Below, piece after piece: positions 1 through 64,000 of a stretch of 64,000 bases of DNA. Positions within the stretch are counted from its first letter, which is position 1. Every line of letters begins with the position of its first letter. Origin of the DNA: Martelella mediterranea (GTDB taxonomy: Bacteria > Pseudomonadota > Alphaproteobacteria > Rhizobiales > Rhizobiaceae); assembly GCA_003001975.1 (NCBI GenBank), contig PVUG01000011.1, positions 1-64,000 on the forward strand, read 5' to 3'. The notes beneath the pieces were generated by a model. The model saw nothing but the letters and a program-made list of their open reading frames with translations. It ran no database searches and was not told the DNA's origin. A program made the translations under genes and the position numbers.

Positions 1-116
1 ATGCCGCGGCGATTGTTGGGAATGGTCACGCAGGCGCCGCCGTCACTGACGACGAGATTGTCCTTGGCGACATCAATGCCGAAGCATCGATGCGGTGCAG
101 TGTGCAAAATGTCCAT
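1..116 (-). CDS. IS110-family transposase, N-terminal fragment (runs off window)
   Basis: The reverse strand opens with ATG at 116 and reads MDILHTAPHRCFGIDVAKD, followed by NLVV. GIDVAKD is the first acidic motif of the RuvC-like DEDD domain of IS110/IS1111 transposases. An AAAGGA ribosome binding site lies about 8 bases before the ATG. Only about 38 codons are inside the window, so intactness cannot be judged. These enzymes recombine DNA without conventional terminal inverted repeats. In the IS110 group the noncoding end upstream of the gene encodes the guide (bridge) RNA, and here that end would fall to the right of 116. No element boundary was identified. The family call rests on one motif and the start context. 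Confidence 0.7.
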   Translation of the reverse strand, partial: MDILHTAPHRCFGIDVAKDNLVVSDGGACVTIPNNRRG

Positions 117-698
117 TGTCCTGCTATCCTTTGCGGGCTTAGGATTGTTTGCGGGCGTCTTATGCCCAATCAACTCTCCAAGCGGTGAAGCAAAAGGCGG
201 CAGGGAGCCTTGATGACCTGGGGTGCTGTCCCAATCCTCGGACGGTCGCCTGTCGCCGGGACTGCGGGGACAAGCCCGCAGTCCCGCTTTAACAATAGAC
301 CGTTTTCAACAAACAATCCTCGGGCTTGACCCGAGGATCTAACCACCGCTCAGCACGAGCGGCGTTGGCGGCCCGTAATATATTGTATTTAAAAAGGTTT
401 TAGTCCGACACGTTTGTCGCATTGATGCGTGTTTAGATGCTCGGGACGAGCCCGAGCATGACGAATGAGGGTGAAGCAACCTTTGTCAGCAGTCTGACCT
501 CGCACCCTCCGGCGCGCGGTTTCGTGTGTCTTTCACCAATGGCTTTTCACATTCGAACGGTTGATTTTCATGTCTCAACCGCCTTCAATGTCAAAAATCC
601 GTTCGACTCCGCTGTCATGATTTAGCAGAATCCCATTCAATCGTTTTAAAAAAGCGCTATAACCGCCCAATCAAAGCATTTTCAGGGAGCACATCGAC
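117..698. other. Palindrome-rich intergenic region upstream of pgi
   Basis: This 582-base spacer has no convincing gene. A short ORF at 437-625 is made largely of repeat sequence. It contains three strong hairpins with similar cores: 258-285 (11-bp stem, loop GACAAG), 316-338 (9-bp stem, loop CTTGA) and 437-459 (9-bp stem, loop ACGAG). All carry CGGG-loop-CCCG. The last 60 bases before pgi are AT-richer and should hold its promoter, but no clear -35/-10 pair was found. The part next to position 116 may also be the noncoding end of the IS110-type element. Confidence 0.6.
316..462. repeat. RIME-like palindromic intergenic element, copy 1
   Basis: Two hairpin arms, 316-338 (ATCCTCGGG / CCCGAGGAT) and 437-459 (ATGCTCGGG / CCCGAGCAT), are separated by about 100 bases. 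The right arm ends in GAC. The same design recurs at 26489-26603 and 38380-38529. Rhizobial RIME elements are described as roughly 100-bp intergenic units with a large palindrome at each end, and these fit that plan. Assignment to a named family is by structure only. Confidence 0.6.
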
Positions 699-2324
699 AT
701 GAATGCCCTTCTCAATTCCCTCAAGGAAACGGCCGACAGGACAAGCGCCACGGATCTGCGCGCAGCATTTGCCGGCGACCCGGAGCGTTTCAGGAATTTC
801 AGCCTGCGGTTTGAAGACCTGCTGATGGATTTTTCCAAGATTGCCATCAATGCCGAGGTTCTTGACGCGCTCGTCAGGCTCGCCGCTGAAAAGGGCGTCG
901 AAGAAAAGCGCGCGGCCATGTTTGCGGGCGAAAAGATCAACATCACCGAAGACCGCGCCGTACTGCACACCGCGCTGCGCAACCGCGCCAACACGCCGGT
1001 CATGGTTGACGGCAAGGATGTCATGCCCGACGTCAACGACGTGCTCGACGCCATGGGCGAATTCTCCGAGGGCATTCGCAGCGGCAGCATCAACGGCGCC
1101 ACCGGCAAGGCCTTCACCGATGTTGTCAATATCGGCATTGGCGGTTCGGACCTTGGCCCGGCCATGACCACGCTGGCGCTGGCGCCTTATCACGACGGGC
1201 CGCGGCTGCATTACGTCTCCAATATCGACGGCGCGCATATCGCCGATACGATTGCCGGCCTCAATCCGGAAACGACGCTGTTCATCGTCGCCTCCAAGAC
1301 TTTCACCACCATCGAGACCATGACCAATGCCGGCACGGCGCGCAAATTCATCGCGGAAGCGCTTGGCGAAGAGGCTGTCGGCCATCATTTCTGCGCCGTT
1401 TCGACCGCGCTCGACAAGGTTGCCGATTTCGGCATCGATTCCTCGCGCGTGTTCGGCTTCTGGGACTGGGTCGGCGGACGTTATTCGATCTGGTCGGCAA
1501 TCGGCCTGCCACTGATGATCGCGATCGGGCAGAAGAATTTCGGCGCCTTCCTTGATGGCGCGCATGCCATCGACAGGCATTTCCAGGAAGCGCCGGTGAC
1601 CGAAAACCTGCCCTTCATGCTCGGCCTGATCGGCTATTACCAGCGTGTCGTGCTCGGCTATCCCTCGCGCGCCGTCATTCCCTATGACCAGCGCATGTCG
1701 CGGTTTGCCGCCTATCTTCAGCAGCTCGACATGGAGAGCAACGGCAAGTCGGTGACGATCAACTCCGAAGATGTGACCACGCCGACCGGCCCGATCGTCT
1801 GGGGCGAGCCCGGCACCAACGGCCAGCACGCGTTCTTCCAACTGCTCCACCAGGGCACCAACATCATCCCGATCGAATTCATGATCGCCGCCAACGGCCA
1901 TGAAACCGACCTGCGCCACCAGCACCAGTTGCTGATGGCCAATTGCCTGGCCCAGTCGGAAGCCCTGATGAAGGGGCGCACGCTGGAAGAGGCCAAGGCC
2001 CAGCTTCTCGACAAGGGCATGGATGCCGAAACGGCCGACAAGATCGCGCCGCACCGCGTGTTTTCCGGCAACCGCCCGTCGATCACCTTCGTCTATGATG
2101 CACTGACGCCTTATGCGCTTGGCCGGATGATCGCGCTTTACGAACATCGCGTCTTCGTCGAAGGCGTGCTTTTCGGCATCAATTCCTTCGATCAGTGGGG
2201 CGTGGAACTTGGCAAGGAACTTGCCACCGGTCTGCTGCCGGTGGTTTCGGGAAGTGAAAGCGCCGACGGGCACGATTCCTCGACCAAAGGTCTCGTTGCA
2301 ACCCTTCTTGCGGCGGCGCACTGA
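699..2324 (+). CDS. pgi: Glucose-6-phosphate isomerase
   Basis: It interconverts glucose 6-phosphate and fructose 6-phosphate in the cytoplasm, which in rhizobia feeds the Entner-Doudoroff and pentose-phosphate routes. The 541-residue protein is normal length for the bacterial family. Visible signatures are the sugar-phosphate loop [11 protein letters not shown] (about residues 144-154), [13 protein letters not shown] (367-379) with the catalytic Glu at 370, and [10 protein letters not shown] near the C-terminus with the expected catalytic Lys at 506. AGGGAG precedes the ATG at a suitable distance. It is transcribed away from the IS110-type fragment and toward the small exported-protein genes, which lie on the other strand. 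A long antisense ORF across the gene is a GC-rich shadow. Confidence 0.97.
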
Positions 2325-2469
2325 AGCCTGGTTCGTGAAATAGCGATCCGGGCGGGTGACCGTTCTGTCGGGACACGCCGGATCGCGTCCGGGCTTGCCG
2401 GACCTTTCCGGTTTCGGCCAACCCGAAAGACGTAATCGCCACTGCGGGCGAAGGTCTTGATTTAAGCAC

Positions 2470-2504
2470 AAAAAAAGGGCGGCCGCTTGTTGCGGCCGCC
2501 CTTT
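2470..2504 (-). terminator. Rho-independent terminator between pgi and the small exported-protein genes
   Basis: A perfect 10-bp GC-rich stem (2477-2486 with 2492-2501, loop TTGTT) is flanked by seven A's on the left and TTT on the right. Read on the minus strand the hairpin is followed by T7, a strong terminator for the gene ending at 2540. The weaker T3 on the plus strand may also help stop pgi transcripts. Confidence 0.85.
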
Positions 2505-2539
2505 ATGCTTTGCCCAGGGTAAGAGTAACGACGAGGAGA

Positions 2540-2776
2540 TTAGTCGTTGCTCTGACGAACCTGATCAACGAATTCAAGTTCGCCGTTTTCGCCAACGCGG
2601 AAGTAGTTGTCGAAGTGGTCACCGAACTTGTTGGTGCCTTCGATCATGACGGTGCTGCCGACCGGTGCCTTGGAAAGCGTACCGGTTTCCGGGATAGCCG
2701 ACGGCGAAAGCGCGAAGGCGGCCGGAGCGGCAGCGAGAACGGAAACGAGGGCGGCGGATGCAAAAATCTTCTTCAT
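2540..2776 (-). CDS. Small exported protein, paralogue 1 of a tandem trio
   Basis: A 78-residue protein of unknown function. It starts MKKIFASAALVSVLAAAP and has a clear Sec-type signal peptide with probable cleavage after AFA (residue 22), leaving a mature chain of about 56 residues. The mature part carries SAIPETGTLSKAP, a GSTV motif and FRVGENGELEFV, and has no cysteines. The ATG at 2776 is chosen because AGGAGA precedes it; an upstream in-frame extension lacks support. Two close paralogues follow at 2943 and 3342, so the trio arose by tandem duplication. The protein is probably periplasmic. I do not recognise the family. A terminator lies directly downstream. Confidence 0.75.
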   Translation of the reverse strand: MKKIFASAALVSVLAAAPAAFALSPSAIPETGTLSKAPVGSTVMIEGTNKFGDHFDNYFRVGENGELEFVDQVRQSND

Positions 2777-2942
2777 GGGAGTCTCTCCTGATTGGTTTTT
2801 AAAGTCTTGGGAGTGTTTGGGTTGCCCGAAAGCTATTCCACAGGCCGGCTTCATGCCTGACCTCGACGCTGACGGGCGGGTTTCGGGCTCAAGCTCGAGG
2901 GCCCCGTGCCCCGTCGCCCTTGCCCTGTCGCGCAAGCGATGA

Positions 2943-3173
2943 TCAGTTCATGCGGAACTGGTCGACGAACTCCAGTTCGCCGTCTTCACCCACGCGGAAA
3001 TAGTTGTCGTACTGGTTGCCGAACTTGCCGGTCGACTGGATCACGACTGTGCTGCCGGTCGGAGCCTTGGTCAGCGTGCCGGTTTCCGGGATAGCCGAAG
3101 GCTGGATGGCGAACGCAGCCGGGGCAGCCGCAAGAACGGAAACCAGGGCGGCGGATGCGAAAATCTTCTTCAT
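2943..3173 (-). CDS. Small exported protein, paralogue 2 of a tandem trio
   Basis: A 76-residue protein whose signal peptide is nearly identical to that of paralogue 1 (MKKIFASAALVSVLAAAP, then AAFA). The mature region shares QPSAIPETGTLTKAP, GSTVVI, GKFGNQYDNYFRVGEDGE and LEFVDQ. The ATG at 3173 has AGGAG about 8 bases upstream. A perfect 16-base palindrome lies about 43 bases upstream of the start, within a longer block also found upstream of paralogue 3. Conservation of the mature domain as well as the leader suggests all three copies are functional. Function is unknown. Confidence 0.75.
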   Translation of the reverse strand: MKKIFASAALVSVLAAAPAAFAIQPSAIPETGTLTKAPTGSTVVIQSTGKFGNQYDNYFRVGEDGELEFVDQFRMN

Positions 3174-3215
3174 GACAGTCTCCTGACTGATTCTATCTGA
3201 TGGTTCAGATGTAGT

Positions 3216-3236
3216 TTTAATCAATTGATTAACAAG
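3216..3236 (-). promoter_or_regulatory. Palindromic upstream element of paralogue 2
   Basis: Contains the perfect 16-base palindrome TTAATCAATTGATTAA (3217-3232) inside a 21-base block. The block recurs with 17 of 21 identities at 3627-3647, upstream of paralogue 3. It lies 43 bases before the start codon, in the position expected for a promoter or operator. No such block was seen before paralogue 1. Confidence 0.5.
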
Positions 3237-3341
3237 AGGCTCAAAGCGATGTAAGCGAAATTTTTTGATCGCTCTGCGGGTTTTGAGCGGCGGGCCTGGA
3301 GCCGTTCAGCCCCTTGCCCGCGCCTCTTTTATCGTGTGAAA

Positions 3342-3572
3342 TCAGTTCACTGTGTCCTGGAAAACGAATTCCAGTTCGCCGTTTTCAGCAACACGGAAGT
3401 AGTTCTGGTAACGGTTGCCGAACTTGCCGGTCGATTCGATGGTAACCGTGCTACCGACAGGGGCCTTGGTGAGCGTGCCGGTTTCCGGGATAGCCGAAGG
3501 CTGAAGCGCGAAGGCGGCCGGAGCGGCGGCAAGAACAGAGACCAGGGCGGCGGATGCGATAAACTTGGACAT
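3342..3572 (-). CDS. Small exported protein, paralogue 3 of a tandem trio
   Basis: A 76-residue protein starting MSKFIASAALVSVLAAAP, with a signal peptide cleaved after AFA, then QPSAIPETGTLTKAP, GSTVTIESTGKFGNRYQNYF and RVAENGELEFV. The C-terminus diverges (FQDTVN). AGGAG lies upstream of the ATG. It is the first gene of the trio in transcription order. Spacers of 117 and 168 bases carrying their own ribosome sites separate the three, so each may have its own promoter. Function is unknown. The repeated mature motif points to a small periplasmic or surface domain, not a random ORF. Confidence 0.75.
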   Translation of the reverse strand: MSKFIASAALVSVLAAAPAAFALQPSAIPETGTLTKAPVGSTVTIESTGKFGNRYQNYFRVAENGELEFVFQDTVN

Positions 3573-3626
3573 TGTGATGAACTCCTGTGTGTCATCGTTG
3601 TTTCGTTCGATGACCGGGAGTTAGGA

Positions 3627-3647
3627 TTTAATCGGATGATCAACAAG
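3627..3647 (-). promoter_or_regulatory. Upstream element of paralogue 3, shared with paralogue 2
   Basis: TTTAATC and TGATCAACAAG flank a three-base variable centre. The element at 3216-3236 has the same outer sequence with a different centre and one other change. It lies 55 bases before the ATG. The shared block in otherwise divergent spacers suggests a common regulator or promoter. Confidence 0.45.
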
Positions 3648-3824
3648 ACGCCATTTTCGCACCGCTGCGTTGTCAAAATGTTGACACTCTCCGGCGGGCG
3701 TTCACTGAAACAGCGCGCACGCCTCACAATCCAGCGCACCGGGCAATAGAATTATTCTTTTATTATCAATAGGATATATATGCGCATCACAGGCGCGCGC
3801 GGCTGGCTGAGGTGACCCGCGCAT

Positions 3825-3852
3825 CAAAAAACCCGGCCGCAAGGACCGGGTT
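3825..3852 (-). terminator. Rho-independent terminator of tal
   Basis: AACCCGG (3830-3836) pairs with CCGGGTT (3846-3852). On the minus strand the stem is followed by a run of six T's (the A's at 3826-3831). It lies 30 bases beyond the tal stop codon. Confidence 0.8.
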
Positions 3853-3881
3853 GATTTTTGTGCAATCTGACGTTTTCGTGA

Positions 3882-4838
3882 TCAGGCGTCGAGTTCTTTT
3901 GCCACTTTCGTGCGCAGTTTTCCGAGGTCGGCGGCAAAATTACGGATGCCTTCGGCCAGCTTTTCGGTCGCCATGGCGTCTTCGTTCATCATCCAGCGGA
4001 AGGTCTGCTCGTCCATTTCGACCTTCGGTTCGGCTTCGAAGGTTTCCGGTGCAAGCTTGCGTTCCAGCTTGCCTTCGTCATTGGCCAGTTCCTCGAGCAG
4101 GTTCGGCGAGATGGTCAGACGGTCGCATCCGGCCAGACCTTCGATTTCACCGGTATTGCGGAACGATGCGCCCATGACCACGGTGCTGATGCCATTGGCC
4201 TTGTAGTAATTGTAGATCGAACGCACCGACAGGACGCCCGGATCGGTTTCGGCGGTGTAGTCCTCGCCGGTGGCCTTCTTGTACCAGTCAAGGATACGGC
4301 CGACGAAGGGCGAAATCAGGAAAGCGCCGGCATCGGCGCAGGCAATCGCCTGGCATTTGGAGAACAGCAGCGTCAGGTTGCAGTCGATGCCTTCCTTCTG
4401 CAGCACTTCGCAGGCGCGAATGCCTTCCCATGTGGAAGCCAGCTTGATGAGGATACGGTCCTTGCCGATGCCGCGCTCTTCATAGGCCGCGATAATTTCA
4501 CGGGCCTTGGCAATCGAGCCTTCGGTGTTGAACGACAGGTCGGCGTCGACTTCGGTGGAAACCCGGCCAGGCACCAGCTTGACGAGAGCCTCGCCGACAT
4601 CGATGGCAAGGCGGCTGGCGACGGCTGCAACGACGTCATCCTTGTCGCCGGACTGCGCCTTGCCCCATTTGATGGCGTCGGCAAACTGCTCGTCGAACAT
4701 ATCGGTCGACAGCGCCTTGAGCACGATGCTGGGGTTGGTCGTGCAATCGACCGGTTTGATCTTGGCGACGGCCTTGATGTCGCCGGTATCAGCGACGACC
4801 GTCGTCATCTCGCGCAATTGGTCAAGTTTGGAAGCCAT
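3882..4838 (-). CDS. tal: Transaldolase
   Basis: It transfers a dihydroxyacetone unit between sedoheptulose 7-phosphate and glyceraldehyde 3-phosphate in the non-oxidative pentose-phosphate pathway. The chosen start [20 protein letters not shown] gives 318 residues, typical of the TalB-type family; an AAGGA site precedes it, and an in-frame MKIM lies three codons upstream. [10 protein letters not shown] (about residues 28-37) is the family N-terminal motif, and [14 protein letters not shown] carries the Schiff-base Lys at residue 132. It lies close to pgi, its partner in sugar-phosphate metabolism, but is transcribed separately and has its own terminator. Confidence 0.96.
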
Positions 4839-5169
4839 GATCTTCATCCTTCGTTTTCCGGGTCCGCGACACGATGGCTTGCGGACCGCTTTCAATTTCG
4901 ATGCCAAACAGCGTTCGCGCTATTTCCGCGCGGTCTGCCAGTAGGTTAACGCGCCGCGGTGATCTTTCAATGACTGTTGGCAAACATCGGCGCCGGACGC
5001 AAGCGCCGACGTCCGCTGAATTTCGCCCGCGAGTATCGCAAAGCGCCATTTTTCGAGTCAAGGCAGGATATCAATCGATTTAGACTTGTGTTTGACCGTG
5101 CTCAAACAATGTCGGGAAAAAACAGCGCGTTGTCACAACGCGCCGTCCGGGGCCTGGTCAGATCCGGCA
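4839..5169. other. Intergenic region between the Ada-like gene and tal
   Basis: No gene was recognised in these 331 bases. Short ORFs here have neither ribosome sites nor recognisable motifs. The left part must carry the tal promoter (minus strand). The right part holds the terminator of the Ada-like gene. Confidence 0.5.
5117..5143 (-). terminator. Rho-independent terminator of the Ada-like gene
   Basis: GCGCGTTGT (5125-5133) and ACAACGCGC (5135-5143) form a near-perfect palindrome. On the minus strand it is followed by TG and then six T's (A's at 5117-5122). It lies 26 bases after the stop codon. Confidence 0.8.
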
Positions 5170-6054
5170 TCAGACCTGCCCTGCCTCCCAGCCAAGCATG
5201 GCGCGCTTGCGGGTCAGGCCCCAGTGATAGCCGGTCAGCGCACCGGATTTGCCGATAGCGCGATGGCAGGGCACGACGAAGGATATCGGATTGCGGCCGA
5301 TGGCAGCGCCGACCGCGCGGGACGCCTTGGGGCGGCCGATCTCGCGGGCGATGTCGGAATAGGTTTTGGCCGTGCCCAGCGGGATTTTCAGAAGGCTTTC
5401 CCAGACCTGAACCTGAAAATCCGTCCCGATCAGCACGACCTTGAGCGGGCGTTCCGGTGTCCACTCCGCCGGATCGAAGATCCGCCGGGCAAAAGCCTCC
5501 GTCATGACCCAGTCCTCGACATAGCAGGCCTGCGGCCAGCGGGCGGACATGTCTTCAAGGGCAGCCTTTTCCTCACCCGGATCGGCAAAGGCGATGCCGG
5601 CAAGCCCGCGTTCGGTTGCCATCACCAGTGCGGTACCGAAGGGCGAGGCATGAAAACCGTAACGGATGACAAGCCCGCCGCCGCCGGCCTTCCACTCACC
5701 GGGCGACATGCTCTCATGCGTCACGAACAGATCGTGCAGACGCCCCGGGCCGGAAAGGCCGAGTTCATAGGACGTGTCGAGAAGCGGCAACTTCTCCTCG
5801 CCGAGCAGGCGCTTGGCGTGGTCGAGCGTGATGGCCTGGAGAAAAGCCTTGGGCGACAGCCCGGCCCATCGGGTAAACGTCTTCTGCAATGTGGTTGGCG
5901 ACATGTCGAGCCGCCGGGCAATGGTCTCAAGCCCCGGCTGATCGCGGTATTCCTCGCTGATGATCGCTATCACCTGGCGCACGATATCATAGTCCGCATC
6001 GCGCGGCGTGTTGTCGACGGCATTATCGGAAATGGTGTCAGCGAGGATGTTCAT
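5170..6054 (-). CDS. AraC-type HTH / O6-methylguanine-DNA methyltransferase fusion (Ada-like, no N-terminal Ada domain)
   Basis: A 294-residue protein. Residues about 20-125 form an AraC-type double HTH (LETIARRLDMSPTTLQKTF; SPKAFLQAITLDHAKRLL). Residues about 205-290 form an alkylguanine methyltransferase domain with PCHRAIGKSG, where Cys263 is the methyl acceptor. The family transfers O6-methyl groups from DNA to this cysteine in a suicide reaction. Full Ada also has an N-terminal zinc domain whose cysteine accepts methylphosphotriester methyl groups and switches on transcription; that domain is absent, as in many alphaproteobacterial homologues. AAGGAGC precedes the start. A dedicated terminator follows. 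Confidence 0.9.
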   Translation of the reverse strand: MNILADTISDNAVDNTPRDADYDIVRQVIAIISEEYRDQPGLETIARRLDMSPTTLQKTFTRWAGLSPKAFLQAITLDHAKRLLGEEKLPLLDTSYELGLSGPGRLHDLFVTHESMSPGEWKAGGGGLVIRYGFHASPFGTALVMATERGLAGIAFADPGEEKAALEDMSARWPQACYVEDWVMTEAFARRIFDPAEWTPERPLKVVLIGTDFQVQVWESLLKIPLGTAKTYSDIAREIGRPKASRAVGAAIGRNPISFVVPCHRAIGKSGALTGYHWGLTRKRAMLGWEAGQV

Positions 6055-6130
6055 CGGTTTCGGGCTCCTTCAATCCATGAAGGAAACATGCTTTTTGCCG
6101 TCACGACCACCCGAAACTTGCCGGTACCCG

Positions 6131-6622
6131 TCATATGCGCTGTTTTACGGTGGCAAGAGCCTGACGAAAGGCGGCGGCAAAGCTCTCCCGATCATCCGGA
6201 TTGAGAAAGGCGCCGATCTCGAGCCGCGCGTCGCGGCTTAAAAGCCGCATGCCGGTAATGCCGAATTCATCGTGACGGTCGACGGCAAAGCGCGTCCCGA
6301 ACGGATTGAAACGGGTTTCAACCATGCGCCCCGAAGGCGCCACCTGCCGCACCGAGACGCAAAGCCTTGAAACAGAAACATGTTCGCGCATCCTGGCCGA
6401 GCGGTAGGACAGCCTGAAAGCGCCATAAAGCGCAACGAATGCCAGCGCGCAGTAAAGCGCGATCGGCCAGGCGCCGTGAGCAGCAAACCAGAGCGCATTG
6501 GGAAAGAAGCCGACCGCAGCAAGTGCGAGCAGCACACGAAACCCCTTGCGCCCCAGGGAGCGATGGGGGAAAAGTTCAGCCGAGAACACCGGCCTGTCCT
6601 CAAACGCGGTCACATCGGTCAT
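6131..6622 (-). CDS. DUF2244 domain integral membrane protein
   Basis: A protein of about 163 residues beginning MTDVTAFEDRPVFSAEL. Two adjacent hydrophobic segments lie near residues 33-75 (GFRVLLALAAVGFFPNALWF; IALYCALAFVALYGAF), followed by a soluble region with SVSRLCVSVRQVAPSGRMVETRFNPF. Length and arrangement match DUF2244, a membrane family of unknown function. The ATG at 6622 is preferred; a TTG at 6643 is in frame but neither has a clear ribosome site. It is divergent from nth, with only 27 bases between the start codons, an arrangement I associate with rhizobial genomes. Confidence 0.75.
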   Translation of the reverse strand: MTDVTAFEDRPVFSAELFPHRSLGRKGFRVLLALAAVGFFPNALWFAAHGAWPIALYCALAFVALYGAFRLSYRSARMREHVSVSRLCVSVRQVAPSGRMVETRFNPFGTRFAVDRHDEFGITGMRLLSRDARLEIGAFLNPDDRESFAAAFRQALATVKQRI

Positions 6623-6649
6623 GGGCAGAATGCAAGCGATCAAACAAAC

Positions 6650-7402
6650 ATGATAAAAGCCAAGTCATCAGTGAGCACCCAAAGAGCGAAAAAGTCAAAT
6701 CCGGGCGCGTCCGGCAAGCGCGGATCGGCCCGCTCGGCCTATTCGAAGGATGAAATCCGGGAAATCTTCCGCCGGTTTTCGGTGCAGCGACCGGAGCCGA
6801 AGGGCGAGCTGGAACACACCAATGCCTTCACGCTGCTGGTTGCCGTTGCGCTTTCCGCACAGGCCACCGATGTCGGCGTCAACAAGGCGACCCGGGCACT
6901 GTTCGCCGTCGTCGACACACCGGAAAAGATGCTGGAACTCGGCGAGGAAGGGCTGATTTCCTACATCAAGACCATCGGGCTTTATCGCAACAAGGCCAAA
7001 AACGTGATCGCGATGAGCCGGAAGCTGATCGATGAATTCGGCGGCGCGGTTCCGAAAACGCGCGAGGAACTGGTCAGCCTGCCCGGCGTCGGCCGCAAGA
7101 CCGCCAATGTGGTGATGTCCATGGCGTTCGGCGAGGCGACGATTGCCGTCGATACCCATATCTTCCGCATCGCCAACCGCACCGGTCTGGCGCCCGGCAA
7201 GACGCCGGATCAGGTGGAGGCAAAGCTCGAAAAGATCATCCCGCCGGATTATCTGTTCCACGCCCATCACTGGCTGATCCTGCACGGGCGCTATGTCTGC
7301 AAGGCCCGCAAGCCGGACTGTCCGGCCTGCGTCATCGCCGATATCTGCAAGGCGGCGGAGAAGACCAGCGAGATGCCGGCACCGTTGGTGCCGCTTACCT
7401 GA
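6650..7402 (+). CDS. nth: Endonuclease III (DNA glycosylase/AP lyase)
   Basis: Removes oxidised pyrimidines and nicks abasic sites in base excision repair. From the ATG at 6650 it has 250 residues, with a basic N-terminal extension of about 30 residues before the catalytic fold. The helix-hairpin-helix LPGVGRKTANVV carries the catalytic Lys150, and VDTHIFRIANR holds the catalytic Asp168. Cysteines at 217, 224, 227 and 233 form the C-X6-C-X2-C-X5-C [4Fe-4S] motif. The reading frame is open further upstream, but that part overlaps the divergent DUF2244 gene and is unlikely to be coding. No strong ribosome site is visible, so the start carries some uncertainty. Confidence 0.93.
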   Translation: MIKAKSSVSTQRAKKSNPGASGKRGSARSAYSKDEIREIFRRFSVQRPEPKGELEHTNAFTLLVAVALSAQATDVGVNKATRALFAVVDTPEKMLELGEEGLISYIKTIGLYRNKAKNVIAMSRKLIDEFGGAVPKTREELVSLPGVGRKTANVVMSMAFGEATIAVDTHIFRIANRTGLAPGKTPDQVEAKLEKIIPPDYLFHAHHWLILHGRYVCKARKPDCPACVIADICKAAEKTSEMPAPLVPLT

Positions 7403-7425
7403 ACTGAGCCTCTCCGCCGTTTTTG

Positions 7426-8622
7426 CTATGCCGCGACCGATCCGTGCGGGTCGATGACGAATTTCTTCGCCGCGCCGCCATCGAAATCGGCATAGCCGCG
7501 CGGCGCATCATCGAGGGTGATGAGTTCGACATTGACCGCCTTGGCGATATCCACCCGGTCAAACAGGATGGCCTGCATCAGCGCCCGGTTATAGCGCATC
7601 ACCGGGCATTGGCCGGTGTGGAAGGAATGCGACTTGGCCCAGCCGAGACCGAAACGCAGGCTGAGCGATCCCGTCTGGGCGGCCTTGTCTTCCGCGCCGG
7701 GGTCTTCGGTGACGTAAAGACCCGGAATACCGATCTGACCGCCGGCCCGCGTCAGGTCCATGGCCGAGTTCAAAACGGTGGCTGGCTTTTCGTGCCCGTG
7801 ATCATGGCCGCAGCCATGCGCCTCGAAACCGACGCAATCGACAAAGGCATCCACCTCCGGCGATCCGGTGATCTCGGCAACCATTTCCGGCAGGCTCGCA
7901 TCCTGCCTGAGGTCTATGGCTTCGCAGCCGAAGCTTTTTGCCTGCCGCAGCCGTTCGGGGATCATGTCGCCGACAATGACGCAGGCTGCCCCCAGAAGCC
8001 GTGCAGAGGCAGCGGCGGCAAGGCCGACCGGACCGGCGCCGGCGATATAGACGATCGAGCCCGGCCCCACACCCGCCGTCACGCAGCCATGAAAGCCGGT
8101 CGGGAAAATGTCGGACAGCAGCGTCAGGTCGGTGATCTTCTCCATCGCCTGTTCGCGGTCGGGAAATTTCAGCAGGTTGAAGTCGGCATAGGGCACCATG
8201 ACATATTCGGCCTGCCCGCCGACCCAGCCGCCCATATCGACATAGCCGTAAGCCGCGCCGGGGCGCGACGGATTGACGTTCAGGCAAATGCCGGTCTTGC
8301 CTTCCTTGCAGTTGCGGCAACGCCCGCAGGCAATGTTGAACGGCACGGAGACAACATCGCCGACGCTGATGAATTCGACATCACGGCCGCATTCAATCAC
8401 CTGACCGGTGATTTCATGGCCAAGCACAAGGCCCTGCGGCGCGGTGGTGCGCCCGCGCACCATGTGCTGATCGGAGCCGCAGATATTGGTGGTCAGGATT
8501 TTCAGGATCACACCGTGATCGCAGCGGCGTTCTCCCAGCGCCAGTTTCGGAAAGTCGATCGTCTCGACTGTAACCTTGCCGGCGCCCTGAAATATAACGC
8601 CGCGATTTGATGCACTTGCCAT
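7426..8622 (-). CDS. fdhA: Formaldehyde dehydrogenase, glutathione-independent type (zinc ADH family)
   Basis: A 398-residue medium-chain zinc dehydrogenase, the same length as the Pseudomonas putida glutathione-independent enzyme, which oxidises formaldehyde to formate with tightly bound NAD. ICGSDQH (about residues 47-53) and GHEITG (70-75) supply catalytic zinc ligands. The cysteines of CGRCRNCKEGKTGIC are the structural zinc site, and IAGAGPVGLAAA is the NAD-binding loop. A histidine-rich insert, HGCGHDHGHEKP, is typical of this subfamily. GGAGGAAG precedes the ATG. It lies downstream of the methionine importer but a terminator separates them. A neighbouring formate dehydrogenase was not seen, so the physiological aldehyde is inferred. 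Confidence 0.88.
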   Translation of the reverse strand: MASASNRGVIFQGAGKVTVETIDFPKLALGERRCDHGVILKILTTNICGSDQHMVRGRTTAPQGLVLGHEITGQVIECGRDVEFISVGDVVSVPFNIACGRCRNCKEGKTGICLNVNPSRPGAAYGYVDMGGWVGGQAEYVMVPYADFNLLKFPDREQAMEKITDLTLLSDIFPTGFHGCVTAGVGPGSIVYIAGAGPVGLAAAASARLLGAACVIVGDMIPERLRQAKSFGCEAIDLRQDASLPEMVAEITGSPEVDAFVDCVGFEAHGCGHDHGHEKPATVLNSAMDLTRAGGQIGIPGLYVTEDPGAEDKAAQTGSLSLRFGLGWAKSHSFHTGQCPVMRYNRALMQAILFDRVDIAKAVNVELITLDDAPRGYADFDGGAAKKFVIDPHGSVAA

Positions 8623-8706
8623 GTCTTCCTCCCGAATTTTTTATGGCTTTTTATCATCGGTCAGGAAACAGGCTGTTTCATGTCTGAAAACGACATGATT
8701 GCGCAT

Positions 8707-8735
8707 CAAAAATGCCGCCATGGATATGGCGGCAT
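8707..8735 (-). terminator. Rho-independent terminator of the metNIQ operon
   Basis: A perfect 10-bp stem ATGCCGCCAT / ATGGCGGCAT (8712-8721 with 8726-8735, loop GGAT). On the minus strand it is followed by five T's. It lies beyond the last metQ and before fdhA. Confidence 0.85.
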
Positions 8736-8849
8736 CTGAAACCGACGTCTGTCGGGTGGCATATGGGCGATGTCAGGCCCGGGAAAACGCCGGACAGGCG
8801 ACCGCAAAAATCACCTTGCGGCAGCCAGCCGGAGCGTCACCTGTTGCGA

Positions 8850-9638
8850 TCAAAAGACCGGTACGACGGCGCCGCCATAGGTGGTTTCGATGAAGTTGCG
8901 GATTTCATCGGACTGGTAAATCTCGACGAATTCCTTGACCCAGTCGGCATCCGCATCTTCGGTGCGCGCCACGATCACGTTGGCATAGGGGCTGTCGGGG
9001 CTTTCAATCGCAATCGAATCCTCGATCGGGTTGAAACCGGCATCAAGCGCATAATTGGTGTTGATCGCGGCAACCGAAACATCGTTGAGAACGCGCGGCA
9101 GCTGCGCCGCATCCAGCTCCAGAATTTCGATATTCTTGGGGTTTTCAACGATATCCAGCGGCGTTGCCTTCAGTCCGGCGCCATCGGCAAGCTTGATAAC
9201 ACCCTTGGCCTGCAGCAGAAGAAGCGCACGGCCGCCATTGGTCGGATCGTTCGGGATCGCGACACGGCTGTTTTCCGGAATGTCGTCGACGCTTTCGACC
9301 TTGTTGGAATAAATGCCCATCGGCGTGATGATCGTCTTGCCGACGGCCTTCAGGTCGTAGCCGCGATCGGCGACCTGGTTGTCGAGATAGGGCACGTGCT
9401 GGAAGCTGTTGAGATCGAGATCGCCGTCATTGAGCGCCTGATTGGGCACGACGTAATCGCTGAAGCTGGCGATTTCGACATCAAGCCCCTTCTCCTTGGC
9501 AAGCTTCTGCACCTGCTCAAGAATTTCCTCATGCGCACCGGGGGTCACGCCGACGATGATCTTGTCCTTTGCAAGGGCGGGCCCTGCAACAAGGGCAGCG
9601 CCGAGAGCGAGTGAGGCAAATAGATTTACAAATTTCAT
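8850..9638 (-). CDS. metQ: MetQ-family methionine-binding protein (second copy)
   Basis: A 262-residue NlpA/MetQ-family periplasmic binding protein. MKFVNLFASLALGAALVAGPALA is a type I signal peptide without a lipobox, so the mature protein is probably soluble in the periplasm and not a lipoprotein like E. coli MetQ. Family motifs include VGVTPGAHEEI, DYVVPNQALNDGDLDLNSFQH, YLDNQVADRGY, IPNDPTNGGRALLLL and LDAAQLPR. The start at 9638 has AGGGA upstream. It is the distal gene of metN-metI-metQ-metQ, with a 184-base gap after the first metQ. It differs clearly from the upstream copy, so it may bind a different ligand such as D-methionine, methionine sulfoxide or a peptide. Confidence 0.85.
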   Translation of the reverse strand: MKFVNLFASLALGAALVAGPALAKDKIIVGVTPGAHEEILEQVQKLAKEKGLDVEIASFSDYVVPNQALNDGDLDLNSFQHVPYLDNQVADRGYDLKAVGKTIITPMGIYSNKVESVDDIPENSRVAIPNDPTNGGRALLLLQAKGVIKLADGAGLKATPLDIVENPKNIEILELDAAQLPRVLNDVSVAAINTNYALDAGFNPIEDSIAIESPDSPYANVIVARTEDADADWVKEFVEIYQSDEIRNFIETTYGGAVVPVF

Positions 9639-9822
9639 TGTGTTGTCCCTGGGCTGGGCCACCGGTCATGATGCCGGACAGGCCCTGTTTCCTGATATTT
9701 TTCTCTGATTATCCTGTGCCCGGCCGATGCTGAAGAAATCCGGTTTCCAAAGCCGGGGCCTTGGCGCAATTTCTTGCCAAAAACCGGTGCGCCCGCAGCC
9801 GGGCCGGACACCTGCAAGCACC

Positions 9823-10602
9823 TTACCAGGTCGGGGTGATGGCACCCTTGAACTGTTCCTCGATATAGGCCTTGACCTCGGGGCTGTGATAGCTCTCGAC
9901 AAAGGTGTTCACCCAGTCGGCATCCTTGTCTTCCGCACGCACGGCGATGATGCCGACATAGGGCGCCTTTGCGCCTTCGCGGAACAGCGAATCCTTGACC
10001 GGGTTGAGACCGGCATCCAGCGCGTAATTGGTGGTGATCAGCGCAACATCGACATCATTGAGCGCGCGCGGCAGCTGGGCGGCATCAAGTTCGACGAAGT
10101 CGAAATCATGCGGGTTGTCGACAATGTCGACGACGCTGGCGCGCACACCGATCCCGTCCGTCAGACCGATCAGGCCCTGATCCTCAAGCATCAGCAGGGC
10201 GCGTGCGCCATTGCTCGGGTCGTTGGGAAGGGCAATCGTCGCCCCGTCGGGAATGGTATCCTTGCTGTCGATCTTGCTGGAATAGCCGGCCATCGGAAAA
10301 TTCACCGACTGGGCGATGCTGACCAGATCGAAACCGCGATCGGCGACCTGATTGTCGAGATAGGGCTGGTGCTGAAAGGAATTGATATCGAGGTCGCCAT
10401 CGTTGAGCGCCTGGTTCGGCACGACATAGTCGGAGAACTCGATGACTTCGAGATCAAGCCCCTTTTCGGCGGCAACCGCCTTCACCTTCTCGACAATCTG
10501 GGCATGCGGGCCGGGTGTGACGCCCACCTTTTTGGTTTCGGCATGCGCCAGACCGGCGGAAAGGAGGGCGGCGAGCACCGCGGTGGGAAGCAGTTTCTTC
10601 AT
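9823..10602 (-). CDS. metQ: MetQ-family methionine-binding protein (first copy)
   Basis: A 259-residue periplasmic component of the MetNIQ importer. The signal peptide MKKLLPTAVLAALLSAGLAHA has no lipobox. The chain shares VGVTPGPHAQI, DYVVPNQALNDGDLD, SFQHQPYLDNQVADRGFDL, LPNDPSNGARALLML and FVELDAAQLPRALNDVDVAL with the second copy but differs at many positions. It follows metI by 57 bases, as expected for an operon. The close gene order makes this copy the more likely cognate partner of MetNI. Confidence 0.88.
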   Translation of the reverse strand: MKKLLPTAVLAALLSAGLAHAETKKVGVTPGPHAQIVEKVKAVAAEKGLDLEVIEFSDYVVPNQALNDGDLDINSFQHQPYLDNQVADRGFDLVSIAQSVNFPMAGYSSKIDSKDTIPDGATIALPNDPSNGARALLMLEDQGLIGLTDGIGVRASVVDIVDNPHDFDFVELDAAQLPRALNDVDVALITTNYALDAGLNPVKDSLFREGAKAPYVGIIAVRAEDKDADWVNTFVESYHSPEVKAYIEEQFKGAITPTW

Positions 10603-10659
10603 GACAGATCCTGTTGGCTTGGGAAAATCCTGGGGCCCGGCATCGATGCTGCCGATCGC

Positions 10660-11328
10660 CTACCGGCTTGCGTTTTTCTTGTCGAAGCTGCGTGCCAGAC
10701 GGTCACCGGCGCTCTGGATCGCCTGCACCAGCACGATCAGCACCACCACGACCGCCAGCATGACGCCCGGCATGAAGCGCTGATAACCATAACGGATGCC
10801 GAGATCGCCGAGGCCGCCGCCGCCGACGGCACCGACCATGGCGGAATAGCCGATCAGGCTGACGATGGTGAGCGTGAAGGCCAGCGTGATGGCGGGTTTC
10901 GATTCCGCCAGCAGCACCTTGACGACGATCTGCATCGGCGTGGCGCCCATGGCGCGGGCCGCCTCGATCAGCCCCTTGTCGACTTCTCGGATCGCGCTTT
11001 CGACAAGCCGCGCAAAGAAGGGAATGGTGGCAACCGTCAATGGCACGATCGCCGCCTGGGTGCCGATCGACGTGCCCGCGATCAGCCGCGTGAACGGAAT
11101 GATCGCGACCACGAGAATGATGAACGGCGTTGAGCGCGCGGCATTGACGATCAGCCCGACAATGCGGTTGAGGAGCGGCGCCTGCAACAATTCGCCCCGC
11201 CCGCTCGTGGCGAGAAAAATGCCGATCGGCAGGCCAAGCGCGGTACCGATCAGGCCGGAAATGACGACCATCTGCAGCGTCTGCAATGTTCCCTTGGTCA
11301 GAAGAGAGATGAGCATATCAGGCGACAT
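10660..11328 (-). CDS. metI: Methionine ABC transporter permease
   Basis: A 222-residue inner-membrane permease with about five hydrophobic segments. The loop [25 protein letters not shown] is the EAA motif that contacts the ATPase. It starts at [20 protein letters not shown], which matches the E. coli MetI N-terminus in layout; GGAGGT lies 8 bases before the ATG. The start lies inside the end of metN (11-base overlap), implying translational coupling. Two in-frame codon options upstream lack a better ribosome site. Confidence 0.93.
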
Positions 11329-12418
11329 AACCGACGACCTCCGCATTCAGACCGGTCCGGGCATAGAAGTGTTCGGCCTTCTTCATCACCGCCGGATCGG
11401 CGGAATAGGCCACATAGAGCGTGCCGTAGGGTTCTCCGGCAATCTCGTCCACGGTTCCGGCGATGATGTTGACCGGGCTTCCAAGCTCCGCCATCAGGCG
11501 CGAAACCAGCGGCTGATCGGCGGTCTCACCGAAAAACCGCAGGCGCAGAAGCGCATCGCATCCCGGTTTCGGTTCGGAGATCACCTGGCGTCCGATCCAG
11601 TCCGGCAGGCTGCCGCCCGGCAGTGCCGCCAGCATCGACCGGGTGGTCTCGTGTTGGGGTGCGGTGAAGACATCGAAGGTCCGCCCGCTTTCGGCAATCC
11701 GGCCCGTATCCATCACGGCAACGCGGGATGTCACGGCCTTGACCACTTCCATCTCATGGGTGATCAGCAGCACGGTCAGGCCGAGATCGCGGTTGATCGT
11801 CTTCAACAGTTCGAGGATCTGCTGGGTGGTTTCCGGATCGAGCGCCGATGTCGCCTCGTCGGAAAGCAGCAGCTTGGGCTCGGAGGCAAGCGCGCGCGCA
11901 ATGCCGACCCGCTGCTTCTGCCCGCCGGAAAGCTGTGCCGGGTAATGGCGGGTGCGTTCGGAAAGGCCGACAAGATCGATCAGAGGTTCGATCCGCTTCC
12001 GAATCTCCTGCTTGCTCACACCCGCAATCTCCAGCGGCATGGCGACATTGTCATAAACCGTGCGCGACGACAGAAGATTGAAGTGCTGGAAGATCATGCC
12101 GATTGACCGGCGCACGGACCTGAGCGCCACTTCGTCAAGGGCGGAAACCTCCGTGCCGTCGACAATCACGCGACCCGCGCTCGGCTTCTCCAGGCCGTTG
12201 ACCAGCCGCACGAGCGTTGACTTGCCCGCGCCCGACCGGCCGATAATGCCGGTAATTGCGCCCCGGGGCACGCTGTAGCTGACATCGTCGAGCGCCTTGA
12301 AGGCGCGTTTGCCGGTCTCCCGGCTGTTGAAGCTCTTGGTCACATTTTCAAAGCTGACCATCGGCGACACCGTTTCAGTGTCCTGCCGCACGGTCGGGCC
12401 GGAGACATTTTCCGCCAT
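11318..12418 (-). CDS. metN: Methionine ABC transporter ATP-binding protein
   Basis: A 366-residue ATPase of the MetNIQ importer. GRSGAGKST is Walker A (about residues 60-68), LSGGQKQR the ABC signature, and [12 protein letters not shown] Walker B. The C-terminal 100 residues ([18 protein letters not shown], then [20 protein letters not shown]) match the NIL/ACT-like domain through which methionine trans-inhibits transport in E. coli MetN. Its leader of more than 100 bases can fold into two hairpins. It is the first gene of the operon, divergent from nothing; the AraC gene upstream points the same way. Confidence 0.94.
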
Positions 12419-12448
12419 CGGGATCTCTTCTTATGTGCAGGCAACCGA

Positions 12449-12493
12449 CGAGGAAACCTCGCGGGAAACCGCTTGGAAAAGGTTTGCAACCCG
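12449..12493 (-). promoter_or_regulatory. Two adjacent hairpins in the metN leader
   Basis: Hairpin A pairs CGAGG with CCTCG (12449-12461, loop of three). Hairpin B pairs CGGG + AAACC with GGTTT + CCCG, with a four-base bulge and a ten-base loop (12462-12493). Both lie 30-75 bases before metN on the transcribed strand. Hairpin A sits about 30 bases before the start codon. I do not recognise a SAM-II or other named riboswitch core. It may be a leader structure or chance in GC-rich DNA. Confidence 0.35.
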
Positions 12494-12594
12494 TTAGCAC
12501 TCTCCACCGGTTCTTTTCAAACCGAAAATACGAAAGCCGGTGTTTGCCGGGTGCGTCCGCACACCCCGGGCCAATTTCAGACGCGCCGCATCCC

Positions 12595-13536
12595 TCACAC
12601 CGTTGCCATGCTGGGCAGAGCCTTGCCGGCCAGCCCCTCGATGTCGCGCTTCGGCGGGGCGCCGAACAGGCGGCTGTATTCGCGGCTGAACTGCGAGGGG
12701 CTTTCATAGCCGACATGGAAGGCCGCGCCCGCGGCATCGAGATGCGCGTTCAGCATCAGCCGCCGTGCCTCGTTGAGACGCAGCCATTTCTGATATTGCA
12801 GTGGGCTCATGGCCGTCAGGTGGCGGAAATGGTGATGCAGGCTGGACGGGCTCATCTGCACATGGGCGGCCAGGTCCTCGACGCGCAGAGGTCGCGCATA
12901 ATTGGTCTTCAGCCAGTCGACGGCGCGGGCAATCCGCTGGCCCTGGCTGCCGACGGAGACGATCCGCAGCAGCCGTTCGGCAACATCGGTCCTCAGCAGC
13001 CGGTAGTGAATTTCACGCTCGATCAGCGGGGCGAGCACGTCAATCGCCTCAGGCTCGTCAACCAGCGACAGGAGCCGGCCAAACGCCTCCTCCAATCCGG
13101 GCGTCATGGTGCCGACGGCCGCACCGGCATCCGCGCCCGTGCGGGCCGTCGGCACGGAGACCTGTGCGCTCAGTTCGGCAATCATGCGCAGATCAAGGCG
13201 CATGACCATGCCCAGACAGGGCTTGTCGGGGCTTGCCTCGAGCACCTGCGAACTGCCGGGCAGATCGAGCGAGGCGATCAGGAACCGGTCTGCGCCATAC
13301 CTGTATTCCCGGTCGCCGATCAGCATCTGCTTTGCGCCCTGCAAAACGAAGACGATACAGGGCTCGACGCGGCAGCGGACCGGCTCCGTCGTCGTCTCTC
13401 TTCGGAAAAGCGCAAGGTTGGGAACCGGCGTTTCCCGGTCTTCCCGGCCGGCGATGTAACGCTCGACAATATCGCAGAGTGCTCTAAATTTATCGTCGGA
13501 CATGGCCTGAGGCCCGTTCTGAGTATGGTTTGTCAT
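12595..13536 (-). CDS. AraC-family transcriptional regulator (AraC_N type)
   Basis: A 313-residue regulator. The N-terminal half (PCIVFVLQGAKQMLIGDREY; YGADRFLIASLDLPGSSQV) matches the AraC_N cupin-like domain found in YqhC-type regulators. The C-terminal half has two HTH motifs (RVEDLAAHVQMSPSSLHHHF and HVGYESPSQFSREYSRLFG). YqhC-type proteins usually sit beside, and activate, oxidoreductase genes; here the gene is divergent from a short-chain dehydrogenase across a 221-base spacer. An alternative start, MSDDKFRALC, lies 12 codons inside. The inducer is unknown, with a reactive aldehyde or similar compound a reasonable guess. Confidence 0.88.
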   Translation of the reverse strand: MTNHTQNGPQAMSDDKFRALCDIVERYIAGREDRETPVPNLALFRRETTTEPVRCRVEPCIVFVLQGAKQMLIGDREYRYGADRFLIASLDLPGSSQVLEASPDKPCLGMVMRLDLRMIAELSAQVSVPTARTGADAGAAVGTMTPGLEEAFGRLLSLVDEPEAIDVLAPLIEREIHYRLLRTDVAERLLRIVSVGSQGQRIARAVDWLKTNYARPLRVEDLAAHVQMSPSSLHHHFRHLTAMSPLQYQKWLRLNEARRLMLNAHLDAAGAAFHVGYESPSQFSREYSRLFGAPPKRDIEGLAGKALPSMATV

Positions 13537-13632
13537 TTCAGACGTCCCTTGATCGTGTTGTGTTCAGCATAAGGGGTGCGCGGCTGGATGTCGCCTGAAA
13601 TTCCCGAGGTTTGGAGGATCAGGCAAGAAATT

Positions 13633-13645
13633 GACTGAATCAGTC
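13633..13645. promoter_or_regulatory. Palindrome in the AraC-SDR divergent spacer
   Basis: GACTGA-A-TCAGTC is a perfect 6+6 inverted repeat overlapping a TTGACT hexamer (13631-13636) that could be a -35 box for the dehydrogenase. No good -10 was found at the expected spacing. AraC proteins usually bind direct repeats, so the link is tentative. Confidence 0.3.
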
Positions 13646-13757
13646 TACCTTGTCTCCGCGATGATGTGGAATATTGCATTCATCCAAGCCCGGGGACGTT
13701 TGAACCCGGCTATGCCGCCGGGACATCCGGCTCAGAAAATAAACAAGGAGGTTTGTT

Positions 13758-14501
13758 ATGATTAAGGATAAAGTCGTTCTCATCACCGGTGCATCGTCCG
13801 GTATCGGCGAAGCCGCCGCCAAGCTCATCGCCAGCAAGGGCGCCAAGGTCGTTCTCGGCGCACGCCGCGAAGACAAGCTCAAACAGATTGCCGACGAGAT
13901 CAAGAACGCCGGCGGCGAAGCCGTCTATCAGGCGCTCGACGTGACCAAGCCGGCCGACAACGAAGCCATCGTCAAGCTTGCCAAGGACAGCTTCGGCCGC
14001 CTCGACGCAATCTTCCTCAATGCCGGCCTGATGCCGGTCAGCCCGGTTTCCGCCGTCAAGACCGACGAGTGGAAGCAGATGATCGACGTCAACATCAACG
14101 GCGTTCTGAACGGCGTTGCCGCCGTCATGCCGACATTTACCGAACAGAAATCCGGTCACATCCTCGCTGTTTCCTCCGTTGCCGGCCTGAAGGCCTATCC
14201 GGGCACGGCTGTCTACGGCGGCACCAAGTGGTTCGTCCGCGACTTCATGGAAGTGCTGCGCATGGAATCGGCCATGGAAGGCACCAATATCCGCACGGCA
14301 ACGCTCTATCCGGCCGCGATCAACACCGAACTGCTCGACACCATCACCGACAAGGGTTCGGCCGATGGCATGCAGCAGGTCTATGACGCCTTCGGCATCT
14401 CGCCGGACCGCATCGCCGACGTCGTCGCCTTCGCGCTCGACATGCCGGAAGACACCAATGTCAGCGAGTTCACCGTCGGGCCGGCCAACCAGCCCTGGTA
14501 A
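13758..14501 (+). CDS. Short-chain dehydrogenase/reductase (classical SDR)
   Basis: A 247-residue NAD(P)-dependent SDR. TGASSGIG (residues 10-17) binds the cofactor, NAG lies in LNAGLMPVS, and the catalytic triad is completed by SSVAG and YGGTK (Y-x3-K). Arg37-Arg38 after the second strand (GARRED) suggests NADP preference. A very strong ribosome site AAGGAGGT lies 6 bases before the ATG. It is divergent from the AraC regulator, which probably controls it. The substrate cannot be read from sequence. A 12-bp hairpin (14510-14547) lies right after the stop codon. Confidence 0.9.
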   Translation: MIKDKVVLITGASSGIGEAAAKLIASKGAKVVLGARREDKLKQIADEIKNAGGEAVYQALDVTKPADNEAIVKLAKDSFGRLDAIFLNAGLMPVSPVSAVKTDEWKQMIDVNINGVLNGVAAVMPTFTEQKSGHILAVSSVAGLKAYPGTAVYGGTKWFVRDFMEVLRMESAMEGTNIRTATLYPAAINTELLDTITDKGSADGMQQVYDAFGISPDRIADVVAFALDMPEDTNVSEFTVGPANQPW

Positions 14502-14509
14502 ACGGAAAC

Positions 14510-14547
14510 GCCGTATCGGCCTGCCGGCAGCGGCGGGCCGATACGGC
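14510..14547 (+). terminator. Long hairpin downstream of the first SDR gene
   Basis: GCCGTATCGGCC (14510-14521) pairs perfectly with GGCCGATACGGC (14536-14547) across a 14-base loop, 9 bases after the stop codon. No T-tract follows, so it may be a Rho-assisted terminator or an RNA-stabilising structure. A second 9-bp hairpin occurs at 14606-14631. Confidence 0.45.
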
Positions 14548-14680
14548 GTGCTGAAGGCGGTTTCGGTTTCACAGCATCGGATTTCACGCCTTCGCGCGAC
14601 AAAGGCCCGGCAGATAACAGCGTCTGCCGGGCATTCTTGCCGACGACGTTTCGGCGTCGGCCCTGGTTTGGCGCCGCCGC

Positions 14681-14869
14681 ATGCGCGACAGCTTCATCGC
14701 GTTCGCCCGCTCGGGCAGCCCGCAGACGGACGCCATGCCCGAATGGCCGCAGCACAACCCGAAAACGCTTGCCTATCTGCGTTTCGACAGCAAACTGACG
14801 GTGGCAAACGACTTCGTTGGAGAACAGCGCAGACGCGCGTGGGACAACGTGCCGGTCGATGCTGTGTGA
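14681..14869 (+). pseudogene. Remnant of a type-B carboxylesterase (C-terminal end only)
   Basis: The frame reads MRDSFIAFARSGSPQTDAMPEW, then PQHNPKTLAYLRFD and a terminal RRRAWDNV. This matches the end of carboxylesterase/para-nitrobenzyl esterase proteins (FARTGNP..., WP.Y, ..FD, ...W). About 60 residues survive, while the family is about 500 residues, and the catalytic Ser, Glu and His regions are missing. No ribosome site is evident. The 411-base gap between the first and second SDR genes is therefore probably a deletion scar of a former esterase gene. Confidence 0.55.
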
Positions 14870-14912
14870 GTGAGTGCGTCCTGCGCTGCAACCGGAAAGA
14901 AAGGGGTTATTG

Positions 14913-15623
14913 ATGACAGATCGTCCAATCATGATGCTGACCGGGGGAAGCCGCGGTATCGGCCATGCCATTGCCAGGGACGCACAGGCGCGGGGATGGC
15001 ATGTGTGCCTCGGTCTGCGCGGCGATCACCCGAAACTGCCTGCGGGGCTTGATCCCGACCACGCTGAATTTCACCCCTATGATGCAACGGATCGCGGTTC
15101 GGCAGCGCCCTGGGTGGCTGATGTCGTTGCCCGCCATGGCCGGATCGATGCGGTTGTCGCCAGCGCCGGGATCATCACCGACACGCTGCTGACCGAGGCG
15201 AGCGACGACGAGGTCGACAATCTGTTCGAAATCAATGTGCACGCCCCGCGCAAGCTGGCCGCCGCTGCCTGGAACGCCCTGTGTGAAACCGGCCATGGCC
15301 GGGTCGTCATTCTCGGTTCGCTTTCGGGCAAACGGGTGGCGGGCAAGGCGACGGGGCTTTACGCGGTCTCGAAATTTGCCGCCGTGGCGCTTGCCCATGC
15401 GCTCCGTCACGAGGGCTGGGAACAGGGCGTGCGGGCCACGGCCGTCTGCCCCGGACCGGTGGCAACGGATATGGGCGCATCTGCAGCACCCGGCAGCCGC
15501 GAACTTTCCCACATGACCCAGCCGGAAGATGTCGCCGGGCTGGTGATGCATGCCATCGAACTGCCGAACACGGCTTCCGTGCCAGAACTGCATGTCAATT
15601 GCAGGCTGGACGGTCTGTTCTGA
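14913..15623 (+). CDS. Short-chain dehydrogenase/reductase
   Basis: A 236-residue SDR starting MTDRPIMMLTGGSRGIG. The dinucleotide loop TGGSRGIG is at residues 10-17, ASAG at about 84-87, and the active site GSLSG plus YAVSK (Y-x3-K) follows. The ATG at 14913 is preferred over an upstream frame extension because AAAGGGG precedes it. It follows the esterase remnant in the same direction as the other two SDR genes. Substrate is unknown; grouping with other reductases under an AraC regulator suggests a detoxification role, which is inference. Confidence 0.88.
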   Translation: MTDRPIMMLTGGSRGIGHAIARDAQARGWHVCLGLRGDHPKLPAGLDPDHAEFHPYDATDRGSAAPWVADVVARHGRIDAVVASAGIITDTLLTEASDDEVDNLFEINVHAPRKLAAAAWNALCETGHGRVVILGSLSGKRVAGKATGLYAVSKFAAVALAHALRHEGWEQGVRATAVCPGPVATDMGASAAPGSRELSHMTQPEDVAGLVMHAIELPNTASVPELHVNCRLDGLF

Positions 15624-15813
15624 GCGCTCCGGCCAACCGCGATTGATGAGCTGGCTGCATGAATATTATGTCTGCCATGCCCATGAAACGCCCCGCCTTG
15701 CACCCCAGATAATATGGAGGCCCGCTTGATGACAGCTGTGGCCTCCCTTTCATTCGCGCTCCTGCGTGAACGAACCGGTTCACCTCACATTTCAACATCG
15801 AAGAGGTTCTGCC

Positions 15814-16662
15814 ATGTCACAGGACACACCCGTCTGGTTCGTCACCGGATGCTCGACCGGTTTCGGACGAGAAATCGCCAAGCTGGTTCTTTCAAAAGGC
15901 TGGCGCATCGCCATGACCGCCCGGCGCCCGGAGAGCCTTGCCGATCTGGTCGAAGGCCATGAAGACCGCGCCCTTGCGCTTCCACTCGACCTGAATAATC
16001 CGGCGGCGATCGACAAAGCCGTGGCCGACGCCGAAACCCGGTTCGGCCATATCGACGTTCTCGTCAACAATGCCGGTTACGGCTATTTCTCGGGGATCGA
16101 AGAAGGCGAGGACGCGGAAATCCGTCGCCAGTTCGAAACCAATGTCTTCGGCCTCAACGCGCTGACGCTGAAAGTCCTTCCCGGCATGCGCGCGCGCCGC
16201 AAGGGGCATATCCTCAACTTCTCGTCCATCGGCGGGCTGATCGCCTATCCGGCGCTTGGCTATTACAACGCGTCCAAATTCGCCGTCGAGGCGCTTTCGG
16301 AGGCTTTGGCAAAGGAAGCGGCACCGCTTGGCATCAGGGTCACCATCGTCGAACCCGGTGGCTTCCGCACCGACTGGGCAGGACGCTCGGTGATCGAATC
16401 CGGCACCGTCATCGACGATTACGCGGAAACCGCCGGCGCCTATCGCAAGGGGCTGAAGGAAGGCTCGGGCCATCAGGCGGGCGATCCGGTGAGCGCGGCC
16501 GCGGCCGTGGTGAAAATCACTGAGGTCGAAAACCCGCCGCTGCGCCTTCTGCTCAGCGCGCAAGCCTATGAACGCGCCATGGAGCGGGTCGAGGAACTGC
16601 GCAGGAACTTCGAAGACTGGAAAGACCTCACCCTCAGCGCGGACTTTCCCGAGGGCGAATAG
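15814..16662 (+). CDS. Short-chain dehydrogenase/reductase (282 aa)
   Basis: The frame gives 282 residues from MSQDTPVWFVTGCSTGFG; an AAGAGG site precedes the ATG at 15814. TGCSTGFG is the cofactor loop, NNAGYG and NFSSIGG are the central motifs, and YYNASKF has the catalytic Tyr and Lys. The longer C-terminal part (RVEELRRNFEDWKDLTLS) is typical of the 280-residue oxidoreductases related to YusZ-type SDRs. It is the third SDR in the cluster and is separated by a 190-base spacer, so it may have its own promoter. Confidence 0.88.
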   Translation: MSQDTPVWFVTGCSTGFGREIAKLVLSKGWRIAMTARRPESLADLVEGHEDRALALPLDLNNPAAIDKAVADAETRFGHIDVLVNNAGYGYFSGIEEGEDAEIRRQFETNVFGLNALTLKVLPGMRARRKGHILNFSSIGGLIAYPALGYYNASKFAVEALSEALAKEAAPLGIRVTIVEPGGFRTDWAGRSVIESGTVIDDYAETAGAYRKGLKEGSGHQAGDPVSAAAAVVKITEVENPPLRLLLSAQAYERAMERVEELRRNFEDWKDLTLSADFPEGE

Positions 16663-16776
16663 GCCTTTGACAGACTGCCGTGGAAATGCCGCGGCGTTCC
16701 CGCGAGTTCGCGGCAAAAATGCTGTATTGCACCTGAGAGGCAGCCGGACGCGCTAACGCCGTCCGACTTGCCGGTT

Positions 16777-17004
16777 TCACAGTGTGTAGCCGGGTTTCTT
16801 GTAGAGCTTTTCCGGTGCAGACATGATCTCCGGCGTATAGACATCATCCTTCCACCGCTCGGGCTCGATTTCCTCGATCGCCACGCTCACGGCATCAACA
16901 CCGGTATCCATATGTTCCACCACGTCCCGGGTGATGGCTTCCGCCAGTTTCCTTTTCTGCTCTTCGCTTTTACCGGCTCTGACTTTCACGATCACATGTG
17001 GCAT
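16777..17004 (-). CDS. 4-oxalocrotonate tautomerase-family protein
   Basis: A 75-residue protein starting MPHVIVKVRAGKSEEQKRKL. Pro2, exposed after Met removal, is the general base of the tautomerase superfamily. The chain also carries SVAIEEIEPERW, similar to the PptA/4-OT C-terminal half. CAGGAG lies upstream of the chosen ATG; an upstream in-frame extension is not supported. Members convert enol to keto forms of unsaturated acids, but many genomic copies have unknown substrates. It is convergent with the SDR cluster. Confidence 0.8.
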   Translation of the reverse strand: MPHVIVKVRAGKSEEQKRKLAEAITRDVVEHMDTGVDAVSVAIEEIEPERWKDDVYTPEIMSAPEKLYKKPGYTL

Positions 17005-17418
17005 TGAGGGCTCCTGTATTTGAAAAGATCGACGCAGGCGCGGCAAGCCTTGCCGGATGCGCGTCAACACCCGGACATCATCGGACGCTGTTTCTGTTTT
17101 ATTCAGCAATATGGAATTTAGTGCGGTGATGGCTGCTGTAAAAGGCGGCGGCACGACTGGCGCCCATGAATGGCGTTCATGAAAAGCGGCGGGTTTTGCA
17201 ACCCTGCACGGCTGGATTTATATATCGATACAAGGCCCCCGTTGTGCGGGCAGCCGGCGCGCGCCTGCAATTTTCATAAAACCGAAAATTCACTGAAACA
17301 GAACTGTCACAGTATCGGTGCATTGATTGCGCCGTGAATTGCACAGCTGTGCAAAATCTCTTTCAGACCTGACCGCCGCCGCCTCCGGCAGCGTTCAGGA
17401 AAGGGCCGGGACGGTTTC
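17005..17418. other. Intergenic region upstream of the ABC importer operon
   Basis: A 414-base spacer between divergent genes; no ORF with a ribosome site was seen. The right half is AT-richer and contains the palindrome at 17339-17354, about 65 bases before the importer ATPase gene. The promoter of the tautomerase gene must be in the left part. Confidence 0.5.
17339..17354. promoter_or_regulatory. Perfect 16-base palindrome, candidate operator of the importer operon
   Basis: TTGCACAGCTGTGCAA is fully self-complementary and lies 64 bases upstream of the first gene of an operon that ends with a LacI-family regulator. Length and symmetry suit a LacI-type dimer site, though many LacI operators have a central CG and this centre is GC. 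It is the obvious first place to look for autoregulation. Confidence 0.5.
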
Positions 17419-18501
17419 ATGAGCGCGATCGAAATCACATCAGTCGACAAATCCTTCGGCAAAACCAGCGTATTGCGCGGCGTCTCGCTTTCCATTCGCT
17501 CGGGCGAATTCGTGGCCGTTCTGGGCCCGTCGGGTTGCGGCAAGACGACGCTGTTGCGTGCGCTTGCCGGTTTCGAGCCGGTCAACCGGGGTACGATCCG
17601 CATTGGCGATACGCTGCTTTCCGGCGAGGGGCATCATGTGCCGCCGGAAGAACGCGGCATCGGCGTCGTCTTCCAGAGCTACGCGCTATGGCCGCATATG
17701 AACGTTGCCGGAAATGTTGCCTATGGGCTTCGGGTCAAGGGGCTTGCGCGGCAGGAGCGCGAAGAGCGCACAAGGCGGGTTCTGGACCTCGTCGGCCTGA
17801 CGGACTTCGCCGACCGCCGCCCGGCCGCCCTTTCCGGCGGCCAGCGCCAGCGCGTGGCGCTTGCCCGCTGCCTTGCCATGGATGCCGGCGTCGTGCTGCT
17901 CGACGAGCCGCTGGCCAATCTGGATGTCCACCTGCGCGGCGAGATGGAAGAGGAATTTGCGCGTTTCCACCACGAATCCGGCGCGACGATGTTCTACATC
18001 ACCCACGACCAGTCGGAAGCCCTTGCGCTGGCAGACCGGGTTGCGGTGATGGACAAGGGCACGATCAGCCAGTTCGCCAGCCCGTCCGAACTCTACAGCC
18101 AGCCCGCCAACGAAATGGTCGCCACCTTTATCGGCGAGGGCCAGCTCGGCGTGATCGAGGACTTCCGGCCCGACCACAGCGGTTATGGTTTTGCCCGTTT
18201 CTTCGGCGCGCCGGTACAGCTGCGCTGCCACCCGTCCGCTGCGCCCCGTCACACGGCGCGCGTTGCCTTTCACCCCGGCGACCTGCGGCTGAGCGAAACC
18301 GACGGCATTGCAGCCACCATCCGCCGGATCACCTATCGCGGCGATATCCTGCGGGTCGAGCTTGCCGCCGGCCCCGATAACCACACCCTTTTCATGAACG
18401 TTCCTGCCCCGGCCCGTATCGAGGCCGGGCAGCGCGTAGCCGTCACGCTTGCAGACGGCTGGGTCCTTCCGGACCTGCAAACAGAAGACGCCTCTTTCTA
18501 G
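17419..18501 (+). CDS. ABC importer ATP-binding protein (FbpC/AfuC/PotA-like)
   Basis: A 360-residue ATPase. GPSGCGKT (residues 36-43) is Walker A, LSGGQRQR the signature, VVLLDEPLANLD Walker B and ITHD the switch histidine. The C-terminal part (about 240-355; VAFHPGDLRL, ITYRGDILRVEL) is a TOBE-like regulatory domain. This is the CUT1/Fbp class that drives iron, polyamine, phosphonate and sugar-phosphate importers. It is the first gene of a tightly packed set running to the LacI gene. Annotation as iron transporter would rest on homology alone; AfuABC in the same family imports hexose phosphates. Confidence 0.9.
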   Translation: MSAIEITSVDKSFGKTSVLRGVSLSIRSGEFVAVLGPSGCGKTTLLRALAGFEPVNRGTIRIGDTLLSGEGHHVPPEERGIGVVFQSYALWPHMNVAGNVAYGLRVKGLARQEREERTRRVLDLVGLTDFADRRPAALSGGQRQRVALARCLAMDAGVVLLDEPLANLDVHLRGEMEEEFARFHHESGATMFYITHDQSEALALADRVAVMDKGTISQFASPSELYSQPANEMVATFIGEGQLGVIEDFRPDHSGYGFARFFGAPVQLRCHPSAAPRHTARVAFHPGDLRLSETDGIAATIRRITYRGDILRVELAAGPDNHTLFMNVPAPARIEAGQRVAVTLADGWVLPDLQTEDASF

Positions 18502-18526
18502 CTCCCAACAATCGAGGAAATCCCCG

Positions 18527-19500
18527 ATGAAACTTTCCATGCTCGCCCTTGCCACCGTCAGCACGCTTGCCTTTTCGGCTGCCCACGCTGAAGAAACCAT
18601 CACGCTCTACACCAGCCAGTCGCCGGAAATCGCGCAGGAACGGTGGACGCATTCGAAGCCGCCAACCCCGACATCAAGGTCAACTGGACCCGCAACGGCA
18701 CCTCGGCGCTGATGAATGTGATGCGCGCGGAAATCGAAGCCGGCAATATCCAGCCCGACGTGCTTCTGGTCGCCGACCCGATCAACCTCGGCACGCTGAA
18801 GGCCGGCGGCCACCTGATGGCCTATCCGCAAGCCCCGGTTGATGGCTACGACAAGGCCGCCTACGACAAGGACATGACCTTCTTCGGCACCAAGGCGATC
18901 ACCACCGGCATTGCCTACAACACCGAAACCGCCGAACCGGTCGAGACATGGAACGACCTTCTGGTCGATGACAATCGCGGCCAGATCGCCGTGCCGAGCC
19001 CGCTTTATTCCGGTGCGGCGCTGAACCACCTTCACGCCCTGATCAATGCGCCGGACATCGGCTGGGCCTTTTATGAAGGTCTGAACGACCTCGACATCGT
19101 GCCCGAAGGCGGCAACGGCCCGGCCACCAAGGCGGTTGCCTCCGGCATGGCGAAATACGCCATCATCGTCGACGCCAACACGCTGCGCGCCAAGGCTGAT
19201 GGCTCGCCGGTCGACTATATCGCACCGAAGGACGGCGTTTCCTTCATCGGCGAGCCGGTCGCCATCATGAGCACGACCCAGCATGAAGATGCCGCCAAGA
19301 CCTTCGTCAACTTCCTGCTGTCGCAGGAAGGCCAGGAGCTGGTTTCCAAACAGGGCAATATTCCGCTGCTGCCGGGCGTTGCCGCACCGGAAGGCTATCC
19401 CGACCTCTCCTCGATGAAGCTTCTCGGCTACGATGTCGACACCGCCGTTGAAAACAACGATCAGGTGCGCGAACAGTTCGCCGACATCTTCGGTCTGTAA
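18527..19500 (+). pseudogene. ABC importer substrate-binding protein, frameshifted after codon 38
   Basis: The ATG at 18527 opens a signal peptide (MKLSMLALATVSTLAFSAAHA) and the mature start EETITLYTSQSPEIAQE. At about 18640 the frame is lost: GAACGG occurs where GAAACGG would be expected. From 18641 the correct sequence continues in another frame as VDAFEAANPDIKVNWTRN and runs to the stop at 19500. Restoring one base gives about 324 residues, normal for the FbpA/AfuA class. Motifs downstream are intact (PDVLLVADP, TTGIAYNTE, WNDLLVDDNRGQIAVPSP, LLPGVAAPEGYP). No other decay is seen, so either the deletion is very recent or it is a sequencing error. Confidence 0.85.
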
Positions 19501-19505
19501 GCGCG

Positions 19506-21248
19506 ATGTCTCTTTCGACCACAATTGCAGGGGAGCGTCCGTTGCGGACGCTCTCCACGCTTTCCGGCGCATTGCGCAACGAGCGCACGCTGATGCTGGC
19601 GCTGGCGCTGTTCGTCGGCGTGCTGTCCATCCTGCCGCTCGGCCGGCTCCTCTACGCCGCTTTCGTCACCGGCACGGGGTTTGAACTTGAGCGCATCGCC
19701 GATGTTCTCGGCGGACGGCGCGTGTTCGAGGCCACCCTCAACACCGTCTGGATTTCGCTTGCCGCAACCGCACTGGCAACCGTTACCGGAACGCTTGCCG
19801 CGCTTCTGGTCGGCGCCAGCGACATGAACGGCCGCACCGCCTGGGTTTTCGGCTTCGTGCTGCCGCTGATGATCCCGCCGCAGGTAATCGCGCTGGCCTG
19901 GATACAGGCCTTCTCGCCGGCCAGCCCGGTGATGCAGCTTTTCGGCCTGTCGCTTGAACCCGGCATGCGCCACCCGCTTTATTCCGCCGGCGGCATTGTT
20001 CTGCTGCTCGGCATCTACAATGCCCCGCTTGTGTTTCTCGCCGTGCGGGCCAACCTGCGCCGCGTACCCGCCGATCTGGTGGAAGCCGCCCGCGCGGTCG
20101 GCGCCTCGCCGCTGCGCGCAACGCTCGGCGTCATCCTGCCGCTGATCCGTGGCGGTATTTTCGCCGGAGCAGCACTTGCCTTCGTCTCCTCCATCGGCAA
20201 TTTCGGCATTCAGGCGATGCTCGGCATTCCCGCCCGCGTGCCGACGCTGATCACGCTGATCTACCGGCGGCTGAATTCCTATGGTCCCTCCGCGCTCAAT
20301 GACATGGCGCTTCTGGCGCTGCTGCTCGCCGTGCTGACCGTGCTGGGCATGGGCCTTGCCGGATGGCTGAGCCGCATGGGCGACCAGCGCGTCGACGGCG
20401 CCTCGAAACCGTTCAAGTTTCCGCTTGGCCGTTTCCGTCTTCCGGTCACGGCACTTGCCTGGGGCTATCTCGTTCTGGCGCTGGCGCTGCCGCTTTCAGC
20501 CCTTGCCGGTTCGGCTCTGGTGCGCGGCTACGGACAGCCGCTCAATCTGGAAACGCTGACCTTCGAGAATTTTTCCAATGCGCTCTTCCATCACGAGGGC
20601 ATCCGCGAGGCGTTTTTCACCAGCCTGTGGTTGACCGGTCTTGCCGTTGCCATTCTCATTCCGGTGTCTGTCGCACTGGGCTATTTCCTCAGCTGGCGCC
20701 ATGGCGTCACGCCGCGCCTGCTCTATCTCTCCTCGCAGCTGGCCTATGCGCTGCCCGGCATCATCATCGGCGTTGCCATGATCCTGTTTTTCCTCAAACC
20801 GCTGCCGGTTCTGGGCACCAGTCTCTATGGTACCGTATGGGTCATCCTCGCCGCCTATCTGTCGAACTTTCTGGCGCTGGCGCTGCAGCCGATTCTTGGC
20901 GGTTTCGCCCAGATCGAACGGTCGCTGGATGAAGCCGCACAGGTGGTCGGCGCCGGCATTTTCCGCAGGTTGAAGGATATCATTCTGCCGGTTCTGGCCC
21001 CGGCGGCAGCGGCGTCGGCCATTCTGGTGTTCATGACCGCGATCAACGAAATCCAGACTTCGGTTCTGCTGGTGTCCTCACGCGCGCAGACCATCGGCCC
21101 GATGATCATCTTCCTCGAGGAAGCTGGTTCATCGACACTGGCCGCCGCCGTCGGCTGCCTGATGGTGCTGGTCATCCTCACGCTGATGCTTTTCAGCCTG
21201 ACCTTCGCAAGACGGCTTCCGCAGGGTGTATTGCCTTGGCACGACTGA
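19506..21248 (+). CDS. ABC importer permease, two fused permease domains (FbpB-like)
   Basis: A 580-residue membrane protein with about 12 hydrophobic segments forming two copies of the permease fold in one chain, as in FbpB/AfuB. Each half has an EAA loop: EAARAVGASPLRATLGVILP (about residue 197) and EAAQVVGAGIFRRLKDIILP (about residue 477). The N-terminal 30 residues are cytoplasmic and hydrophilic. It begins 5 bases after the binding-protein stop codon. Its end overlaps the start of the next gene by 13 bases. It serves as the channel for the ATPase at 17419 and the binding protein at 18527. Confidence 0.92.
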   Translation: MSLSTTIAGERPLRTLSTLSGALRNERTLMLALALFVGVLSILPLGRLLYAAFVTGTGFELERIADVLGGRRVFEATLNTVWISLAATALATVTGTLAALLVGASDMNGRTAWVFGFVLPLMIPPQVIALAWIQAFSPASPVMQLFGLSLEPGMRHPLYSAGGIVLLLGIYNAPLVFLAVRANLRRVPADLVEAARAVGASPLRATLGVILPLIRGGIFAGAALAFVSSIGNFGIQAMLGIPARVPTLITLIYRRLNSYGPSALNDMALLALLLAVLTVLGMGLAGWLSRMGDQRVDGASKPFKFPLGRFRLPVTALAWGYLVLALALPLSALAGSALVRGYGQPLNLETLTFENFSNALFHHEGIREAFFTSLWLTGLAVAILIPVSVALGYFLSWRHGVTPRLLYLSSQLAYALPGIIIGVAMILFFLKPLPVLGTSLYGTVWVILAAYLSNFLALALQPILGGFAQIERSLDEAAQVVGAGIFRRLKDIILPVLAPAAAASAILVFMTAINEIQTSVLLVSSRAQTIGPMIIFLEEAGSSTLAAAVGCLMVLVILTLMLFSLTFARRLPQGVLPWHD

Positions 21249-22261
21249 CAGTGATCAGCGGACTGAACCGCAAGAGTGCCGCCATCTTTCTGGTCGAGGC
21301 CGATGGCAAACGTATCCTGTTCGATTTCGGCGACGGGCTGGAACCCGGCGAACACCCCGATATCGGCGACCTTGGCGTTATCGACGCCATCTTTCTCAGC
21401 CACGCCCATTCCGACCATGCCGGCCTGCTGGAAAAGATCGACGATATCGGCGCGCCGCCGGTCTTTGCGACAAAGCGCACGCTCGGTTTTCTGAATGGAC
21501 GCATCAGGCCCGAAGCGGCACAGGTGATCCCGGAACGCGGATCGTTCCGGTTTGAAGGCTTGACGCTGGCCACCGGATGCTGCGGCCATGCGCCGGGCGG
21601 CGTCTGGTTTCATCTGGAAACGGAAAACGGCGGGTTCATCTATACCGGCGATATCAGCCTGGAATCGACCGACATGCCGTTCGATCCGCCGCCGCGCGCG
21701 AAGACCCTGCTGATCGACGCCTCCTATGGCGACCGCGACCAGCCGCTGACGGCGCAGATCGACGCCATTGCCGCAAAGGCCAGTGAGGGTGCGGTGCTGT
21801 GCTGTCCCGCAGCCGGGCGCGGCGCGGACATGGCGATGGCGATGGCGGAGCGCGGATTGACGGTTCATGCCAGCGACGTGATTGCCCGGGAAGCGCAGAT
21901 GGCGACAGGGATAGTATTTCCGGTGGTCGACGGCGAGACCGCCAGACCGGATCAGGTCATCATCGCCACCGAATCCAACGGCGAGGCCGGGCTTTCCGCA
22001 GAGCTTCTGGCGCGGGGCGGCTTTCGCTTCATCTTCTCAAGCCATGTGCCGGACGGCACGCCCGCCGCCGCGCTGATTGCCCGTGGCGAGGCCGTCTGGA
22101 TGCCGTGGAACGTCCATCCGCGAAAACGCGATGTGATTGCCCTTGCCGATAGCTGCGGCGCGACCGCGGTTCTGCCCGCCTTTGTCGACATGGCCAAAGC
22201 CCCCGAACTTGCCCGCGCGCTTGGTTCACGGCTAAGACTGAGCACCGAAACGGAGATCTGA
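21236..22261 (+). CDS. Metallo-beta-lactamase-fold hydrolase
   Basis: A 341-residue protein, cytoplasmic by lack of a signal peptide. HAHSDH (His56, His58, Asp60, His61) is the dinuclear metal motif, GDISLESTD carries a further aspartate ligand, and DASYGDRD resembles the CPSF/nuclease-type MBL strand. The start is TTG at 21236, overlapping the permease gene by 13 bases, with an AGGG site upstream; a GTG five codons later is an alternative. MBL enzymes hydrolyse esters including phosphodiesters and nucleic acids. Its place between an importer and a phosphatase suggests it acts on the imported substrate. Exact reaction unknown. Confidence 0.82.
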   Translation: MARLTVISGLNRKSAAIFLVEADGKRILFDFGDGLEPGEHPDIGDLGVIDAIFLSHAHSDHAGLLEKIDDIGAPPVFATKRTLGFLNGRIRPEAAQVIPERGSFRFEGLTLATGCCGHAPGGVWFHLETENGGFIYTGDISLESTDMPFDPPPRAKTLLIDASYGDRDQPLTAQIDAIAAKASEGAVLCCPAAGRGADMAMAMAERGLTVHASDVIAREAQMATGIVFPVVDGETARPDQVIIATESNGEAGLSAELLARGGFRFIFSSHVPDGTPAAALIARGEAVWMPWNVHPRKRDVIALADSCGATAVLPAFVDMAKAPELARALGSRLRLSTETEI

Positions 22262-22864
22262 ATGACCAAGGAAAAACGCCTCGGCGTTCCCGAACATGTG
22301 CCCGAGGCGGAAGCGCGCGAGGATGACCGTCCGCTTCTCTACCGGGTCATCGAGGATTTCGGGCCGCATCGCAAATCGCTGTTTCTGGGAAACCTCGCCG
22401 CGGCCGAAGATGCCGACTGCCTGCTCGAAGCCGGCATTACCGAAACGCTGAACGTTTCGATCAACATGTTTCCCGGTCCGCTGGAACTGGCGGACGGCGT
22501 CCATATCCGCCGCTACCAGATCGGCATGATCGACGGGGCCGGCAACAGTCCGCACCTGATGGCCGCCGCCGTTCAGACCATCCAAGGCCTGATGAGCGGC
22601 TATGTGCCCGCCAAACCGCATTACCCCAAACACCGCAAGGGCCATGTGCTTGTCCATTGCCGCGGCGGGCGGTCGCGTTCGGTCGCGCTGATTGCGCTCT
22701 GGCTTTCGGCTTTCGCTCGGCACCGGTTCGAAAGCTTCGACGCAGCGCTTGCCCATCTGCGCGCACTGCGCGGACTGGATGAGAGCTATCCCCTGCCGCC
22801 GATGCTGGCCCTTGCCGATGCGGTCAGAACGCGTAACCTTCTTGGAACAGAACCGACCGTCTGA
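22262..22864 (+). CDS. Dual-specificity / tyrosine phosphatase-like protein
   Basis: A 200-residue cytoplasmic protein. VHCRGGRSRS contains the CX5R phosphatase loop (Cys133, Arg139), preceded by the KSLFLGNLAAAEDADCLLEAGITETLNVS layout common to dual-specificity phosphatases, and a general-acid Asp may lie in MIDGAGN. Its ATG directly abuts the stop of the MBL gene (TGAATG), so the two are probably translated together. Cysteine phosphatases of this fold act on phosphoproteins, but some act on sugar or inositol phosphates. Operon context favours a small-molecule phosphate ester here; that is inference. Confidence 0.85.
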   Translation: MTKEKRLGVPEHVPEAEAREDDRPLLYRVIEDFGPHRKSLFLGNLAAAEDADCLLEAGITETLNVSINMFPGPLELADGVHIRRYQIGMIDGAGNSPHLMAAAVQTIQGLMSGYVPAKPHYPKHRKGHVLVHCRGGRSRSVALIALWLSAFARHRFESFDAALAHLRALRGLDESYPLPPMLALADAVRTRNLLGTEPTV

Positions 22865-22872
22865 AGCAGGAC

Positions 22873-23889
22873 ATGGCCGACAAATTCGTTTCCGCATCCG
22901 ATGTTGCCCGGCGGGCCGGCGTTTCCCGTTCAGCCGTCTCCCGCACCTTTACCGAGGGTGCCAGCGTTGCGCCGAAAACCCGGGCGCGGGTGATGAAAGC
23001 CGCCGAGGAACTGGGCTACCGCGTCAATCTTCTCGCCCGCACGCTGCACAAACCGCGCTCCGACCTCGTCGGCCTTGTCGGCGCCAACCTGTCGAACCCT
23101 TATATCTCCGCGCAGGTCGATGCCCTGACGGCGGCCCTTCACGGCAACGGGCTGCAATGCATGCTGCTGAACCTGGCAGGCGCCGAAGAAGACGTTGAAA
23201 ACGCGCTGGCAAAGCTTCTGGAATACCGGGTCCGCACGGTCGTGCTTTTATCCGGTGCGGTGCCCGATACACTGGTGCGGCTGGCCGCGGCCAATGGCAC
23301 GCGCCTCGTGCTGATCAACCGGCCATTGCCGGACAATATCGGACGCGTCGACCAGATCGAGGCCGATTCAGCAGCCGGCGGCGCGCTGGCGGCGGAAAGG
23401 CTGATTGCCGCGGGCTGCAGGAATGTAGCCGTCGTGCTTTCGGCCTCCAGAACATCCGCCAAACTGGCACGCGCCGAGGCGTTTATCCGGGTGATGGCAG
23501 AAAACGGCATACCGGTTACCGAATGGAGCCAGGGCCGCAATACCTATGAAACCGGCATCGAAGCCGCTCATGGCCTGCTGTCGGCGCCCGGCATTGACGG
23601 CATTTTCGGCGTCACCGACGAAATCGCGCTCGGCGTGATGAACACAGCCCGCCACGAACTCGGCCTCTGCGTTCCCGACGATGTCTCGGTGATCGGCTTC
23701 GATGACGCGCCGATTTCCGACTGGTCGTCGCACCGGCTGACCACCATCCGCCAGTCGCTGTCCTCGCTGACCAAAGCAACCCTTGCCGCCATCACCGGCC
23801 CGGCAGACGCCCCCTCATCGCACCATTTCATCCCCGTCAGCCTGGTTGAGCGGGGATCGGTGAAGCCGCAGGGCTCCAGAGACTTCTAG
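22873..23889 (+). CDS. LacI-family transcriptional regulator
   Basis: A 338-residue regulator. The N-terminal HTH (SASDVARRAGVSRSAVSRTF, residues about 7-26) and hinge helix (ELGYRVNLLARTL) precede a periplasmic-binding-like effector domain with GLVGANLSNPY, DGIFGVTDEIALGVM and VSVIGFDDAPISDW. LacI proteins usually sense sugars or sugar phosphates. It lies 8 bases after the phosphatase gene, so it is probably the last gene of the operon and autoregulatory; the palindrome at 17339 is a candidate site. Its stop codon overlaps the stop of the convergent aminotransferase gene. Confidence 0.92.
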   Translation: MADKFVSASDVARRAGVSRSAVSRTFTEGASVAPKTRARVMKAAEELGYRVNLLARTLHKPRSDLVGLVGANLSNPYISAQVDALTAALHGNGLQCMLLNLAGAEEDVENALAKLLEYRVRTVVLLSGAVPDTLVRLAAANGTRLVLINRPLPDNIGRVDQIEADSAAGGALAAERLIAAGCRNVAVVLSASRTSAKLARAEAFIRVMAENGIPVTEWSQGRNTYETGIEAAHGLLSAPGIDGIFGVTDEIALGVMNTARHELGLCVPDDVSVIGFDDAPISDWSSHRLTTIRQSLSSLTKATLAAITGPADAPSSHHFIPVSLVERGSVKPQGSRDF

Positions 23890-24743
23890 ATCGCGTTGGC
23901 GCGTCGGTCGGCGATATAGAGTTCGCGCAGCTTCAGGCTCGTCGGGCCCGGCTTGCCGTCACCGATCGGCTGGCCGTCAACAGCGATGACGGGAGTGATG
24001 AAGTTGCTGGCGGAAGTGTAGAAGGCCTCCTTCGCAGCCTTGACCTCTTCGACGCTGAAGGGGCGCTCTTCCACCTTGAAGCCGTTGCGGGCGGCAATTT
24101 CCAGCGCCGAAGCGCGGGTGATGCCGGGCAAAACCACATGGGAAAGCGGCCGTGTCACAATCACATCGTCCTGGGTGACGATATAGGATGTGGCCGACGT
24201 CTGTTCCGTCACGAAGCCGTCCTTTACCAGCCAGGCATCATCGGCGCCCTTGTCGTGGGCTTCCATCTTGGCAAGGCTCGGATAGAGCAGCTGGACCGTC
24301 TTGATGTCGCAACGCCCCCAGCGCAGGTCTTCAAGCGTCACTACGGTGATGCCGTTTTTGGCCGTCGGCGTGTCGATGACCGTCTTCTTCTGGGTGAACA
24401 TCGAGAAGGTCGGTTCCATATCCTTTTCGAACATGAAATCCCGGTCGCCCGGATTGCCGCGCGAAACCTGAAGATAGATCAGGCCTTCGCGCATGTCGTT
24501 ACGCTCGGCAATCTCGCGGTGAAGCGCGAGCAGGCCTTCATCATCGACCGGAAGCTTGATGCCGATGGCATCGGTGGAGCGCTTCAGCCGCGCGGCATGG
24601 CCGTCATAATCGAGCAGCTTGCCATCGAGAACGCAGGTGACCTCGTATATCGCATCGGCAAAGACATAACCGCGGTCGAAAATCGACACCTTTGCCTGGT
24701 CTTCAGGCAGCCATTCCCCGTTCAGATAAACGATGCGTCCCAT
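23886..24743 (-). CDS. dat: D-amino-acid aminotransferase (class IV PLP)
   Basis: A 285-residue fold-type IV aminotransferase. NGEWLPEDQAKVSIFDRGYVFADAIYEV is the family N-terminal signature. RWGRCDIKTVQLL holds the PLP Lys148 in the DIK context of D-amino-acid transaminase, and the segment GFVTEQTSATSYIV is the cofactor-phosphate loop region. These enzymes swap amino groups between D-alanine or D-glutamate and keto acids. The gene is convergent with lacI, and the stop codons share bases in CTAG. Branched-chain aminotransferase is less likely given the DIK motif and length. Confidence 0.88.
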   Translation of the reverse strand: MGRIVYLNGEWLPEDQAKVSIFDRGYVFADAIYEVTCVLDGKLLDYDGHAARLKRSTDAIGIKLPVDDEGLLALHREIAERNDMREGLIYLQVSRGNPGDRDFMFEKDMEPTFSMFTQKKTVIDTPTAKNGITVVTLEDLRWGRCDIKTVQLLYPSLAKMEAHDKGADDAWLVKDGFVTEQTSATSYIVTQDDVIVTRPLSHVVLPGITRASALEIAARNGFKVEERPFSVEEVKAAKEAFYTSASNFITPVIAVDGQPIGDGKPGPTSLKLRELYIADRRANAI

Positions 24744-24884
24744 GATGTATGCTCCTGTGCGTCATTCTGCCGTTTCACCCTCAAAACGGTCATAGCCGCG
24801 TATAGTTTTCGATTCAACGTCTATTACTTCGCTGTTTGTTGCAAGGATGAACGATTCTGCGCATCAAACACGCGAAAAACCGTC

Positions 24885-25580
24885 TCAGGCCGCACGTAAC
24901 CGCTTGACGATATGGACCATGAAGGCGGTCGCAAACAGCGGGGTTGCCAGATTGACGATCGGGATCGCGACAAAGCCGGCAACCACAAGACCGGCGAGAA
25001 AGACGGTGAACCCTCTTTCGCGGCGGAAGGCGCGAGCGGCTTCCGGCGTCATGAAGCGCATCGCCGCAAATTCGAAGAATTCCCGGCCGAGAAGATAGCC
25101 GTTGACCACAAAGAAGGCCACCAGATTGACCCCCGGGACCAGCAACAGAAGAAGCGCCAGGATATTGCCCAGAATGATGACGCCGAGGAATTTCAGCGCC
25201 TCCTTCATGGCCGTGAACACCGGCAGCGCCGTTCCGGGCGGTTCTGCAGAATAGTGCAGACGCTCGATATGGTCCGCAGCATCATCCAGGAAAATACCGG
25301 CGACGAAGGCGGACACCGGCGCCATCAAAAGTGCAAGGCCCAGCGCCAGCCCGACGGCGGCAAAGATCAGCAGAACGAAGGTGATCCAGCCGGTCCATTC
25401 CGGCATGGTGGGAAACAGATTGGCAAGGACGGGAAAGGCGAGCCACAGGAAAAGCGCCCTGATCGCAAACCAGAGCGCAATCAGGCAAAGCAGCGAAAGA
25501 CCGAGCACCCTCCACAGGATGCTCCGCATCTTGGGGTCGATCAGATCCAAAAGCGCCTGACGCGCTGCTGTCATCAGCAT
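24885..25580 (-). CDS. CysZ/EI24-like integral membrane protein
   Basis: A 231-residue protein with four to six hydrophobic segments (about residues 22-50, 66-95, 130-160 and 195-220). The layout, together with LLVPGVNLVAFFVVNGYLLGREFFEFAAMR and the C-terminal ATAFMVHIVKRLR, matches the EI24/CysZ family. E. coli CysZ takes up sulfate. No cysteine biosynthesis genes are nearby, so transport specificity is not supported here. GGGGAG lies 6 bases before the ATG. Confidence 0.8.
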   Translation of the reverse strand: MLMTAARQALLDLIDPKMRSILWRVLGLSLLCLIALWFAIRALFLWLAFPVLANLFPTMPEWTGWITFVLLIFAAVGLALGLALLMAPVSAFVAGIFLDDAADHIERLHYSAEPPGTALPVFTAMKEALKFLGVIILGNILALLLLLVPGVNLVAFFVVNGYLLGREFFEFAAMRFMTPEAARAFRRERGFTVFLAGLVVAGFVAIPIVNLATPLFATAFMVHIVKRLRAA

Positions 25581-25739
25581 CGGCAGCTCCCCGCCCCTTT
25601 TTTCGCGCCCGTCGCGAAAGCCTTGTCTTTCCGATGTAGTTCAGCATCCGCCGGCCTGCAAGCGCCGCTTGGCGGAACCGAGCGACTGCGCCTGTATCGC
25701 GATGACAGCGCGCGATACAGGCGCGGACTTTCAGCCGTT

Positions 25740-26276
25740 TCAGGAATTGTGGCCTTGCTGCTGGGAAAGCCAGTCCAGGCTCTGGTGAAGCCCTGTAAGA
25801 TCTGCGGTCGCAACCTCCTGCGCATCGGGCCCGTCATAGCTGACCATGATTTCATCGCGCCCGACGCGGGCCGCCGACAGCACCGGCTGGACGATCTTCT
25901 GATCATGGGTCACATATCCGCCTTCGGCCTCATCCTTCTTGAGGTCCTTGACCGGAACGGACGCGATTTCCTGCCCGTCGACGGCAATCGTGAACACCCC
26001 GTCGGGGCTCAGCGTTTCGATCCCGTCAATCGTCGGCAGAACCATGGCGACCGGCGCATTGGCCTTGCTGGCCTTTACGAAAACGGGAATCGCCAGTCCG
26101 CCGTCATCGGCCGGCATCCGGCTGGTGGTCAGCCGACAGGTCATCTGACTATCGCAAACCGCATCCCATGTGCCGCCGGAATCAAACATTTCCGCCGCCG
26201 AGGCGGTGGTCTGAAGCGAGAGAATACCAATCACCGAAGCGGCAACACCCGCATACATAATCCTACGCATTCTCAT
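25740..26276 (-). CDS. Exported protein of unknown function with a conserved-looking Cys pair
   Basis: A 178-residue protein starting MRMRRIMYAGVAASVIGILS with a probable signal peptide cleaved after ASA. The mature part begins AEMFDSGGTWDAVCDSQMTCRLTT and has two cysteines six residues apart that could form a disulfide. This resembles the first segment of invasion-associated-locus-B (IalB) or DUF1176-type proteins, but the remainder is not diagnostic. AGAGGAAG precedes the chosen start; an in-frame extension upstream lacks support. Probably periplasmic. Confidence 0.65.
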   Translation of the reverse strand: MRMRRIMYAGVAASVIGILSLQTTASAAEMFDSGGTWDAVCDSQMTCRLTTSRMPADDGGLAIPVFVKASKANAPVAMVLPTIDGIETLSPDGVFTIAVDGQEIASVPVKDLKKDEAEGGYVTHDQKIVQPVLSAARVGRDEIMVSYDGPDAQEVATADLTGLHQSLDWLSQQQGHNS

Positions 26277-26698
26277 GAACGTCTTCCTCTTCTGCATGTT
26301 GACAGCGGCGCGATGAAGACAGCGGTTCCCGCCAGAATTGTGGCGCGAAACATTACAATACTTTAGGGATTTTGATGATGCGCAGCTTGCAAAGCTTGGC
26401 ATTGTTTCGGCGATGCTTTGGAAACGCAAAACAAATGCCCGGCTTTCGCGGGGGATCGTTTGTTGACAAACCTATCCTTCAACACGGTGTCATCCTCGTG
26501 CACGACACGAGGATCCAGGCTGCGCGGCAAGGGTTCACAATAAACCGTAGTCGATTCAATCGCTTGAGGTCGCATGGATGCTCGGGTCAAGCCCGAGCAT
26601 GACACTTGTGGAAAGGCAAGTGAAGGCGTCAACCTGCGTTTCCAAGCGTTTGCCAGCAGCCCGAGCCCGGCTTTTACCGGGCCCGTTCCGGTCTGCCT
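26277..26698. other. Intergenic region between the exported protein and glcB
   Basis: A 422-base spacer without a supportable gene. It contains RIME-like copy 2 and the promoter region of the gene starting at 26276. Short ORFs here are built from repeat sequence. The glcB gene ends at its right edge; no clear terminator was seen for glcB, but the hairpins of the repeat may serve. Confidence 0.55.
26489..26603. repeat. RIME-like palindromic intergenic element, copy 2
   Basis: The left arm ATCCTCGTG / CACGAGGAT (26492-26514) and right arm ATGCTCGGG / CCCGAGCAT (26578-26600) are each perfect 9-bp hairpins with five-base loops. The unit is bounded by GTCAT on the left and ATGAC on the right. Total length of about 115 bp is close to the 108 bp reported for rhizobial RIME1. 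Confidence 0.65.
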
Positions 26699-28867
26699 TC
26701 AGGCCGCGTCCTTGGCCTTGCGTTCCAGCCGGCGGGCGTGGAGGACGGGTTCGGTGTAGCCATTCGGCTGTTCGCGGCCCTTCAGCACCAGATCGAGCGC
26801 GGCCTGAAAGGCGACCGAGTCATCGAAATGACCGGCCATCGGGCGATAGGCCGGATCGCCCTCGTTCTGGCGGTCGACGATGGCAGCCATTTTCTTCATG
26901 GTGGCGACAATCTGCTCCTCAGAGCAGACACCGTGGTAAAGCCAGTTGGCCATGTGCTGCGAGGAAATCCGCAGCGTTGCGCGGTCTTCCATCAGGCCGA
27001 TATCGTTGATGTCCGGCACCTTGGAGCAGCCAACGCCCTGATCGATCCAGCGCACGACATAACCCAGGATCCCTTGCGCATTATTGTCCAGTTCGGCCTG
27101 AATTTCCTCTTCCGTCCAGTTCGGCCGCACCGCAACCGGCACGGAGAGAATGTTGGTCAGGCTGGCGCGTTCGCGACCCTTCAGCTGTTCCTGCACCTTG
27201 GCCACGTCGACGGTGTGGTAGTGCGTGGCATGCAGCGTGGCGGCCGTCGGCGAGGGCACCCAGGCGGTGTTGGCGCCGGCCTTCGGCTGGCCGATCTTGG
27301 CTTCCAGCATCGCCGCCATCAGGTCCGGCATGGCCCACATGCCCTTGCCGATCTGCGCATGGCCGGAAAGCCCGCATTCCAGACCGATATCGACATTCCA
27401 GTCCTCATAGGCGGCAATCCAGGCGGCCGACTTCATGTCGCCCTTGCGGATCATCGGGCCGGCTTCCATGGAGGTATGAATTTCGTCGCCGGTGCGGTCG
27501 AGGAAGCCGGTATTGATAAAGACGACCCGGTCCTTGGCCGCGCGAATGCATTCCTTGAGGTTGACCGTGGTGCGGCGCTCCTCGTCCATGATACCCATCT
27601 TCATCGTATCGGGCTTCATGCCGGTGATCTCTTCCACACGGGTGAAAAGCTCGGCGGCAAAGGCAACCTCTTCCGGCCCGTGCATCTTCGGCTTGACGAT
27701 ATACATCGAACCGGCGCGCGAATTCATGTGACGGCCACCCTCGCCGATGTCGTAGAGCGCAATCAGCGCCGTGACAGCGGCATCCATGATGCCCTCCGGC
27801 ACTTCGCGGCCATCGCGGTCGAGGATCGCCGGGTTGGTCATCAGGTGGCCGACATTGCGAACCAGCATCAGCGAACGGCCGGGCAACAAAGCCGGCGAAC
27901 CATCCGGTGCGGTGAAGGTCACATCCGGGTTCAGCCGGCGGGTAAACGTCTTGCCGCCCTTGGTGACCTCTTCCGTCAGGTCGCCCTTCATCAGGCCGAG
28001 CCAGTTAGCATAGGCGAGCACCTTGTCTTCCGCATCGACAGCGGCAACGGAATCCTCGCAGTCCATGATCGCGGTGATCGCGGATTCGAGCACGACATCG
28101 TTGATATGGGCCGAATCGGTCTTTCCGATCATGCCCTCGGCATCGACATCGACGATCACATGCAGATTGTTGTTGGCGAACACCAGCCGGAAAGCATCGC
28201 CTTCCTTGTTGTCGAAGCCGGCGTACTGCACCGGATCGGCAAGGCCGGTTTCGCCGACCGCGCTTTTGACGATCAGCGAACCATCCTGATAGGAAAAGCC
28301 GGTGACATCCGCCCATTTACCGGCTGCCAGCGGCACATTCCTGTCGAGAAAATCCTTCGCCCAGGCAATGACCTTTTCGCCGCGCTTCGGGTTGTAGCCC
28401 TTGCCCTTGTCCGCGCCGTCCTCCTCGGAAATCGCATCGGTCCCGTAAAGCGCATCGTAAAGCGAGCCCCAGCGGGCATTGGCCGCATTCAGCGCATAGC
28501 GCGCATTCATCACCGGAACGACAAGCTGCGGCCCGGCAATGGTTGCGATTTCAGGGTCGACATTGTCGGTCGCAACGGAAAAATCCTCACCCTCGGGCAG
28601 GATATAGCCGATCTCGCGCAGAAAGGATTCGTAGGCTGCCATATCCGCCGGCGCGCCGTTTTCCTTGTACCAGGCGTCGAGCTTTTCCTGCATCGCATCG
28701 CGGGTCTTCAGCAGCGCTCGGTTTTTCGGCGCAAGCTCGTGCACGATTTCGGAAAAGCCGCCGAACCAGGCTTCCGCGTCCACGCCCGTTCCGGGCAGCA
28801 CGGTTTCGGTCAGAAAATCATAAAGTGCCTTGTCGAACTGAAGACCGTGTTTTTCGATACGGGCCAT
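26699..28867 (-). CDS. glcB: Malate synthase G
   Basis: Condenses glyoxylate with acetyl-CoA to malate. The 722-residue length is that of the G isoform, not the shorter A isoform. Motifs include [61 protein letters not shown] with the catalytic Arg region, AHIND in the TIM barrel and [13 protein letters not shown] near the C-terminal plug. No isocitrate lyase gene is in the window, so the glyoxylate may also come from glycolate or purine breakdown. Upstream is an AT-rich spacer with an inverted repeat. Confidence 0.95.
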
Positions 28868-28955
28868 GGAGAAAACGCCTTTTCGGATGAATTGTCTGAT
28901 GCCAATGTAGCGACGCAGGCGACGCCGTCAATTCGGTGTAAATTTGAAATATTAT

Positions 28956-28980
28956 TTCCGAATTGGAATTAATATCGGAA
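28956..28980. promoter_or_regulatory. Inverted repeat upstream of glcB
   Basis: TTCCGA (28956-28961) and TCGGAA (28975-28980) are separated by a 13-base AT-rich spacer, about 90-113 bases before the glcB start. The surrounding 28940-28980 stretch is unusually AT-rich for this genome and likely contains the promoter. Binding protein unknown. Confidence 0.35.
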
Positions 28981-29045
28981 TTCCCCGCCCAACGGACGAA
29001 AGTGAGAAAAGGGCCGGCTGAAAACGGCCAGCGGGCGGCGAACAC

Positions 29046-29076
29046 AAAAAGGCCGGCGCAACGCGCACCGGCCTTT
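29046..29076 (-). terminator. Rho-independent terminator of hslU
   Basis: AAAGGCCGG (29048-29056) pairs with CCGGCCTTT (29068-29076). On the minus strand it is followed by T's. It lies 36 bases past the hslU stop codon. Confidence 0.85.
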
Positions 29077-29111
29077 GAATGTTTCACGTGAAAACAGGGT
29101 TAACGGACCCT

Positions 29112-30419
29112 TTAGAGAATATAGCGCGACAGGTCCGTATCATTGGCCAGATCGCCGACATGCTCGCGCACATAGTCGGAATCGATCATCAGCTCCTGGC
29201 CCGACTGGTCGGGTGCGGTGAACGAGACTTCGTCCAGAACCCGTTCCATCACCGTCTGCAGGCGGCGGGCGCCGATATTTTCGACCGTGGCATTGAGGTG
29301 CACGGCGACATCGGCAAGCGCGTCGATTGCATCTTCGGTGAAATCGAGCTTCATCTCCTCCGTCTCCATCAGCGCCTTGTACTGGCGGATCAGGCTGGCC
29401 TCGGTTTCCGTCAGGATACGGCGGAAGTCTTCCTTGGTCAGCGCCTGCAGCTCGACGCGGATCGGCAGGCGACCCTGCAGTTCCGGCAACAGGTCGGACG
29501 GTTTGGAAACGTGGAACGCGCCGGAGGCCACAAACAGGATGTGGTCGGTCTTGATCGGTCCGTATTTGGTGGCAACCGTCGTGCCTTCGACCAGCGGCAG
29601 CAGGTCGCGCTGCACGCCTTCGCGGGAAACGCCCGCGCCCATGCGACCGTCGCCGGCGGCAATCTTGTCGATCTCGTCGAGGAACACGATGCCGTCTTCC
29701 TGCACCAGGCGCATGGCCTCGCGCTGGATCACCTCGTCATCGAGCAGCTTGTCGCTTTCGTCGCGGATCAGGTCTTCATAGGAGTTCTTGACCGTGGTGC
29801 GGACCTTCTTGGTCTTGTCGCCCATGCCCTTGCCGAACATTTCGGAAAGGTTCAGCACGCCGATATTGGCGCCGGGCATGCCGGGAATTTCAAGGCCGGG
29901 CATGCCGGAGCCGCTATCGGCAATCTCGATATCGATTTCCTTGTCATCCATCTCGCCATTGCGCAGCTTCTTGCGGAAACTGTCACGCGTGGCGGGCGAT
30001 GCGGTCTTGCCGACCAGCGCGTCGAGCACCCGCTCCTCGGCATTGGCGTGGGCTTTGGCCTGCACTTCCTGGCGCTTTTTCTCGCGCACCAGAACAAGGC
30101 CGATTTCCACCAGATCGCGGACAATCTGCTCGACATCGCGGCCGACATAACCGACCTCGGTGAACTTGGTGGCTTCGACCTTGATGAAAGGCGCGCCTGC
30201 AAGTTTGGCCAGACGGCGGGAAATCTCGGTCTTGCCGACGCCCGTCGGGCCGATCATCAGAATATTCTTCGGCATCACCTCGTCGCGCAGATCGTCCGGC
30301 AACTGCTGGCGGCGCCAGCGGTTCCTGAGCGCGATGGCGACGGCGCGCTTGGCATCATGCTGGCCGATAATATGGCGGTCGAGTTCGGAGACGATCTCGC
30401 GGGGGGAAAAATTGGTCAT
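29112..30419 (-). CDS. hslU: ATP-dependent protease ATPase subunit HslU
   Basis: A 435-residue AAA+ unfoldase that feeds substrates to the HslV peptidase. It starts [28 protein letters not shown] is Walker A (residues 57-64) and [10 protein letters not shown] Walker B. The I-domain lies between them, and the C-terminus SRYIL carries the conserved hydrophobic tail that inserts into HslV. GAGGAG precedes the ATG. It is separated from hslV by a GNAT gene, an arrangement known in rhizobia; all three are on one strand and closely spaced. Confidence 0.97.
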
Positions 30420-30432
30420 CTGTTACTGCTCC

Positions 30433-30933
30433 TCAAGCATCGCGGGCCATCAGCAGCGCCGGACCGCTTGTCATGCTGAAAGTTCCAAGCCGGACGAAAC
30501 CGGCCTTCTCGTAGGCGCGGATCGCCGCCGCGTTGTCGGGATGCGGATCGACGAGGACGCGCTTTGCGTCTTTGTTCAGTGCCCGCTCCGCCATGGCGGA
30601 GACGAGACGGGTTCCAAGCCCCTTGCCGATCATATCGGCCGGACCGATAAACTGGTCGATCCCGAACGTGCCGGCGGGCTGTTTGGCCAGTGCCGGCTCT
30701 TTTTCACGCTCGCCATCGAGATCGCAGAGCTGGATGTAGCCGAATGGCGTGTCGTCCAGCAAAACGACGAAAGGCGAAACGGTCGGGTCATCGAGATGCG
30801 CACGCATCTGTTCCACCTGCTTTTCCGCCCGTTCCCACCATGCCGCAACATGCGGCGCGGCAAGCCAGCGGGCCATCAGTCCGAGGTCGCTTTCGGCAAG
30901 CGGCCTGAAACTTATGGTCCCGTCATGCGGCAT
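30433..30933 (-). CDS. GNAT-family acetyltransferase, AAC(6')-like
   Basis: A 166-residue acetyltransferase starting [32 protein letters not shown] and the central [25 protein letters not shown] (acetyl-CoA loop with GKGLGT) match the AAC(6')/RimJ-like subgroup, and [19 protein letters not shown] is the usual C-terminal GNAT motif. The start codon lies inside the end of hslV (11-base overlap) and the stop is 13 bases before hslU, so it is co-transcribed with the protease. Whether it acetylates a small molecule or a protein is unknown; resistance activity should not be assumed. Confidence 0.85.
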
Positions 30934-31480
30934 CCAGCGTTTCCACGATGATATTGCCGTTGGTGTAAACACAGATTTCCGAGGCGATCTCCATGCCCCG
31001 GCGCGCCACCTCATCGGCGGGCTTGTCGCTGTCCATCAGCGCCCAGGCGGCGGCATAGGCATAATTGCCGCCCGAACCGATGGCCATGACGCCATGTTCG
31101 GGTTCCAGCACATCGCCGTTACCGGTGACAGCCAGCGTGATATCCTTGTCGGCGACCAGCATCATCGCTTCGAGATTGCGCAGATATTTGTCGGTCCTCC
31201 AGTCCTTGGCGAGTTCGACGCAGGCACGCATCAGCTGATCGGGATATTGCTCCAGCTTGCGCTCCAGCCGCTCCAGCAGCGTGAACGCATCGGCGGTGGC
31301 GCCTGCAAAACCGGCAATGACATTGCCCTTGCCGATACGGCGCACCTTACGGGCATTGCCCTTCATCACCGTCTGGCCGAGCGAGACCTGGCCGTCGCCG
31401 GCCATCACCACCTTGCCGTCCTTGCGCACGGTTATGATGGTGGTCGCGTGCATGGTGCCGAAGGGATTGTGTTCGCTCAT
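30923..31480 (-). CDS. hslV: ATP-dependent protease peptidase subunit HslV
   Basis: A 185-residue proteasome-beta-like threonine peptidase. [24 protein letters not shown] shows the N-terminal propeptide; cleavage before TTIITV exposes the nucleophilic Thr. [30 protein letters not shown] and [12 protein letters not shown] are family motifs. Residue counts fit the family better from the start at 31480, where GAGG lies upstream, than from the longer frame. It is first in the order hslV-GNAT-hslU. No obvious sigma-32-type promoter was found in the 98-base spacer. Confidence 0.96.
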
Positions 31481-31578
31481 GATAAAAACCTCGCTTACGG
31501 CTTCGCGAAAGCGCACGAAGCCCTGTCCGGCACCCTATGTAGGCAACCTTGCCACATTTGCAATCCGTGAAGCCCGGC

Positions 31579-32019
31579 TCAGGCCATCACTTGCGGTTTC
31601 TTGCGGCTCTGGGCGATGATCATGCCGACAAGAATGAGCGCCAGACCGGCAAGCCTCAGAAGGGGTTGCCCCTCCACGCCTTCGACCACATCCATCACCG
31701 CGCTCATGAACATCTGGCCGCCGATGATCAGCACCGCGGTATTGACCGCGCCGATCTTCGGAATGACCCAGGAACCGGCCGCCACGAAGATGACGCCGAT
31801 GGGCCCGGCGAGATAGCCGTAAAGCGGCACCTCGGAGACTGTCGGCGGAATAAGGCCGCCAATGACGACGGCAACCACGCTGACGGTGATGAAGCCGACG
31901 ATGTGATTGTAAAACGAGGACATCATCGGCGAGGTCGAAACACTGAGGCGGCCATTGACCTGACGGCTGATGCCGACGAGCACGCCGGCGGTGACGGCAA
32001 AGATGATCGAGAAAATCAT
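31579..32019 (-). CDS. DUF606/YdcZ-like small membrane transporter, subunit 2
   Basis: A 146-residue protein with about five hydrophobic segments (MIFSIIFAVTAGVLVGISRQVNGRLS; YNHIVGFITVSVVAVVIGGL; GYLAGPIGVIFVAAGSWV; AVLIIGGQMFMSAVMDVV; LAGLALILVGMIIAQ). This matches half-size DMT-superfamily DUF606 proteins, which often occur as adjacent pairs. Its start overlaps the stop of the upstream partner by four bases (ATGA), indicating a coupled heterodimer. Substrate unknown. Confidence 0.82.
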   Translation of the reverse strand: MIFSIIFAVTAGVLVGISRQVNGRLSVSTSPMMSSFYNHIVGFITVSVVAVVIGGLIPPTVSEVPLYGYLAGPIGVIFVAAGSWVIPKIGAVNTAVLIIGGQMFMSAVMDVVEGVEGQPLLRLAGLALILVGMIIAQSRKKPQVMA

Positions 32020-32510
32020 GCCTGCGCTCCTCCTGACATGATGACGAGAACGCTGCCCGCCAGAATGAAGATGACGGCCGACAGGTCCCTCAGATCAAGC
32101 CGTCTGGCGGGAAGGCCGAAAAGGCCCCACTGGTCGGCGGCGAGCGAAAACAGCACCTGTCCGCCAAGCCCGAGCGCAATCGCGCCTGAAAGCGCCAGCG
32201 GCGAATTGACCGCAAGCGAGGCGGCGACAACCGTGGCAGCACCGGAGACCCCGCCGAGATAGCCCCACCATGGCACGCTGATTTTTTCGGCTTTCGGGGT
32301 ATTTTCTTCGCTTTCGCGTCTGCGGAAACGGAGGAAGACCAGGATGGCGATCGCGGCGATCGTGCCGCAGCCATGACCGGCCCAGGAGGCATACATGGGC
32401 GACCCGTAAAGCGCGACGGTCGCATTCAGATGGGTCATGACGGCCATGATGCAGCCGGCCGCGAAAGCGGCAAGGAAATAGATGAGCGAGGGACGGGCGA
32501 CAGACGGCAT
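32016..32510 (-). CDS. DUF606/YdcZ-like small membrane transporter, subunit 1
   Basis: A 164-residue protein with five hydrophobic segments, including SLIYFLAAFAAGCIMAVMTHLN, AGHGCGTIAAIAILVFLRF, GYLGGVSGAATVVAASLAVNS and LSAVIFILAGSVLVIMSG. The cytosolic loop RRRESEENTPKAEKISVPWW separates the second and third. It resembles the downstream partner in layout, and the ATGA overlap suggests equal synthesis. It is divergent from the hisB operon across a 234-base spacer. Confidence 0.82.
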   Translation of the reverse strand: MPSVARPSLIYFLAAFAAGCIMAVMTHLNATVALYGSPMYASWAGHGCGTIAAIAILVFLRFRRRESEENTPKAEKISVPWWGYLGGVSGAATVVAASLAVNSPLALSGAIALGLGGQVLFSLAADQWGLFGLPARRLDLRDLSAVIFILAGSVLVIMSGGAQA

Positions 32511-32744
32511 GGAGGGGACTTTCAGGGAGGCGTTCTACTCTAAAGGCTGTAGCCGAGAACCGGACGCAAGAAAAGAAGGAAGGCGCAGGAATGCGGACGC
32601 TGCGTCAGGAAGTCGCCTTCGACCTTCGCAAACATCAGCCACGCCATGACGCACAAGCCGCTGGTTGCCGCTTTTCTTTTGCGCTTGCCGGGCCTGCCTG
32701 TTAAGAAACGACCAGACCGCATATGATGGAGAAAGAAGACAAGC

Positions 32745-33353
32745 ATGGCTGCCGAGACCGAAGCCCGCCGCGCGGAAGTCGCGCGCAAGACCAGGGAAAC
32801 CGCGATTTCCGTTACCGTCAATGTCGACGGCACCGGTGACGCGCGGATTTCAACGGGAATCGGCTTTTTCGACCATATGCTCGACCAGCTTTCCCGCCAT
32901 TCCCTGATCGACATGACGATCGAGGCGAAGGGCGATCTGCATATCGACGATCACCACACGGTGGAAGATGTCGGCATCGCCATCGGACAGGCGTTGGCAA
33001 AGGCGCTCGGAGACCGGGCGGGCGTGAACCGTTACGCCTCGATCGACCTTGCCATGGACGAGACCATGACCAAGGCCGCACTCGACCTTTCCGGCAGGCC
33101 TTATCTTGTCTGGAATGTCGCCTTCCCGTCTGAAAAGATCGGCACGTTCGACACCGAACTGGTGCGCGAATTCTTCCACGCCTTCGCCCAGAATGCCGGT
33201 ATCACGCTGCATATCCTGAACCATTACGGCGCCAACAGCCACCATATCGCCGAAACCTGTTTCAAGGCCGTGGCCCGCGCATTGCGCGTCGCCGCCGAGA
33301 TCGATCCGCGCCAGGAGGGACGCGTGCCCTCCACCAAGGGCATGCTCGCCTGA
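32745..33353 (+). CDS. hisB: Imidazoleglycerol-phosphate dehydratase
   Basis: A 202-residue single-function IGPD, the sixth step of histidine synthesis. [37 protein letters not shown] and the second set [20 protein letters not shown] provide the metal-binding histidines, with STKGML at the end. It lacks the phosphatase domain of enterobacterial HisB. It is first in the his cluster hisB-DUF2628-hisH-hisA, with the next gene 11 bases downstream. Confidence 0.96.
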
Positions 33354-33364
33354 GAGGAGGCAAG

Positions 33365-33823
33365 ATGGCTAGCTATCTCGTCCTGATCCCGCCCGGCGAC
33401 AGCGACCCGGCGAAGATCCGCTTCGTCTCCGACCGGTTCGCGTGGCTCGCCTTTCTGTTCGGTCCGTTCTGGCTTCTGGCAAACCGCGCCTGGCTTGCCG
33501 GTTTCCTCACGCTTACGCTTTCCATCGTCTTCGGGGTTGCGGGTTATTTCGAAAGCCTGTCGCTTGCCTCAAGTGTGGCCTCGCTGGCGCTCAACCTGCT
33601 GATCGGGTTCGAGGCGCGCGAATGGAAAGCGCTCGCCATGGAACGGCGCGGTTTCACGCTTGACGACGTGGTGGTCGCCCCGGATATCGAAACAGCGGAA
33701 GCAATGTATTTCGCGGATCGTGCCGACCACCGGCCGGTTACCGATTTTGCCCCCGGCCCTGCCGGCAATCACGGGTCGAGCGCCTCCGGCATCGGCCTGA
33801 TGGACAGCTATTCAGCAAGATGA
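33365..33823 (+). CDS. DUF2628 membrane protein in the his operon
   Basis: A 152-residue protein. [26 protein letters not shown] and the following hydrophobic stretch (about residues 25-85) match the DUF2628 family, which has two or three membrane segments; the C-terminal 60 residues are hydrophilic. Family function is unknown. It is wedged between hisB and hisH with four-base stop/start overlap at its end. The same gene is found here in other rhizobia to my knowledge, so it is a stable passenger and may have a role beyond histidine synthesis. Confidence 0.8.
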
Positions 33824-34479
33824 CGACCATGAAAGTTGCGATTATCGATTACGGCTCGGGCAATCTGCGCTCGGCCACCAAGGCCTTTGAACGGGCCGCG
33901 CGCGAAAGCGGCGCCGATGCCGAGATCATCCTGACCGACAAGGCGGAGATCGTGGCCGCCGCCGACCGGATCGTGCTGCCGGGGGTTGGCGCCTATGCAG
34001 ATTGCCGGGCGGGCCTCGATGCCGTGCCGGGCATGGTCGAGGCCATCCGTGAAGTGGCCGAGGAAAAGGCGCGCCCCTTCCTCGGTATCTGCGTCGGCAT
34101 GCAGCTGATGTCCGAGCGCGGCCTTGAAAAGACCGTCTCGGAAGGCTTCGGCTGGATTGCCGGCGACGTCACCGAAATCACGCCTGCCGATCCCGAGCTG
34201 AAGATCCCGCAGATCGGTTGGAACACGCTGACGCTCAACACGCCGCACCCGCTGTTTAACGGCATTGCGACCGGCGAGGACGGACTGCACGCCTATTTCG
34301 TGCATTCCTACCACCTCGCCGCCAAACGACCCGAACAGGTGATCGCCACCACCGATTACGGCGGCCCCGTCACCGCCTTCGTTGCCGAGGGCAACAAGGC
34401 CGGCAGCCAGTTCCACCCGGAAAAGAGCCAGACGCTCGGCCTGAAGCTGATCGCCAATTTTCTGACGTGGACGCCCTGA
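33820..34479 (+). CDS. hisH: Imidazole glycerol phosphate synthase, glutaminase subunit
   Basis: A 219-residue class I amidotransferase that feeds ammonia to His[16 protein letters not shown] opens the domain, [13 protein letters not shown] carries the nucleophilic Cys and oxyanion region, and HSYHL and SQFHPEKSQ hold the catalytic His and Glu. The ATG at 33820 overlaps the DUF2628 stop (ATGA); MKVAIIDYG three codons later is an alternative start and closer to E. coli HisH. Confidence 0.95.
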
Positions 34480-34513
34480 GCCTGCCCCTCCTCTATCGAA
34501 AGACTGAAGCCAG

Positions 34514-35242
34514 ATGATCCTTTTCCCCGCCATCGACCTGAAAGACGGCCAGTGCGTGCGCCTCAAGCTCGGCGACATGGAGCAGGCGACGATCTACAAT
34601 CCCAATCCCGCCGCTCAGGCCAAGGCCTTTGAAGACCAGGGCTTTACCCATCTGCATGTGGTGGATCTCAACGGCGCATTTGCCGGCGAAAGCGTCAACG
34701 GCGATGCGGTCGACGCGATCCTGAAGGCGACGAAAAACCCCGTTCAACTCGGCGGCGGCATCCGCTCGCTCGAACACATCGAAAACTGGCTGTCGAAGGG
34801 CCTTGCCCGCGTCATTCTCGGCACCGTTGCCGTGCGCGACCCGGAACTGGTCAAGGCCGCCTGCAAGGCGTTCCCCGGCAAGATCGCCGTCGGCATCGAC
34901 GCACGCGGCGGCAAGGTCGCCGTCGAAGGCTGGGCCGAAGCCTCCGAACTCGAGGTGGTCGAGCTTGCCAAGCGTTTCGAAGGCGCGGGCGTTGCCGCGA
35001 TCATCTACACCGATATCGACCGCGACGGCGTTTTGTCCGGCATCAACTGGGATTCGACCCTTTCGCTCGCCGCCGCCGTCAACATCCCGGTCATCGCCTC
35101 GGGCGGTCTCGCCGCGATGGACGATATCGCCCGCATGACCAGGCCCGACGCCCAGATTCTCGAAGGTGCAATCTCCGGCCGGGCGCTTTATGATGGCCGC
35201 ATCGATCCGGCCGAAGCGCTTCAGATGCTGAAAGGTCAATGA
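34514..35242 (+). CDS. hisA: Phosphoribosylformimino-5-aminoimidazole carboxamide ribotide isomerase
   Basis: A 242-residue TIM-barrel isomerase, fourth step of histidine synthesis. It starts [21 protein letters not shown] with the catalytic Asp in AIDLK. The phosphate loops VQLGGGIRS and [11 protein letters not shown] and the motif [12 protein letters not shown] are all present. It follows hisH by 34 bases. In most rhizobia hisF follows immediately, but here an oppositely oriented DUF3800 gene is between them. Confidence 0.96.
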
Positions 35243-35392
35243 AACGAATCGGTTACGATGAATATCCCTAATACCTTGTTTTAAAGGTATGAATCTTGAA
35301 ATCAGGGGTGTTTCGCGCTATATATGGTTGAAGTGGATTGGGGTTTCTCGGTCGGCGTTAGGCTTCGGAGTATTCCGGGGCCTAAAGCTTTT
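35243..35392. other. AT-rich spacer between hisA and the DUF3800 gene
   Basis: A 150-base segment noticeably richer in A and T than the flanking his genes, including ACCTTGTTTTAAAGGT (35273-35288), an inverted repeat of seven bases a side that may form a hairpin after hisA. No ORF. Likely foreign DNA brought in with the DUF3800 gene. Confidence 0.45.
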
Positions 35393-36139
35393 TTATGGCC
35401 CATAAATGGTTGAAATCGCCTTGGACACGCCTTTGGGCTTCCTGAGTTTTTGAAATTTCGGTTCGATGATTGCAAATGCCTTGTTGGGCTGCCTGGGACG
35501 GAGATATTTGAGCCCGGTGGGACGCGCAGTCAGATCGGCAATCTGCAGACCGGTCGAATTTGCTCTCTTGTCCCCGAACACGATATTGAACCCGGGAAAT
35601 GACTGACGATAGCTGTTTTGTCCGTCGGCAATCCTCCTGAACTCCAGTTCGAGATCAATGTCCTCTTTATTCCCTCTTTTCTCGAACACGAAGAAATAGC
35701 GTTTCTCTTGAATTTGCCTCTGCCTGAGAAACCGGAAAATCTCTTCGACAAGAAATCTCAATGCCAGGGAATAGGGGTTTTCCTGAAGCAGTTCCGATTT
35801 CAGTTCACGCTTGTCGATCACGACACTGAATATTCTGAACCGGGCCGTCTGGACCGCATGCGACATGTCGGCGAGAAAAGCCGTGCGGGTATCAGCATTG
35901 GTCAGAATGGAAAACGGCCCGAACTGCTTTCGTATATCCCTTTCATGGAGTACGACCATGTCATGCCCGAAATGGCGGAACTTGACGGTTTGAAAGGTCG
36001 GGACAATTTTTCGGCAATAATCGGAAATTCGGAAGCCGCAGATATTCAGAACGAAAATTGGATACGCGGCGTCAACAGAGACCAGAGAGTGGTCTCCGCT
36101 CTCGTCCGCATAGAATATGTACTCGCCATTTTCGATCAT
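35393..36139 (-). CDS. DUF3800 protein inserted in the his operon
   Basis: A 248-residue protein starting [26 protein letters not shown] is the hallmark N-terminal motif of DUF3800, whose acidic residues suggest a metal-dependent RNase H-like fold; later motifs are [19 protein letters not shown] and [14 protein letters not shown] with the conserved Asp of the family. Biochemical function is unproven. Codon use and base composition are AT-richer than the neighbouring his genes, so it looks acquired. A TTG 12 codons upstream is possible but lacks a ribosome site. It is transcribed toward hisA and away from hisF. Confidence 0.82.
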
Positions 36140-36186
36140 GGGCTCTATTAAGCTATTGCAATTTCGAAACTGCAAGAGGTTCTGTT

Positions 36187-36969
36187 TTGACTCTCAAAGC
36201 CCGTGTCATCCCCTGTCTCGACGTCAAGGACGGCCGTGTCGTCAAGGGTGTGAACTTTGTCGATCTGATCGATGCCGGCGATCCGGTGGAGGCCGCGCGT
36301 GCCTATGACGCAGCCGGCGCCGATGAACTGTGCTTTCTCGATATCACCGCCACATCCGACAATCGCGAAACGATCTTCGACGTCGTCACCCGCACGGCGG
36401 AACATTGCTTCATGCCGCTGACGGTGGGCGGCGGGGTGCGCACGGTAGCCGATATCCGCAAGCTTCTGCTCTGCGGCGCCGACAAGGTGTCGATCAATTC
36501 GGCAGCGGTGAAGAACCCGGATTTCGTCGCGGAAGCCGCCGACAAGTTCGGCAATCAGTGCATCGTCGTCGCCATTGATGCCAAGCGGCGGGCCGAAGCC
36601 CCGAAGGATGGCGAAAGCGCCTGGGAAATCTACACCCATGGCGGCCGCCAGCCGACCGGGATCGACGCGGTCGAGTTCGCACGCAAGGTCGTTGCCCGCG
36701 GTGCTGGCGAGATCCTGCTGACCTCGATGGACCGCGACGGCACCAAGGCCGGTTTCGATCTGGAGCTGACGCGCGCAATCGCCGATGCCGTTTCGGTTCC
36801 CGTTATTGCCTCCGGCGGCGTCGGCAATCTCGATCACATGGTCGAGGGCATTCGCGACGGCCATGCAACGGCCGTGCTTGCCGCCTCGATCTTCCACTTT
36901 GGTACCTATTCCATCGGCGAGACAAAACAGTATATGGCTGATCACGGCATCGCCATGCGTCTCGACTGA
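36187..36969 (+). CDS. hisF: Imidazole glycerol phosphate synthase, cyclase subunit
   Basis: A 260-residue TIM-barrel cyclase that takes ammonia from His[22 protein letters not shown] includes the catalytic Asp; the second, [13 protein letters not shown], and the loops LTVGGGVRT and [11 protein letters not shown] bind the phosphates. The start is TTG at 36187, with AAGAGG seven bases upstream; no in-frame ATG gives an equally good N-terminus. It has been separated from hisA by the DUF3800 insertion, so it needs its own promoter or read-through. It is followed closely by hisE. Confidence 0.94.
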
Positions 36970-36986
36970 GGCGGGGAGGGAAAAGC

Positions 36987-37310
36987 ATGTCCGAATTCAC
37001 ACTCGCCGATCTCGAGGCGATCGTCGCCAGCCGTGCCACGGCCTCGCCGGAGGAAAGCTGGACGGCGAAACTCGTCGCAAAAGGCCAGCGCAAGGCCGCC
37101 AAGAAGCTGGGCGAGGAAGCGGTCGAGACCGTGATTGCCGCGATTGCCGAGGACCGCGAAAACCTGACCGGCGAGACCGCCGATCTTCTCTATCACCTGC
37201 TTGTGGTACTGAAGATCGCCGATATTCCGCTTTCCGATGTCATGGATGAGCTGGCACGGCGCACCGGCCAGTCCGGTCTTGCCGAAAAGGCCGGGCGCGC
37301 GCCTTCATGA
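36987..37310 (+). CDS. hisE: Phosphoribosyl-ATP pyrophosphatase
   Basis: A 107-residue protein, the second step of histidine synthesis, encoded separately from hisI as is common in alphaproteobacteria. [29 protein letters not shown] is the MazG-like helical signature (EExxE motif), followed by [19 protein letters not shown] precedes the ATG. The stop overlaps the start of coaA by four bases. Confidence 0.94.
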
Positions 37311-38305
37311 TTCCTGAATTCCACGACACATTTCTCGAGGTGAATGCGGGCGAGGCGCTGGCCGACCCGGTTTCGCCCTATCGCTTCTTCTCGGCGGAAG
37401 AATGGTCGCGCTTTCGCGCCGATACGCCGCTGACGCTGACGGCGGAAGAAGTGCGCAAGCTGCGTTCGCTCAACGACCCGATCGAACTGGAGGAGGTGCG
37501 CCGCATCTACCTCTCGCTGTCGCGACTTTTGTCCACCCATGTGGAAAGCTCGCAGATGCTGTTTCGCCAGCGCAGCCGGTTCTTGAGCTTCGGCGAGCAG
37601 GACAGCAAGACGCCTTTCATCATCGGCGTTGCAGGCCCCGTGGCCGTCGGCAAGTCCACCACCGCGCGCCTGCTGAAACAATTGCTCGCCCGCTGGCCTT
37701 CAAGCCCCAAGGTCGATCTCGTCACCTCCGACGGCTTCCTGTTTCCCAATGCCGTTCTGGAGATGGAAGGGCTGATGCGCCGCAAGGGCTTTCCCGAAAG
37801 CTTCGACACGGCGGCAATTCTCAGGTTTCTCTCCGCGATCAAGGCTGGCATGCCGAATGTGAAGGCGCCGCTTTATTCGCATCTGAGCTACGATGTGATG
37901 CCGGACAATTTCACCACCGTCGACCGGCCCGATATCCTGATCTTCGAGGGCATCAACGTGCTGCAGGCACGCAGCCTGCCCGCCGGCGGGCGCATGGTGC
38001 CGATGGTCTCCGATTTCTTCGACTTCTCGATCTATATCGACGCCGATATCTCGCTGATCCACCACTGGTATATCGAGCGCTTCAAGAAACTGCGCAACAC
38101 CGCCTTTCAGGACCCGGCCTCCTATTTCCACCGCTATGCGCAGCTTTCGGAAAAGGACGCGCTGTCGACGGCGGAGGATTTGTGGAACAATATCAACCTC
38201 AAAAACCTCGAGGATAATATCCTCCCCACCCGCCCCCGCGCCGACCTGATCCTGCGCAAGGGCCAGGATCATCTGGTGGAAACGGTGGCGCTGAGGAAAT
38301 TGTGA
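37307..38305 (+). CDS. coaA: Pantothenate kinase (type I)
   Basis: A 332-residue enzyme that phosphorylates pantothenate at the start of CoA synthesis. [18 protein letters not shown] is the P-loop (about residues 105-122). [29 protein letters not shown] and IFEGINVLQ, plus the C-terminal region, match the CoaA family. Its ATG overlaps hisE (ATGA), so the two are translationally coupled, an arrangement typical of rhizobia. Confidence 0.95.
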
Positions 38306-38379
38306 GCGCGATTGCGCCGGAATGTGGGACAGAGCCTCTTTGAGGGCTGCGCCTGCTGGTCAATGCCCATCCCTTTTGC

Positions 38380-38529
38380 GTCACCCTCGGGCTTGACCCG
38401 AGGGTCCAATCACCTCTGTCGCGAGAAGCGTCAATGGTCCTTGCGGCGCGTATCGTAATGGCTGAAGACCACAGCCAGTGCCAGTCTTGCGGAAAGAGCC
38501 TGGATCCTCGGGTCAAGCCCGAGGATGAC
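38380..38529. repeat. RIME-like palindromic intergenic element, copy 3
   Basis: Left arm ACCCTCGGG / CCCGAGGGT (38383-38405) and right arm ATCCTCGGG / CCCGAGGAT (38504-38526). Each is a perfect 9-bp hairpin; the two arms are also close to reverse complements of each other. The unit is bounded by GTCAC and ATGAC. It fills the coaA-alkB convergent spacer and could act as a terminator for both. Confidence 0.65.
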
Positions 38530-38530
38530 G

Positions 38531-39163
38531 CTACAGAGATGGAGAACTTACCCGCCGCATCGTCAGATTGATCCGTCCGCCATTCTTCAAAAGCGTCGAG
38601 GTGCCGGGATAGGTGCGGGTCACGCCGTGATAGGCAAGCCGGCTTTTGCCGGCAAGCAGCACGATATCGCCGCTTGCCAGTTTCAGCGACACGGCCTTGT
38701 CCTTTCGGTCTGTGCCGCCGACACGGAAAAGGCAGGTATCGCCGAGCGAGATCGAGAGCACGGGGGCTGAAAAATCGGCCTCGTCGCTGTCCTGATGCAT
38801 GCCCATTTTCGCGGTATCGTCATAGAAATTGATCAGGCAGGCTTCCGGCGGTTCGCGATAGCCGGCAAGGTCGCGCCAGAGTGCCATCAGCCGTTCGGGC
38901 ATTGGCGGCCACGGCCTGCCGGTAACCGGGTGGGTCGCCTGATAGCGATAGCCGCGTTCCTTGTCGGTAACCCAGCCGAGCGGCCCGCAATTGGTCATGC
39001 GCACGGACATCGGCTTTCCCGTGCGCGGCATGGCCGGCACGTAAAGCGGGGCCTCGGCCACCACGGTACGGATGTCTTCGACCAGCGCCGCCTGTGCAGC
39101 GCGGTCGAGATAGTCCGGCAGATAGCGAAAGCCTTCGGGCAGGCCAGGTTTGTCAGCGCTCAT
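38531..39163 (-). CDS. alkB: Alpha-ketoglutarate-dependent dioxygenase AlkB
   Basis: A 210-residue Fe(II)/2-oxoglutarate enzyme that removes methyl groups from 1-methyladenine and 3-methylcytosine. Metal ligands are His123 and Asp125 (MHQDSDE) and His179 (AYHGV); Arg197 and Arg203 (GGRINLTMR) bind the cosubstrate. PWPPMP and LINFYDDTAKMGMHQ match E. coli AlkB. It lies 3 bases downstream of arfB on the same strand, so the two are probably co-transcribed. Its stop is next to a RIME-like repeat. Confidence 0.94.
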   Translation of the reverse strand: MSADKPGLPEGFRYLPDYLDRAAQAALVEDIRTVVAEAPLYVPAMPRTGKPMSVRMTNCGPLGWVTDKERGYRYQATHPVTGRPWPPMPERLMALWRDLAGYREPPEACLINFYDDTAKMGMHQDSDEADFSAPVLSISLGDTCLFRVGGTDRKDKAVSLKLASGDIVLLAGKSRLAYHGVTRTYPGTSTLLKNGGRINLTMRRVSSPSL

Positions 39164-39166
39164 GGC

Positions 39167-39604
39167 TCACTCGTCCGACGCGGGCTTGCCGCGCATCTTC
39201 TTGATGGTCGACCGGCCGGCCTTTGCCTTCAGCCGCCGTTCGATGGAGCCGCGCGTCGGCCTTGTCTTGCGCCGTTTCGGCGGCGGCGGGGCGGCAGCGG
39301 CCAGGATCAGTTCCTTCAGCCGCTCGCGTGCCGCCTCGCGGTTGCGCTCCTGGCTGCGGTGGGCATTGGCCTCGATCATCAGGACGCCCTCCTTGGAGAC
39401 CTTGCGGCCGCCAAGGCGCATGGCGTTGCGCTTCACCCGCTCCGGCAGGGAGGGCGAGGCGGCAAGGGGAAAGAACAGCTGAACGCCGGTCGCCACCTTG
39501 TTGACATTCTGCCCGCCGGGCCCGCCGGACAGCACGAACTGCTCGGTCAGTTCCCAGCCGAGAATGGTGATACGGTCGTTGATGATGAGGTCACGCGATG
39601 CCAT
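39167..39604 (-). CDS. arfB: Alternative ribosome-rescue factor B (peptidyl-tRNA hydrolase)
   Basis: A 145-residue protein beginning MASRDLIINDRITILGWEL. LSGGPGGQNVNK has the GGQ motif shared with class I release factors, and the C-terminal tail is strongly basic (KRRKTRPTRGSIERRLKAK), as needed to enter the empty mRNA channel. Length fits E. coli ArfB. The start at 39604 is chosen by homology; an upstream frame extends further but lacks a ribosome site. Operon with alkB. Confidence 0.93.
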   Translation of the reverse strand: MASRDLIINDRITILGWELTEQFVLSGGPGGQNVNKVATGVQLFFPLAASPSLPERVKRNAMRLGGRKVSKEGVLMIEANAHRSQERNREAARERLKELILAAAAPPPPKRRKTRPTRGSIERRLKAKAGRSTIKKMRGKPASDE

Positions 39605-39843
39605 GGCTGGCGTTATCTCACGCCGCCCCCTGCCCTTCAAGGCCGCACGCTTGACGTGGACGGAAAAGCGGCCTACTGAGCCGTTACGGCAAGGGACGCC
39701 GGCCGCCCGCGGGTTTTTGAGAAACCCATGGTGAAGTTCCCCTTGAACCGATGAGCGATGTTTTGAAAACCTTGCGCATTCGCGGTTTTGGCAATGCGGG
39801 CACCGAAACACCTGACAGGCGAATGCGAAGGAAAGACTTCGCC

Positions 39844-40293
39844 ATGCCCCATTTATCCAATGCACCCCTGCCATCGCTTGAGGCCGTCAAGGATCAGGCC
39901 AAACGCCTGCGTGCCCATCTTGGCCGCGAGGGTGAGGCGATCACCCATTCGCGCGCGCTGGAACTCATTGCCGCGCAATACGGCTTTCGGGACTGGAACA
40001 CGCTGCACGCCAAAATCGGCAACCGCCCGCCGCTTAATCCGTGGCTGCTCGGTTCGCGCGTTTCGGGAACCTATCTCGGCCACGCCTTCAACGCCGAAAT
40101 CATTTCGGTGAAGGCATTTTCAAACAAGCCCGGGCATTATCGCCTGACGCTGAAATTCGATGACGCCGTCGATGTCGTGACCTTCGACAGTTTTTCGGCC
40201 TTCAGGCGGCGCATCAACTGCACGGTTGACGAGACCGGCCGGTCACCGGCGAAAACCTCCGACGGCAGGCCGCATGTGGAACTTGCGTGGTAG
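39844..40293 (+). CDS. Glyoxalase-superfamily protein (Glyoxalase_8-like)
   Basis: A 149-residue protein starting MPHLSNAPLPSLEAVKDQAK. PSLEAVKDQAKRLRAHLGREGEAITHSRALELIAAQYGFRDWNTLHAKI matches the small Glyoxalase-8-type family of unknown reaction; the second half (GSRVSGTYLGHAFNAEIISVK, then LTLKFDDAVDVVTFDSFSAFRR) looks like a beta-rich domain. AAGGAAAG precedes the ATG; the longer upstream frame is not supported. No metal-binding triad of glyoxalase I is evident. Confidence 0.78.
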   Translation: MPHLSNAPLPSLEAVKDQAKRLRAHLGREGEAITHSRALELIAAQYGFRDWNTLHAKIGNRPPLNPWLLGSRVSGTYLGHAFNAEIISVKAFSNKPGHYRLTLKFDDAVDVVTFDSFSAFRRRINCTVDETGRSPAKTSDGRPHVELAW

Positions 40294-40380
40294 AGCCCGC
40301 CATTCCACACACGAAAAAACGGAAATGCCCGGCGCCAGACGGCAACCGGGCATTTCACACGCTCCTCCTGCGTATGGTTT

Positions 40381-41988
40381 TCAGGCTGCCGCCATCATTT
40401 TCGGCGATGCAGCCTTCACGCCAGCGTCCACATGGGCTTCAAACTTGGCGAAATTGTTGACGAACATGTCCACCAGTCTCGCCGCCTGCGCGTCATAGGC
40501 GGCGGGGTCGCTCCAGGTGCCGCGCGGGTTCAGGATGGCAGCGTCGACGCCTGGAATTTCAACCGGCACCTCGAAACCGAAATTCGGATCCGTCCGGAAT
40601 GTTGCGCCGGAAAGCCTGCCGGCCAGCGCCTCGGCCAGCATGGCGCGGGTCTGGCGGATCGGCATGCGGCTGCCTGCGCCATAGGCGCCGCCGGTCCAGC
40701 CGGTATTGACCAGCCAGCACTGTACCCCGTGCTTTGCAATCAGCGATTTCAGCAGATTGCCGTATTCAGCCGGATGACGCGGCATGAACGGAGCGCCGAA
40801 GCATGTCGAAAACGTCGCCTCCGGCTCGGTCACGCCCTTTTCCGTGCCGGCCACCTTGGCGGTGTAGCCGGACAGGAAGTGATACATCGCCTGTTCGGGC
40901 GTCAACTTCGCGATCGGCGGCAGAACGCCGAAGGCGTCGGCCGTCAGCATGATGATCGTCTTCGGGTGCGGGGCAAGCCCGGTGCGCGAGGCGTTGGGAA
41001 TATAATCCAGCGGATAGGCGCAGCGGGTGTTTTCCGTCAGCGACCCGTCATCGAAATCCGGCACCCGGTTCTCGTCGAGCACGACGTTCTCCAGAACCGT
41101 GCCGAAACGCTTGGTGGTGGCGTAGATTTCCGGCTCGGCTTCGGCGGAAAGCCGGATGGTCTTGGCGTAGCAGCCGCCCTCGAAATTGAACAGGCCGTTT
41201 TCGCCCCAGCCATGCTCGTCGTCGCCGATCAGCGTGCGCGAGGGATCGGCGGAAAGCGTGGTCTTGCCGGTGCCCGAAAGGCCGAAGAACACCGCCGCGT
41301 CATCCGCCGCGCCGACATTGGCCGAGCAGTGCATCGGCATTACGCCGCGGGTGGGCAGAAGATAGTTGAGCGCGGTGAACACCGACTTCTTCATTTCACC
41401 CGCATAGGATGTACCGCCGATCAGCACCAGGCCATTCTCCAGGTCGCAGGCAATCACCGTTTCCGTGCGGCAGCCATAGCGCTTGGGATCCGCCGCGAAT
41501 GTGGGCAGGTTGATGATGGTGAGCTTCGCCTCGAACGTTTCGAGATTGTCGCGCTCGGGACGGATCAGCAGGTTGCGGATGAACTGGGCATGCCAGGCAT
41601 ATTCGGTGATCACCCGTGTGGGCAGGCGGTTTTCGGCGTCGGCGCCGCCGATCAGGTCCTGCACGAACAGCTCCTTGCCGCGCGCATGGTCCAGCATGTC
41701 GGCCTTCAACAGTTCGAAATGCTCCGGCGACATCGGCTTGTTGTTATCCCACCAGATCTGGTCCCGCGTGCTGTCGTCACAGACGATGAACTTGTCCTTG
41801 GCAGAACGCCCTGTGTGCTGGCCGGTGAGCGCGCGCAGCGCACCGTCTGCCGTCAGGACCGCTTCGCTGCGGCGAAGCGATTCCTCGCACAGTTCCGGCG
41901 GCATCAGATTGTAGTAAATGCCCGCCAGATCCTTCAGACCCGTATTTTCAACCGGAAAACGACGATTGTAGATTCCATGCTCCACCAT
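40381..41988 (-). CDS. pckA: Phosphoenolpyruvate carboxykinase (ATP)
   Basis: A 535-residue gluconeogenic enzyme converting oxaloacetate and ATP to phosphoenolpyruvate. [16 protein letters not shown] is the kinase-1a loop, [22 protein letters not shown] the kinase-2 and metal region, and [22 protein letters not shown] carries the active-site Lys and Arg environment. GGAGAGG lies upstream of the ATG at 41988, which is preferred over an earlier in-frame ATG at 42009. It is divergent from chvI; a shared 336-base AT-rich spacer carries both promoters. Confidence 0.96.
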
Positions 41989-42324
41989 GCGAAATGCCTC
42001 TCCAAACAAAATCTAATTTTTTAAAAACATATTAAATTTGTTCGCATCCGACAACAGGAAATCTGACAAAATATAATAATATCATGCATTTAATCGATTA
42101 AAGAAAATTATCATTTTGCATGTTTTCCGGATTCTAAAGGATTCTCAGGCTGTTAACCGGATCTGGCAGCGGCACCTGAAATTCGATTTGATTCAATTGA
42201 ACGCCCGCTTTGGTTGATCTTGCCACAATTTGTTCCAGTTTTTTTCCAACAAATGCTAGAAATCGCGAGACGGAGAACAATCTTGCCGTCCAAAGACCAT
42301 AAAACTGCAGTCAGGGAGCCCCAA
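41989..42324. other. Divergent promoter region between pckA and chvI
   Basis: A 336-base spacer, AT-rich between 42010 and 42115 and again near 42230. No ORF was supported. It should hold both promoters. In rhizobia pckA and chvI are both tied to growth on organic acids and envelope or acid stress, but no ChvI box could be assigned by eye. Confidence 0.5.
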
Positions 42325-43044
42325 ATGCAGACAATCGCGCTCGTGGATGACGACCGGAACATTCTGACCTCGGTGTCGATTGCGCTGGAATCCGAAGGTT
42401 ATCGCGTCGATACCTATACCGATGGCGCCACGGCCCTGACCGGGCTGCAGGCCAATCCGCCGCAGCTGGCCATCTTCGACATCAAAATGCCGCGCATGGA
42501 CGGGATGGAGCTTTTGCGCCGCCTGCGCCAGAAATCGGACATTCCGGTGATCTTCCTGACCTCGAAGGACGAGGAAATCGATGAGCTCTTCGGCCTCAAG
42601 ATGGGCGCCGACGATTTCATCACCAAGCCGTTTTCCCAGCGGCTTCTGGTGGAGCGCGTGCGCGCCGTGCTGCGCCGCGTTGCCGCCCGCGAGGCTGCCA
42701 TTGCAGGCGGCGGCAAACCCGCCGAGGGCGAGGCCAACCGGCCGCTGGAACGCGGGCCGCTGGTGATGGACCGCGAACGCCACACCTGCACCTGGAAGGG
42801 CGACCCGGTGACGCTGACAGTCACGGAATTCCTGATCCTGCATTCGCTGGCCCAGCGCCCCGGCGTGGTCAAGAGCCGCGATGCGCTGATGGATGCGGCC
42901 TATGACGATCAGGTCTATGTCGACGACCGCACGATCGACAGCCACATCAAGCGCCTGCGCAAGAAATTCAAGCTGGTTGACACCGATTTCGATATGATCG
43001 AAACCCTTTACGGCGTCGGCTATCGTTTCCGCGAAGCGGCCTGA
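42325..43044 (+). CDS. chvI: ChvI-type response regulator
   Basis: A 239-residue OmpR-family regulator starting [20 protein letters not shown]. The phosphoacceptor is Asp52 ([11 protein letters not shown]) and Lys101 is the signalling lysine; the C-terminal winged helix ends [19 protein letters not shown] precedes the ATG. In Rhizobiaceae the ChvG/ChvI pair (ExoS/ChvI) controls succinoglycan, acid tolerance, virulence and cell envelope. The adjacent chvG is 101 bases downstream. Confidence 0.95.
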
Positions 43045-43145
43045 CGAGGGGCCGTGGCACCGGAAGCGTGATGCGTGCGACCACACTCAGAACGCATTCG
43101 CGGGCTTCATAGAGGCTTGAACAGCCACCGCAGGCAGGGCGAAGA

Positions 43146-44957
43146 TTGACGAACACCAGCGATAAAGCCGAGAGCAGGAAGCCGGGCCGGCGCTGGCGCA
43201 AGCCGTTTGCGGTGATGCGCTGGGTTCTGGCGTCGACGGTGTTTTCCAGCCTCAACTGGCGTATCCTGTTCTTCAATCTTCTGGCGCTGTTCTTTCTCGT
43301 CGGCGGGATTCTCTATCTCAACCAGTTCCGCGAAGGGCTGATCGATGCCCGCGTTGAAAGCCTTCTGACCCAGGGCGAAATCATCGCCGGCGCGATCGCC
43401 TCTTCGGCCTCGGTCGAAACCGATACGATGACGATCGACCCGCAGAAGCTTCTGGAACTGCAGGCCGGCGAAAGCGCGCGGCCCACCTCCAGCGACGAGG
43501 ATCTGCGGTTTCCCCTCAACCCGGAAAAGGTCGCGCCGATCCTGAGGCGGTTGATTTCGCCGACCCGTACACGCGCGCGGATCTACGATCCCGACGCCAA
43601 TCTGATCCTCGATTCACGCTATCTCTATTCGCGCGGACAGGTGCTGCGCTACGATCTGCCGGACACCGCGCAGACGACAACAGAAAGCATTTCCGACAGG
43701 CTCGGCAATCTGATGAACCGGTTCCTGCAGCCGGGCAACCTGCCGCGCTATGAAGAGGCTCCCGGCGGCGACGGCTCGATCTATCCGGAAGTCACCAAGG
43801 CGCTTGATGCCCAGCGTTCGGCCGTCGTCCGGGTGACCGACAAGGGCCGGCTGATCGTCTCCGTGGCGGTTCCGATCCAGCGTTTTCGCGCCGTGCTCGG
43901 CGTCTTGCTGCTGTCCACACAGGCCGGCGACATCGACAAGATCGTCCACGCCGAACGGATCGCGATCATCCGCGTCTTCGGTGTCACGGCGCTGGTGACC
44001 ATGATCCTGTCCTTCATGCTGTCGTCGACGATCGCAAGCCCGCTGCGCCGCCTGTCGGAAGCCGCTGTCCGGGTGCGCCGCGGCGGCCCGCGCGAACGCG
44101 AGGAAATCCCGGATTTCTCGGCCCGTCAGGATGAAATCGGTCACCTGTCCACAACGCTGAGGGAAATGACCACGGCGCTTTACGACCGGATTGATGCGAT
44201 CGACAGCTTCGCCGCCGATGTTGCCCATGAGCTGAAAAACCCGCTGACCTCGCTTCGAAGCGCGGTCGAGACCCTGCCACTTGCCAAGACGGAAGAGTCC
44301 AAGGCCCGCCTGACCGAGATCATCCAGCATGATGTGCGCCGTCTCGACCGGCTGATCAGCGATATTTCCGATGCATCGCGGCTTGATGCAGAACTGGCGC
44401 GCGAAGATGCCAAGCGTTTTGACGCGGAGGTCCTGCTCAAGGACCTGATCACCATTTCGCGCGAGACCGGGCGGCGCCACAAGGCGGTCGAGATCGGCTT
44501 TTCCATCAGCCCCGAAAACCACAGCAAGGGCGCTTTCGAGACATTCGGCCATGACCTCAGGATCGGCCAGATCGTCACCAATCTGATCGAAAACGCCCGT
44601 TCCTTCGTGCCGGAAACCGGCGGCCGCATCGATGTGACGCTGGCGCGTGCGCGCAACCAGATCATCATCACGGTCGACGACAACGGACCCGGCATCCGCC
44701 CGGATGCGGTGGAGCGTATTTTCGAGCGCTTCTACACCGACCGTCCGGACGGCGAGGCCTTCGGGCAGAATTCCGGCCTCGGCCTTTCCATCTCCCGCCA
44801 GATCGCCGAAGCCCATGGCGGCACGCTGACGGCGGAAAACATCATCGATCCGGACAGTGCCCCGGATAGCGATGCCGGCGACGACCCCGATAACAGCAAC
44901 GTCAAGGGCGCCCGCTTCACCCTCACCCTGCCGGCCGCCGGCGGCAAGGCGCAATGA
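43146..44957 (+). CDS. chvG: ChvG/ExoS-type sensor histidine kinase
   Basis: A 603-residue membrane kinase. Two membrane segments (about residues 38-58 and 275-300) flank a periplasmic sensor domain; a HAMP region (SSTIASPLRRLSEAAVRVRRGG) leads to the phosphoacceptor His361 in VAHELKNPLTSLRS and an ATPase domain with NLIENARSFVP, DNGPGI and GLGLS. The start is TTG at 43146 with an AGGGCGAAGA site upstream; an internal ATG exists but would truncate the N-terminus. In rhizobia this kinase is repressed by periplasmic ExoR; no exoR gene is in this window. Confidence 0.94.
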   Translation: MTNTSDKAESRKPGRRWRKPFAVMRWVLASTVFSSLNWRILFFNLLALFFLVGGILYLNQFREGLIDARVESLLTQGEIIAGAIASSASVETDTMTIDPQKLLELQAGESARPTSSDEDLRFPLNPEKVAPILRRLISPTRTRARIYDPDANLILDSRYLYSRGQVLRYDLPDTAQTTTESISDRLGNLMNRFLQPGNLPRYEEAPGGDGSIYPEVTKALDAQRSAVVRVTDKGRLIVSVAVPIQRFRAVLGVLLLSTQAGDIDKIVHAERIAIIRVFGVTALVTMILSFMLSSTIASPLRRLSEAAVRVRRGGPREREEIPDFSARQDEIGHLSTTLREMTTALYDRIDAIDSFAADVAHELKNPLTSLRSAVETLPLAKTEESKARLTEIIQHDVRRLDRLISDISDASRLDAELAREDAKRFDAEVLLKDLITISRETGRRHKAVEIGFSISPENHSKGAFETFGHDLRIGQIVTNLIENARSFVPETGGRIDVTLARARNQIIITVDDNGPGIRPDAVERIFERFYTDRPDGEAFGQNSGLGLSISRQIAEAHGGTLTAENIIDPDSAPDSDAGDDPDNSNVKGARFTLTLPAAGGKAQ

Positions 44958-45448
44958 CGGCGCTGCAGAATGCCAACCGGCATGCGACTGCCATCGTCCT
45001 CGGCTCCACCGGTATCCTGATTTGCGGGCCATCCGGCGCCGGCAAGAGCGAGCTGGCGCTTGCCCTTCTGCACGCCGCCCGCCGGGACGGGCTTTTTTCC
45101 GCGCTCGTCTCGGATGATCAGGTGCTGATATCGTCGGCGGGCGGGCGGGTGATCGCCGCCGCACCGCCTGCGATTGCAGGGCTGATCGAAATTCGCGGTT
45201 CCGGTCTTGCGCCTGTCCCGCATCTCGACTGCGCCGTCATGGATTTTGCGCTCACTCCGGTGTCCGCCGAAAACGCCGTCCGGCTGCCGCCATTTGAAAG
45301 CCGGTTCGACCTCGGCGCGGGTATCTTCCTGCCGCAGGCTTTCCTGCGCTGGCCCGCGCCCGATCCGCTTTCAAAGCTTCTGGCATTGTGTCCCGGTCTT
45401 GAGACCGGACGCCCGGCACGGCCTTCGCCGGCCGGAAAAGATCCGTAA
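44954..45448 (+). CDS. hprK: HPr kinase/phosphorylase, short alphaproteobacterial form
   Basis: A 164-residue protein equal to the C-terminal catalytic half of classical HprK (about 310 residues). GPSGAGKSELAL is the P-loop (residues 25-36), LVSDDQVLIS holds the Asp pair, and IEIRGSGL is the HprK signature. It overlaps chvG by four bases. Such short forms are usual in alphaproteobacteria with an incomplete PTS, and would phosphorylate HPr on the serine of GTSIMGL (Ser49). Confidence 0.93.
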   Translation: MTALQNANRHATAIVLGSTGILICGPSGAGKSELALALLHAARRDGLFSALVSDDQVLISSAGGRVIAAAPPAIAGLIEIRGSGLAPVPHLDCAVMDFALTPVSAENAVRLPPFESRFDLGAGIFLPQAFLRWPAPDPLSKLLALCPGLETGRPARPSPAGKDP

Positions 45449-45616
45449 TACCAGGAGTCATCTCGTTGCCGGCTTGTGGTCGCCTTGCATCATCGCCATC
45501 CGTCCATCTGTTTTCATGTGGTATTTTAGCCGTTTTGGCTTGCACTTCGCGCCCGCTTCGACAAGATGCGAAAGAAGGCGGACAAGGTTGATTGTTGTGT
45601 AAGGAGCAGGGTGAAG

Positions 45617-46018
45617 ATGATCGGACTGGTGCTTGTGACCCATGGCGGCCTGGCGGATGAATTCCGGCTGGCGGTCGAGCATGTCGTCGGGCCACAGGAC
45701 GCCATCGAGACCGTTTCGATCGGCCCGGAAGACGACATGGACCGGCGCCGCGACGACATTCTCAACGCCGTCGGCAATGTCGACAGCGGCAATGGGGTGA
45801 TCATCCTGACCGACATGTTTGGCGGTACGCCCTCCAATCTGGCCATTTCGGTGATGAACAACGGTACGATCGAGGTGATTGCCGGCGTCAATCTGCCGAT
45901 GCTGATCAAACTCGTGGCGGTGCGTGCCGATAATGACATGGCCAAGGCGCTTGCCGAGGCGGAAGATGCCGGACGGCGCTACATCAATGTCGCAAGCCGC
46001 GTCCTGAGCGGGAAATAA
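45617..46018 (+). CDS. PTS EIIA component of the mannose type (EIIA-Man-like)
   Basis: A 133-residue protein, IIA-Man fold. MIGLVLVTHGGLADEF places the phosphorylatable His at residue 9, and ILTDMFGGTPSN is the family core motif. An AAGGAG site and AGGGTGAAG lie upstream of the ATG at 45617. It is encoded in the conserved group chvI-chvG-hprK-EIIA-HPr with no permease genes, so it should act as a regulatory phosphoprotein (for example toward metabolic control), not in transport. Confidence 0.93.
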   Translation: MIGLVLVTHGGLADEFRLAVEHVVGPQDAIETVSIGPEDDMDRRRDDILNAVGNVDSGNGVIILTDMFGGTPSNLAISVMNNGTIEVIAGVNLPMLIKLVAVRADNDMAKALAEAEDAGRRYINVASRVLSGK

Positions 46019-46026
46019 CAGCATCG

Positions 46027-46305
46027 ATGGAAGAACCGGTCTCGCGTGAACTCACGATCGTCAATCGCAGGGGGCTCCACGCCCGCGCCTCCGCCAAATT
46101 CGTGCAGACGGTCGAACAATTCAGTGCATCCGTCAGCGTTGCCAAGGACGGGATGACGGTTGGCGGCACCTCGATCATGGGGCTGATGATGCTGGCTGCC
46201 AGCATTGACAGCACGATCATCGTTTCAGCGGCCGGCCCCGATGCACAGGCCGCGCTCGATGCCATCGAGGCGCTTGTGGCCAACCGGTTCGGCGAGGAGC
46301 ACTAG
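46027..46305 (+). CDS. ptsH: HPr-family phosphocarrier protein
   Basis: A 92-residue phosphocarrier. RRGLHARASAKF carries the PEP-dependent phosphorylation site His18; Ser49 in GTSIMGLMML is the HprK target. It follows the EIIA gene by 8 bases and completes the relay seen in rhizobia. EI (PtsP-type) is not in the window. It could equally be named npr, since it belongs to the nitrogen-related PTS in many alphaproteobacteria. Confidence 0.94.
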   Translation: MEEPVSRELTIVNRRGLHARASAKFVQTVEQFSASVSVAKDGMTVGGTSIMGLMMLAASIDSTIIVSAAGPDAQAALDAIEALVANRFGEEH

Positions 46306-46318
46306 AGTAGAGAGCCCT

Positions 46319-47053
46319 TCAGCCGGCCGGAAACCAACTCGTGTCAATGCGGGTATGGTGGTCGACGAAATCGCAGAGCCGGATCAACTCGTCTTCCTTC
46401 AACACTTCGACCGTACCGTTTTCACGCCGGATCAGCCCATCCTTCTGCAGCGCCGTGAAGGAGCGGCTGACATAGACATTGGTGAGCCCCAGAACGTCGG
46501 AAATCTCCGTCTGGTTAAGCGGCAGTCGAAAGGTGGTGGTCATCATCTTGTTGGCGATCCGCAGGCGGGCCATCAGATCAAGCAGGAAATAGGCGATCCG
46601 CTCGCGCGCGTTCATCCGGCCGTTGGCCCGCAGAAAGTCGGTGAGGACCACCTGGTTGCGCACGGCAAGCGCAAACAGAAGGGCCGCCAGCTGCGGCGCG
46701 CTGGTGAACACCTCATCCAGATCCTTTTTCGGGAACGGACAGAGCAGAACATCCTCCGCGGCCCGCAAAACCGTGGTGCGTTCATTAAACGCGATATCGG
46801 GAAAGCCGATGATATCGCCCGGATGGTGGATTTCGACAATCTGCCGCCTGCCGTCCTTCATGTCGGCATAGCTGTAGAGCCAGCCGTGCCGGACCACATA
46901 GAGATTGGCGTTGCGCTCACCGGCCTGGTGAATTTCAACACCCTTCTGATACGCCCGCTCTTCGCGCTCGAGACGCGCGATATTGTCGAGCGAACACGGA
47001 CTGAGCGGCGCATAATGCGACAGTTTCTGCGTCAAACAGCTATCCTGGCTCAT
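46319..47053 (-). CDS. Crp/Fnr-family transcriptional regulator
   Basis: A 244-residue regulator. Residues about 20-130 form a cyclic-nucleotide-binding-like beta roll (HQAGERNANLYVVRHGWLYSY; HPGDIIGFPDI), and residues 145-225 the Crp winged helix (LPLNQTEISDVLGLTNVYVSRSFTALQKDGLI). The N-terminus has no Fnr-type cysteine cluster. The start at 47053 has GGGAGG upstream. Convergent with ptsH, with only 13 bases between the stop codons. Effector and targets unknown. Confidence 0.9.
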   Translation of the reverse strand: MSQDSCLTQKLSHYAPLSPCSLDNIARLEREERAYQKGVEIHQAGERNANLYVVRHGWLYSYADMKDGRRQIVEIHHPGDIIGFPDIAFNERTTVLRAAEDVLLCPFPKKDLDEVFTSAPQLAALLFALAVRNQVVLTDFLRANGRMNARERIAYFLLDLMARLRIANKMMTTTFRLPLNQTEISDVLGLTNVYVSRSFTALQKDGLIRRENGTVEVLKEDELIRLCDFVDHHTRIDTSWFPAG

Positions 47054-47261
47054 CTTCCCCAACCTCCCAAAATGCGGCAAGACGCCCAAAGAGATTCAAA
47101 TCCCGGCAAAAATGGCGTGCCGGGGCCACCACCGCAACGGAAAACTGACCGGTTTTGTGCAGCAGGTGACTTTATTTAACAAAATCGTCCGATTTCAAAC
47201 CAGTTTAATGCAGGCACCGGCCAAACAGGTCAGATACGGGGTTACCACGAGGAGACCCTTC

Positions 47262-48383
47262 ATGTCCGAAGCCCGCCCAAAGCGGCGGAAGGGGACGCAT
47301 CAAGTGTCCTCCGCCATAGCCATTATCGATCCATTCTGCCTGACGCCCTCAACCACAAAAGCACTCGACACCGAACAGGTCGGCGGCACCGAAGCCGTTG
47401 TTCTCAGGGTTGTACAGGCCCTCAGTGACAGTTTTCATTTCCATTTCTACCAGAATGGCCGGCTTGACATGGACCGCGACGACTGCGGCCTCTACCGGCC
47501 GCTCGATACCGTCAGTGCCGCAAATCTCGCCGGCGTCAACAGCATCATTGTCATCAATTCCTGGAAGACCGCGCTGAAGGCGCGCAAGCTCAACGCCAAC
47601 TGCCCGGTATATCTCTGGTCACACGCCCATCCCGGCCGCCACAACCGCCGCATGGGCGAAGCGCTGGCCGATGCGGGTATCGAGATCATCTGCGCCTCGC
47701 GCGCCCATGCAGACCATGTCACCCGCTTTCTTGTTCCGGAAAACCGCCGCCTGCCGAAAATCGGCTGGATCTATTCGCCGGTCGAAGACGATCTTGTGGC
47801 CGACAATACCCCGCGCGACAACGACCGGCTGCTGTTTCCCGGCATGCCGCTGAGGGGAATTTCCGAAATTCTGGCAACATTCAACGCCGTCAGACAGGAC
47901 CGGCCAACGCTTCAGCTCGATATTGCCGAACCTGCCGGCCCGGTGTGGTCCGGCAGCTTCCCGCCGGCCGGCGTGAACTTTCTCGGGCGGCTTTCCAGAA
48001 GCGCGATGATTGACCGGATGCGCCGTTCGCTGTGCGTTTTCTACCCGCAAACCCGCCACGACGACCCGTTCAACATGCTGCTTGCCGAAGCCAATGCCGT
48101 GGGCACGCCGGTCATCGCCCAAAAGGGGCTCGGCGCCCATGATGAAATTGCCGGAACAGCCGGGCAGACGCTGGATACCAATGACCTGAAGGCCGTCGGC
48201 GAACGGCTCGACATGTGGCGCCTTGCACAGCCGGCAATCGACGTGCCGCCCGCCTTGCGGATGACGGCCGTGGCCGCCGCATGGCATGAAAAGCTCGGGG
48301 AAAGAACACTCGGAAGGCCGAATCCGCCAGGTGTCGTGCCGCACGGCCTTTCATCCCGACCGGCAGCAGCGCCGGAAAAATAA
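47262..48383 (+). CDS. Glycosyltransferase (GT4-like)
   Basis: A 373-residue protein with two Rossmann-like halves. The N-terminal half reads IIDPFCLTPSTTKALDTEQVGGTEAVVLRVV, typical of GT4 enzymes that bind the acceptor near GGTE. The C-terminal half has VNFLGRLSRSAMIDRMRRSLCVFYPQTRHDDPFNMLLAEANAVGTPVIA, the EX7E-type region, here with AEA. AGGAGA precedes the ATG. The gene stands alone, so its glycan product cannot be predicted. Divergent from the Crp gene, convergent with the dehydrogenase gene at 48494. Confidence 0.85.
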   Translation: MSEARPKRRKGTHQVSSAIAIIDPFCLTPSTTKALDTEQVGGTEAVVLRVVQALSDSFHFHFYQNGRLDMDRDDCGLYRPLDTVSAANLAGVNSIIVINSWKTALKARKLNANCPVYLWSHAHPGRHNRRMGEALADAGIEIICASRAHADHVTRFLVPENRRLPKIGWIYSPVEDDLVADNTPRDNDRLLFPGMPLRGISEILATFNAVRQDRPTLQLDIAEPAGPVWSGSFPPAGVNFLGRLSRSAMIDRMRRSLCVFYPQTRHDDPFNMLLAEANAVGTPVIAQKGLGAHDEIAGTAGQTLDTNDLKAVGERLDMWRLAQPAIDVPPALRMTAVAAAWHEKLGERTLGRPNPPGVVPHGLSSRPAAAPEK

Positions 48384-48439
48384 CCGGCAGTCCGTTGTCC
48401 ACGGCTCGGTAATTTGCCGCAGTTTCTTCTTCAAATGCA

Positions 48440-48475
48440 AAAACGCCACGCACCGGTTACGATGCGTGGCGTTTT
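48440..48475. terminator. Bidirectional Rho-independent terminator
   Basis: AAAACGCCACGCA (48440-48452) pairs perfectly with TGCGTGGCGTTTT (48463-48475). On either strand the stem ends in at least four T's. It lies between the convergent glycosyltransferase and dehydrogenase genes. Confidence 0.85.
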
Positions 48476-48493
48476 GCTGTGGTTCCGGACGCC

Positions 48494-50014
48494 TCAGCCG
48501 ACGTGACGCAGGTCCTCTGGCAGGAGAGCCGACGGCATGCTCTGATAGCAGACCGGGCGCAGGAAGCGGCGGATTGCCATGGTGCCCACCGATGTGGCGC
48601 CGAAATTGGTCGAGGCGGGATAGGGCCCGCCATGGACCATGGCATCGGCCACCGCAACGCCGGTGGCAAAGCCGTTAGCCAGCAGACGGCCGGCCTTGCG
48701 CTCCAGCATCGGCACCAGACTGCGGGCAAATTCGGTGTCGTCGTCGTCCATATGCAGCGTGCAGGTAAGTTGCCCCTCCATCCGTTCGGCAATGGCGCGC
48801 ATCTCCTGCGCATTGGCGGCCATCACCACGATACCGAGCGGGCCGAAAACCTCATGCGCCAGCGCCGGATTGGCGAGAAAATCCTTGCCGCTGACGGTAA
48901 ACAGCGCCGGTGCGCCCTCGCGTCCCTCGCAGGCGGCCTGCACCAGCGTCTTGACGCCGTCTGTTCCGGCAATCTCCGTGCATCCGCGGCGGAACGCATC
49001 GGCAATGCCCTCGGTCAGCATCACCGACGGGCCAACCTCGCCAAGCGCCTTTGCGGCCGCTTCGGCAAAACGGTCGGATTCCGGCCCCGCCAGCGTGATT
49101 GCAATGCCGGGATTGGTGCAGAACTGGCCGACACCCATGGTGAGCGAACCGGCCCACCCCTTGGCAATCTCTTCACCGCGGTTTGCCAGAGCATCGGGCA
49201 GCAGGAAATTCGGATTGACCGAGCCAAGCTCGCCGAAGAACGGAATCGGCTCGTCGCGCTGGGCGCACAGGTCGAACAGCGCCCGGCCACCTGCAAGCGA
49301 TCCGGTAAAGCCGACCGCCCTGATCAGCGGATGGGTGACAAGCGCCGAACCGGCCTCGCGGGATGCACCCTGCAGCAGCGAAAACACGCCCGGATGAATG
49401 CCGCATTTTTCCGCAGCCGCGGCAATCGCCTCGCCCACGATCTCGGCCGTGCCGGGATGGGCCGGGTGCCCCTTGACGACAACCGGGCAACCGGCGGCAA
49501 GCGCGGACGCCGTATCGCCACCGGCGGTCGAAAACGCCAGCGGGAAATTCGACGCGCCGAAAACGGCAACCGGACCGATCGGCCGCTGTACCATTTTCAG
49601 GTCCGGGCTGGGCGGCGTCGCATCCGCATTGGCGGGATCATGCCGGCGATCAAGATAGTCCCCATCGAGAATATGGCGTGCAAACAGGCGCAGCTGACCG
49701 GTGGTGCGCCCGCGCTCGCCCTCGAGGCGCCCGGCGGGCAGGCCGCTTTCGGCCGAACCGATTTCGGTGATGTCGCTGCCGCGCTTTTCGATCTCGTCGG
49801 CAATCTTGTTCAAAAACGCCGCACGCTCCTGCCTGGTCGAATAGCCGTAGGTCCAGAACGCCGCCTCGGCGGATTTGACGGCCTGATCGATCCGCTTTTC
49901 ATTGGCTTCGCAGAATTCGAGCGGTTCGCCGCTGGCGGGGCGGGATGTGAAGGTAACATCCGTCGCCAGCCATTCGCCACCGATCAGATGTTTGCCATGC
50001 GGTTCAAAAGTCAT
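48494..50014 (-). CDS. Aldehyde dehydrogenase, alpha-ketoglutaric semialdehyde type
   Basis: A 506-residue enzyme of the KGSADH group that oxidises 2,5-dioxovalerate to 2-oxoglutarate in oxidative pentose or galactarate pathways. FGASNFPLAFS is the cofactor strand, FFGELGSVNP carries the catalytic Glu, and MGVGQFCTNPG the catalytic Cys. GAGGAG precedes the start at 50014. It lies 48 bases downstream of a fumarylacetoacetase-family gene, which supplies the likely preceding step (2-keto-3-deoxy-pentonate dehydration). No sugar dehydrogenase or dehydratase upstream of that is in the window. Confidence 0.9.
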   Translation of the reverse strand: MTFEPHGKHLIGGEWLATDVTFTSRPASGEPLEFCEANEKRIDQAVKSAEAAFWTYGYSTRQERAAFLNKIADEIEKRGSDITEIGSAESGLPAGRLEGERGRTTGQLRLFARHILDGDYLDRRHDPANADATPPSPDLKMVQRPIGPVAVFGASNFPLAFSTAGGDTASALAAGCPVVVKGHPAHPGTAEIVGEAIAAAAEKCGIHPGVFSLLQGASREAGSALVTHPLIRAVGFTGSLAGGRALFDLCAQRDEPIPFFGELGSVNPNFLLPDALANRGEEIAKGWAGSLTMGVGQFCTNPGIAITLAGPESDRFAEAAAKALGEVGPSVMLTEGIADAFRRGCTEIAGTDGVKTLVQAACEGREGAPALFTVSGKDFLANPALAHEVFGPLGIVVMAANAQEMRAIAERMEGQLTCTLHMDDDDTEFARSLVPMLERKAGRLLANGFATGVAVADAMVHGGPYPASTNFGATSVGTMAIRRFLRPVCYQSMPSALLPEDLRHVG

Positions 50015-50062
50015 AGTGAATTCTCCTCGGGAGTTATTCTTCAATATCCGGACAATGCCGGT

Positions 50063-51205
50063 TCAAATGAGATCGCGTTCGGAAAGGTTTGTCATCAGCG
50101 CGCGCACGCCGAATGTCCAGGGCGCGCATTCCGTCGAAAGCCGGACGGTGTTTTCAAGGCAGCCGAGACCGGGCGCGGAAATCGCCACCCTGTCGCCCTG
50201 CTTGTGGGTAAAGCCTTCGCCCGGCAGATCGCGGTCTTCGGTCGGGGCGAACAGCGTGCCGAGATAGAGCATGAAGCCGTCGGGATACTGGTGATGCCGG
50301 CCGATGGTCTGGCGGACCAGGGCTTCGGGATCGCGGCTGATTTCCGCCATCGATGAATGCCCCGTCATCGTGTAGCCGTCTTCTCCCTCGACTGTCAGGG
50401 TCAGTTCGGCGCGGCGGACATCGTCCAGCGTGAACTCGCCATCGAAGAGCCTGATCATCGGGCCGATCGAGGCGGATGCGTTATTGTCCTTCGCCTTGCC
50501 GAGCAGCAGCGCCGAACGCCCCTCGATATCGCGAAGATTGACGTCATTGCCAAGCGTTGCGCCGACAATTCTGCCGGCAGACGACACGGCGAGAACCACC
50601 TCCGGCTCGGGATTGTTCCAGTGCGATGCCGGGTGCAGGCCGACCTCGGCGCCGGGCCCGACGGCCGAAAGCGCCTGCGCCTTGGAAAACACCTCCGCAT
50701 CGGGGCCGATACCGACCTCGAGATACTGGCTCCACAGCCCCTCGCCGATCAGCGCCTGTTTGGCGGCCTCGGCGGCCCTGGACCCTGCTTCGATGTTCTT
50801 CAGGCTGTCGCCGATGGCCGCGCCGATGCGCGCACGAATGGCTTCGGCCTTGCCGGGATCGCCCGCTGCCTTTTCCTCGATCACCCGTTCGACCATCGAG
50901 CGGGCAAAGGTAACGCCGCAGGCCTTGACGGGTTGAAGGTCCGAGGGGCACAGAAAGTGGATACGGCTCTCATCGCCGGGCGCGGCTTCGGCGATTTCCT
51001 CCAGCATGCCAAGCCGGAAACCGGGGGCCTCGATCACATAACCCGCCGGATCGTCCATCTCGCAGATGTCGCGCACAAGCGGCGCAACCTCGGAGGTGAT
51101 GTCATAAACCGCGCCGCCGCGCAGGGTTACGACGGCCGGCCCTTTTGCCTCGGGCAGAAAAACGCGCCCGAGCCAGACGCCGTTTTCATCATCAATGATT
51201 GCCAT
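50063..51205 (-). CDS. Fumarylacetoacetase-family hydratase (XylX-like keto-acid dehydratase)
   Basis: A 380-residue protein, close in length to 2-keto-3-deoxy-xylonate dehydratase. It starts MAIIDDENGVWLGRVFLP. The FAH core is ASHWNNPEPEVVLAVSSAGRIVGATLGNDVNLRDIEGRSALLLGKAKDNNAS, with the acidic residues that bind the metal. GGGGG lies upstream of the ATG. With the neighbouring KGSADH it matches the last two steps of the Weimberg pathway (3-deoxy-keto-pentonate to 2-oxoglutarate). The assignment as XylX or AraD-like is inferred from pairing. Confidence 0.82.
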   Translation of the reverse strand: MAIIDDENGVWLGRVFLPEAKGPAVVTLRGGAVYDITSEVAPLVRDICEMDDPAGYVIEAPGFRLGMLEEIAEAAPGDESRIHFLCPSDLQPVKACGVTFARSMVERVIEEKAAGDPGKAEAIRARIGAAIGDSLKNIEAGSRAAEAAKQALIGEGLWSQYLEVGIGPDAEVFSKAQALSAVGPGAEVGLHPASHWNNPEPEVVLAVSSAGRIVGATLGNDVNLRDIEGRSALLLGKAKDNNASASIGPMIRLFDGEFTLDDVRRAELTLTVEGEDGYTMTGHSSMAEISRDPEALVRQTIGRHHQYPDGFMLYLGTLFAPTEDRDLPGEGFTHKQGDRVAISAPGLGCLENTVRLSTECAPWTFGVRALMTNLSERDLI

Positions 51206-51389
51206 GCCCAAATTCCCCCGTGTCCGGCGCGATGAACGCCGTTTCCGTCCCGGACCCAACGTCTGTTCACACTTAAGCGACAATCAGACGGGTTTCCAGT
51301 CTCCGGCGAAATTCGTTGAGGAAAGGCAATCGGCCGGACAGGTCTGCGCCCGGCCGAAAGATTTTGCGGCACCGCCGGTCGGCCGCGGC

Positions 51390-51848
51390 TCAGGCGACCT
51401 TGAGCCTGGTCAGGTGTTTTTCGATCTGGGCAACCGGCTGGTTGGCCAGTTCCTTCTGAATTTCGGTGCGCGCCGTGTCTTTGGTCTGCTGCGTGAAATA
51501 CGGGCGCAGGACGCCGATCGCAGACGGCGGCGCGATCAGCACATAATCCTCGATCGTCTTGTCATAGACCAGGGCGTTGAGGCGTTCGGCCACACCCTTG
51601 AGAAAGTCCTGCTCGGCCTGTTCATGCCAGTCGGTCTCATCCATGGCGCTGCGACCGTCGCCGACCGAGGAATGCGAACGGCCGGGCCGGTCTGTTCCGA
51701 TCTCGCGCGATGCCGCGCTGTTCTGGGCAAAACGCTCGGCCACGCGCAGCTTCAGTTGCTCGACATCACCGATGTTTTCCATGAACATCGCCTGCGCACC
51801 ATCGCACACGATCACCCAGGATTTCGACGGAACTTTAAACATGGCCAT
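51390..51848 (-). CDS. Host-attachment-family protein
   Basis: A 152-residue protein starting MAMFKVPSKSWVIVCDGAQA. The motif WVIVCDGAQAMF, the charged middle (DRPGRSHSSVGDGRSAMDETDWHEQAEQDF) and VYDKTIEDYVLIAPPSAIGVLRPYF match the family named for attachment to host cells in Agrobacterium. The name comes from a mutant phenotype; the fold resembles archaeal release-factor-type domains, so a translational role is possible. AAGGAGG precedes the start. It is transcribed on its own. Confidence 0.82.
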   Translation of the reverse strand: MAMFKVPSKSWVIVCDGAQAMFMENIGDVEQLKLRVAERFAQNSAASREIGTDRPGRSHSSVGDGRSAMDETDWHEQAEQDFLKGVAERLNALVYDKTIEDYVLIAPPSAIGVLRPYFTQQTKDTARTEIQKELANQPVAQIEKHLTRLKVA

Positions 51849-52276
51849 AAGCCAACCTCCTTTGTAAATGCCGATGACATGCCTGAACAGCAACCGATCA
51901 GACGGAAACGTTGTTCCTCAAAAAGATGGCATAATTTGCGTTTTGTCATTTTTACCCGCACGGTCCTCTGCCATGCGTCGGGTTGAAAGGCGGAACAGGT
52001 CGTGGATATTTTTCGGCAATGTCCCGCGCGGTGTTGCAAATCTGGTCTATGCTATCGTCAGATCGCATTACGCGCCCTATGTGAAGGGCAGGCTGTCCTG
52101 GCGCGCGGCCGAGCAGATCAAGGAGGCCCCGGCTCGGACGCGATATTGCCCGGACTGATCGAACAGGCGATGCTTGCCCTGCTCGATGACTTTTTCGCAC
52201 TCGCACCGTCTGTGGAGGTTGAGGTCGCAGGCGATCATTCAGGGGTCCGCAAGGACCGGCAAGAGAGGGACACATC
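51849..52276. other. Intergenic region upstream of the betaine importer operon
   Basis: No supported gene in 428 bases. ORFs at 51868-52158 and 52002-52280 lack good ribosome sites and recognisable domains. It contains the divergent promoters of the attachment-family gene and the importer operon. A GAGAGGG ribosome site lies just before the binding-protein ATG. Confidence 0.5.
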
Positions 52277-53194
52277 ATGAAACGACTTGCTACATTGACC
52301 GGCGCGCTCGCGATCACCGCCTTCGCGTTTACCGGAACCGCCGCGGCCGACCCGGTCGTGGTTTCCTCCAAGATCGACACGGAGGGCGGCGTTCTCGGCA
52401 ACATCATCATTCAGGCGCTTCAGGCCAACGACATTCCGACCGAAAACAAGATCCAGCTCGGCGGGACGCCGATCGTGCGTCAGGCAATCACGCAGGGCCA
52501 GATCGACATCTATCCGGAATATACCGGCAATGCCGCCTTCTTCTTCAACAAGACCGACCTGCCGGTCTGGAACAAGCCCGAAGCCGGCTATGAAGAGGCC
52601 AAGAAGCTCGATTACGACGCCAACAAGATCGTCTGGCTGACCCCGGCTGAGGCCAACAACACCTGGGCGATTGCGCTGCGCAAGGATGTCGCCGAGCCGA
52701 ACAACCTGTCGACCATGAGCGAGTTCGGCGCCTATGTCGCCGATGGCGGCACGGTCAAACTTGCCGCATCCTCCGAATTCGTCACCTCGCCGGCGGCCCT
52801 CCCCGCCTTTGAGAAAGCCTATGATTTCGACCTGGCCTCCGGCCAGTTGATCCAGCTTTCCGGCGGCGACACGGCGGCCACCATTGCCGCCGCCGCCAAG
52901 CAGACCTCCGGTGCCAATGCCGCCATGGTTTACGGCACGGACGGCGGCATCGCTCCTTCGGGCCTGACGGTGATGAAGGACGACAAGGGCGTTCAGCCGG
53001 TCTACCTTCCCACCCCGATCATCCGCGAAGTGCGGCTCGAGGAATACCCGCAGATTGCCGATATTCTGAAACCGATCTTCGAAGGTCTGACGCTTGAAAC
53101 CCTGCAGAACCTCAACGGCCGCGTTCAGGTCGGCGGCGAACCGGCCGATGCGGTTGCCAAGGACTATCTGACAACGAACGGGTTTTTGAAGTAA
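52277..53194 (+). CDS. Glycine betaine/choline-type substrate-binding protein (OsmF-like)
   Basis: A 305-residue periplasmic protein. MKRLATLTGALAITAFAFTGTAAA is the signal peptide. VVVSSKIDTEGGVLGNIIIQAL, GQIDIYPEYTGNAAFF, AMVYGTDGGIAPSGL and VYLPTPIIRE match the OpuAC/OsmF group that binds quaternary amines. It leads an operon with two permeases and an ATPase arranged as in E. coli yehZYXW (osmF). Substrate could be glycine betaine or a related osmolyte. A repeat lies between it and the first permease. Confidence 0.88.
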   Translation: MKRLATLTGALAITAFAFTGTAAADPVVVSSKIDTEGGVLGNIIIQALQANDIPTENKIQLGGTPIVRQAITQGQIDIYPEYTGNAAFFFNKTDLPVWNKPEAGYEEAKKLDYDANKIVWLTPAEANNTWAIALRKDVAEPNNLSTMSEFGAYVADGGTVKLAASSEFVTSPAALPAFEKAYDFDLASGQLIQLSGGDTAATIAAAAKQTSGANAAMVYGTDGGIAPSGLTVMKDDKGVQPVYLPTPIIREVRLEEYPQIADILKPIFEGLTLETLQNLNGRVQVGGEPADAVAKDYLTTNGFLK

Positions 53195-53283
53195 AAACGG
53201 AATCGGCGGCAGATCACCCAACAGCAACCGCCCCCGCTAAGGTCCAGCGATTGTGTGTGGCGAGCAGCCTTGCTCCATATACT

Positions 53284-53418
53284 CTCTCCCGCTTGCGGGA
53301 GAGATGCCCCGAAAGGGGCAGTGAGGGTGAAGCAGCATTTCCGTTCGTGAGGGCGTCCGCGTCGATAAGCTCCCCCCTCACTGTCGCTGTCGCGACATCT
53401 CTCCCCTCCGGGGCGAGA
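53284..53418. repeat. Palindromic intergenic repeat, second type
   Basis: An imperfect inverted repeat with nested hairpins: CTCTCCC/GGGAGAG (53284-53303), CCCC-GAAA-GGGG (53307-53318), CAGTGAGGG (53319-53327) pairing with CCCTCACTG (53375-53383), GGGAGAGATG (53297-53306) pairing with CATCTCTCCC (53396-53405), and a final CCCC/GGGG hairpin at 53403-53413. It lies inside an operon, between the binding protein and first permease. It differs from the RIME-like units. Confidence 0.65.
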
Positions 53419-53482
53419 AGACTTGGGGGCTATGCGGCCCAGCCATGCGATCGTCTCCTCCTCAATGGAGGTGATCGAAGAC

Positions 53483-54742
53483 ATGCATTCCACCACCCCG
53501 CCCTCGCGGGATAACCAACCGACGGCCGAAAGGCATGGCATGACAGCCATCAGCGAATACCGAAAGCAGGGCCGGGCCGCCGGAAGGCTCGACAAGCTCG
53601 GCGTCATCGTCACGGCGATTGCGCTGCTGGCGCTCTTTCTTCAGCCGTTTGCGCTTTTCCGCGCAAACCGCATCGTTGCCGCCGACAATGTGATGGTCTG
53701 GTCGGCCATGCCGCTCTGGCAGGCCGTCGCCCTCGTTGTTGCCATGCTGGCTGCCATCGCCGTCATCCTGTTCAGGACGCCGGTCAATCTCCGGCTTGCC
53801 GTGTCCATTGCCGCCATCGCCGTTCTGGCGCTGATGGTCGGGCGGGCCGGCTATTATCTGATGCCGACGGACAATCCCTATGCCCGCGTCTCGCCGGGCG
53901 CAAGCTTCTGGCTCCTGCTGTTTGCCTTTTCCATCGCCATGGCCGATGCCATCGTGCGCAAGGCGCTGCCGCCGATGGTGCGGATCGGATTTCTGCTGGT
54001 TGCGGCAGCGGCCATCGGGCTTCTGCTGTGGTCGGGAGCGTGGAACGATCTTTCGATCCTGAAGGAATACAATAACCGCGCCGATGCCTTCTGGCGCGAA
54101 GGCCGCACCCATGTGGAGCTGGCTTTCGGCTCGCTGGCCGCCGCTGCCGCCGCCGGTATTCCCATCGGGATCCTGTGCTTTCGCGTGCCCAAGGTGCGCG
54201 CCACCATATTGAACAGCCTGAACGTGCTGCAGACGATCCCGTCAATCGCATTGTTCGGCCTTTTGATCGCGCCGCTGGCCTGGGTCGGCCGCAATGTGCC
54301 GGGGGCAGCCGAACTCGGCATTGCCGGCATTGGGTTTGCCCCGGCCATCGTCGCCCTGTTTGCCTATTCGCTGCTGCCGGTTGTCTCCAACACGGTTGCC
54401 GGTCTCGACAGTGTTCCCCGCGATGCGCGCGAGGCCGCCCGCGGCATGGGCATGACCGGCCGGCAACAGCTGTTTCAGGTGGAATTGCCGCTCGCCTTTC
54501 CCGTCATCCTCACCGGCATCCGCATCGTGCTGGTGCAGAATATCGGCCTTGCGGTGATTGCCGGGCTGATCGGCGGCGGAGGATATGGCACATTCGTTTT
54601 TCAGGGCATTACCCAGACCGCGACCGATCTGGTGCTTTTGGGCGCGTTGCCTGTTGTCGGCATGGCCTTCGCCGCGGCCATCATTCTCGATGCGCTTGTT
54701 GAAATCAGCCAGGGCAGCGCCAGAAAAGGAAGCCGGAGATGA
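53483..54742 (+). CDS. Betaine/choline ABC importer permease (YehY-like)
   Basis: A 419-residue membrane protein. The ATG at 53483 (MHSTTPPSRDNQPTAERHG) is chosen because GGAGGTGATC lies before it; MTAISEYR at 53540 is an alternative. The N-terminal 180 residues add four or more extra membrane segments before the permease domain, as in YehY. The domain contains EAARGMGMTGRQQLFQVELPLAFPVIL, the EAA loop. The 288-base gap after the binding-protein gene is largely filled by a repeat. The ATPase gene overlaps its end by four bases. Confidence 0.88.
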   Translation: MHSTTPPSRDNQPTAERHGMTAISEYRKQGRAAGRLDKLGVIVTAIALLALFLQPFALFRANRIVAADNVMVWSAMPLWQAVALVVAMLAAIAVILFRTPVNLRLAVSIAAIAVLALMVGRAGYYLMPTDNPYARVSPGASFWLLLFAFSIAMADAIVRKALPPMVRIGFLLVAAAAIGLLLWSGAWNDLSILKEYNNRADAFWREGRTHVELAFGSLAAAAAAGIPIGILCFRVPKVRATILNSLNVLQTIPSIALFGLLIAPLAWVGRNVPGAAELGIAGIGFAPAIVALFAYSLLPVVSNTVAGLDSVPRDAREAARGMGMTGRQQLFQVELPLAFPVILTGIRIVLVQNIGLAVIAGLIGGGGYGTFVFQGITQTATDLVLLGALPVVGMAFAAAIILDALVEISQGSARKGSRR

Positions 54743-55677
54743 TCGAGATCGAGGGTATCACCAAGGTCTATGACGGCTACAGCGCCGTCGACAATGTCTC
54801 GCTCACCGTCGAGCGCGGCGAGCTTGCAGCCATTGTCGGCACCTCCGGCTCCGGCAAGACCACGCTGATGCGGATGATCAACCGGCTCGTGGAACCGACC
54901 GCCGGCACAATCCGCATTGACGGGCGCGACAACCGCGAACTGCCGGATTACGAGCTCAGGCGCGGCATCGGATATGCCATCCAGGGCCACGGCCTGTTTC
55001 CGCACCGCACGGTGGCCGAAAATATCGCCACCGTGCCAAAACTTCTCGGCTGGGACAGGAAAAGGCGCGATGCCCGCGTCGATGAACTGCTCGAGCTGTT
55101 TCGCATGGAACCGTCAGCCTTTCGCGACCGCATGCCGCATGAGCTTTCCGGCGGCCAGCAGCAGCGCATCGGCGTGGCCCGGGCGCTGGCGGCAGAACCG
55201 GCCGTGCTGTTGATGGACGAACCCTTCGGCGCGCTCGACCCGATCATCCGCGCCAAGGCGCAGGAAGACCTGCTCGACATTCAGCGCCGGTTTTCCACCA
55301 CGGTCGTGCTGGTCACCCATGACATGGACGAGGCCATTCTGCTCGGCCACAGGATCGCCGTCATGCATGAAGGCAGGCTCGAGCAATATGCCCGCGCCGC
55401 CGAGATCATCACCGATCCGGCAAGCGATTTCGTCAATGAGCTGCTCGGCACCGGTGACAAGGCATTCCGCATGCTGTCGCTCGAGGCCTGCGAAAATCTT
55501 CTCGAGGACGGACCGGCGGACGGCGAACCGATCCCGGCGGCAGCAAGCCTGAAGGACGCGCTGGCCGCCACCTTGTGGTCCGGCCGCAACGCGCTGCCCG
55601 TCGAGCGCGACGGCAAGGTGATCGGCCGGGTCACCCGCGATGCCCTGATCCGCCGTGCCGCAGGGCCGTCATCATGA
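54739..55677 (+). CDS. Betaine/choline ABC importer ATP-binding protein (YehX/OpuCA-like)
   Basis: A 312-residue ATPase. GTSGSGKTT is Walker A (about residues 34-42), HELSGGQQQR the signature and VLLMDEPFGALD Walker B, with VLVTHDMDEA. After residue 240 comes a short C-terminal extension (LKDALAATLWSGRNALPVERDGKVIGRVT) that looks like part of one CBS domain; full OpuCA has two. ATGA overlaps on both sides link it to the two permease genes. Confidence 0.92.
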   Translation: MIEIEGITKVYDGYSAVDNVSLTVERGELAAIVGTSGSGKTTLMRMINRLVEPTAGTIRIDGRDNRELPDYELRRGIGYAIQGHGLFPHRTVAENIATVPKLLGWDRKRRDARVDELLELFRMEPSAFRDRMPHELSGGQQQRIGVARALAAEPAVLLMDEPFGALDPIIRAKAQEDLLDIQRRFSTTVVLVTHDMDEAILLGHRIAVMHEGRLEQYARAAEIITDPASDFVNELLGTGDKAFRMLSLEACENLLEDGPADGEPIPAAASLKDALAATLWSGRNALPVERDGKVIGRVTRDALIRRAAGPSS

Positions 55678-56411
55678 AAGCCCCGGTCCTCATCCGTCTG
55701 GCGCTTCTTGCGCTGCTGATCGCCTTCATCGTCTTTCCGGAGGCCTTCGCCCCGGTATTCCGGCCGTTCACGCAAAATGGCGCACCCGCGATCTATACCC
55801 AGACCAGCCTGTTGTCGCTGACGCTCAGCCACCTCGCCATTGTCGGCGTGGCAACCGTTGCGGCAACGCTGTTCTCCGTCAGCCTTGCCATTATCGTCAC
55901 CCGGCCCTTCGGTGAGGAATTCCTGCCGCTGTCGCGCTCGATCGCCAATATCGGCCAGACCTTTCCGCCCGTCGCCGTGCTGGCGCTGGCCGTGCCGATG
56001 TTCGGTTTCGGCCCGATCCCGACACTGATTGCGCTGTTTCTCTATGGCCTGCTGCCGATCTTCGAAAATGCACTGACGGGGCTGACCAACCTGCCCGGCA
56101 ATGTGTCCGAGGCCGCGCGCGGGGTCGGCATGACCGGGTTGCAGCGTCTCACCCAGGTCGAGTTTCCGCTGGCGTTTCCCGTCATTCTGGCCGGCATCCG
56201 CCTTTCGGTCGTGATATCGTTGGCAACGGCCACGATCGGCTCGACAGTCGCGGCCAAGACGCTTGGTGAGGTCATCATCGCCGGGCTGTTGTCGAACAAC
56301 ACCGCTTTCGTTCTGCAGGGCGGGCTTGTGGTCGGCGTGCTGGCGCTTCTGATTTACGACACGTTCGTGATGTTCGAGCGGGCAATCGCGCGACGCACCG
56401 GCCGGACTTAA
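55674..56411 (+). CDS. Betaine/choline ABC importer permease (YehW-like)
   Basis: A 245-residue membrane protein with about six hydrophobic segments starting MKAPVLIRLALLALLIAFIV. EAARGVGMTGLQRLTQVEFPLAFPVILAGIRLSVV is the EAA loop, nearly identical in layout to that of the first permease. The ATG overlaps the ATPase stop (ATGA). It is the last gene of the operon and is followed by a 16-bp stem. Confidence 0.9.
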   Translation: MKAPVLIRLALLALLIAFIVFPEAFAPVFRPFTQNGAPAIYTQTSLLSLTLSHLAIVGVATVAATLFSVSLAIIVTRPFGEEFLPLSRSIANIGQTFPPVAVLALAVPMFGFGPIPTLIALFLYGLLPIFENALTGLTNLPGNVSEAARGVGMTGLQRLTQVEFPLAFPVILAGIRLSVVISLATATIGSTVAAKTLGEVIIAGLLSNNTAFVLQGGLVVGVLALLIYDTFVMFERAIARRTGRT

Positions 56412-56413
56412 AA

Positions 56414-56450
56414 CAATATCGGGCGATGGCTGATCCATCGCCCGATATTG
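56414..56450. terminator. Very long perfect hairpin between importer operon and gyrB
   Basis: A perfect 16-bp stem with arms 56414-56429 and 56435-56450 and loop CTGAT. It lies 2 bases after the last importer stop and 41 bases beyond the gyrB stop (minus strand). On the minus strand it is followed by TTTT; plus strand lacks T's. Likely a shared terminator or barrier. Confidence 0.8.
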
Positions 56451-56491
56451 AAAGCGTAACCGGACGGCCCGCGGACGCAGACCGGATTCCG

Positions 56492-59252
<2,761 letters not shown>

Positions 59253-59471
59253 TCAGCCTGCCTTGCGGCGGATCCAGCGTTCGCTGGGTTCAATCAGCGC
59301 CGCATCGGCGAACGTTGCCATCTCGTGTTCGGCCCTGTCATGGGTCAGGATACCGTTCCAATGAAGGTAGAGATAGCTGTCACGAATAATCTGGTTGGTC
59401 GAGGGTAGTTTGGCAGCGGTACTGCGTACACGATCGGAATGGGCGGCCATCAGGGCCATTTCCTTCTCCAT
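59253..59471 (-). CDS. Small hypothetical protein
   Basis: Up to 72 residues: MEKEMALMAAHSDRVRSTAA, then KLPSTNQIIRDSYLYLHW, a short GILTHDRAEHEMATFADAAL stretch and a basic end IRRKAG. It has no signal peptide or known domain. AGAAGGA lies just before an internal ATG (MAAHSDRV), so the real start may be eight codons in. The terminator-like hairpin downstream supports transcription, but the coding evidence is modest. Function unknown. Confidence 0.42.
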   Translation of the reverse strand: MEKEMALMAAHSDRVRSTAAKLPSTNQIIRDSYLYLHWNGILTHDRAEHEMATFADAALIEPSERWIRRKAG

Positions 59472-59676
59472 GGAATACTTGGCGTTTTGGAAGGCGCTTC
59501 AGGCGGGAAACGTCTTTCGCATTCGAGGCTCCATACGAAACTTGCAGGGCCGGATGCAGAAGAACCTCTTGGCCAGAAGCTGTATCGAGGCCCCGAATGC
59601 AGTGTCAGGCTAGTAAAGCGGACCGCATTCTTCCTTGATCTCCCTCAAATCCCGTGAAAATCGTCATTTTTCGGGC

Positions 59677-60045
59677 TTAACGCGCCAGTTTTTGGTCGAC
59701 CAATAAATCGAGTGCACCGATCGCCTCCTCGTCGAGCTGACCGATGACACGCGAAAGCCGGTTGGCAAAGGCGGTATGCGCGGCCGGCAGGCCGGCGGTG
59801 TCGACCACCACGCGCGGATCCGACTGGTCGGCGATTGCAAACAATGCTTCGGCATCATCCCAGATAATGTGGAAATAACCGGCGACGCGCTGGAGGAAAT
59901 CGAAGCTCGGCTTGCCGCGCCGCCCGTGTTCGAGCGCAGACAGATAGGCGGCCGAAACGCCGATGGCTTCGGCCATCTGTTTTTGCGACACGCCGCGCTC
60001 TGCCCTCAGCTTACGAACGGCTTCTCCGAACGGCGTCATGCTCAT
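59677..60045 (-). CDS. XRE-family transcriptional regulator
   Basis: A 122-residue protein starting MSMTPFGEAVRKLRAERGVS. RGVSQKQMAEAIGVSAAYLSALEHGRRGKPSFDFLQRV is a classic Cro/CI HTH (about residues 18-55); the C-terminal half (LPAAHTAFANRLSRVIGQLDEEAIGALDLLV) is a helical tail. AAAGGGAC precedes the ATG. Its start lies 35 bases inside the end of the smr gene, so the two must be co-transcribed. Target unknown. Confidence 0.87.
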   Translation of the reverse strand: MSMTPFGEAVRKLRAERGVSQKQMAEAIGVSAAYLSALEHGRRGKPSFDFLQRVAGYFHIIWDDAEALFAIADQSDPRVVVDTAGLPAAHTAFANRLSRVIGQLDEEAIGALDLLVDQKLAR

Positions 60046-60604
60046 GTCCCTTTCTCCGGGCAAGGCGCACATAAAGCGCCCCCTCGCCGCCATGCTGCCG
60101 GGCCGCCGTCTCGTAGGAAGAAATCAGCGGCCTGAAGTCCGGCAGTGAAAACCAGATCGGCACCGATCGTTTCAACACGCCATCACTGCCGATCGACCCG
60201 CCCTTGCCGGTGATCACCAGAATATGCCGGTGCCCCCTGTCATGTGCGCGGCGCAGAAACGCCAGAAGCAGCGCATGCGCCTCGTCCTGAAACAGGCCGT
60301 GCAGGTCAATCCTGGCATCGATCGACAACCGCCCGTTGGCCAGCTTGCGCTTGACCGGCCGCTCGAGCGGATGGTGCCTGCGGACCTGATCCTGCGCCTG
60401 TTTTTTTGGCAAGGCGAGGGGTGAAACGCTGGTTTTTCCTGTGTCGGCCTTTTTGCCATCGGCGGCAATGCCATTCATCAGGTCGGGAAAACTTTCCGCG
60501 CGTGCGACGGGCTTTTCCAGCTTTTTACCGGGCAATGGCCGCGCGGTACGGGCGACCTTGTTCCACAATTCCCGTTCTTCGGACGAGAGCTTCCGGCGGC
60601 TCAT
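60011..60604 (-). CDS. Smr-domain protein (stand-alone MutS2-type nuclease domain)
   Basis: A 197-residue protein starting MSRRKLSSEERELWNKVART. The C-terminal Smr domain (about residues 95-185) has IDLHGLFQDEAHALL (the LDLHG-type motif) and VITGKGGSIGSDG, close to the TGKG motif. Smr domains cut branched DNA or RNA. The N-terminal half is a basic, low-complexity linker. GGGAG precedes the ATG. It follows timA by 66 bases and overlaps the XRE gene. Confidence 0.88.
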   Translation of the reverse strand: MSRRKLSSEERELWNKVARTARPLPGKKLEKPVARAESFPDLMNGIAADGKKADTGKTSVSPLALPKKQAQDQVRRHHPLERPVKRKLANGRLSIDARIDLHGLFQDEAHALLLAFLRRAHDRGHRHILVITGKGGSIGSDGVLKRSVPIWFSLPDFRPLISSYETAARQHGGEGALYVRLARRKGHEHDAVRRSRS

Positions 60605-60670
60605 CTTGACAGAAACTCCCGGCACAAGAAGCGGCGCTCAGGCGCCGCTTTCATCGGACAGAAACAAGAC

Positions 60671-61372
60671 CTATTCGGAGGCCGTGGCGATCAGTTTCCA
60701 GTTCGGATCCCGCGCCCGCGTGTCGCGCGCAAAGGTCCACAGATCACGGACTTCGGCGATCTGCTCGGCATCGCCGTCGACAATCCCGCCATCCTTGTCA
60801 TAGGTCGCGGAAATCATCTGGCTGACGATCCGAAGCGTGATCCGGGCCTCGGTCTTTTCAACTTCCGCCTCGGTGACCTCGGCCTTCTCGATGCCGACAA
60901 AGCTTGCCTTGACGGATTCGCCAGCCGCCTCGCGCTCGCTGATCGCGGCGTTGAAGCCCTCATAGACTTCCTTGGACAGCAGGTTCTTCAGCGTACGCCG
61001 GTCGCCATCGGCAAAGGCCATGACGATCATTTCATAGGCCGAACGCGCGCCCTTGAGAAACGCATCGGGGTCGAATTGCGGGTCGGCTTCGACAATCGTC
61101 CTGAGACCGGTATTGACCGCGCTTCCTTCCGGCGCGATCTTGTCGACAGCGGCCATGCGGGCGGCCTTGTCGTCCTTTTCCGCGCCAGGCAGCGTGATCA
61201 CATTGCTCTCCGGGCGGGCGTCATCCGTCGCATCGGTGCGCGAGCGCATCGGGCTTTGCTCGTAACGCGGTTTCTCGTTGCCCGTACGGCGGCCCAGAAC
61301 ATTGCGGAGCTGGAAAAAAATCACCACCGCAGCAATCAGGAAGAAGAGTGTAATCAGATCGCTTGTGCCCAT
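60671..61372 (-). CDS. timA: Tim44/TimA-family protein
   Basis: A 233-residue inner-membrane anchored protein. MGTSDLITLFFLIAAVVIFFQLRNVLGRRTG is a single N-terminal anchor; a charged linker (about 30-90) is followed by the Tim44-like domain (DPDAFLKGARSAYEMIVMAFADGDRRTLKNLLSKEVYEGF; ISATYDKDGGIVDGDAEQIAEVRDLWTFARD). Bacterial TimA resembles the mitochondrial import motor adaptor; its bacterial role is unclear. The start is placed by the anchor, since upstream residues look non-coding. Divergent from fxsA. Confidence 0.9.
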   Translation of the reverse strand: MGTSDLITLFFLIAAVVIFFQLRNVLGRRTGNEKPRYEQSPMRSRTDATDDARPESNVITLPGAEKDDKAARMAAVDKIAPEGSAVNTGLRTIVEADPQFDPDAFLKGARSAYEMIVMAFADGDRRTLKNLLSKEVYEGFNAAISEREAAGESVKASFVGIEKAEVTEAEVEKTEARITLRIVSQMISATYDKDGGIVDGDAEQIAEVRDLWTFARDTRARDPNWKLIATASE

Positions 61373-61513
61373 TTTGGTGTTAACCGCCGTTTTCCTTGTT
61401 GTTTCCCACCCCCATATAGACTTCACAGGGCCATGATTCAAATGTAACACTTCGGATGAAGGCGTTCATTTCGTCATGATCATAACCAAAGACGGACCGA
61501 ACAGGAAACCGAT

Positions 61514-62074
61514 TTGCCGCTTCTGATTACTATTATCCTTTTCCCTTTCGTGGAAATCGCCGGATTCATCATCGTCGGCCGCGCCATAGGCCTGTTTCCG
61601 ACACTGGGGCTGATCGTCCTTACCGCCGTCATCGGCGCGATCCTTCTGCGCATCCAGGGCTTCGGCGTGCTGCAGCGGTTGCAGACGGATGTGCGCGACG
61701 GCGGCGATCCGGGCCGCGAGATGGTGCATGGCGCGATGATCGTGTTTGCGGGCATTCTCCTGCTGATCCCCGGCTTCGTCACCGACATTATCGGCTTCCT
61801 GCTGTTCATCCCGCCATTCAGGGATTTCGTGTGGCGGCGGATCAGCAAGAACATGGTCGTGGTCTCACAGGGCTCCGGCTTCTTTCGCGCCGGTCCCGGA
61901 CCGGGCGGTGCGCGCGGACCGCGCAAGCCGGGCCGCAAGGGGCCGACCGTGGTCGATCTCGATGCCGAGGACTTTTCCTCCGGCTCCGGCGACCCGGATT
62001 CGCCCTGGGCCGAACATGACCGGCTGGACGATGACCGCAACGACGATGACAAACGCAACGGCAAGGACCGTTAG
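61514..62074 (+). CDS. fxsA: FxsA-family membrane protein
   Basis: A 186-residue protein. Three or four hydrophobic segments (LPLLITIILFPFVEIAGFIIVG; LGLIVLTAVIGAILL; AMIVFAGILLLIPGFVTDIIGFLLFIPP) match FxsA, which overproduced in E. coli relieves exclusion of phage T7 by F. The C-terminal tail is long and acidic (DLDAEDFSSGSGDPDSPW, then DDDRNDDDKRNGKDR). The start is TTG at 61514 with AGGAAACC before it. secB follows 147 bases downstream. Confidence 0.88.
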   Translation: MPLLITIILFPFVEIAGFIIVGRAIGLFPTLGLIVLTAVIGAILLRIQGFGVLQRLQTDVRDGGDPGREMVHGAMIVFAGILLLIPGFVTDIIGFLLFIPPFRDFVWRRISKNMVVVSQGSGFFRAGPGPGGARGPRKPGRKGPTVVDLDAEDFSSGSGDPDSPWAEHDRLDDDRNDDDKRNGKDR

Positions 62075-62221
62075 CCTGTCCGCGGCATTTGCCGAGACCG
62101 CCCGGCCGCAATCGCCCCAGACCCTGCGCTGCGGGCTTTTCGGCGGCCCGCCCGAGGGTTGTGCGGCGGCTCCCTAAATGCTAACTGGCAACCCAAATTG
62201 ACCCACTCGAAAGGACGCGAA

Positions 62222-62704
62222 ATGGCAGAAGAAAATGGTGCGGAGAAAAAGGAAAGCCCTTCGCTGAGCATTCTGACCCAGTACATCAAGGATCTTTCCT
62301 TCGAAAATCCCGGTGCCCCGGCTTCACTGCAGAAGCGTGACGGCCAGCCGAACATCAACATCAGTGTCAACGTCAATGCCAACCCGCTTGGCGAAGACAA
62401 TTACGATGTTCTCCTTTCGTTGAAAGCCGAAGCCAAGTCCAACGACAAGACGCTGTTCCTGTGCGAGCTGGTCTATGGCGGCGTCTTCCGGGTCGCGAAC
62501 TTCCCCAAGGAGCATGTGCTGCCGATGCTGTTCATCGAATGCCCGCGCCTGCTGTTCCCGTTTGCCCGCCAGATCGTGGCCGATGCCACCCGCAATGGCG
62601 GTTACCCGCCGCTTCTGGTGGATCCGATCGACTTTGCACAGATGTTCCAGAAGCGCATGGCCGAGGAACAGGCCCGCGCCAAGGTGCAGCAGCCCGCCAA
62701 CTGA
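62222..62704 (+). CDS. secB: Protein-export chaperone SecB
   Basis: A 160-residue homotetramer that delivers unfolded precursors to Sec[69 protein letters not shown] and [17 protein letters not shown] are all family motifs. AAAGGAC precedes the ATG at 62222. A strong terminator follows. SecB plus FxsA and TimA near gyrB is typical rhizobial order. Confidence 0.96.
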
Positions 62705-62723
62705 GCAGGCTGACAGATCATTT

Positions 62724-62755
62724 AAAAAAAACCCGGCCGCCGTGCCGGGTTTTTT
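62724..62755. terminator. Bidirectional terminator between secB and betA
   Basis: AACCCGGC (62730-62737) pairs with GCCGGGTT (62744-62751), loop CGCCGT. Plus strand is followed by TTTTT, minus strand by a run of T's (A's at 62724-62730). It serves both convergent genes. Confidence 0.9.
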
Positions 62756-62761
62756 ATTGTT

Positions 62762-64000
62762 TCAGCGATCCGATGTTTCCCGGCGCGGATTGAGCCAGGG
62801 GGCGGCGTTTTCGGGCGCGAGCGGCTGACGGCCGAGGATGTGGTCGCTGGCCTTTTCGCCGACCATGATCGACGGGGCATTGAGATTGCCGTTGGTGATG
62901 CGCGGGAAGACCGAACTGTCGGCGACCCTCAAGCCCTCGACACCGATCACCCGGCATTCGGGATCGACCACGGCCATCGGGTCATCGGCGCGGCCCATCC
63001 TCGCCGTGCCGCAGGGGTGATAGGCGCTTTCGGCGTGTTCGCGGATAAAGCCGTCGATCTCGTCATCGCTTTGAACATCGCCGCCCGGCTGGATTTCCTT
63101 GCCGCGATAGGGATCGAAAGCGGCCTGCGCGAAGATTTCACGCGTCAGCCGCACGCAATGGCGGAAATCGGCCCAGTCCTGTTCATGGCTCATATAGTTG
63201 AAGACGATCTTCGGCGCTTCCTTCGGATCGGTGCCCTTCAGGGTTATTTCCCCGCGCGAGGGCGAACGCATCGGCCCGACATGGGCCTGGAATCCATGGC
63301 CCTCGGCCGGCGCGGTGCCATCGTAGCGCACGGCCATCGGCAGGAAATGATACTGGATATCGGGATACTCGACCCCGGCTCGCGAGCGCACGAAGGCCGC
63401 GCTTTCGAACTGGTTCGAAGCGCCGATACCGTTCTTGAACAGCAGCCACTGCGCACCGGCCAACCCCTTGCCGAAGATGTTCCAGTGCTTGTAGAGCGTG
63501 ATCGGCTGGGTGCTGGCCTGCTGGATATAGACTTCCAGATGATCCTGCAGGTTCTTGCCCACGCCGGGCCGGTCAGCAATAACGGGAACACCGTGCTCGG
63601 CCAGTTCACTGCCCGGACCGATGCCGGAAAGCAGCAGCAGTTTCGGCGTGTTGATCGAAGAGGCCGCCAGTATGACCTCACGGCGGGCTCGGATCGTCTC
63701 GACATGGCCGCCGCGCTCGATCTCGACGCCGATGGCGCGGCCATCCTCGATGATCACCTTGCGGGCAAAACAGCGGATCAGGTCGAGATTTTGCCTTTTC
63801 AGCGCCGGCTTCAGATAGGCATTGGCCGCCGACCAGCGCCGGCCCTTCCAGACCGTCTGCTCCATCGGCCCGAAGCCTTCCTGCTTCTCGCCGTTATAAT
63901 CGCCCGTCGCCTCGAAACCCGCCTGTTTGCCCGCCTCGACGAAGGCATGAAACAGCGGGTTCTTGCGCGGGCCACGCGTGACATGCAGCGGCCCGTTCTT
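62762..64000 (-). CDS. betA: GMC oxidoreductase, choline dehydrogenase-like (5' end beyond window)
   Basis: The visible frame has about 412 residues, the C-terminal three quarters of a GMC flavoenzyme. [17 protein letters not shown] is a BetA-type motif; [13 protein letters not shown] carries the catalytic His, and [20 protein letters not shown] the second conserved region. Choline dehydrogenases make betaine aldehyde from choline; other GMC alcohol dehydrogenases share most of these motifs. The FAD Rossmann motif is outside the window. Codons continue in frame to position 64000, so the window cuts the gene; it is not truncated naturally. A link with the Yeh-type importer 6 kb away is plausible but not shown. 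Confidence 0.83.

Follow-up and report, generated by a model that had tools for sequence, protein, structure and literature searches.

Why does a DUF3800 gene lie between hisA and hisF in Martelella mediterranea, and what might it do there? A sequence-only reading of the window (the whole stretch of DNA analysed, 64,000 nucleotides of contig PVUG01000011.1) had described an oppositely oriented DUF3800 gene in lower-GC DNA separating the two genes. This is borne out by the coordinates (Table 1), by the Pfam match of the minus-strand ORF (PF12686, scoring 53.8 bits where the cut-off is 21) and by composition, with a windowed GC content of 0.47–0.51 inside the insert and mostly 0.58–0.67 on both sides. 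GC at third codon positions (GC3) is 0.597 in the DUF3800 gene vs. 0.738–0.822 in six flanking genes, and a whole-genome search found a single DUF3800 match, the one at hisA-hisF. The DNA is also foreign-looking, as that reading had it, relative to the closest species, whose hisA-hisF junctions are empty (including that of the species nearest by hisA). For the start of the gene, the ATG at 36139, which fits the copy of a congener (G003), was preferred over the TTG at 36175 given in the ORF list. No transposase, integrase or terminal repeats were seen by eye between hisA and hisF, and no reverse transcriptase or msr-msd RNA was found there; the DUF3800 gene and an RNA of ~65 nt are all that this interval was found to hold.

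Table 1. Features of the hisA-hisF interval in the window
Feature	Position	Strand	Remarks
hisA	34514-35242	+	Left neighbour; stop codon is the left edge of the insert, judged from relatives' empty junctions
Two GAATC (GANTC) sites	35246-35250, 35291-35295		Follow hisA and precede the RNA promoter
Promoter-like boxes of the RNA	TTGAAA 35296-35301, 17 nt, TATATA 35319-35324	+	9/12 consensus letters
Small structured RNA, ~65 nt	35331-35398, ends approximate	+	Directly after hisA, convergent with DUF3800
RNA hairpin 1	35336-35353	+	
Intrinsic-terminator-like stem (35358-35385), then T run	35358-35393	+	From terminator scan; inner loop in hairpin
DUF3800 gene	36139-35393	-	248 codons/aa; stop codon 35393-35395; opposite to hisA and hisF
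AAGAGG, ribosome-site-like stretch	Ahead of hisF TTG, inside the insert		By eye
hisF	36187-36969	+	Right neighbour; TTG start; divergent from DUF3800

A conserved structured RNA at the end of the DUF3800 gene

Comparison of the junctions of three congeners revealed a conserved element consisting of promoter-like boxes, two hairpins and a T run, whose RNA in the window has a 3' end that extends to the stop codon of the oppositely oriented DUF3800 gene. This RNA folds with a minimum free energy of -29.3 (z -4.41). Two covariance models were built, R2 from 23 family loci and R3 from alignment A9 alone, which holds 54 RNAs but none from the window genome (G000) or its congeners G003 and G008. R3 nevertheless recovers the RNA in the window at 61 bits (E 2.2e-16), the next best match reaching 8.6 bits. 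Across A9, 97.4% of cells are paired and 13 pairs include double changes, with 77 double-change cells vs. 14.6 in shuffles (0 of 500 shuffles as high), and when partners are slid along as a control, pairing falls to 38–56%. The RNA is nearly all helix, without a variable unpaired stretch, and the G000 and G003 copies are identical at 55 of 56 bases, while the corresponding proteins differ at 32% of positions.

In 65 of 103 loci (four records being counted twice: L040/L091, L042/L092, L044/L093 and L049/L095), promoter boxes with at least 9 of 12 consensus letters are found where they would be expected, while control windows gave 2 and 0 of 102; a stricter promoter scan reported none at the window RNA. 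A terminator scan found two sites vs. a shuffled mean of 1.5, and the second RNA hairpin is scored as a terminator. Since this hairpin ends on the DUF3800 stop codon, the RNA might be seen as no more than a terminator working in both directions, its promoter having arisen by chance. This is highly improbable, as the first hairpin, which lies outside the terminator, stays paired in 98.9% of cells and includes two pairs with double changes, the promoter boxes are conserved, and a core of the RNA sequence is common across phyla.

Searches against Rfam 15 gave no match at E <= 1 in three loci and, in 17 loci, none that passed its cut-off at the RNA. The closest candidate, BjrC68 (RF02353), matches the RNA below threshold in 4 of 9 loci (E <= 10; 16–23 bits vs. 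39), but was rejected as its identity: strong BjrC68 loci from 397 genomes searched differ in sequence, and 30 retrieved loci contained merely two chance-level pieces of DUF3800. R2 scores 35 bits at one BjrC68 place (in genome G626), which we read as a shared terminator-like hairpin.

A separate observation concerns GANTC, the CcrM motif: of 22 his-site loci (the window, L003, L004, L039–L051, L057, L089, L094, L113, L132 and L157), 21 show a cluster of such sites in the segment that separates hisA from the RNA promoter. These 22 loci hold 48 sites vs. 5.7 expected from locus background and 12.1 from composition, compared with 7 (3.5 and 8.0) in 15 other alphaproteobacterial loci and 21 (19.6 and 25.3) in 51 other loci. 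One idea is that cell-cycle methylation might control the RNA promoter through these sites.

Association between the RNA and DUF3800

Starting from the protein, 22 of 394 family genomes carry DUF3800 at E <= 1e-20, and the RNA lies beside the gene in 23 of 23 family loci (these 22 and G008), the loci on which R2 was trained. In a species-wide scan (one genome per species, 84,980 species), R2 finds the RNA beside DUF3800 in 79 of 80 loci, the best 80 of 495 relatives, five of them being records already among the 23. The same arrangement holds in 66 of 68 loci on viral contigs and in all six plasmid or phage loci tested, namely four plasmid loci (two from the same Sinorhizobium meliloti site) and two phage loci, drawn from 47 plasmid and 3 phage records. 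At each of the three loci that lack the RNA (L150, L285 and L286), the contig ends at most ~70 bases away from the gene or match. There is one strong RNA copy per locus, convergent with and downstream of DUF3800, and rows of the subfamily come from at least six phyla as labelled, some of them through MAG contigs alone. One distant search of E. coli with an Oceanisphaera copy gave no match.

Searches that started from the RNA, in which matches of at least 40 bits were counted as strong, led back to the same gene. Among the 394 family genomes, 29 match, 24 of them over 50 bits, and 22 of these 24 are exactly the DUF3800 genomes; five matches at ~30 bits have no DUF3800. Orphan RNAs occur in G164 and G225 (L194 and L197, two species of genus g70), between dut and a LysE-like gene (named by eye) and with no DUF3800 within 1.5 kb. 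These two loci are 96.5% identical overall but less conserved in the RNA stretch than around it, hence these copies are likely decaying relics. At the order level (397 genomes), 17 match, two of which were already known; all five strong new matches have DUF3800 (one as a 36-aa piece) and ten weak ones do not. At the phylum level (364 genomes, R3), 12 match including our own, and 8 of the 11 others have the same DUF3800 subfamily, convergent and adjacent. In the remaining loci of this search, L297 has a more distant DUF3800 at the same place, flanked by HsdS on one side and a PtuA-like ATPase on the other, L299 has the RNA at the 3' end of the BREX gene brxC, and L301 has it after hsdR and a YgjP-like gene, the latter two without this DUF3800.

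At L299/L306, the RNA lies between brxC and genes matching the PADLOC candidates PDC-M21A and PDC-M21B, and tblastn found DUF3800 absent from 19 kb. In L308 (G865), HsdM-like, HsdS and DUF3800_VII-like proteins are found along a single stretch with the RNA, a PtuA-like ATPase and an ORF that is, by eye, HNH-like.

The two partners also diverge together: across 71 loci, RNA and protein distances are correlated with r 0.598, the highest of 2000 permutations being 0.27.

History of the pair at the hisA-hisF junction

Within the genus, 3 of 13 genomes carry a DUF3800 homologue (G000, G003 and G008), always between hisA and hisF and in the same orientation. In seven others the two genes overlap or lie a few bases apart, one has a spacer of ~200 nt, and two (G007 and G011; L010 and L017) carry a different small ORF, membrane-protein-like by eye, which suggests that this junction tolerates inserts. 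The sequence-only reading had implied a lone gene newly inserted, and in this it needs revision: the insert is a gene plus an RNA, and the pair occupies the same junction in 17 of the 23 family loci (one of them, at a contig end, was placed from hisA only, and three have hisF adjacent but hisA outside the retrieved locus) and, beyond the family, in two Microvirga, a Rhodoplanes and another Rhizobiales record. In L046–L049, there is extra sequence between the RNA and hisA, or hisA lies outside the locus, and ORF ends there are Uma2-like by eye. That reading had further held that the gene's presence at this site throughout the lineage, with normal codon usage, would argue for ancestral residence. 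Half of this was found, in that the site is shared across families, but the distribution is patchy (22 of 394) and the GC3 atypical.

At the his site, DUF3800 divergence follows that of hisA (Mantel r 0.60, 1 of 5000 permutations as high; 16 loci, with L047 and L048 dropped as their hisA matches were the paralogue hisF), and without the discordant G008 the correlation rises to 0.78 (0 of 5000). On a 93-row tree, the his label needs four changes among 20 his rows, one of which, L155, lies after hisF and not between hisA and hisF. Independent origins of the his-site copies, as suggested by this tree, were not upheld by the AU test: a single clade of the 19 his-site rows is not rejected (p-AU 0.537), and the constrained tree is slightly better.

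The discordant G008 is 5% apart from G003 in hisA and 54% in DUF3800, yet its first bases after hisA match G003. Of the his-site copies, those of Rhizobiales and Microvirga are the closest to its DUF3800, and the tree rows joined to it by the shortest paths belong to copies found at other sites (Pseudolabrys, Paracoccus and Maritimibacter). Holding G000, G003 and G008 together costs 40.6 log-likelihood units, with no formal rejection (p-AU 0.081).

Both the recurrence of one junction in several lineages and the four label changes, together with the G008 allele, could suggest a selfish element, RNA-guided or homing, with hisA-hisF as its target. We consider this very unlikely given the unrejected single clade, the divergence in step with hisA, the near-identity of the G000 and G003 RNAs, which offer no variable unpaired stretch that could act as a guide, and the fact that no target-site duplication was seen by eye at the junction. 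The history that fits best, as far as these comparisons can be read, is that of an old Rhizobiales resident of the hisA-hisF junction, often lost and probably exchanged in one species (G008); repeated arrival is a possible alternative that fits less well.

Predicted fold of the DUF3800 protein

An AlphaFold2 model from 60 sequences reached a pLDDT of 93.3 and a pTM of 0.91. Its best Foldseek match, and the sole one under 0.001, is RNase HII (1eke, E 6.3e-4), and alignment with VIA-align gave Z 11.0 for RNase HII (rmsd 3.1, 156 aligned), followed by human RNase H2 (9.8), Argonaute (9.8) and EndoV (8.3). The predicted fold is thus RNase HII-like, which agrees, at the level of a prediction, with the nuclease-like fold proposed in the sequence-only reading. 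Residues D12 E13 S14 G15 D16 H17 (DESGDH), E153, E159, K191 and D202 are invariant among the 60 sequences, and D12, E13, E153, E159 and D202 are putative catalytic residues.

Sequence searches gave one chance-level match in the PDB (E 1.1), none in NCBIfam for three proteins, and none in PADLOC for any of 60 subfamily members at E <= 0.01 or for the window protein at E <= 1. The sole PADLOC match of a DUF3800 found was that of model DUF3800_VII to the more distant protein of L297. Passages of PMC10910872 describe DUF3800 as a predicted RNase H fold whose active site is rearranged, and note an association with ncRNA, and a passage of PMC12669027 names it an accessory nuclease of some CRISPR loci; no tested function of DUF3800 was reported in the passages found.

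Defence and phage settings

Other loci bear out the earlier remark that DUF3800 is found in mobile contexts, and show it in defence settings too, from type I restriction-modification (R-M) operons to the vicinity of phage repressors. Around the 80 species-wide loci (the best 80 of 495), HSDR_N is found in 14 of 78 downstream neighbour ORFs and Methylase_S in 9 of 76 upstream ones. HsdR is matched in 15 loci. In 14 of them, hsdR comes after DUF3800 and the RNA and is encoded on the same strand as DUF3800 (in L104 it is upstream). In L101 the pair comes directly after brxC. With flanks cut to 1.5 kb, R-M/BrxC queries match 17 of these best 80 loci vs. 0 of 45 control loci of ~3 kb from family and order genomes, the queries having been taken mostly from DUF3800 loci, such that 4 of the 17 matches (L101, L103, L120 and L139) are query sources. 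A query named hsdR3, from L101, is in fact the gene beside brxC, which is PglX-like by position alone, and was left out of the tree labels. With full loci, 21 of the best 80 (of 495) match R-M or BREX queries and 59 match none, with few queries used, so that a defence setting appears common but not general.

Around 33 loci chosen from the 68 viral ones (128 neighbours), 15 of 86 ORFs match the phage repressor family phrog_4 and 14 carry Peptidase_S24, and in phage Pkon1 the DUF3800 gene is next but one to a CI-like repressor. Prophages keep lysogen-expressed genes beside the repressor.

Relation to known RNA-protein systems

DUF3800-associated RNA motifs, e.g., DUF3800-I (RF02969) and DUF3800-IX (RF02968), were reportedly described by Weinberg and colleagues in 2017. 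Both are named as Rfam families in a passage of PMC11701678, and they resemble the present case in placing a structured RNA near a DUF3800 gene (an association also noted in passages of PMC10910872). RNAs linked to DUF3800 are hence already known from these sources (PMC10910872, PMC11701678), and the present one is absent from Rfam 15 as tested. DUF3800-I spans 115 positions vs. 72–74 for the present RNA, a comparison that covers the motifs in Rfam 15 and leaves aside published ones outside it. A DUF3800-I search of 21 genomes gave no match, and neither did its control. The literature search found no paper on the present RNA.

DUF3800 domains occur in retron settings, and the effector of type VII retrons is a DUF3800, the one that PADLOC models as DUF3800_VII. 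The likeness lies in a DUF3800 effector beside a non-coding RNA, and extends to the DUF3800_VII match at L297, but the window cassette has no reverse transcriptase and its protein matches no PADLOC model. No paper joining retrons and DUF3800 was found.

The anticodon nucleases PrrC and RloC are likewise, in the passages found, nuclease genes linked to type I R-M. They are not known to have a partner RNA. Their protein family is a different one, and the window pair also lives alone at hisA-hisF.

AbiF/RCd22, a type III toxin-antitoxin system described in passages of PMC12373285, similarly joins one protein and one structured RNA and is prophage-borne, but its RNA, which holds the motif twice, is encoded upstream of the gene, and its protein is Abi_2/AbiF, not RNase H-like.

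A candidate RNA-gated nuclease module

The pairing, the conserved RNA structure, the promoter signal, the predicted fold and the recurrent placement in R-M operons and beside prophage repressors are what sequence analysis itself provides. Taken together, strict pairing, co-divergence, a helical RNA without a variable stretch, a nuclease fold and a defence setting suggest that the RNA is read by the protein, and does not act through base pairing to varied targets. We therefore propose, with about even confidence, a two-gene RNA-protein module in which a DUF3800 effector with an RNase HII-like fold would be silenced by its cognate two-hairpin RNA of ~65 nt until infection. When phages infect the cell, the protein would act as a nuclease on nucleic acid; before that, the structured RNA would bind it and hold it off, until infection upset the balance between RNA and protein and freed the nuclease. 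Such logic would resemble that of a type III toxin-antitoxin system, or of a retron effector without its reverse transcriptase, and the module is probably anti-phage.

Evidence on the direction of this relationship comes from S. meliloti plasmids of the pSymA type, where the DUF3800 gene is intact in three of nine alleles, those of strains SM11 and Rm41 among them, and broken or truncated in six, while the RNA is identical in all nine and the promoter in eight, i.e., the six alleles without an intact gene all keep the RNA, and five of them an unchanged promoter. Inhibition (an RNA antitoxin) is favoured over activation because intact RNA remains beside these broken genes; the alleles are young, so they weigh little in its favour. 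A decay of the RNA promoter beside broken genes was considered and set aside, as seven broken or orphan loci (scores of 10, 8, 7, 7, 8, 7 and 10 vs. a mean of 8.87) were too few.

An alternative, which we regard as rather unlikely but by no means negligible, is that the RNA works as a cofactor that activates DUF3800, the two forming one ribonucleoprotein enzyme that is inactive without its RNA. Strict pairing and co-divergence would equally be expected here, an RNA that is nearly all helix would suit a scaffold, and both RNase HII and the Argonaute PIWI domain are among the nearest folds. The persistence of the RNA beside the broken S. meliloti genes, and in four places without the gene, speaks against it, although those loci could be young or decaying, such that antitoxin and cofactor are not clearly separated by them.

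The logic might also be reversed, with a harmful RNA that DUF3800 removes as an RNase. This would accord with a Tn-seq screen in which, according to a passage of PMC7811196, a strain-specific DUF3800 gene was listed as essential in the same paragraph as antitoxin genes. If that gene belongs to the same subfamily, the protein would be an antidote rather than a toxin, and the listing in this passage thus speaks against the simplest toxin-antitoxin form of our proposal. However, the essential gene could be of another DUF3800 subfamily, and the six S. meliloti alleles keep the RNA without an intact gene to remove it, most with the promoter unchanged, so that we consider the reversed roles improbable.

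Four further findings count against the silenced-effector module as proposed. Described type III systems have their RNA upstream in the toxin operon, usually as tandem repeats, whereas the present RNA is downstream, convergent and outside that operon, with one strong copy and no tandem repeats. The RNA also occurs without this DUF3800 in four places, namely the two dut/LysE-like relics, the BREX operon and the place after an hsdR operon. The other two are that none of the 60 subfamily members matches PADLOC, and that 59 of the best 80 loci match none of the few R-M or BREX queries.

Significance

As a two-gene module of less than 1 kb with a sharply defined RNA partner, the pair makes the role of DUF3800 directly testable, and the R2 and R3 models offer a way to find the RNA, and hence unannotated defence loci, in other genomes. 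It is possible, though we would put it somewhat short of an even chance, that the pair represents a widespread immune module and a new class of RNA antitoxin, in which an RNase HII-like nuclease would be gated directly by an RNA of ~65 nt, and which would be portable into type I R-M systems, BREX, the immunity regions of prophages and, as in M. mediterranea, a biosynthetic operon of the Rhizobiales.
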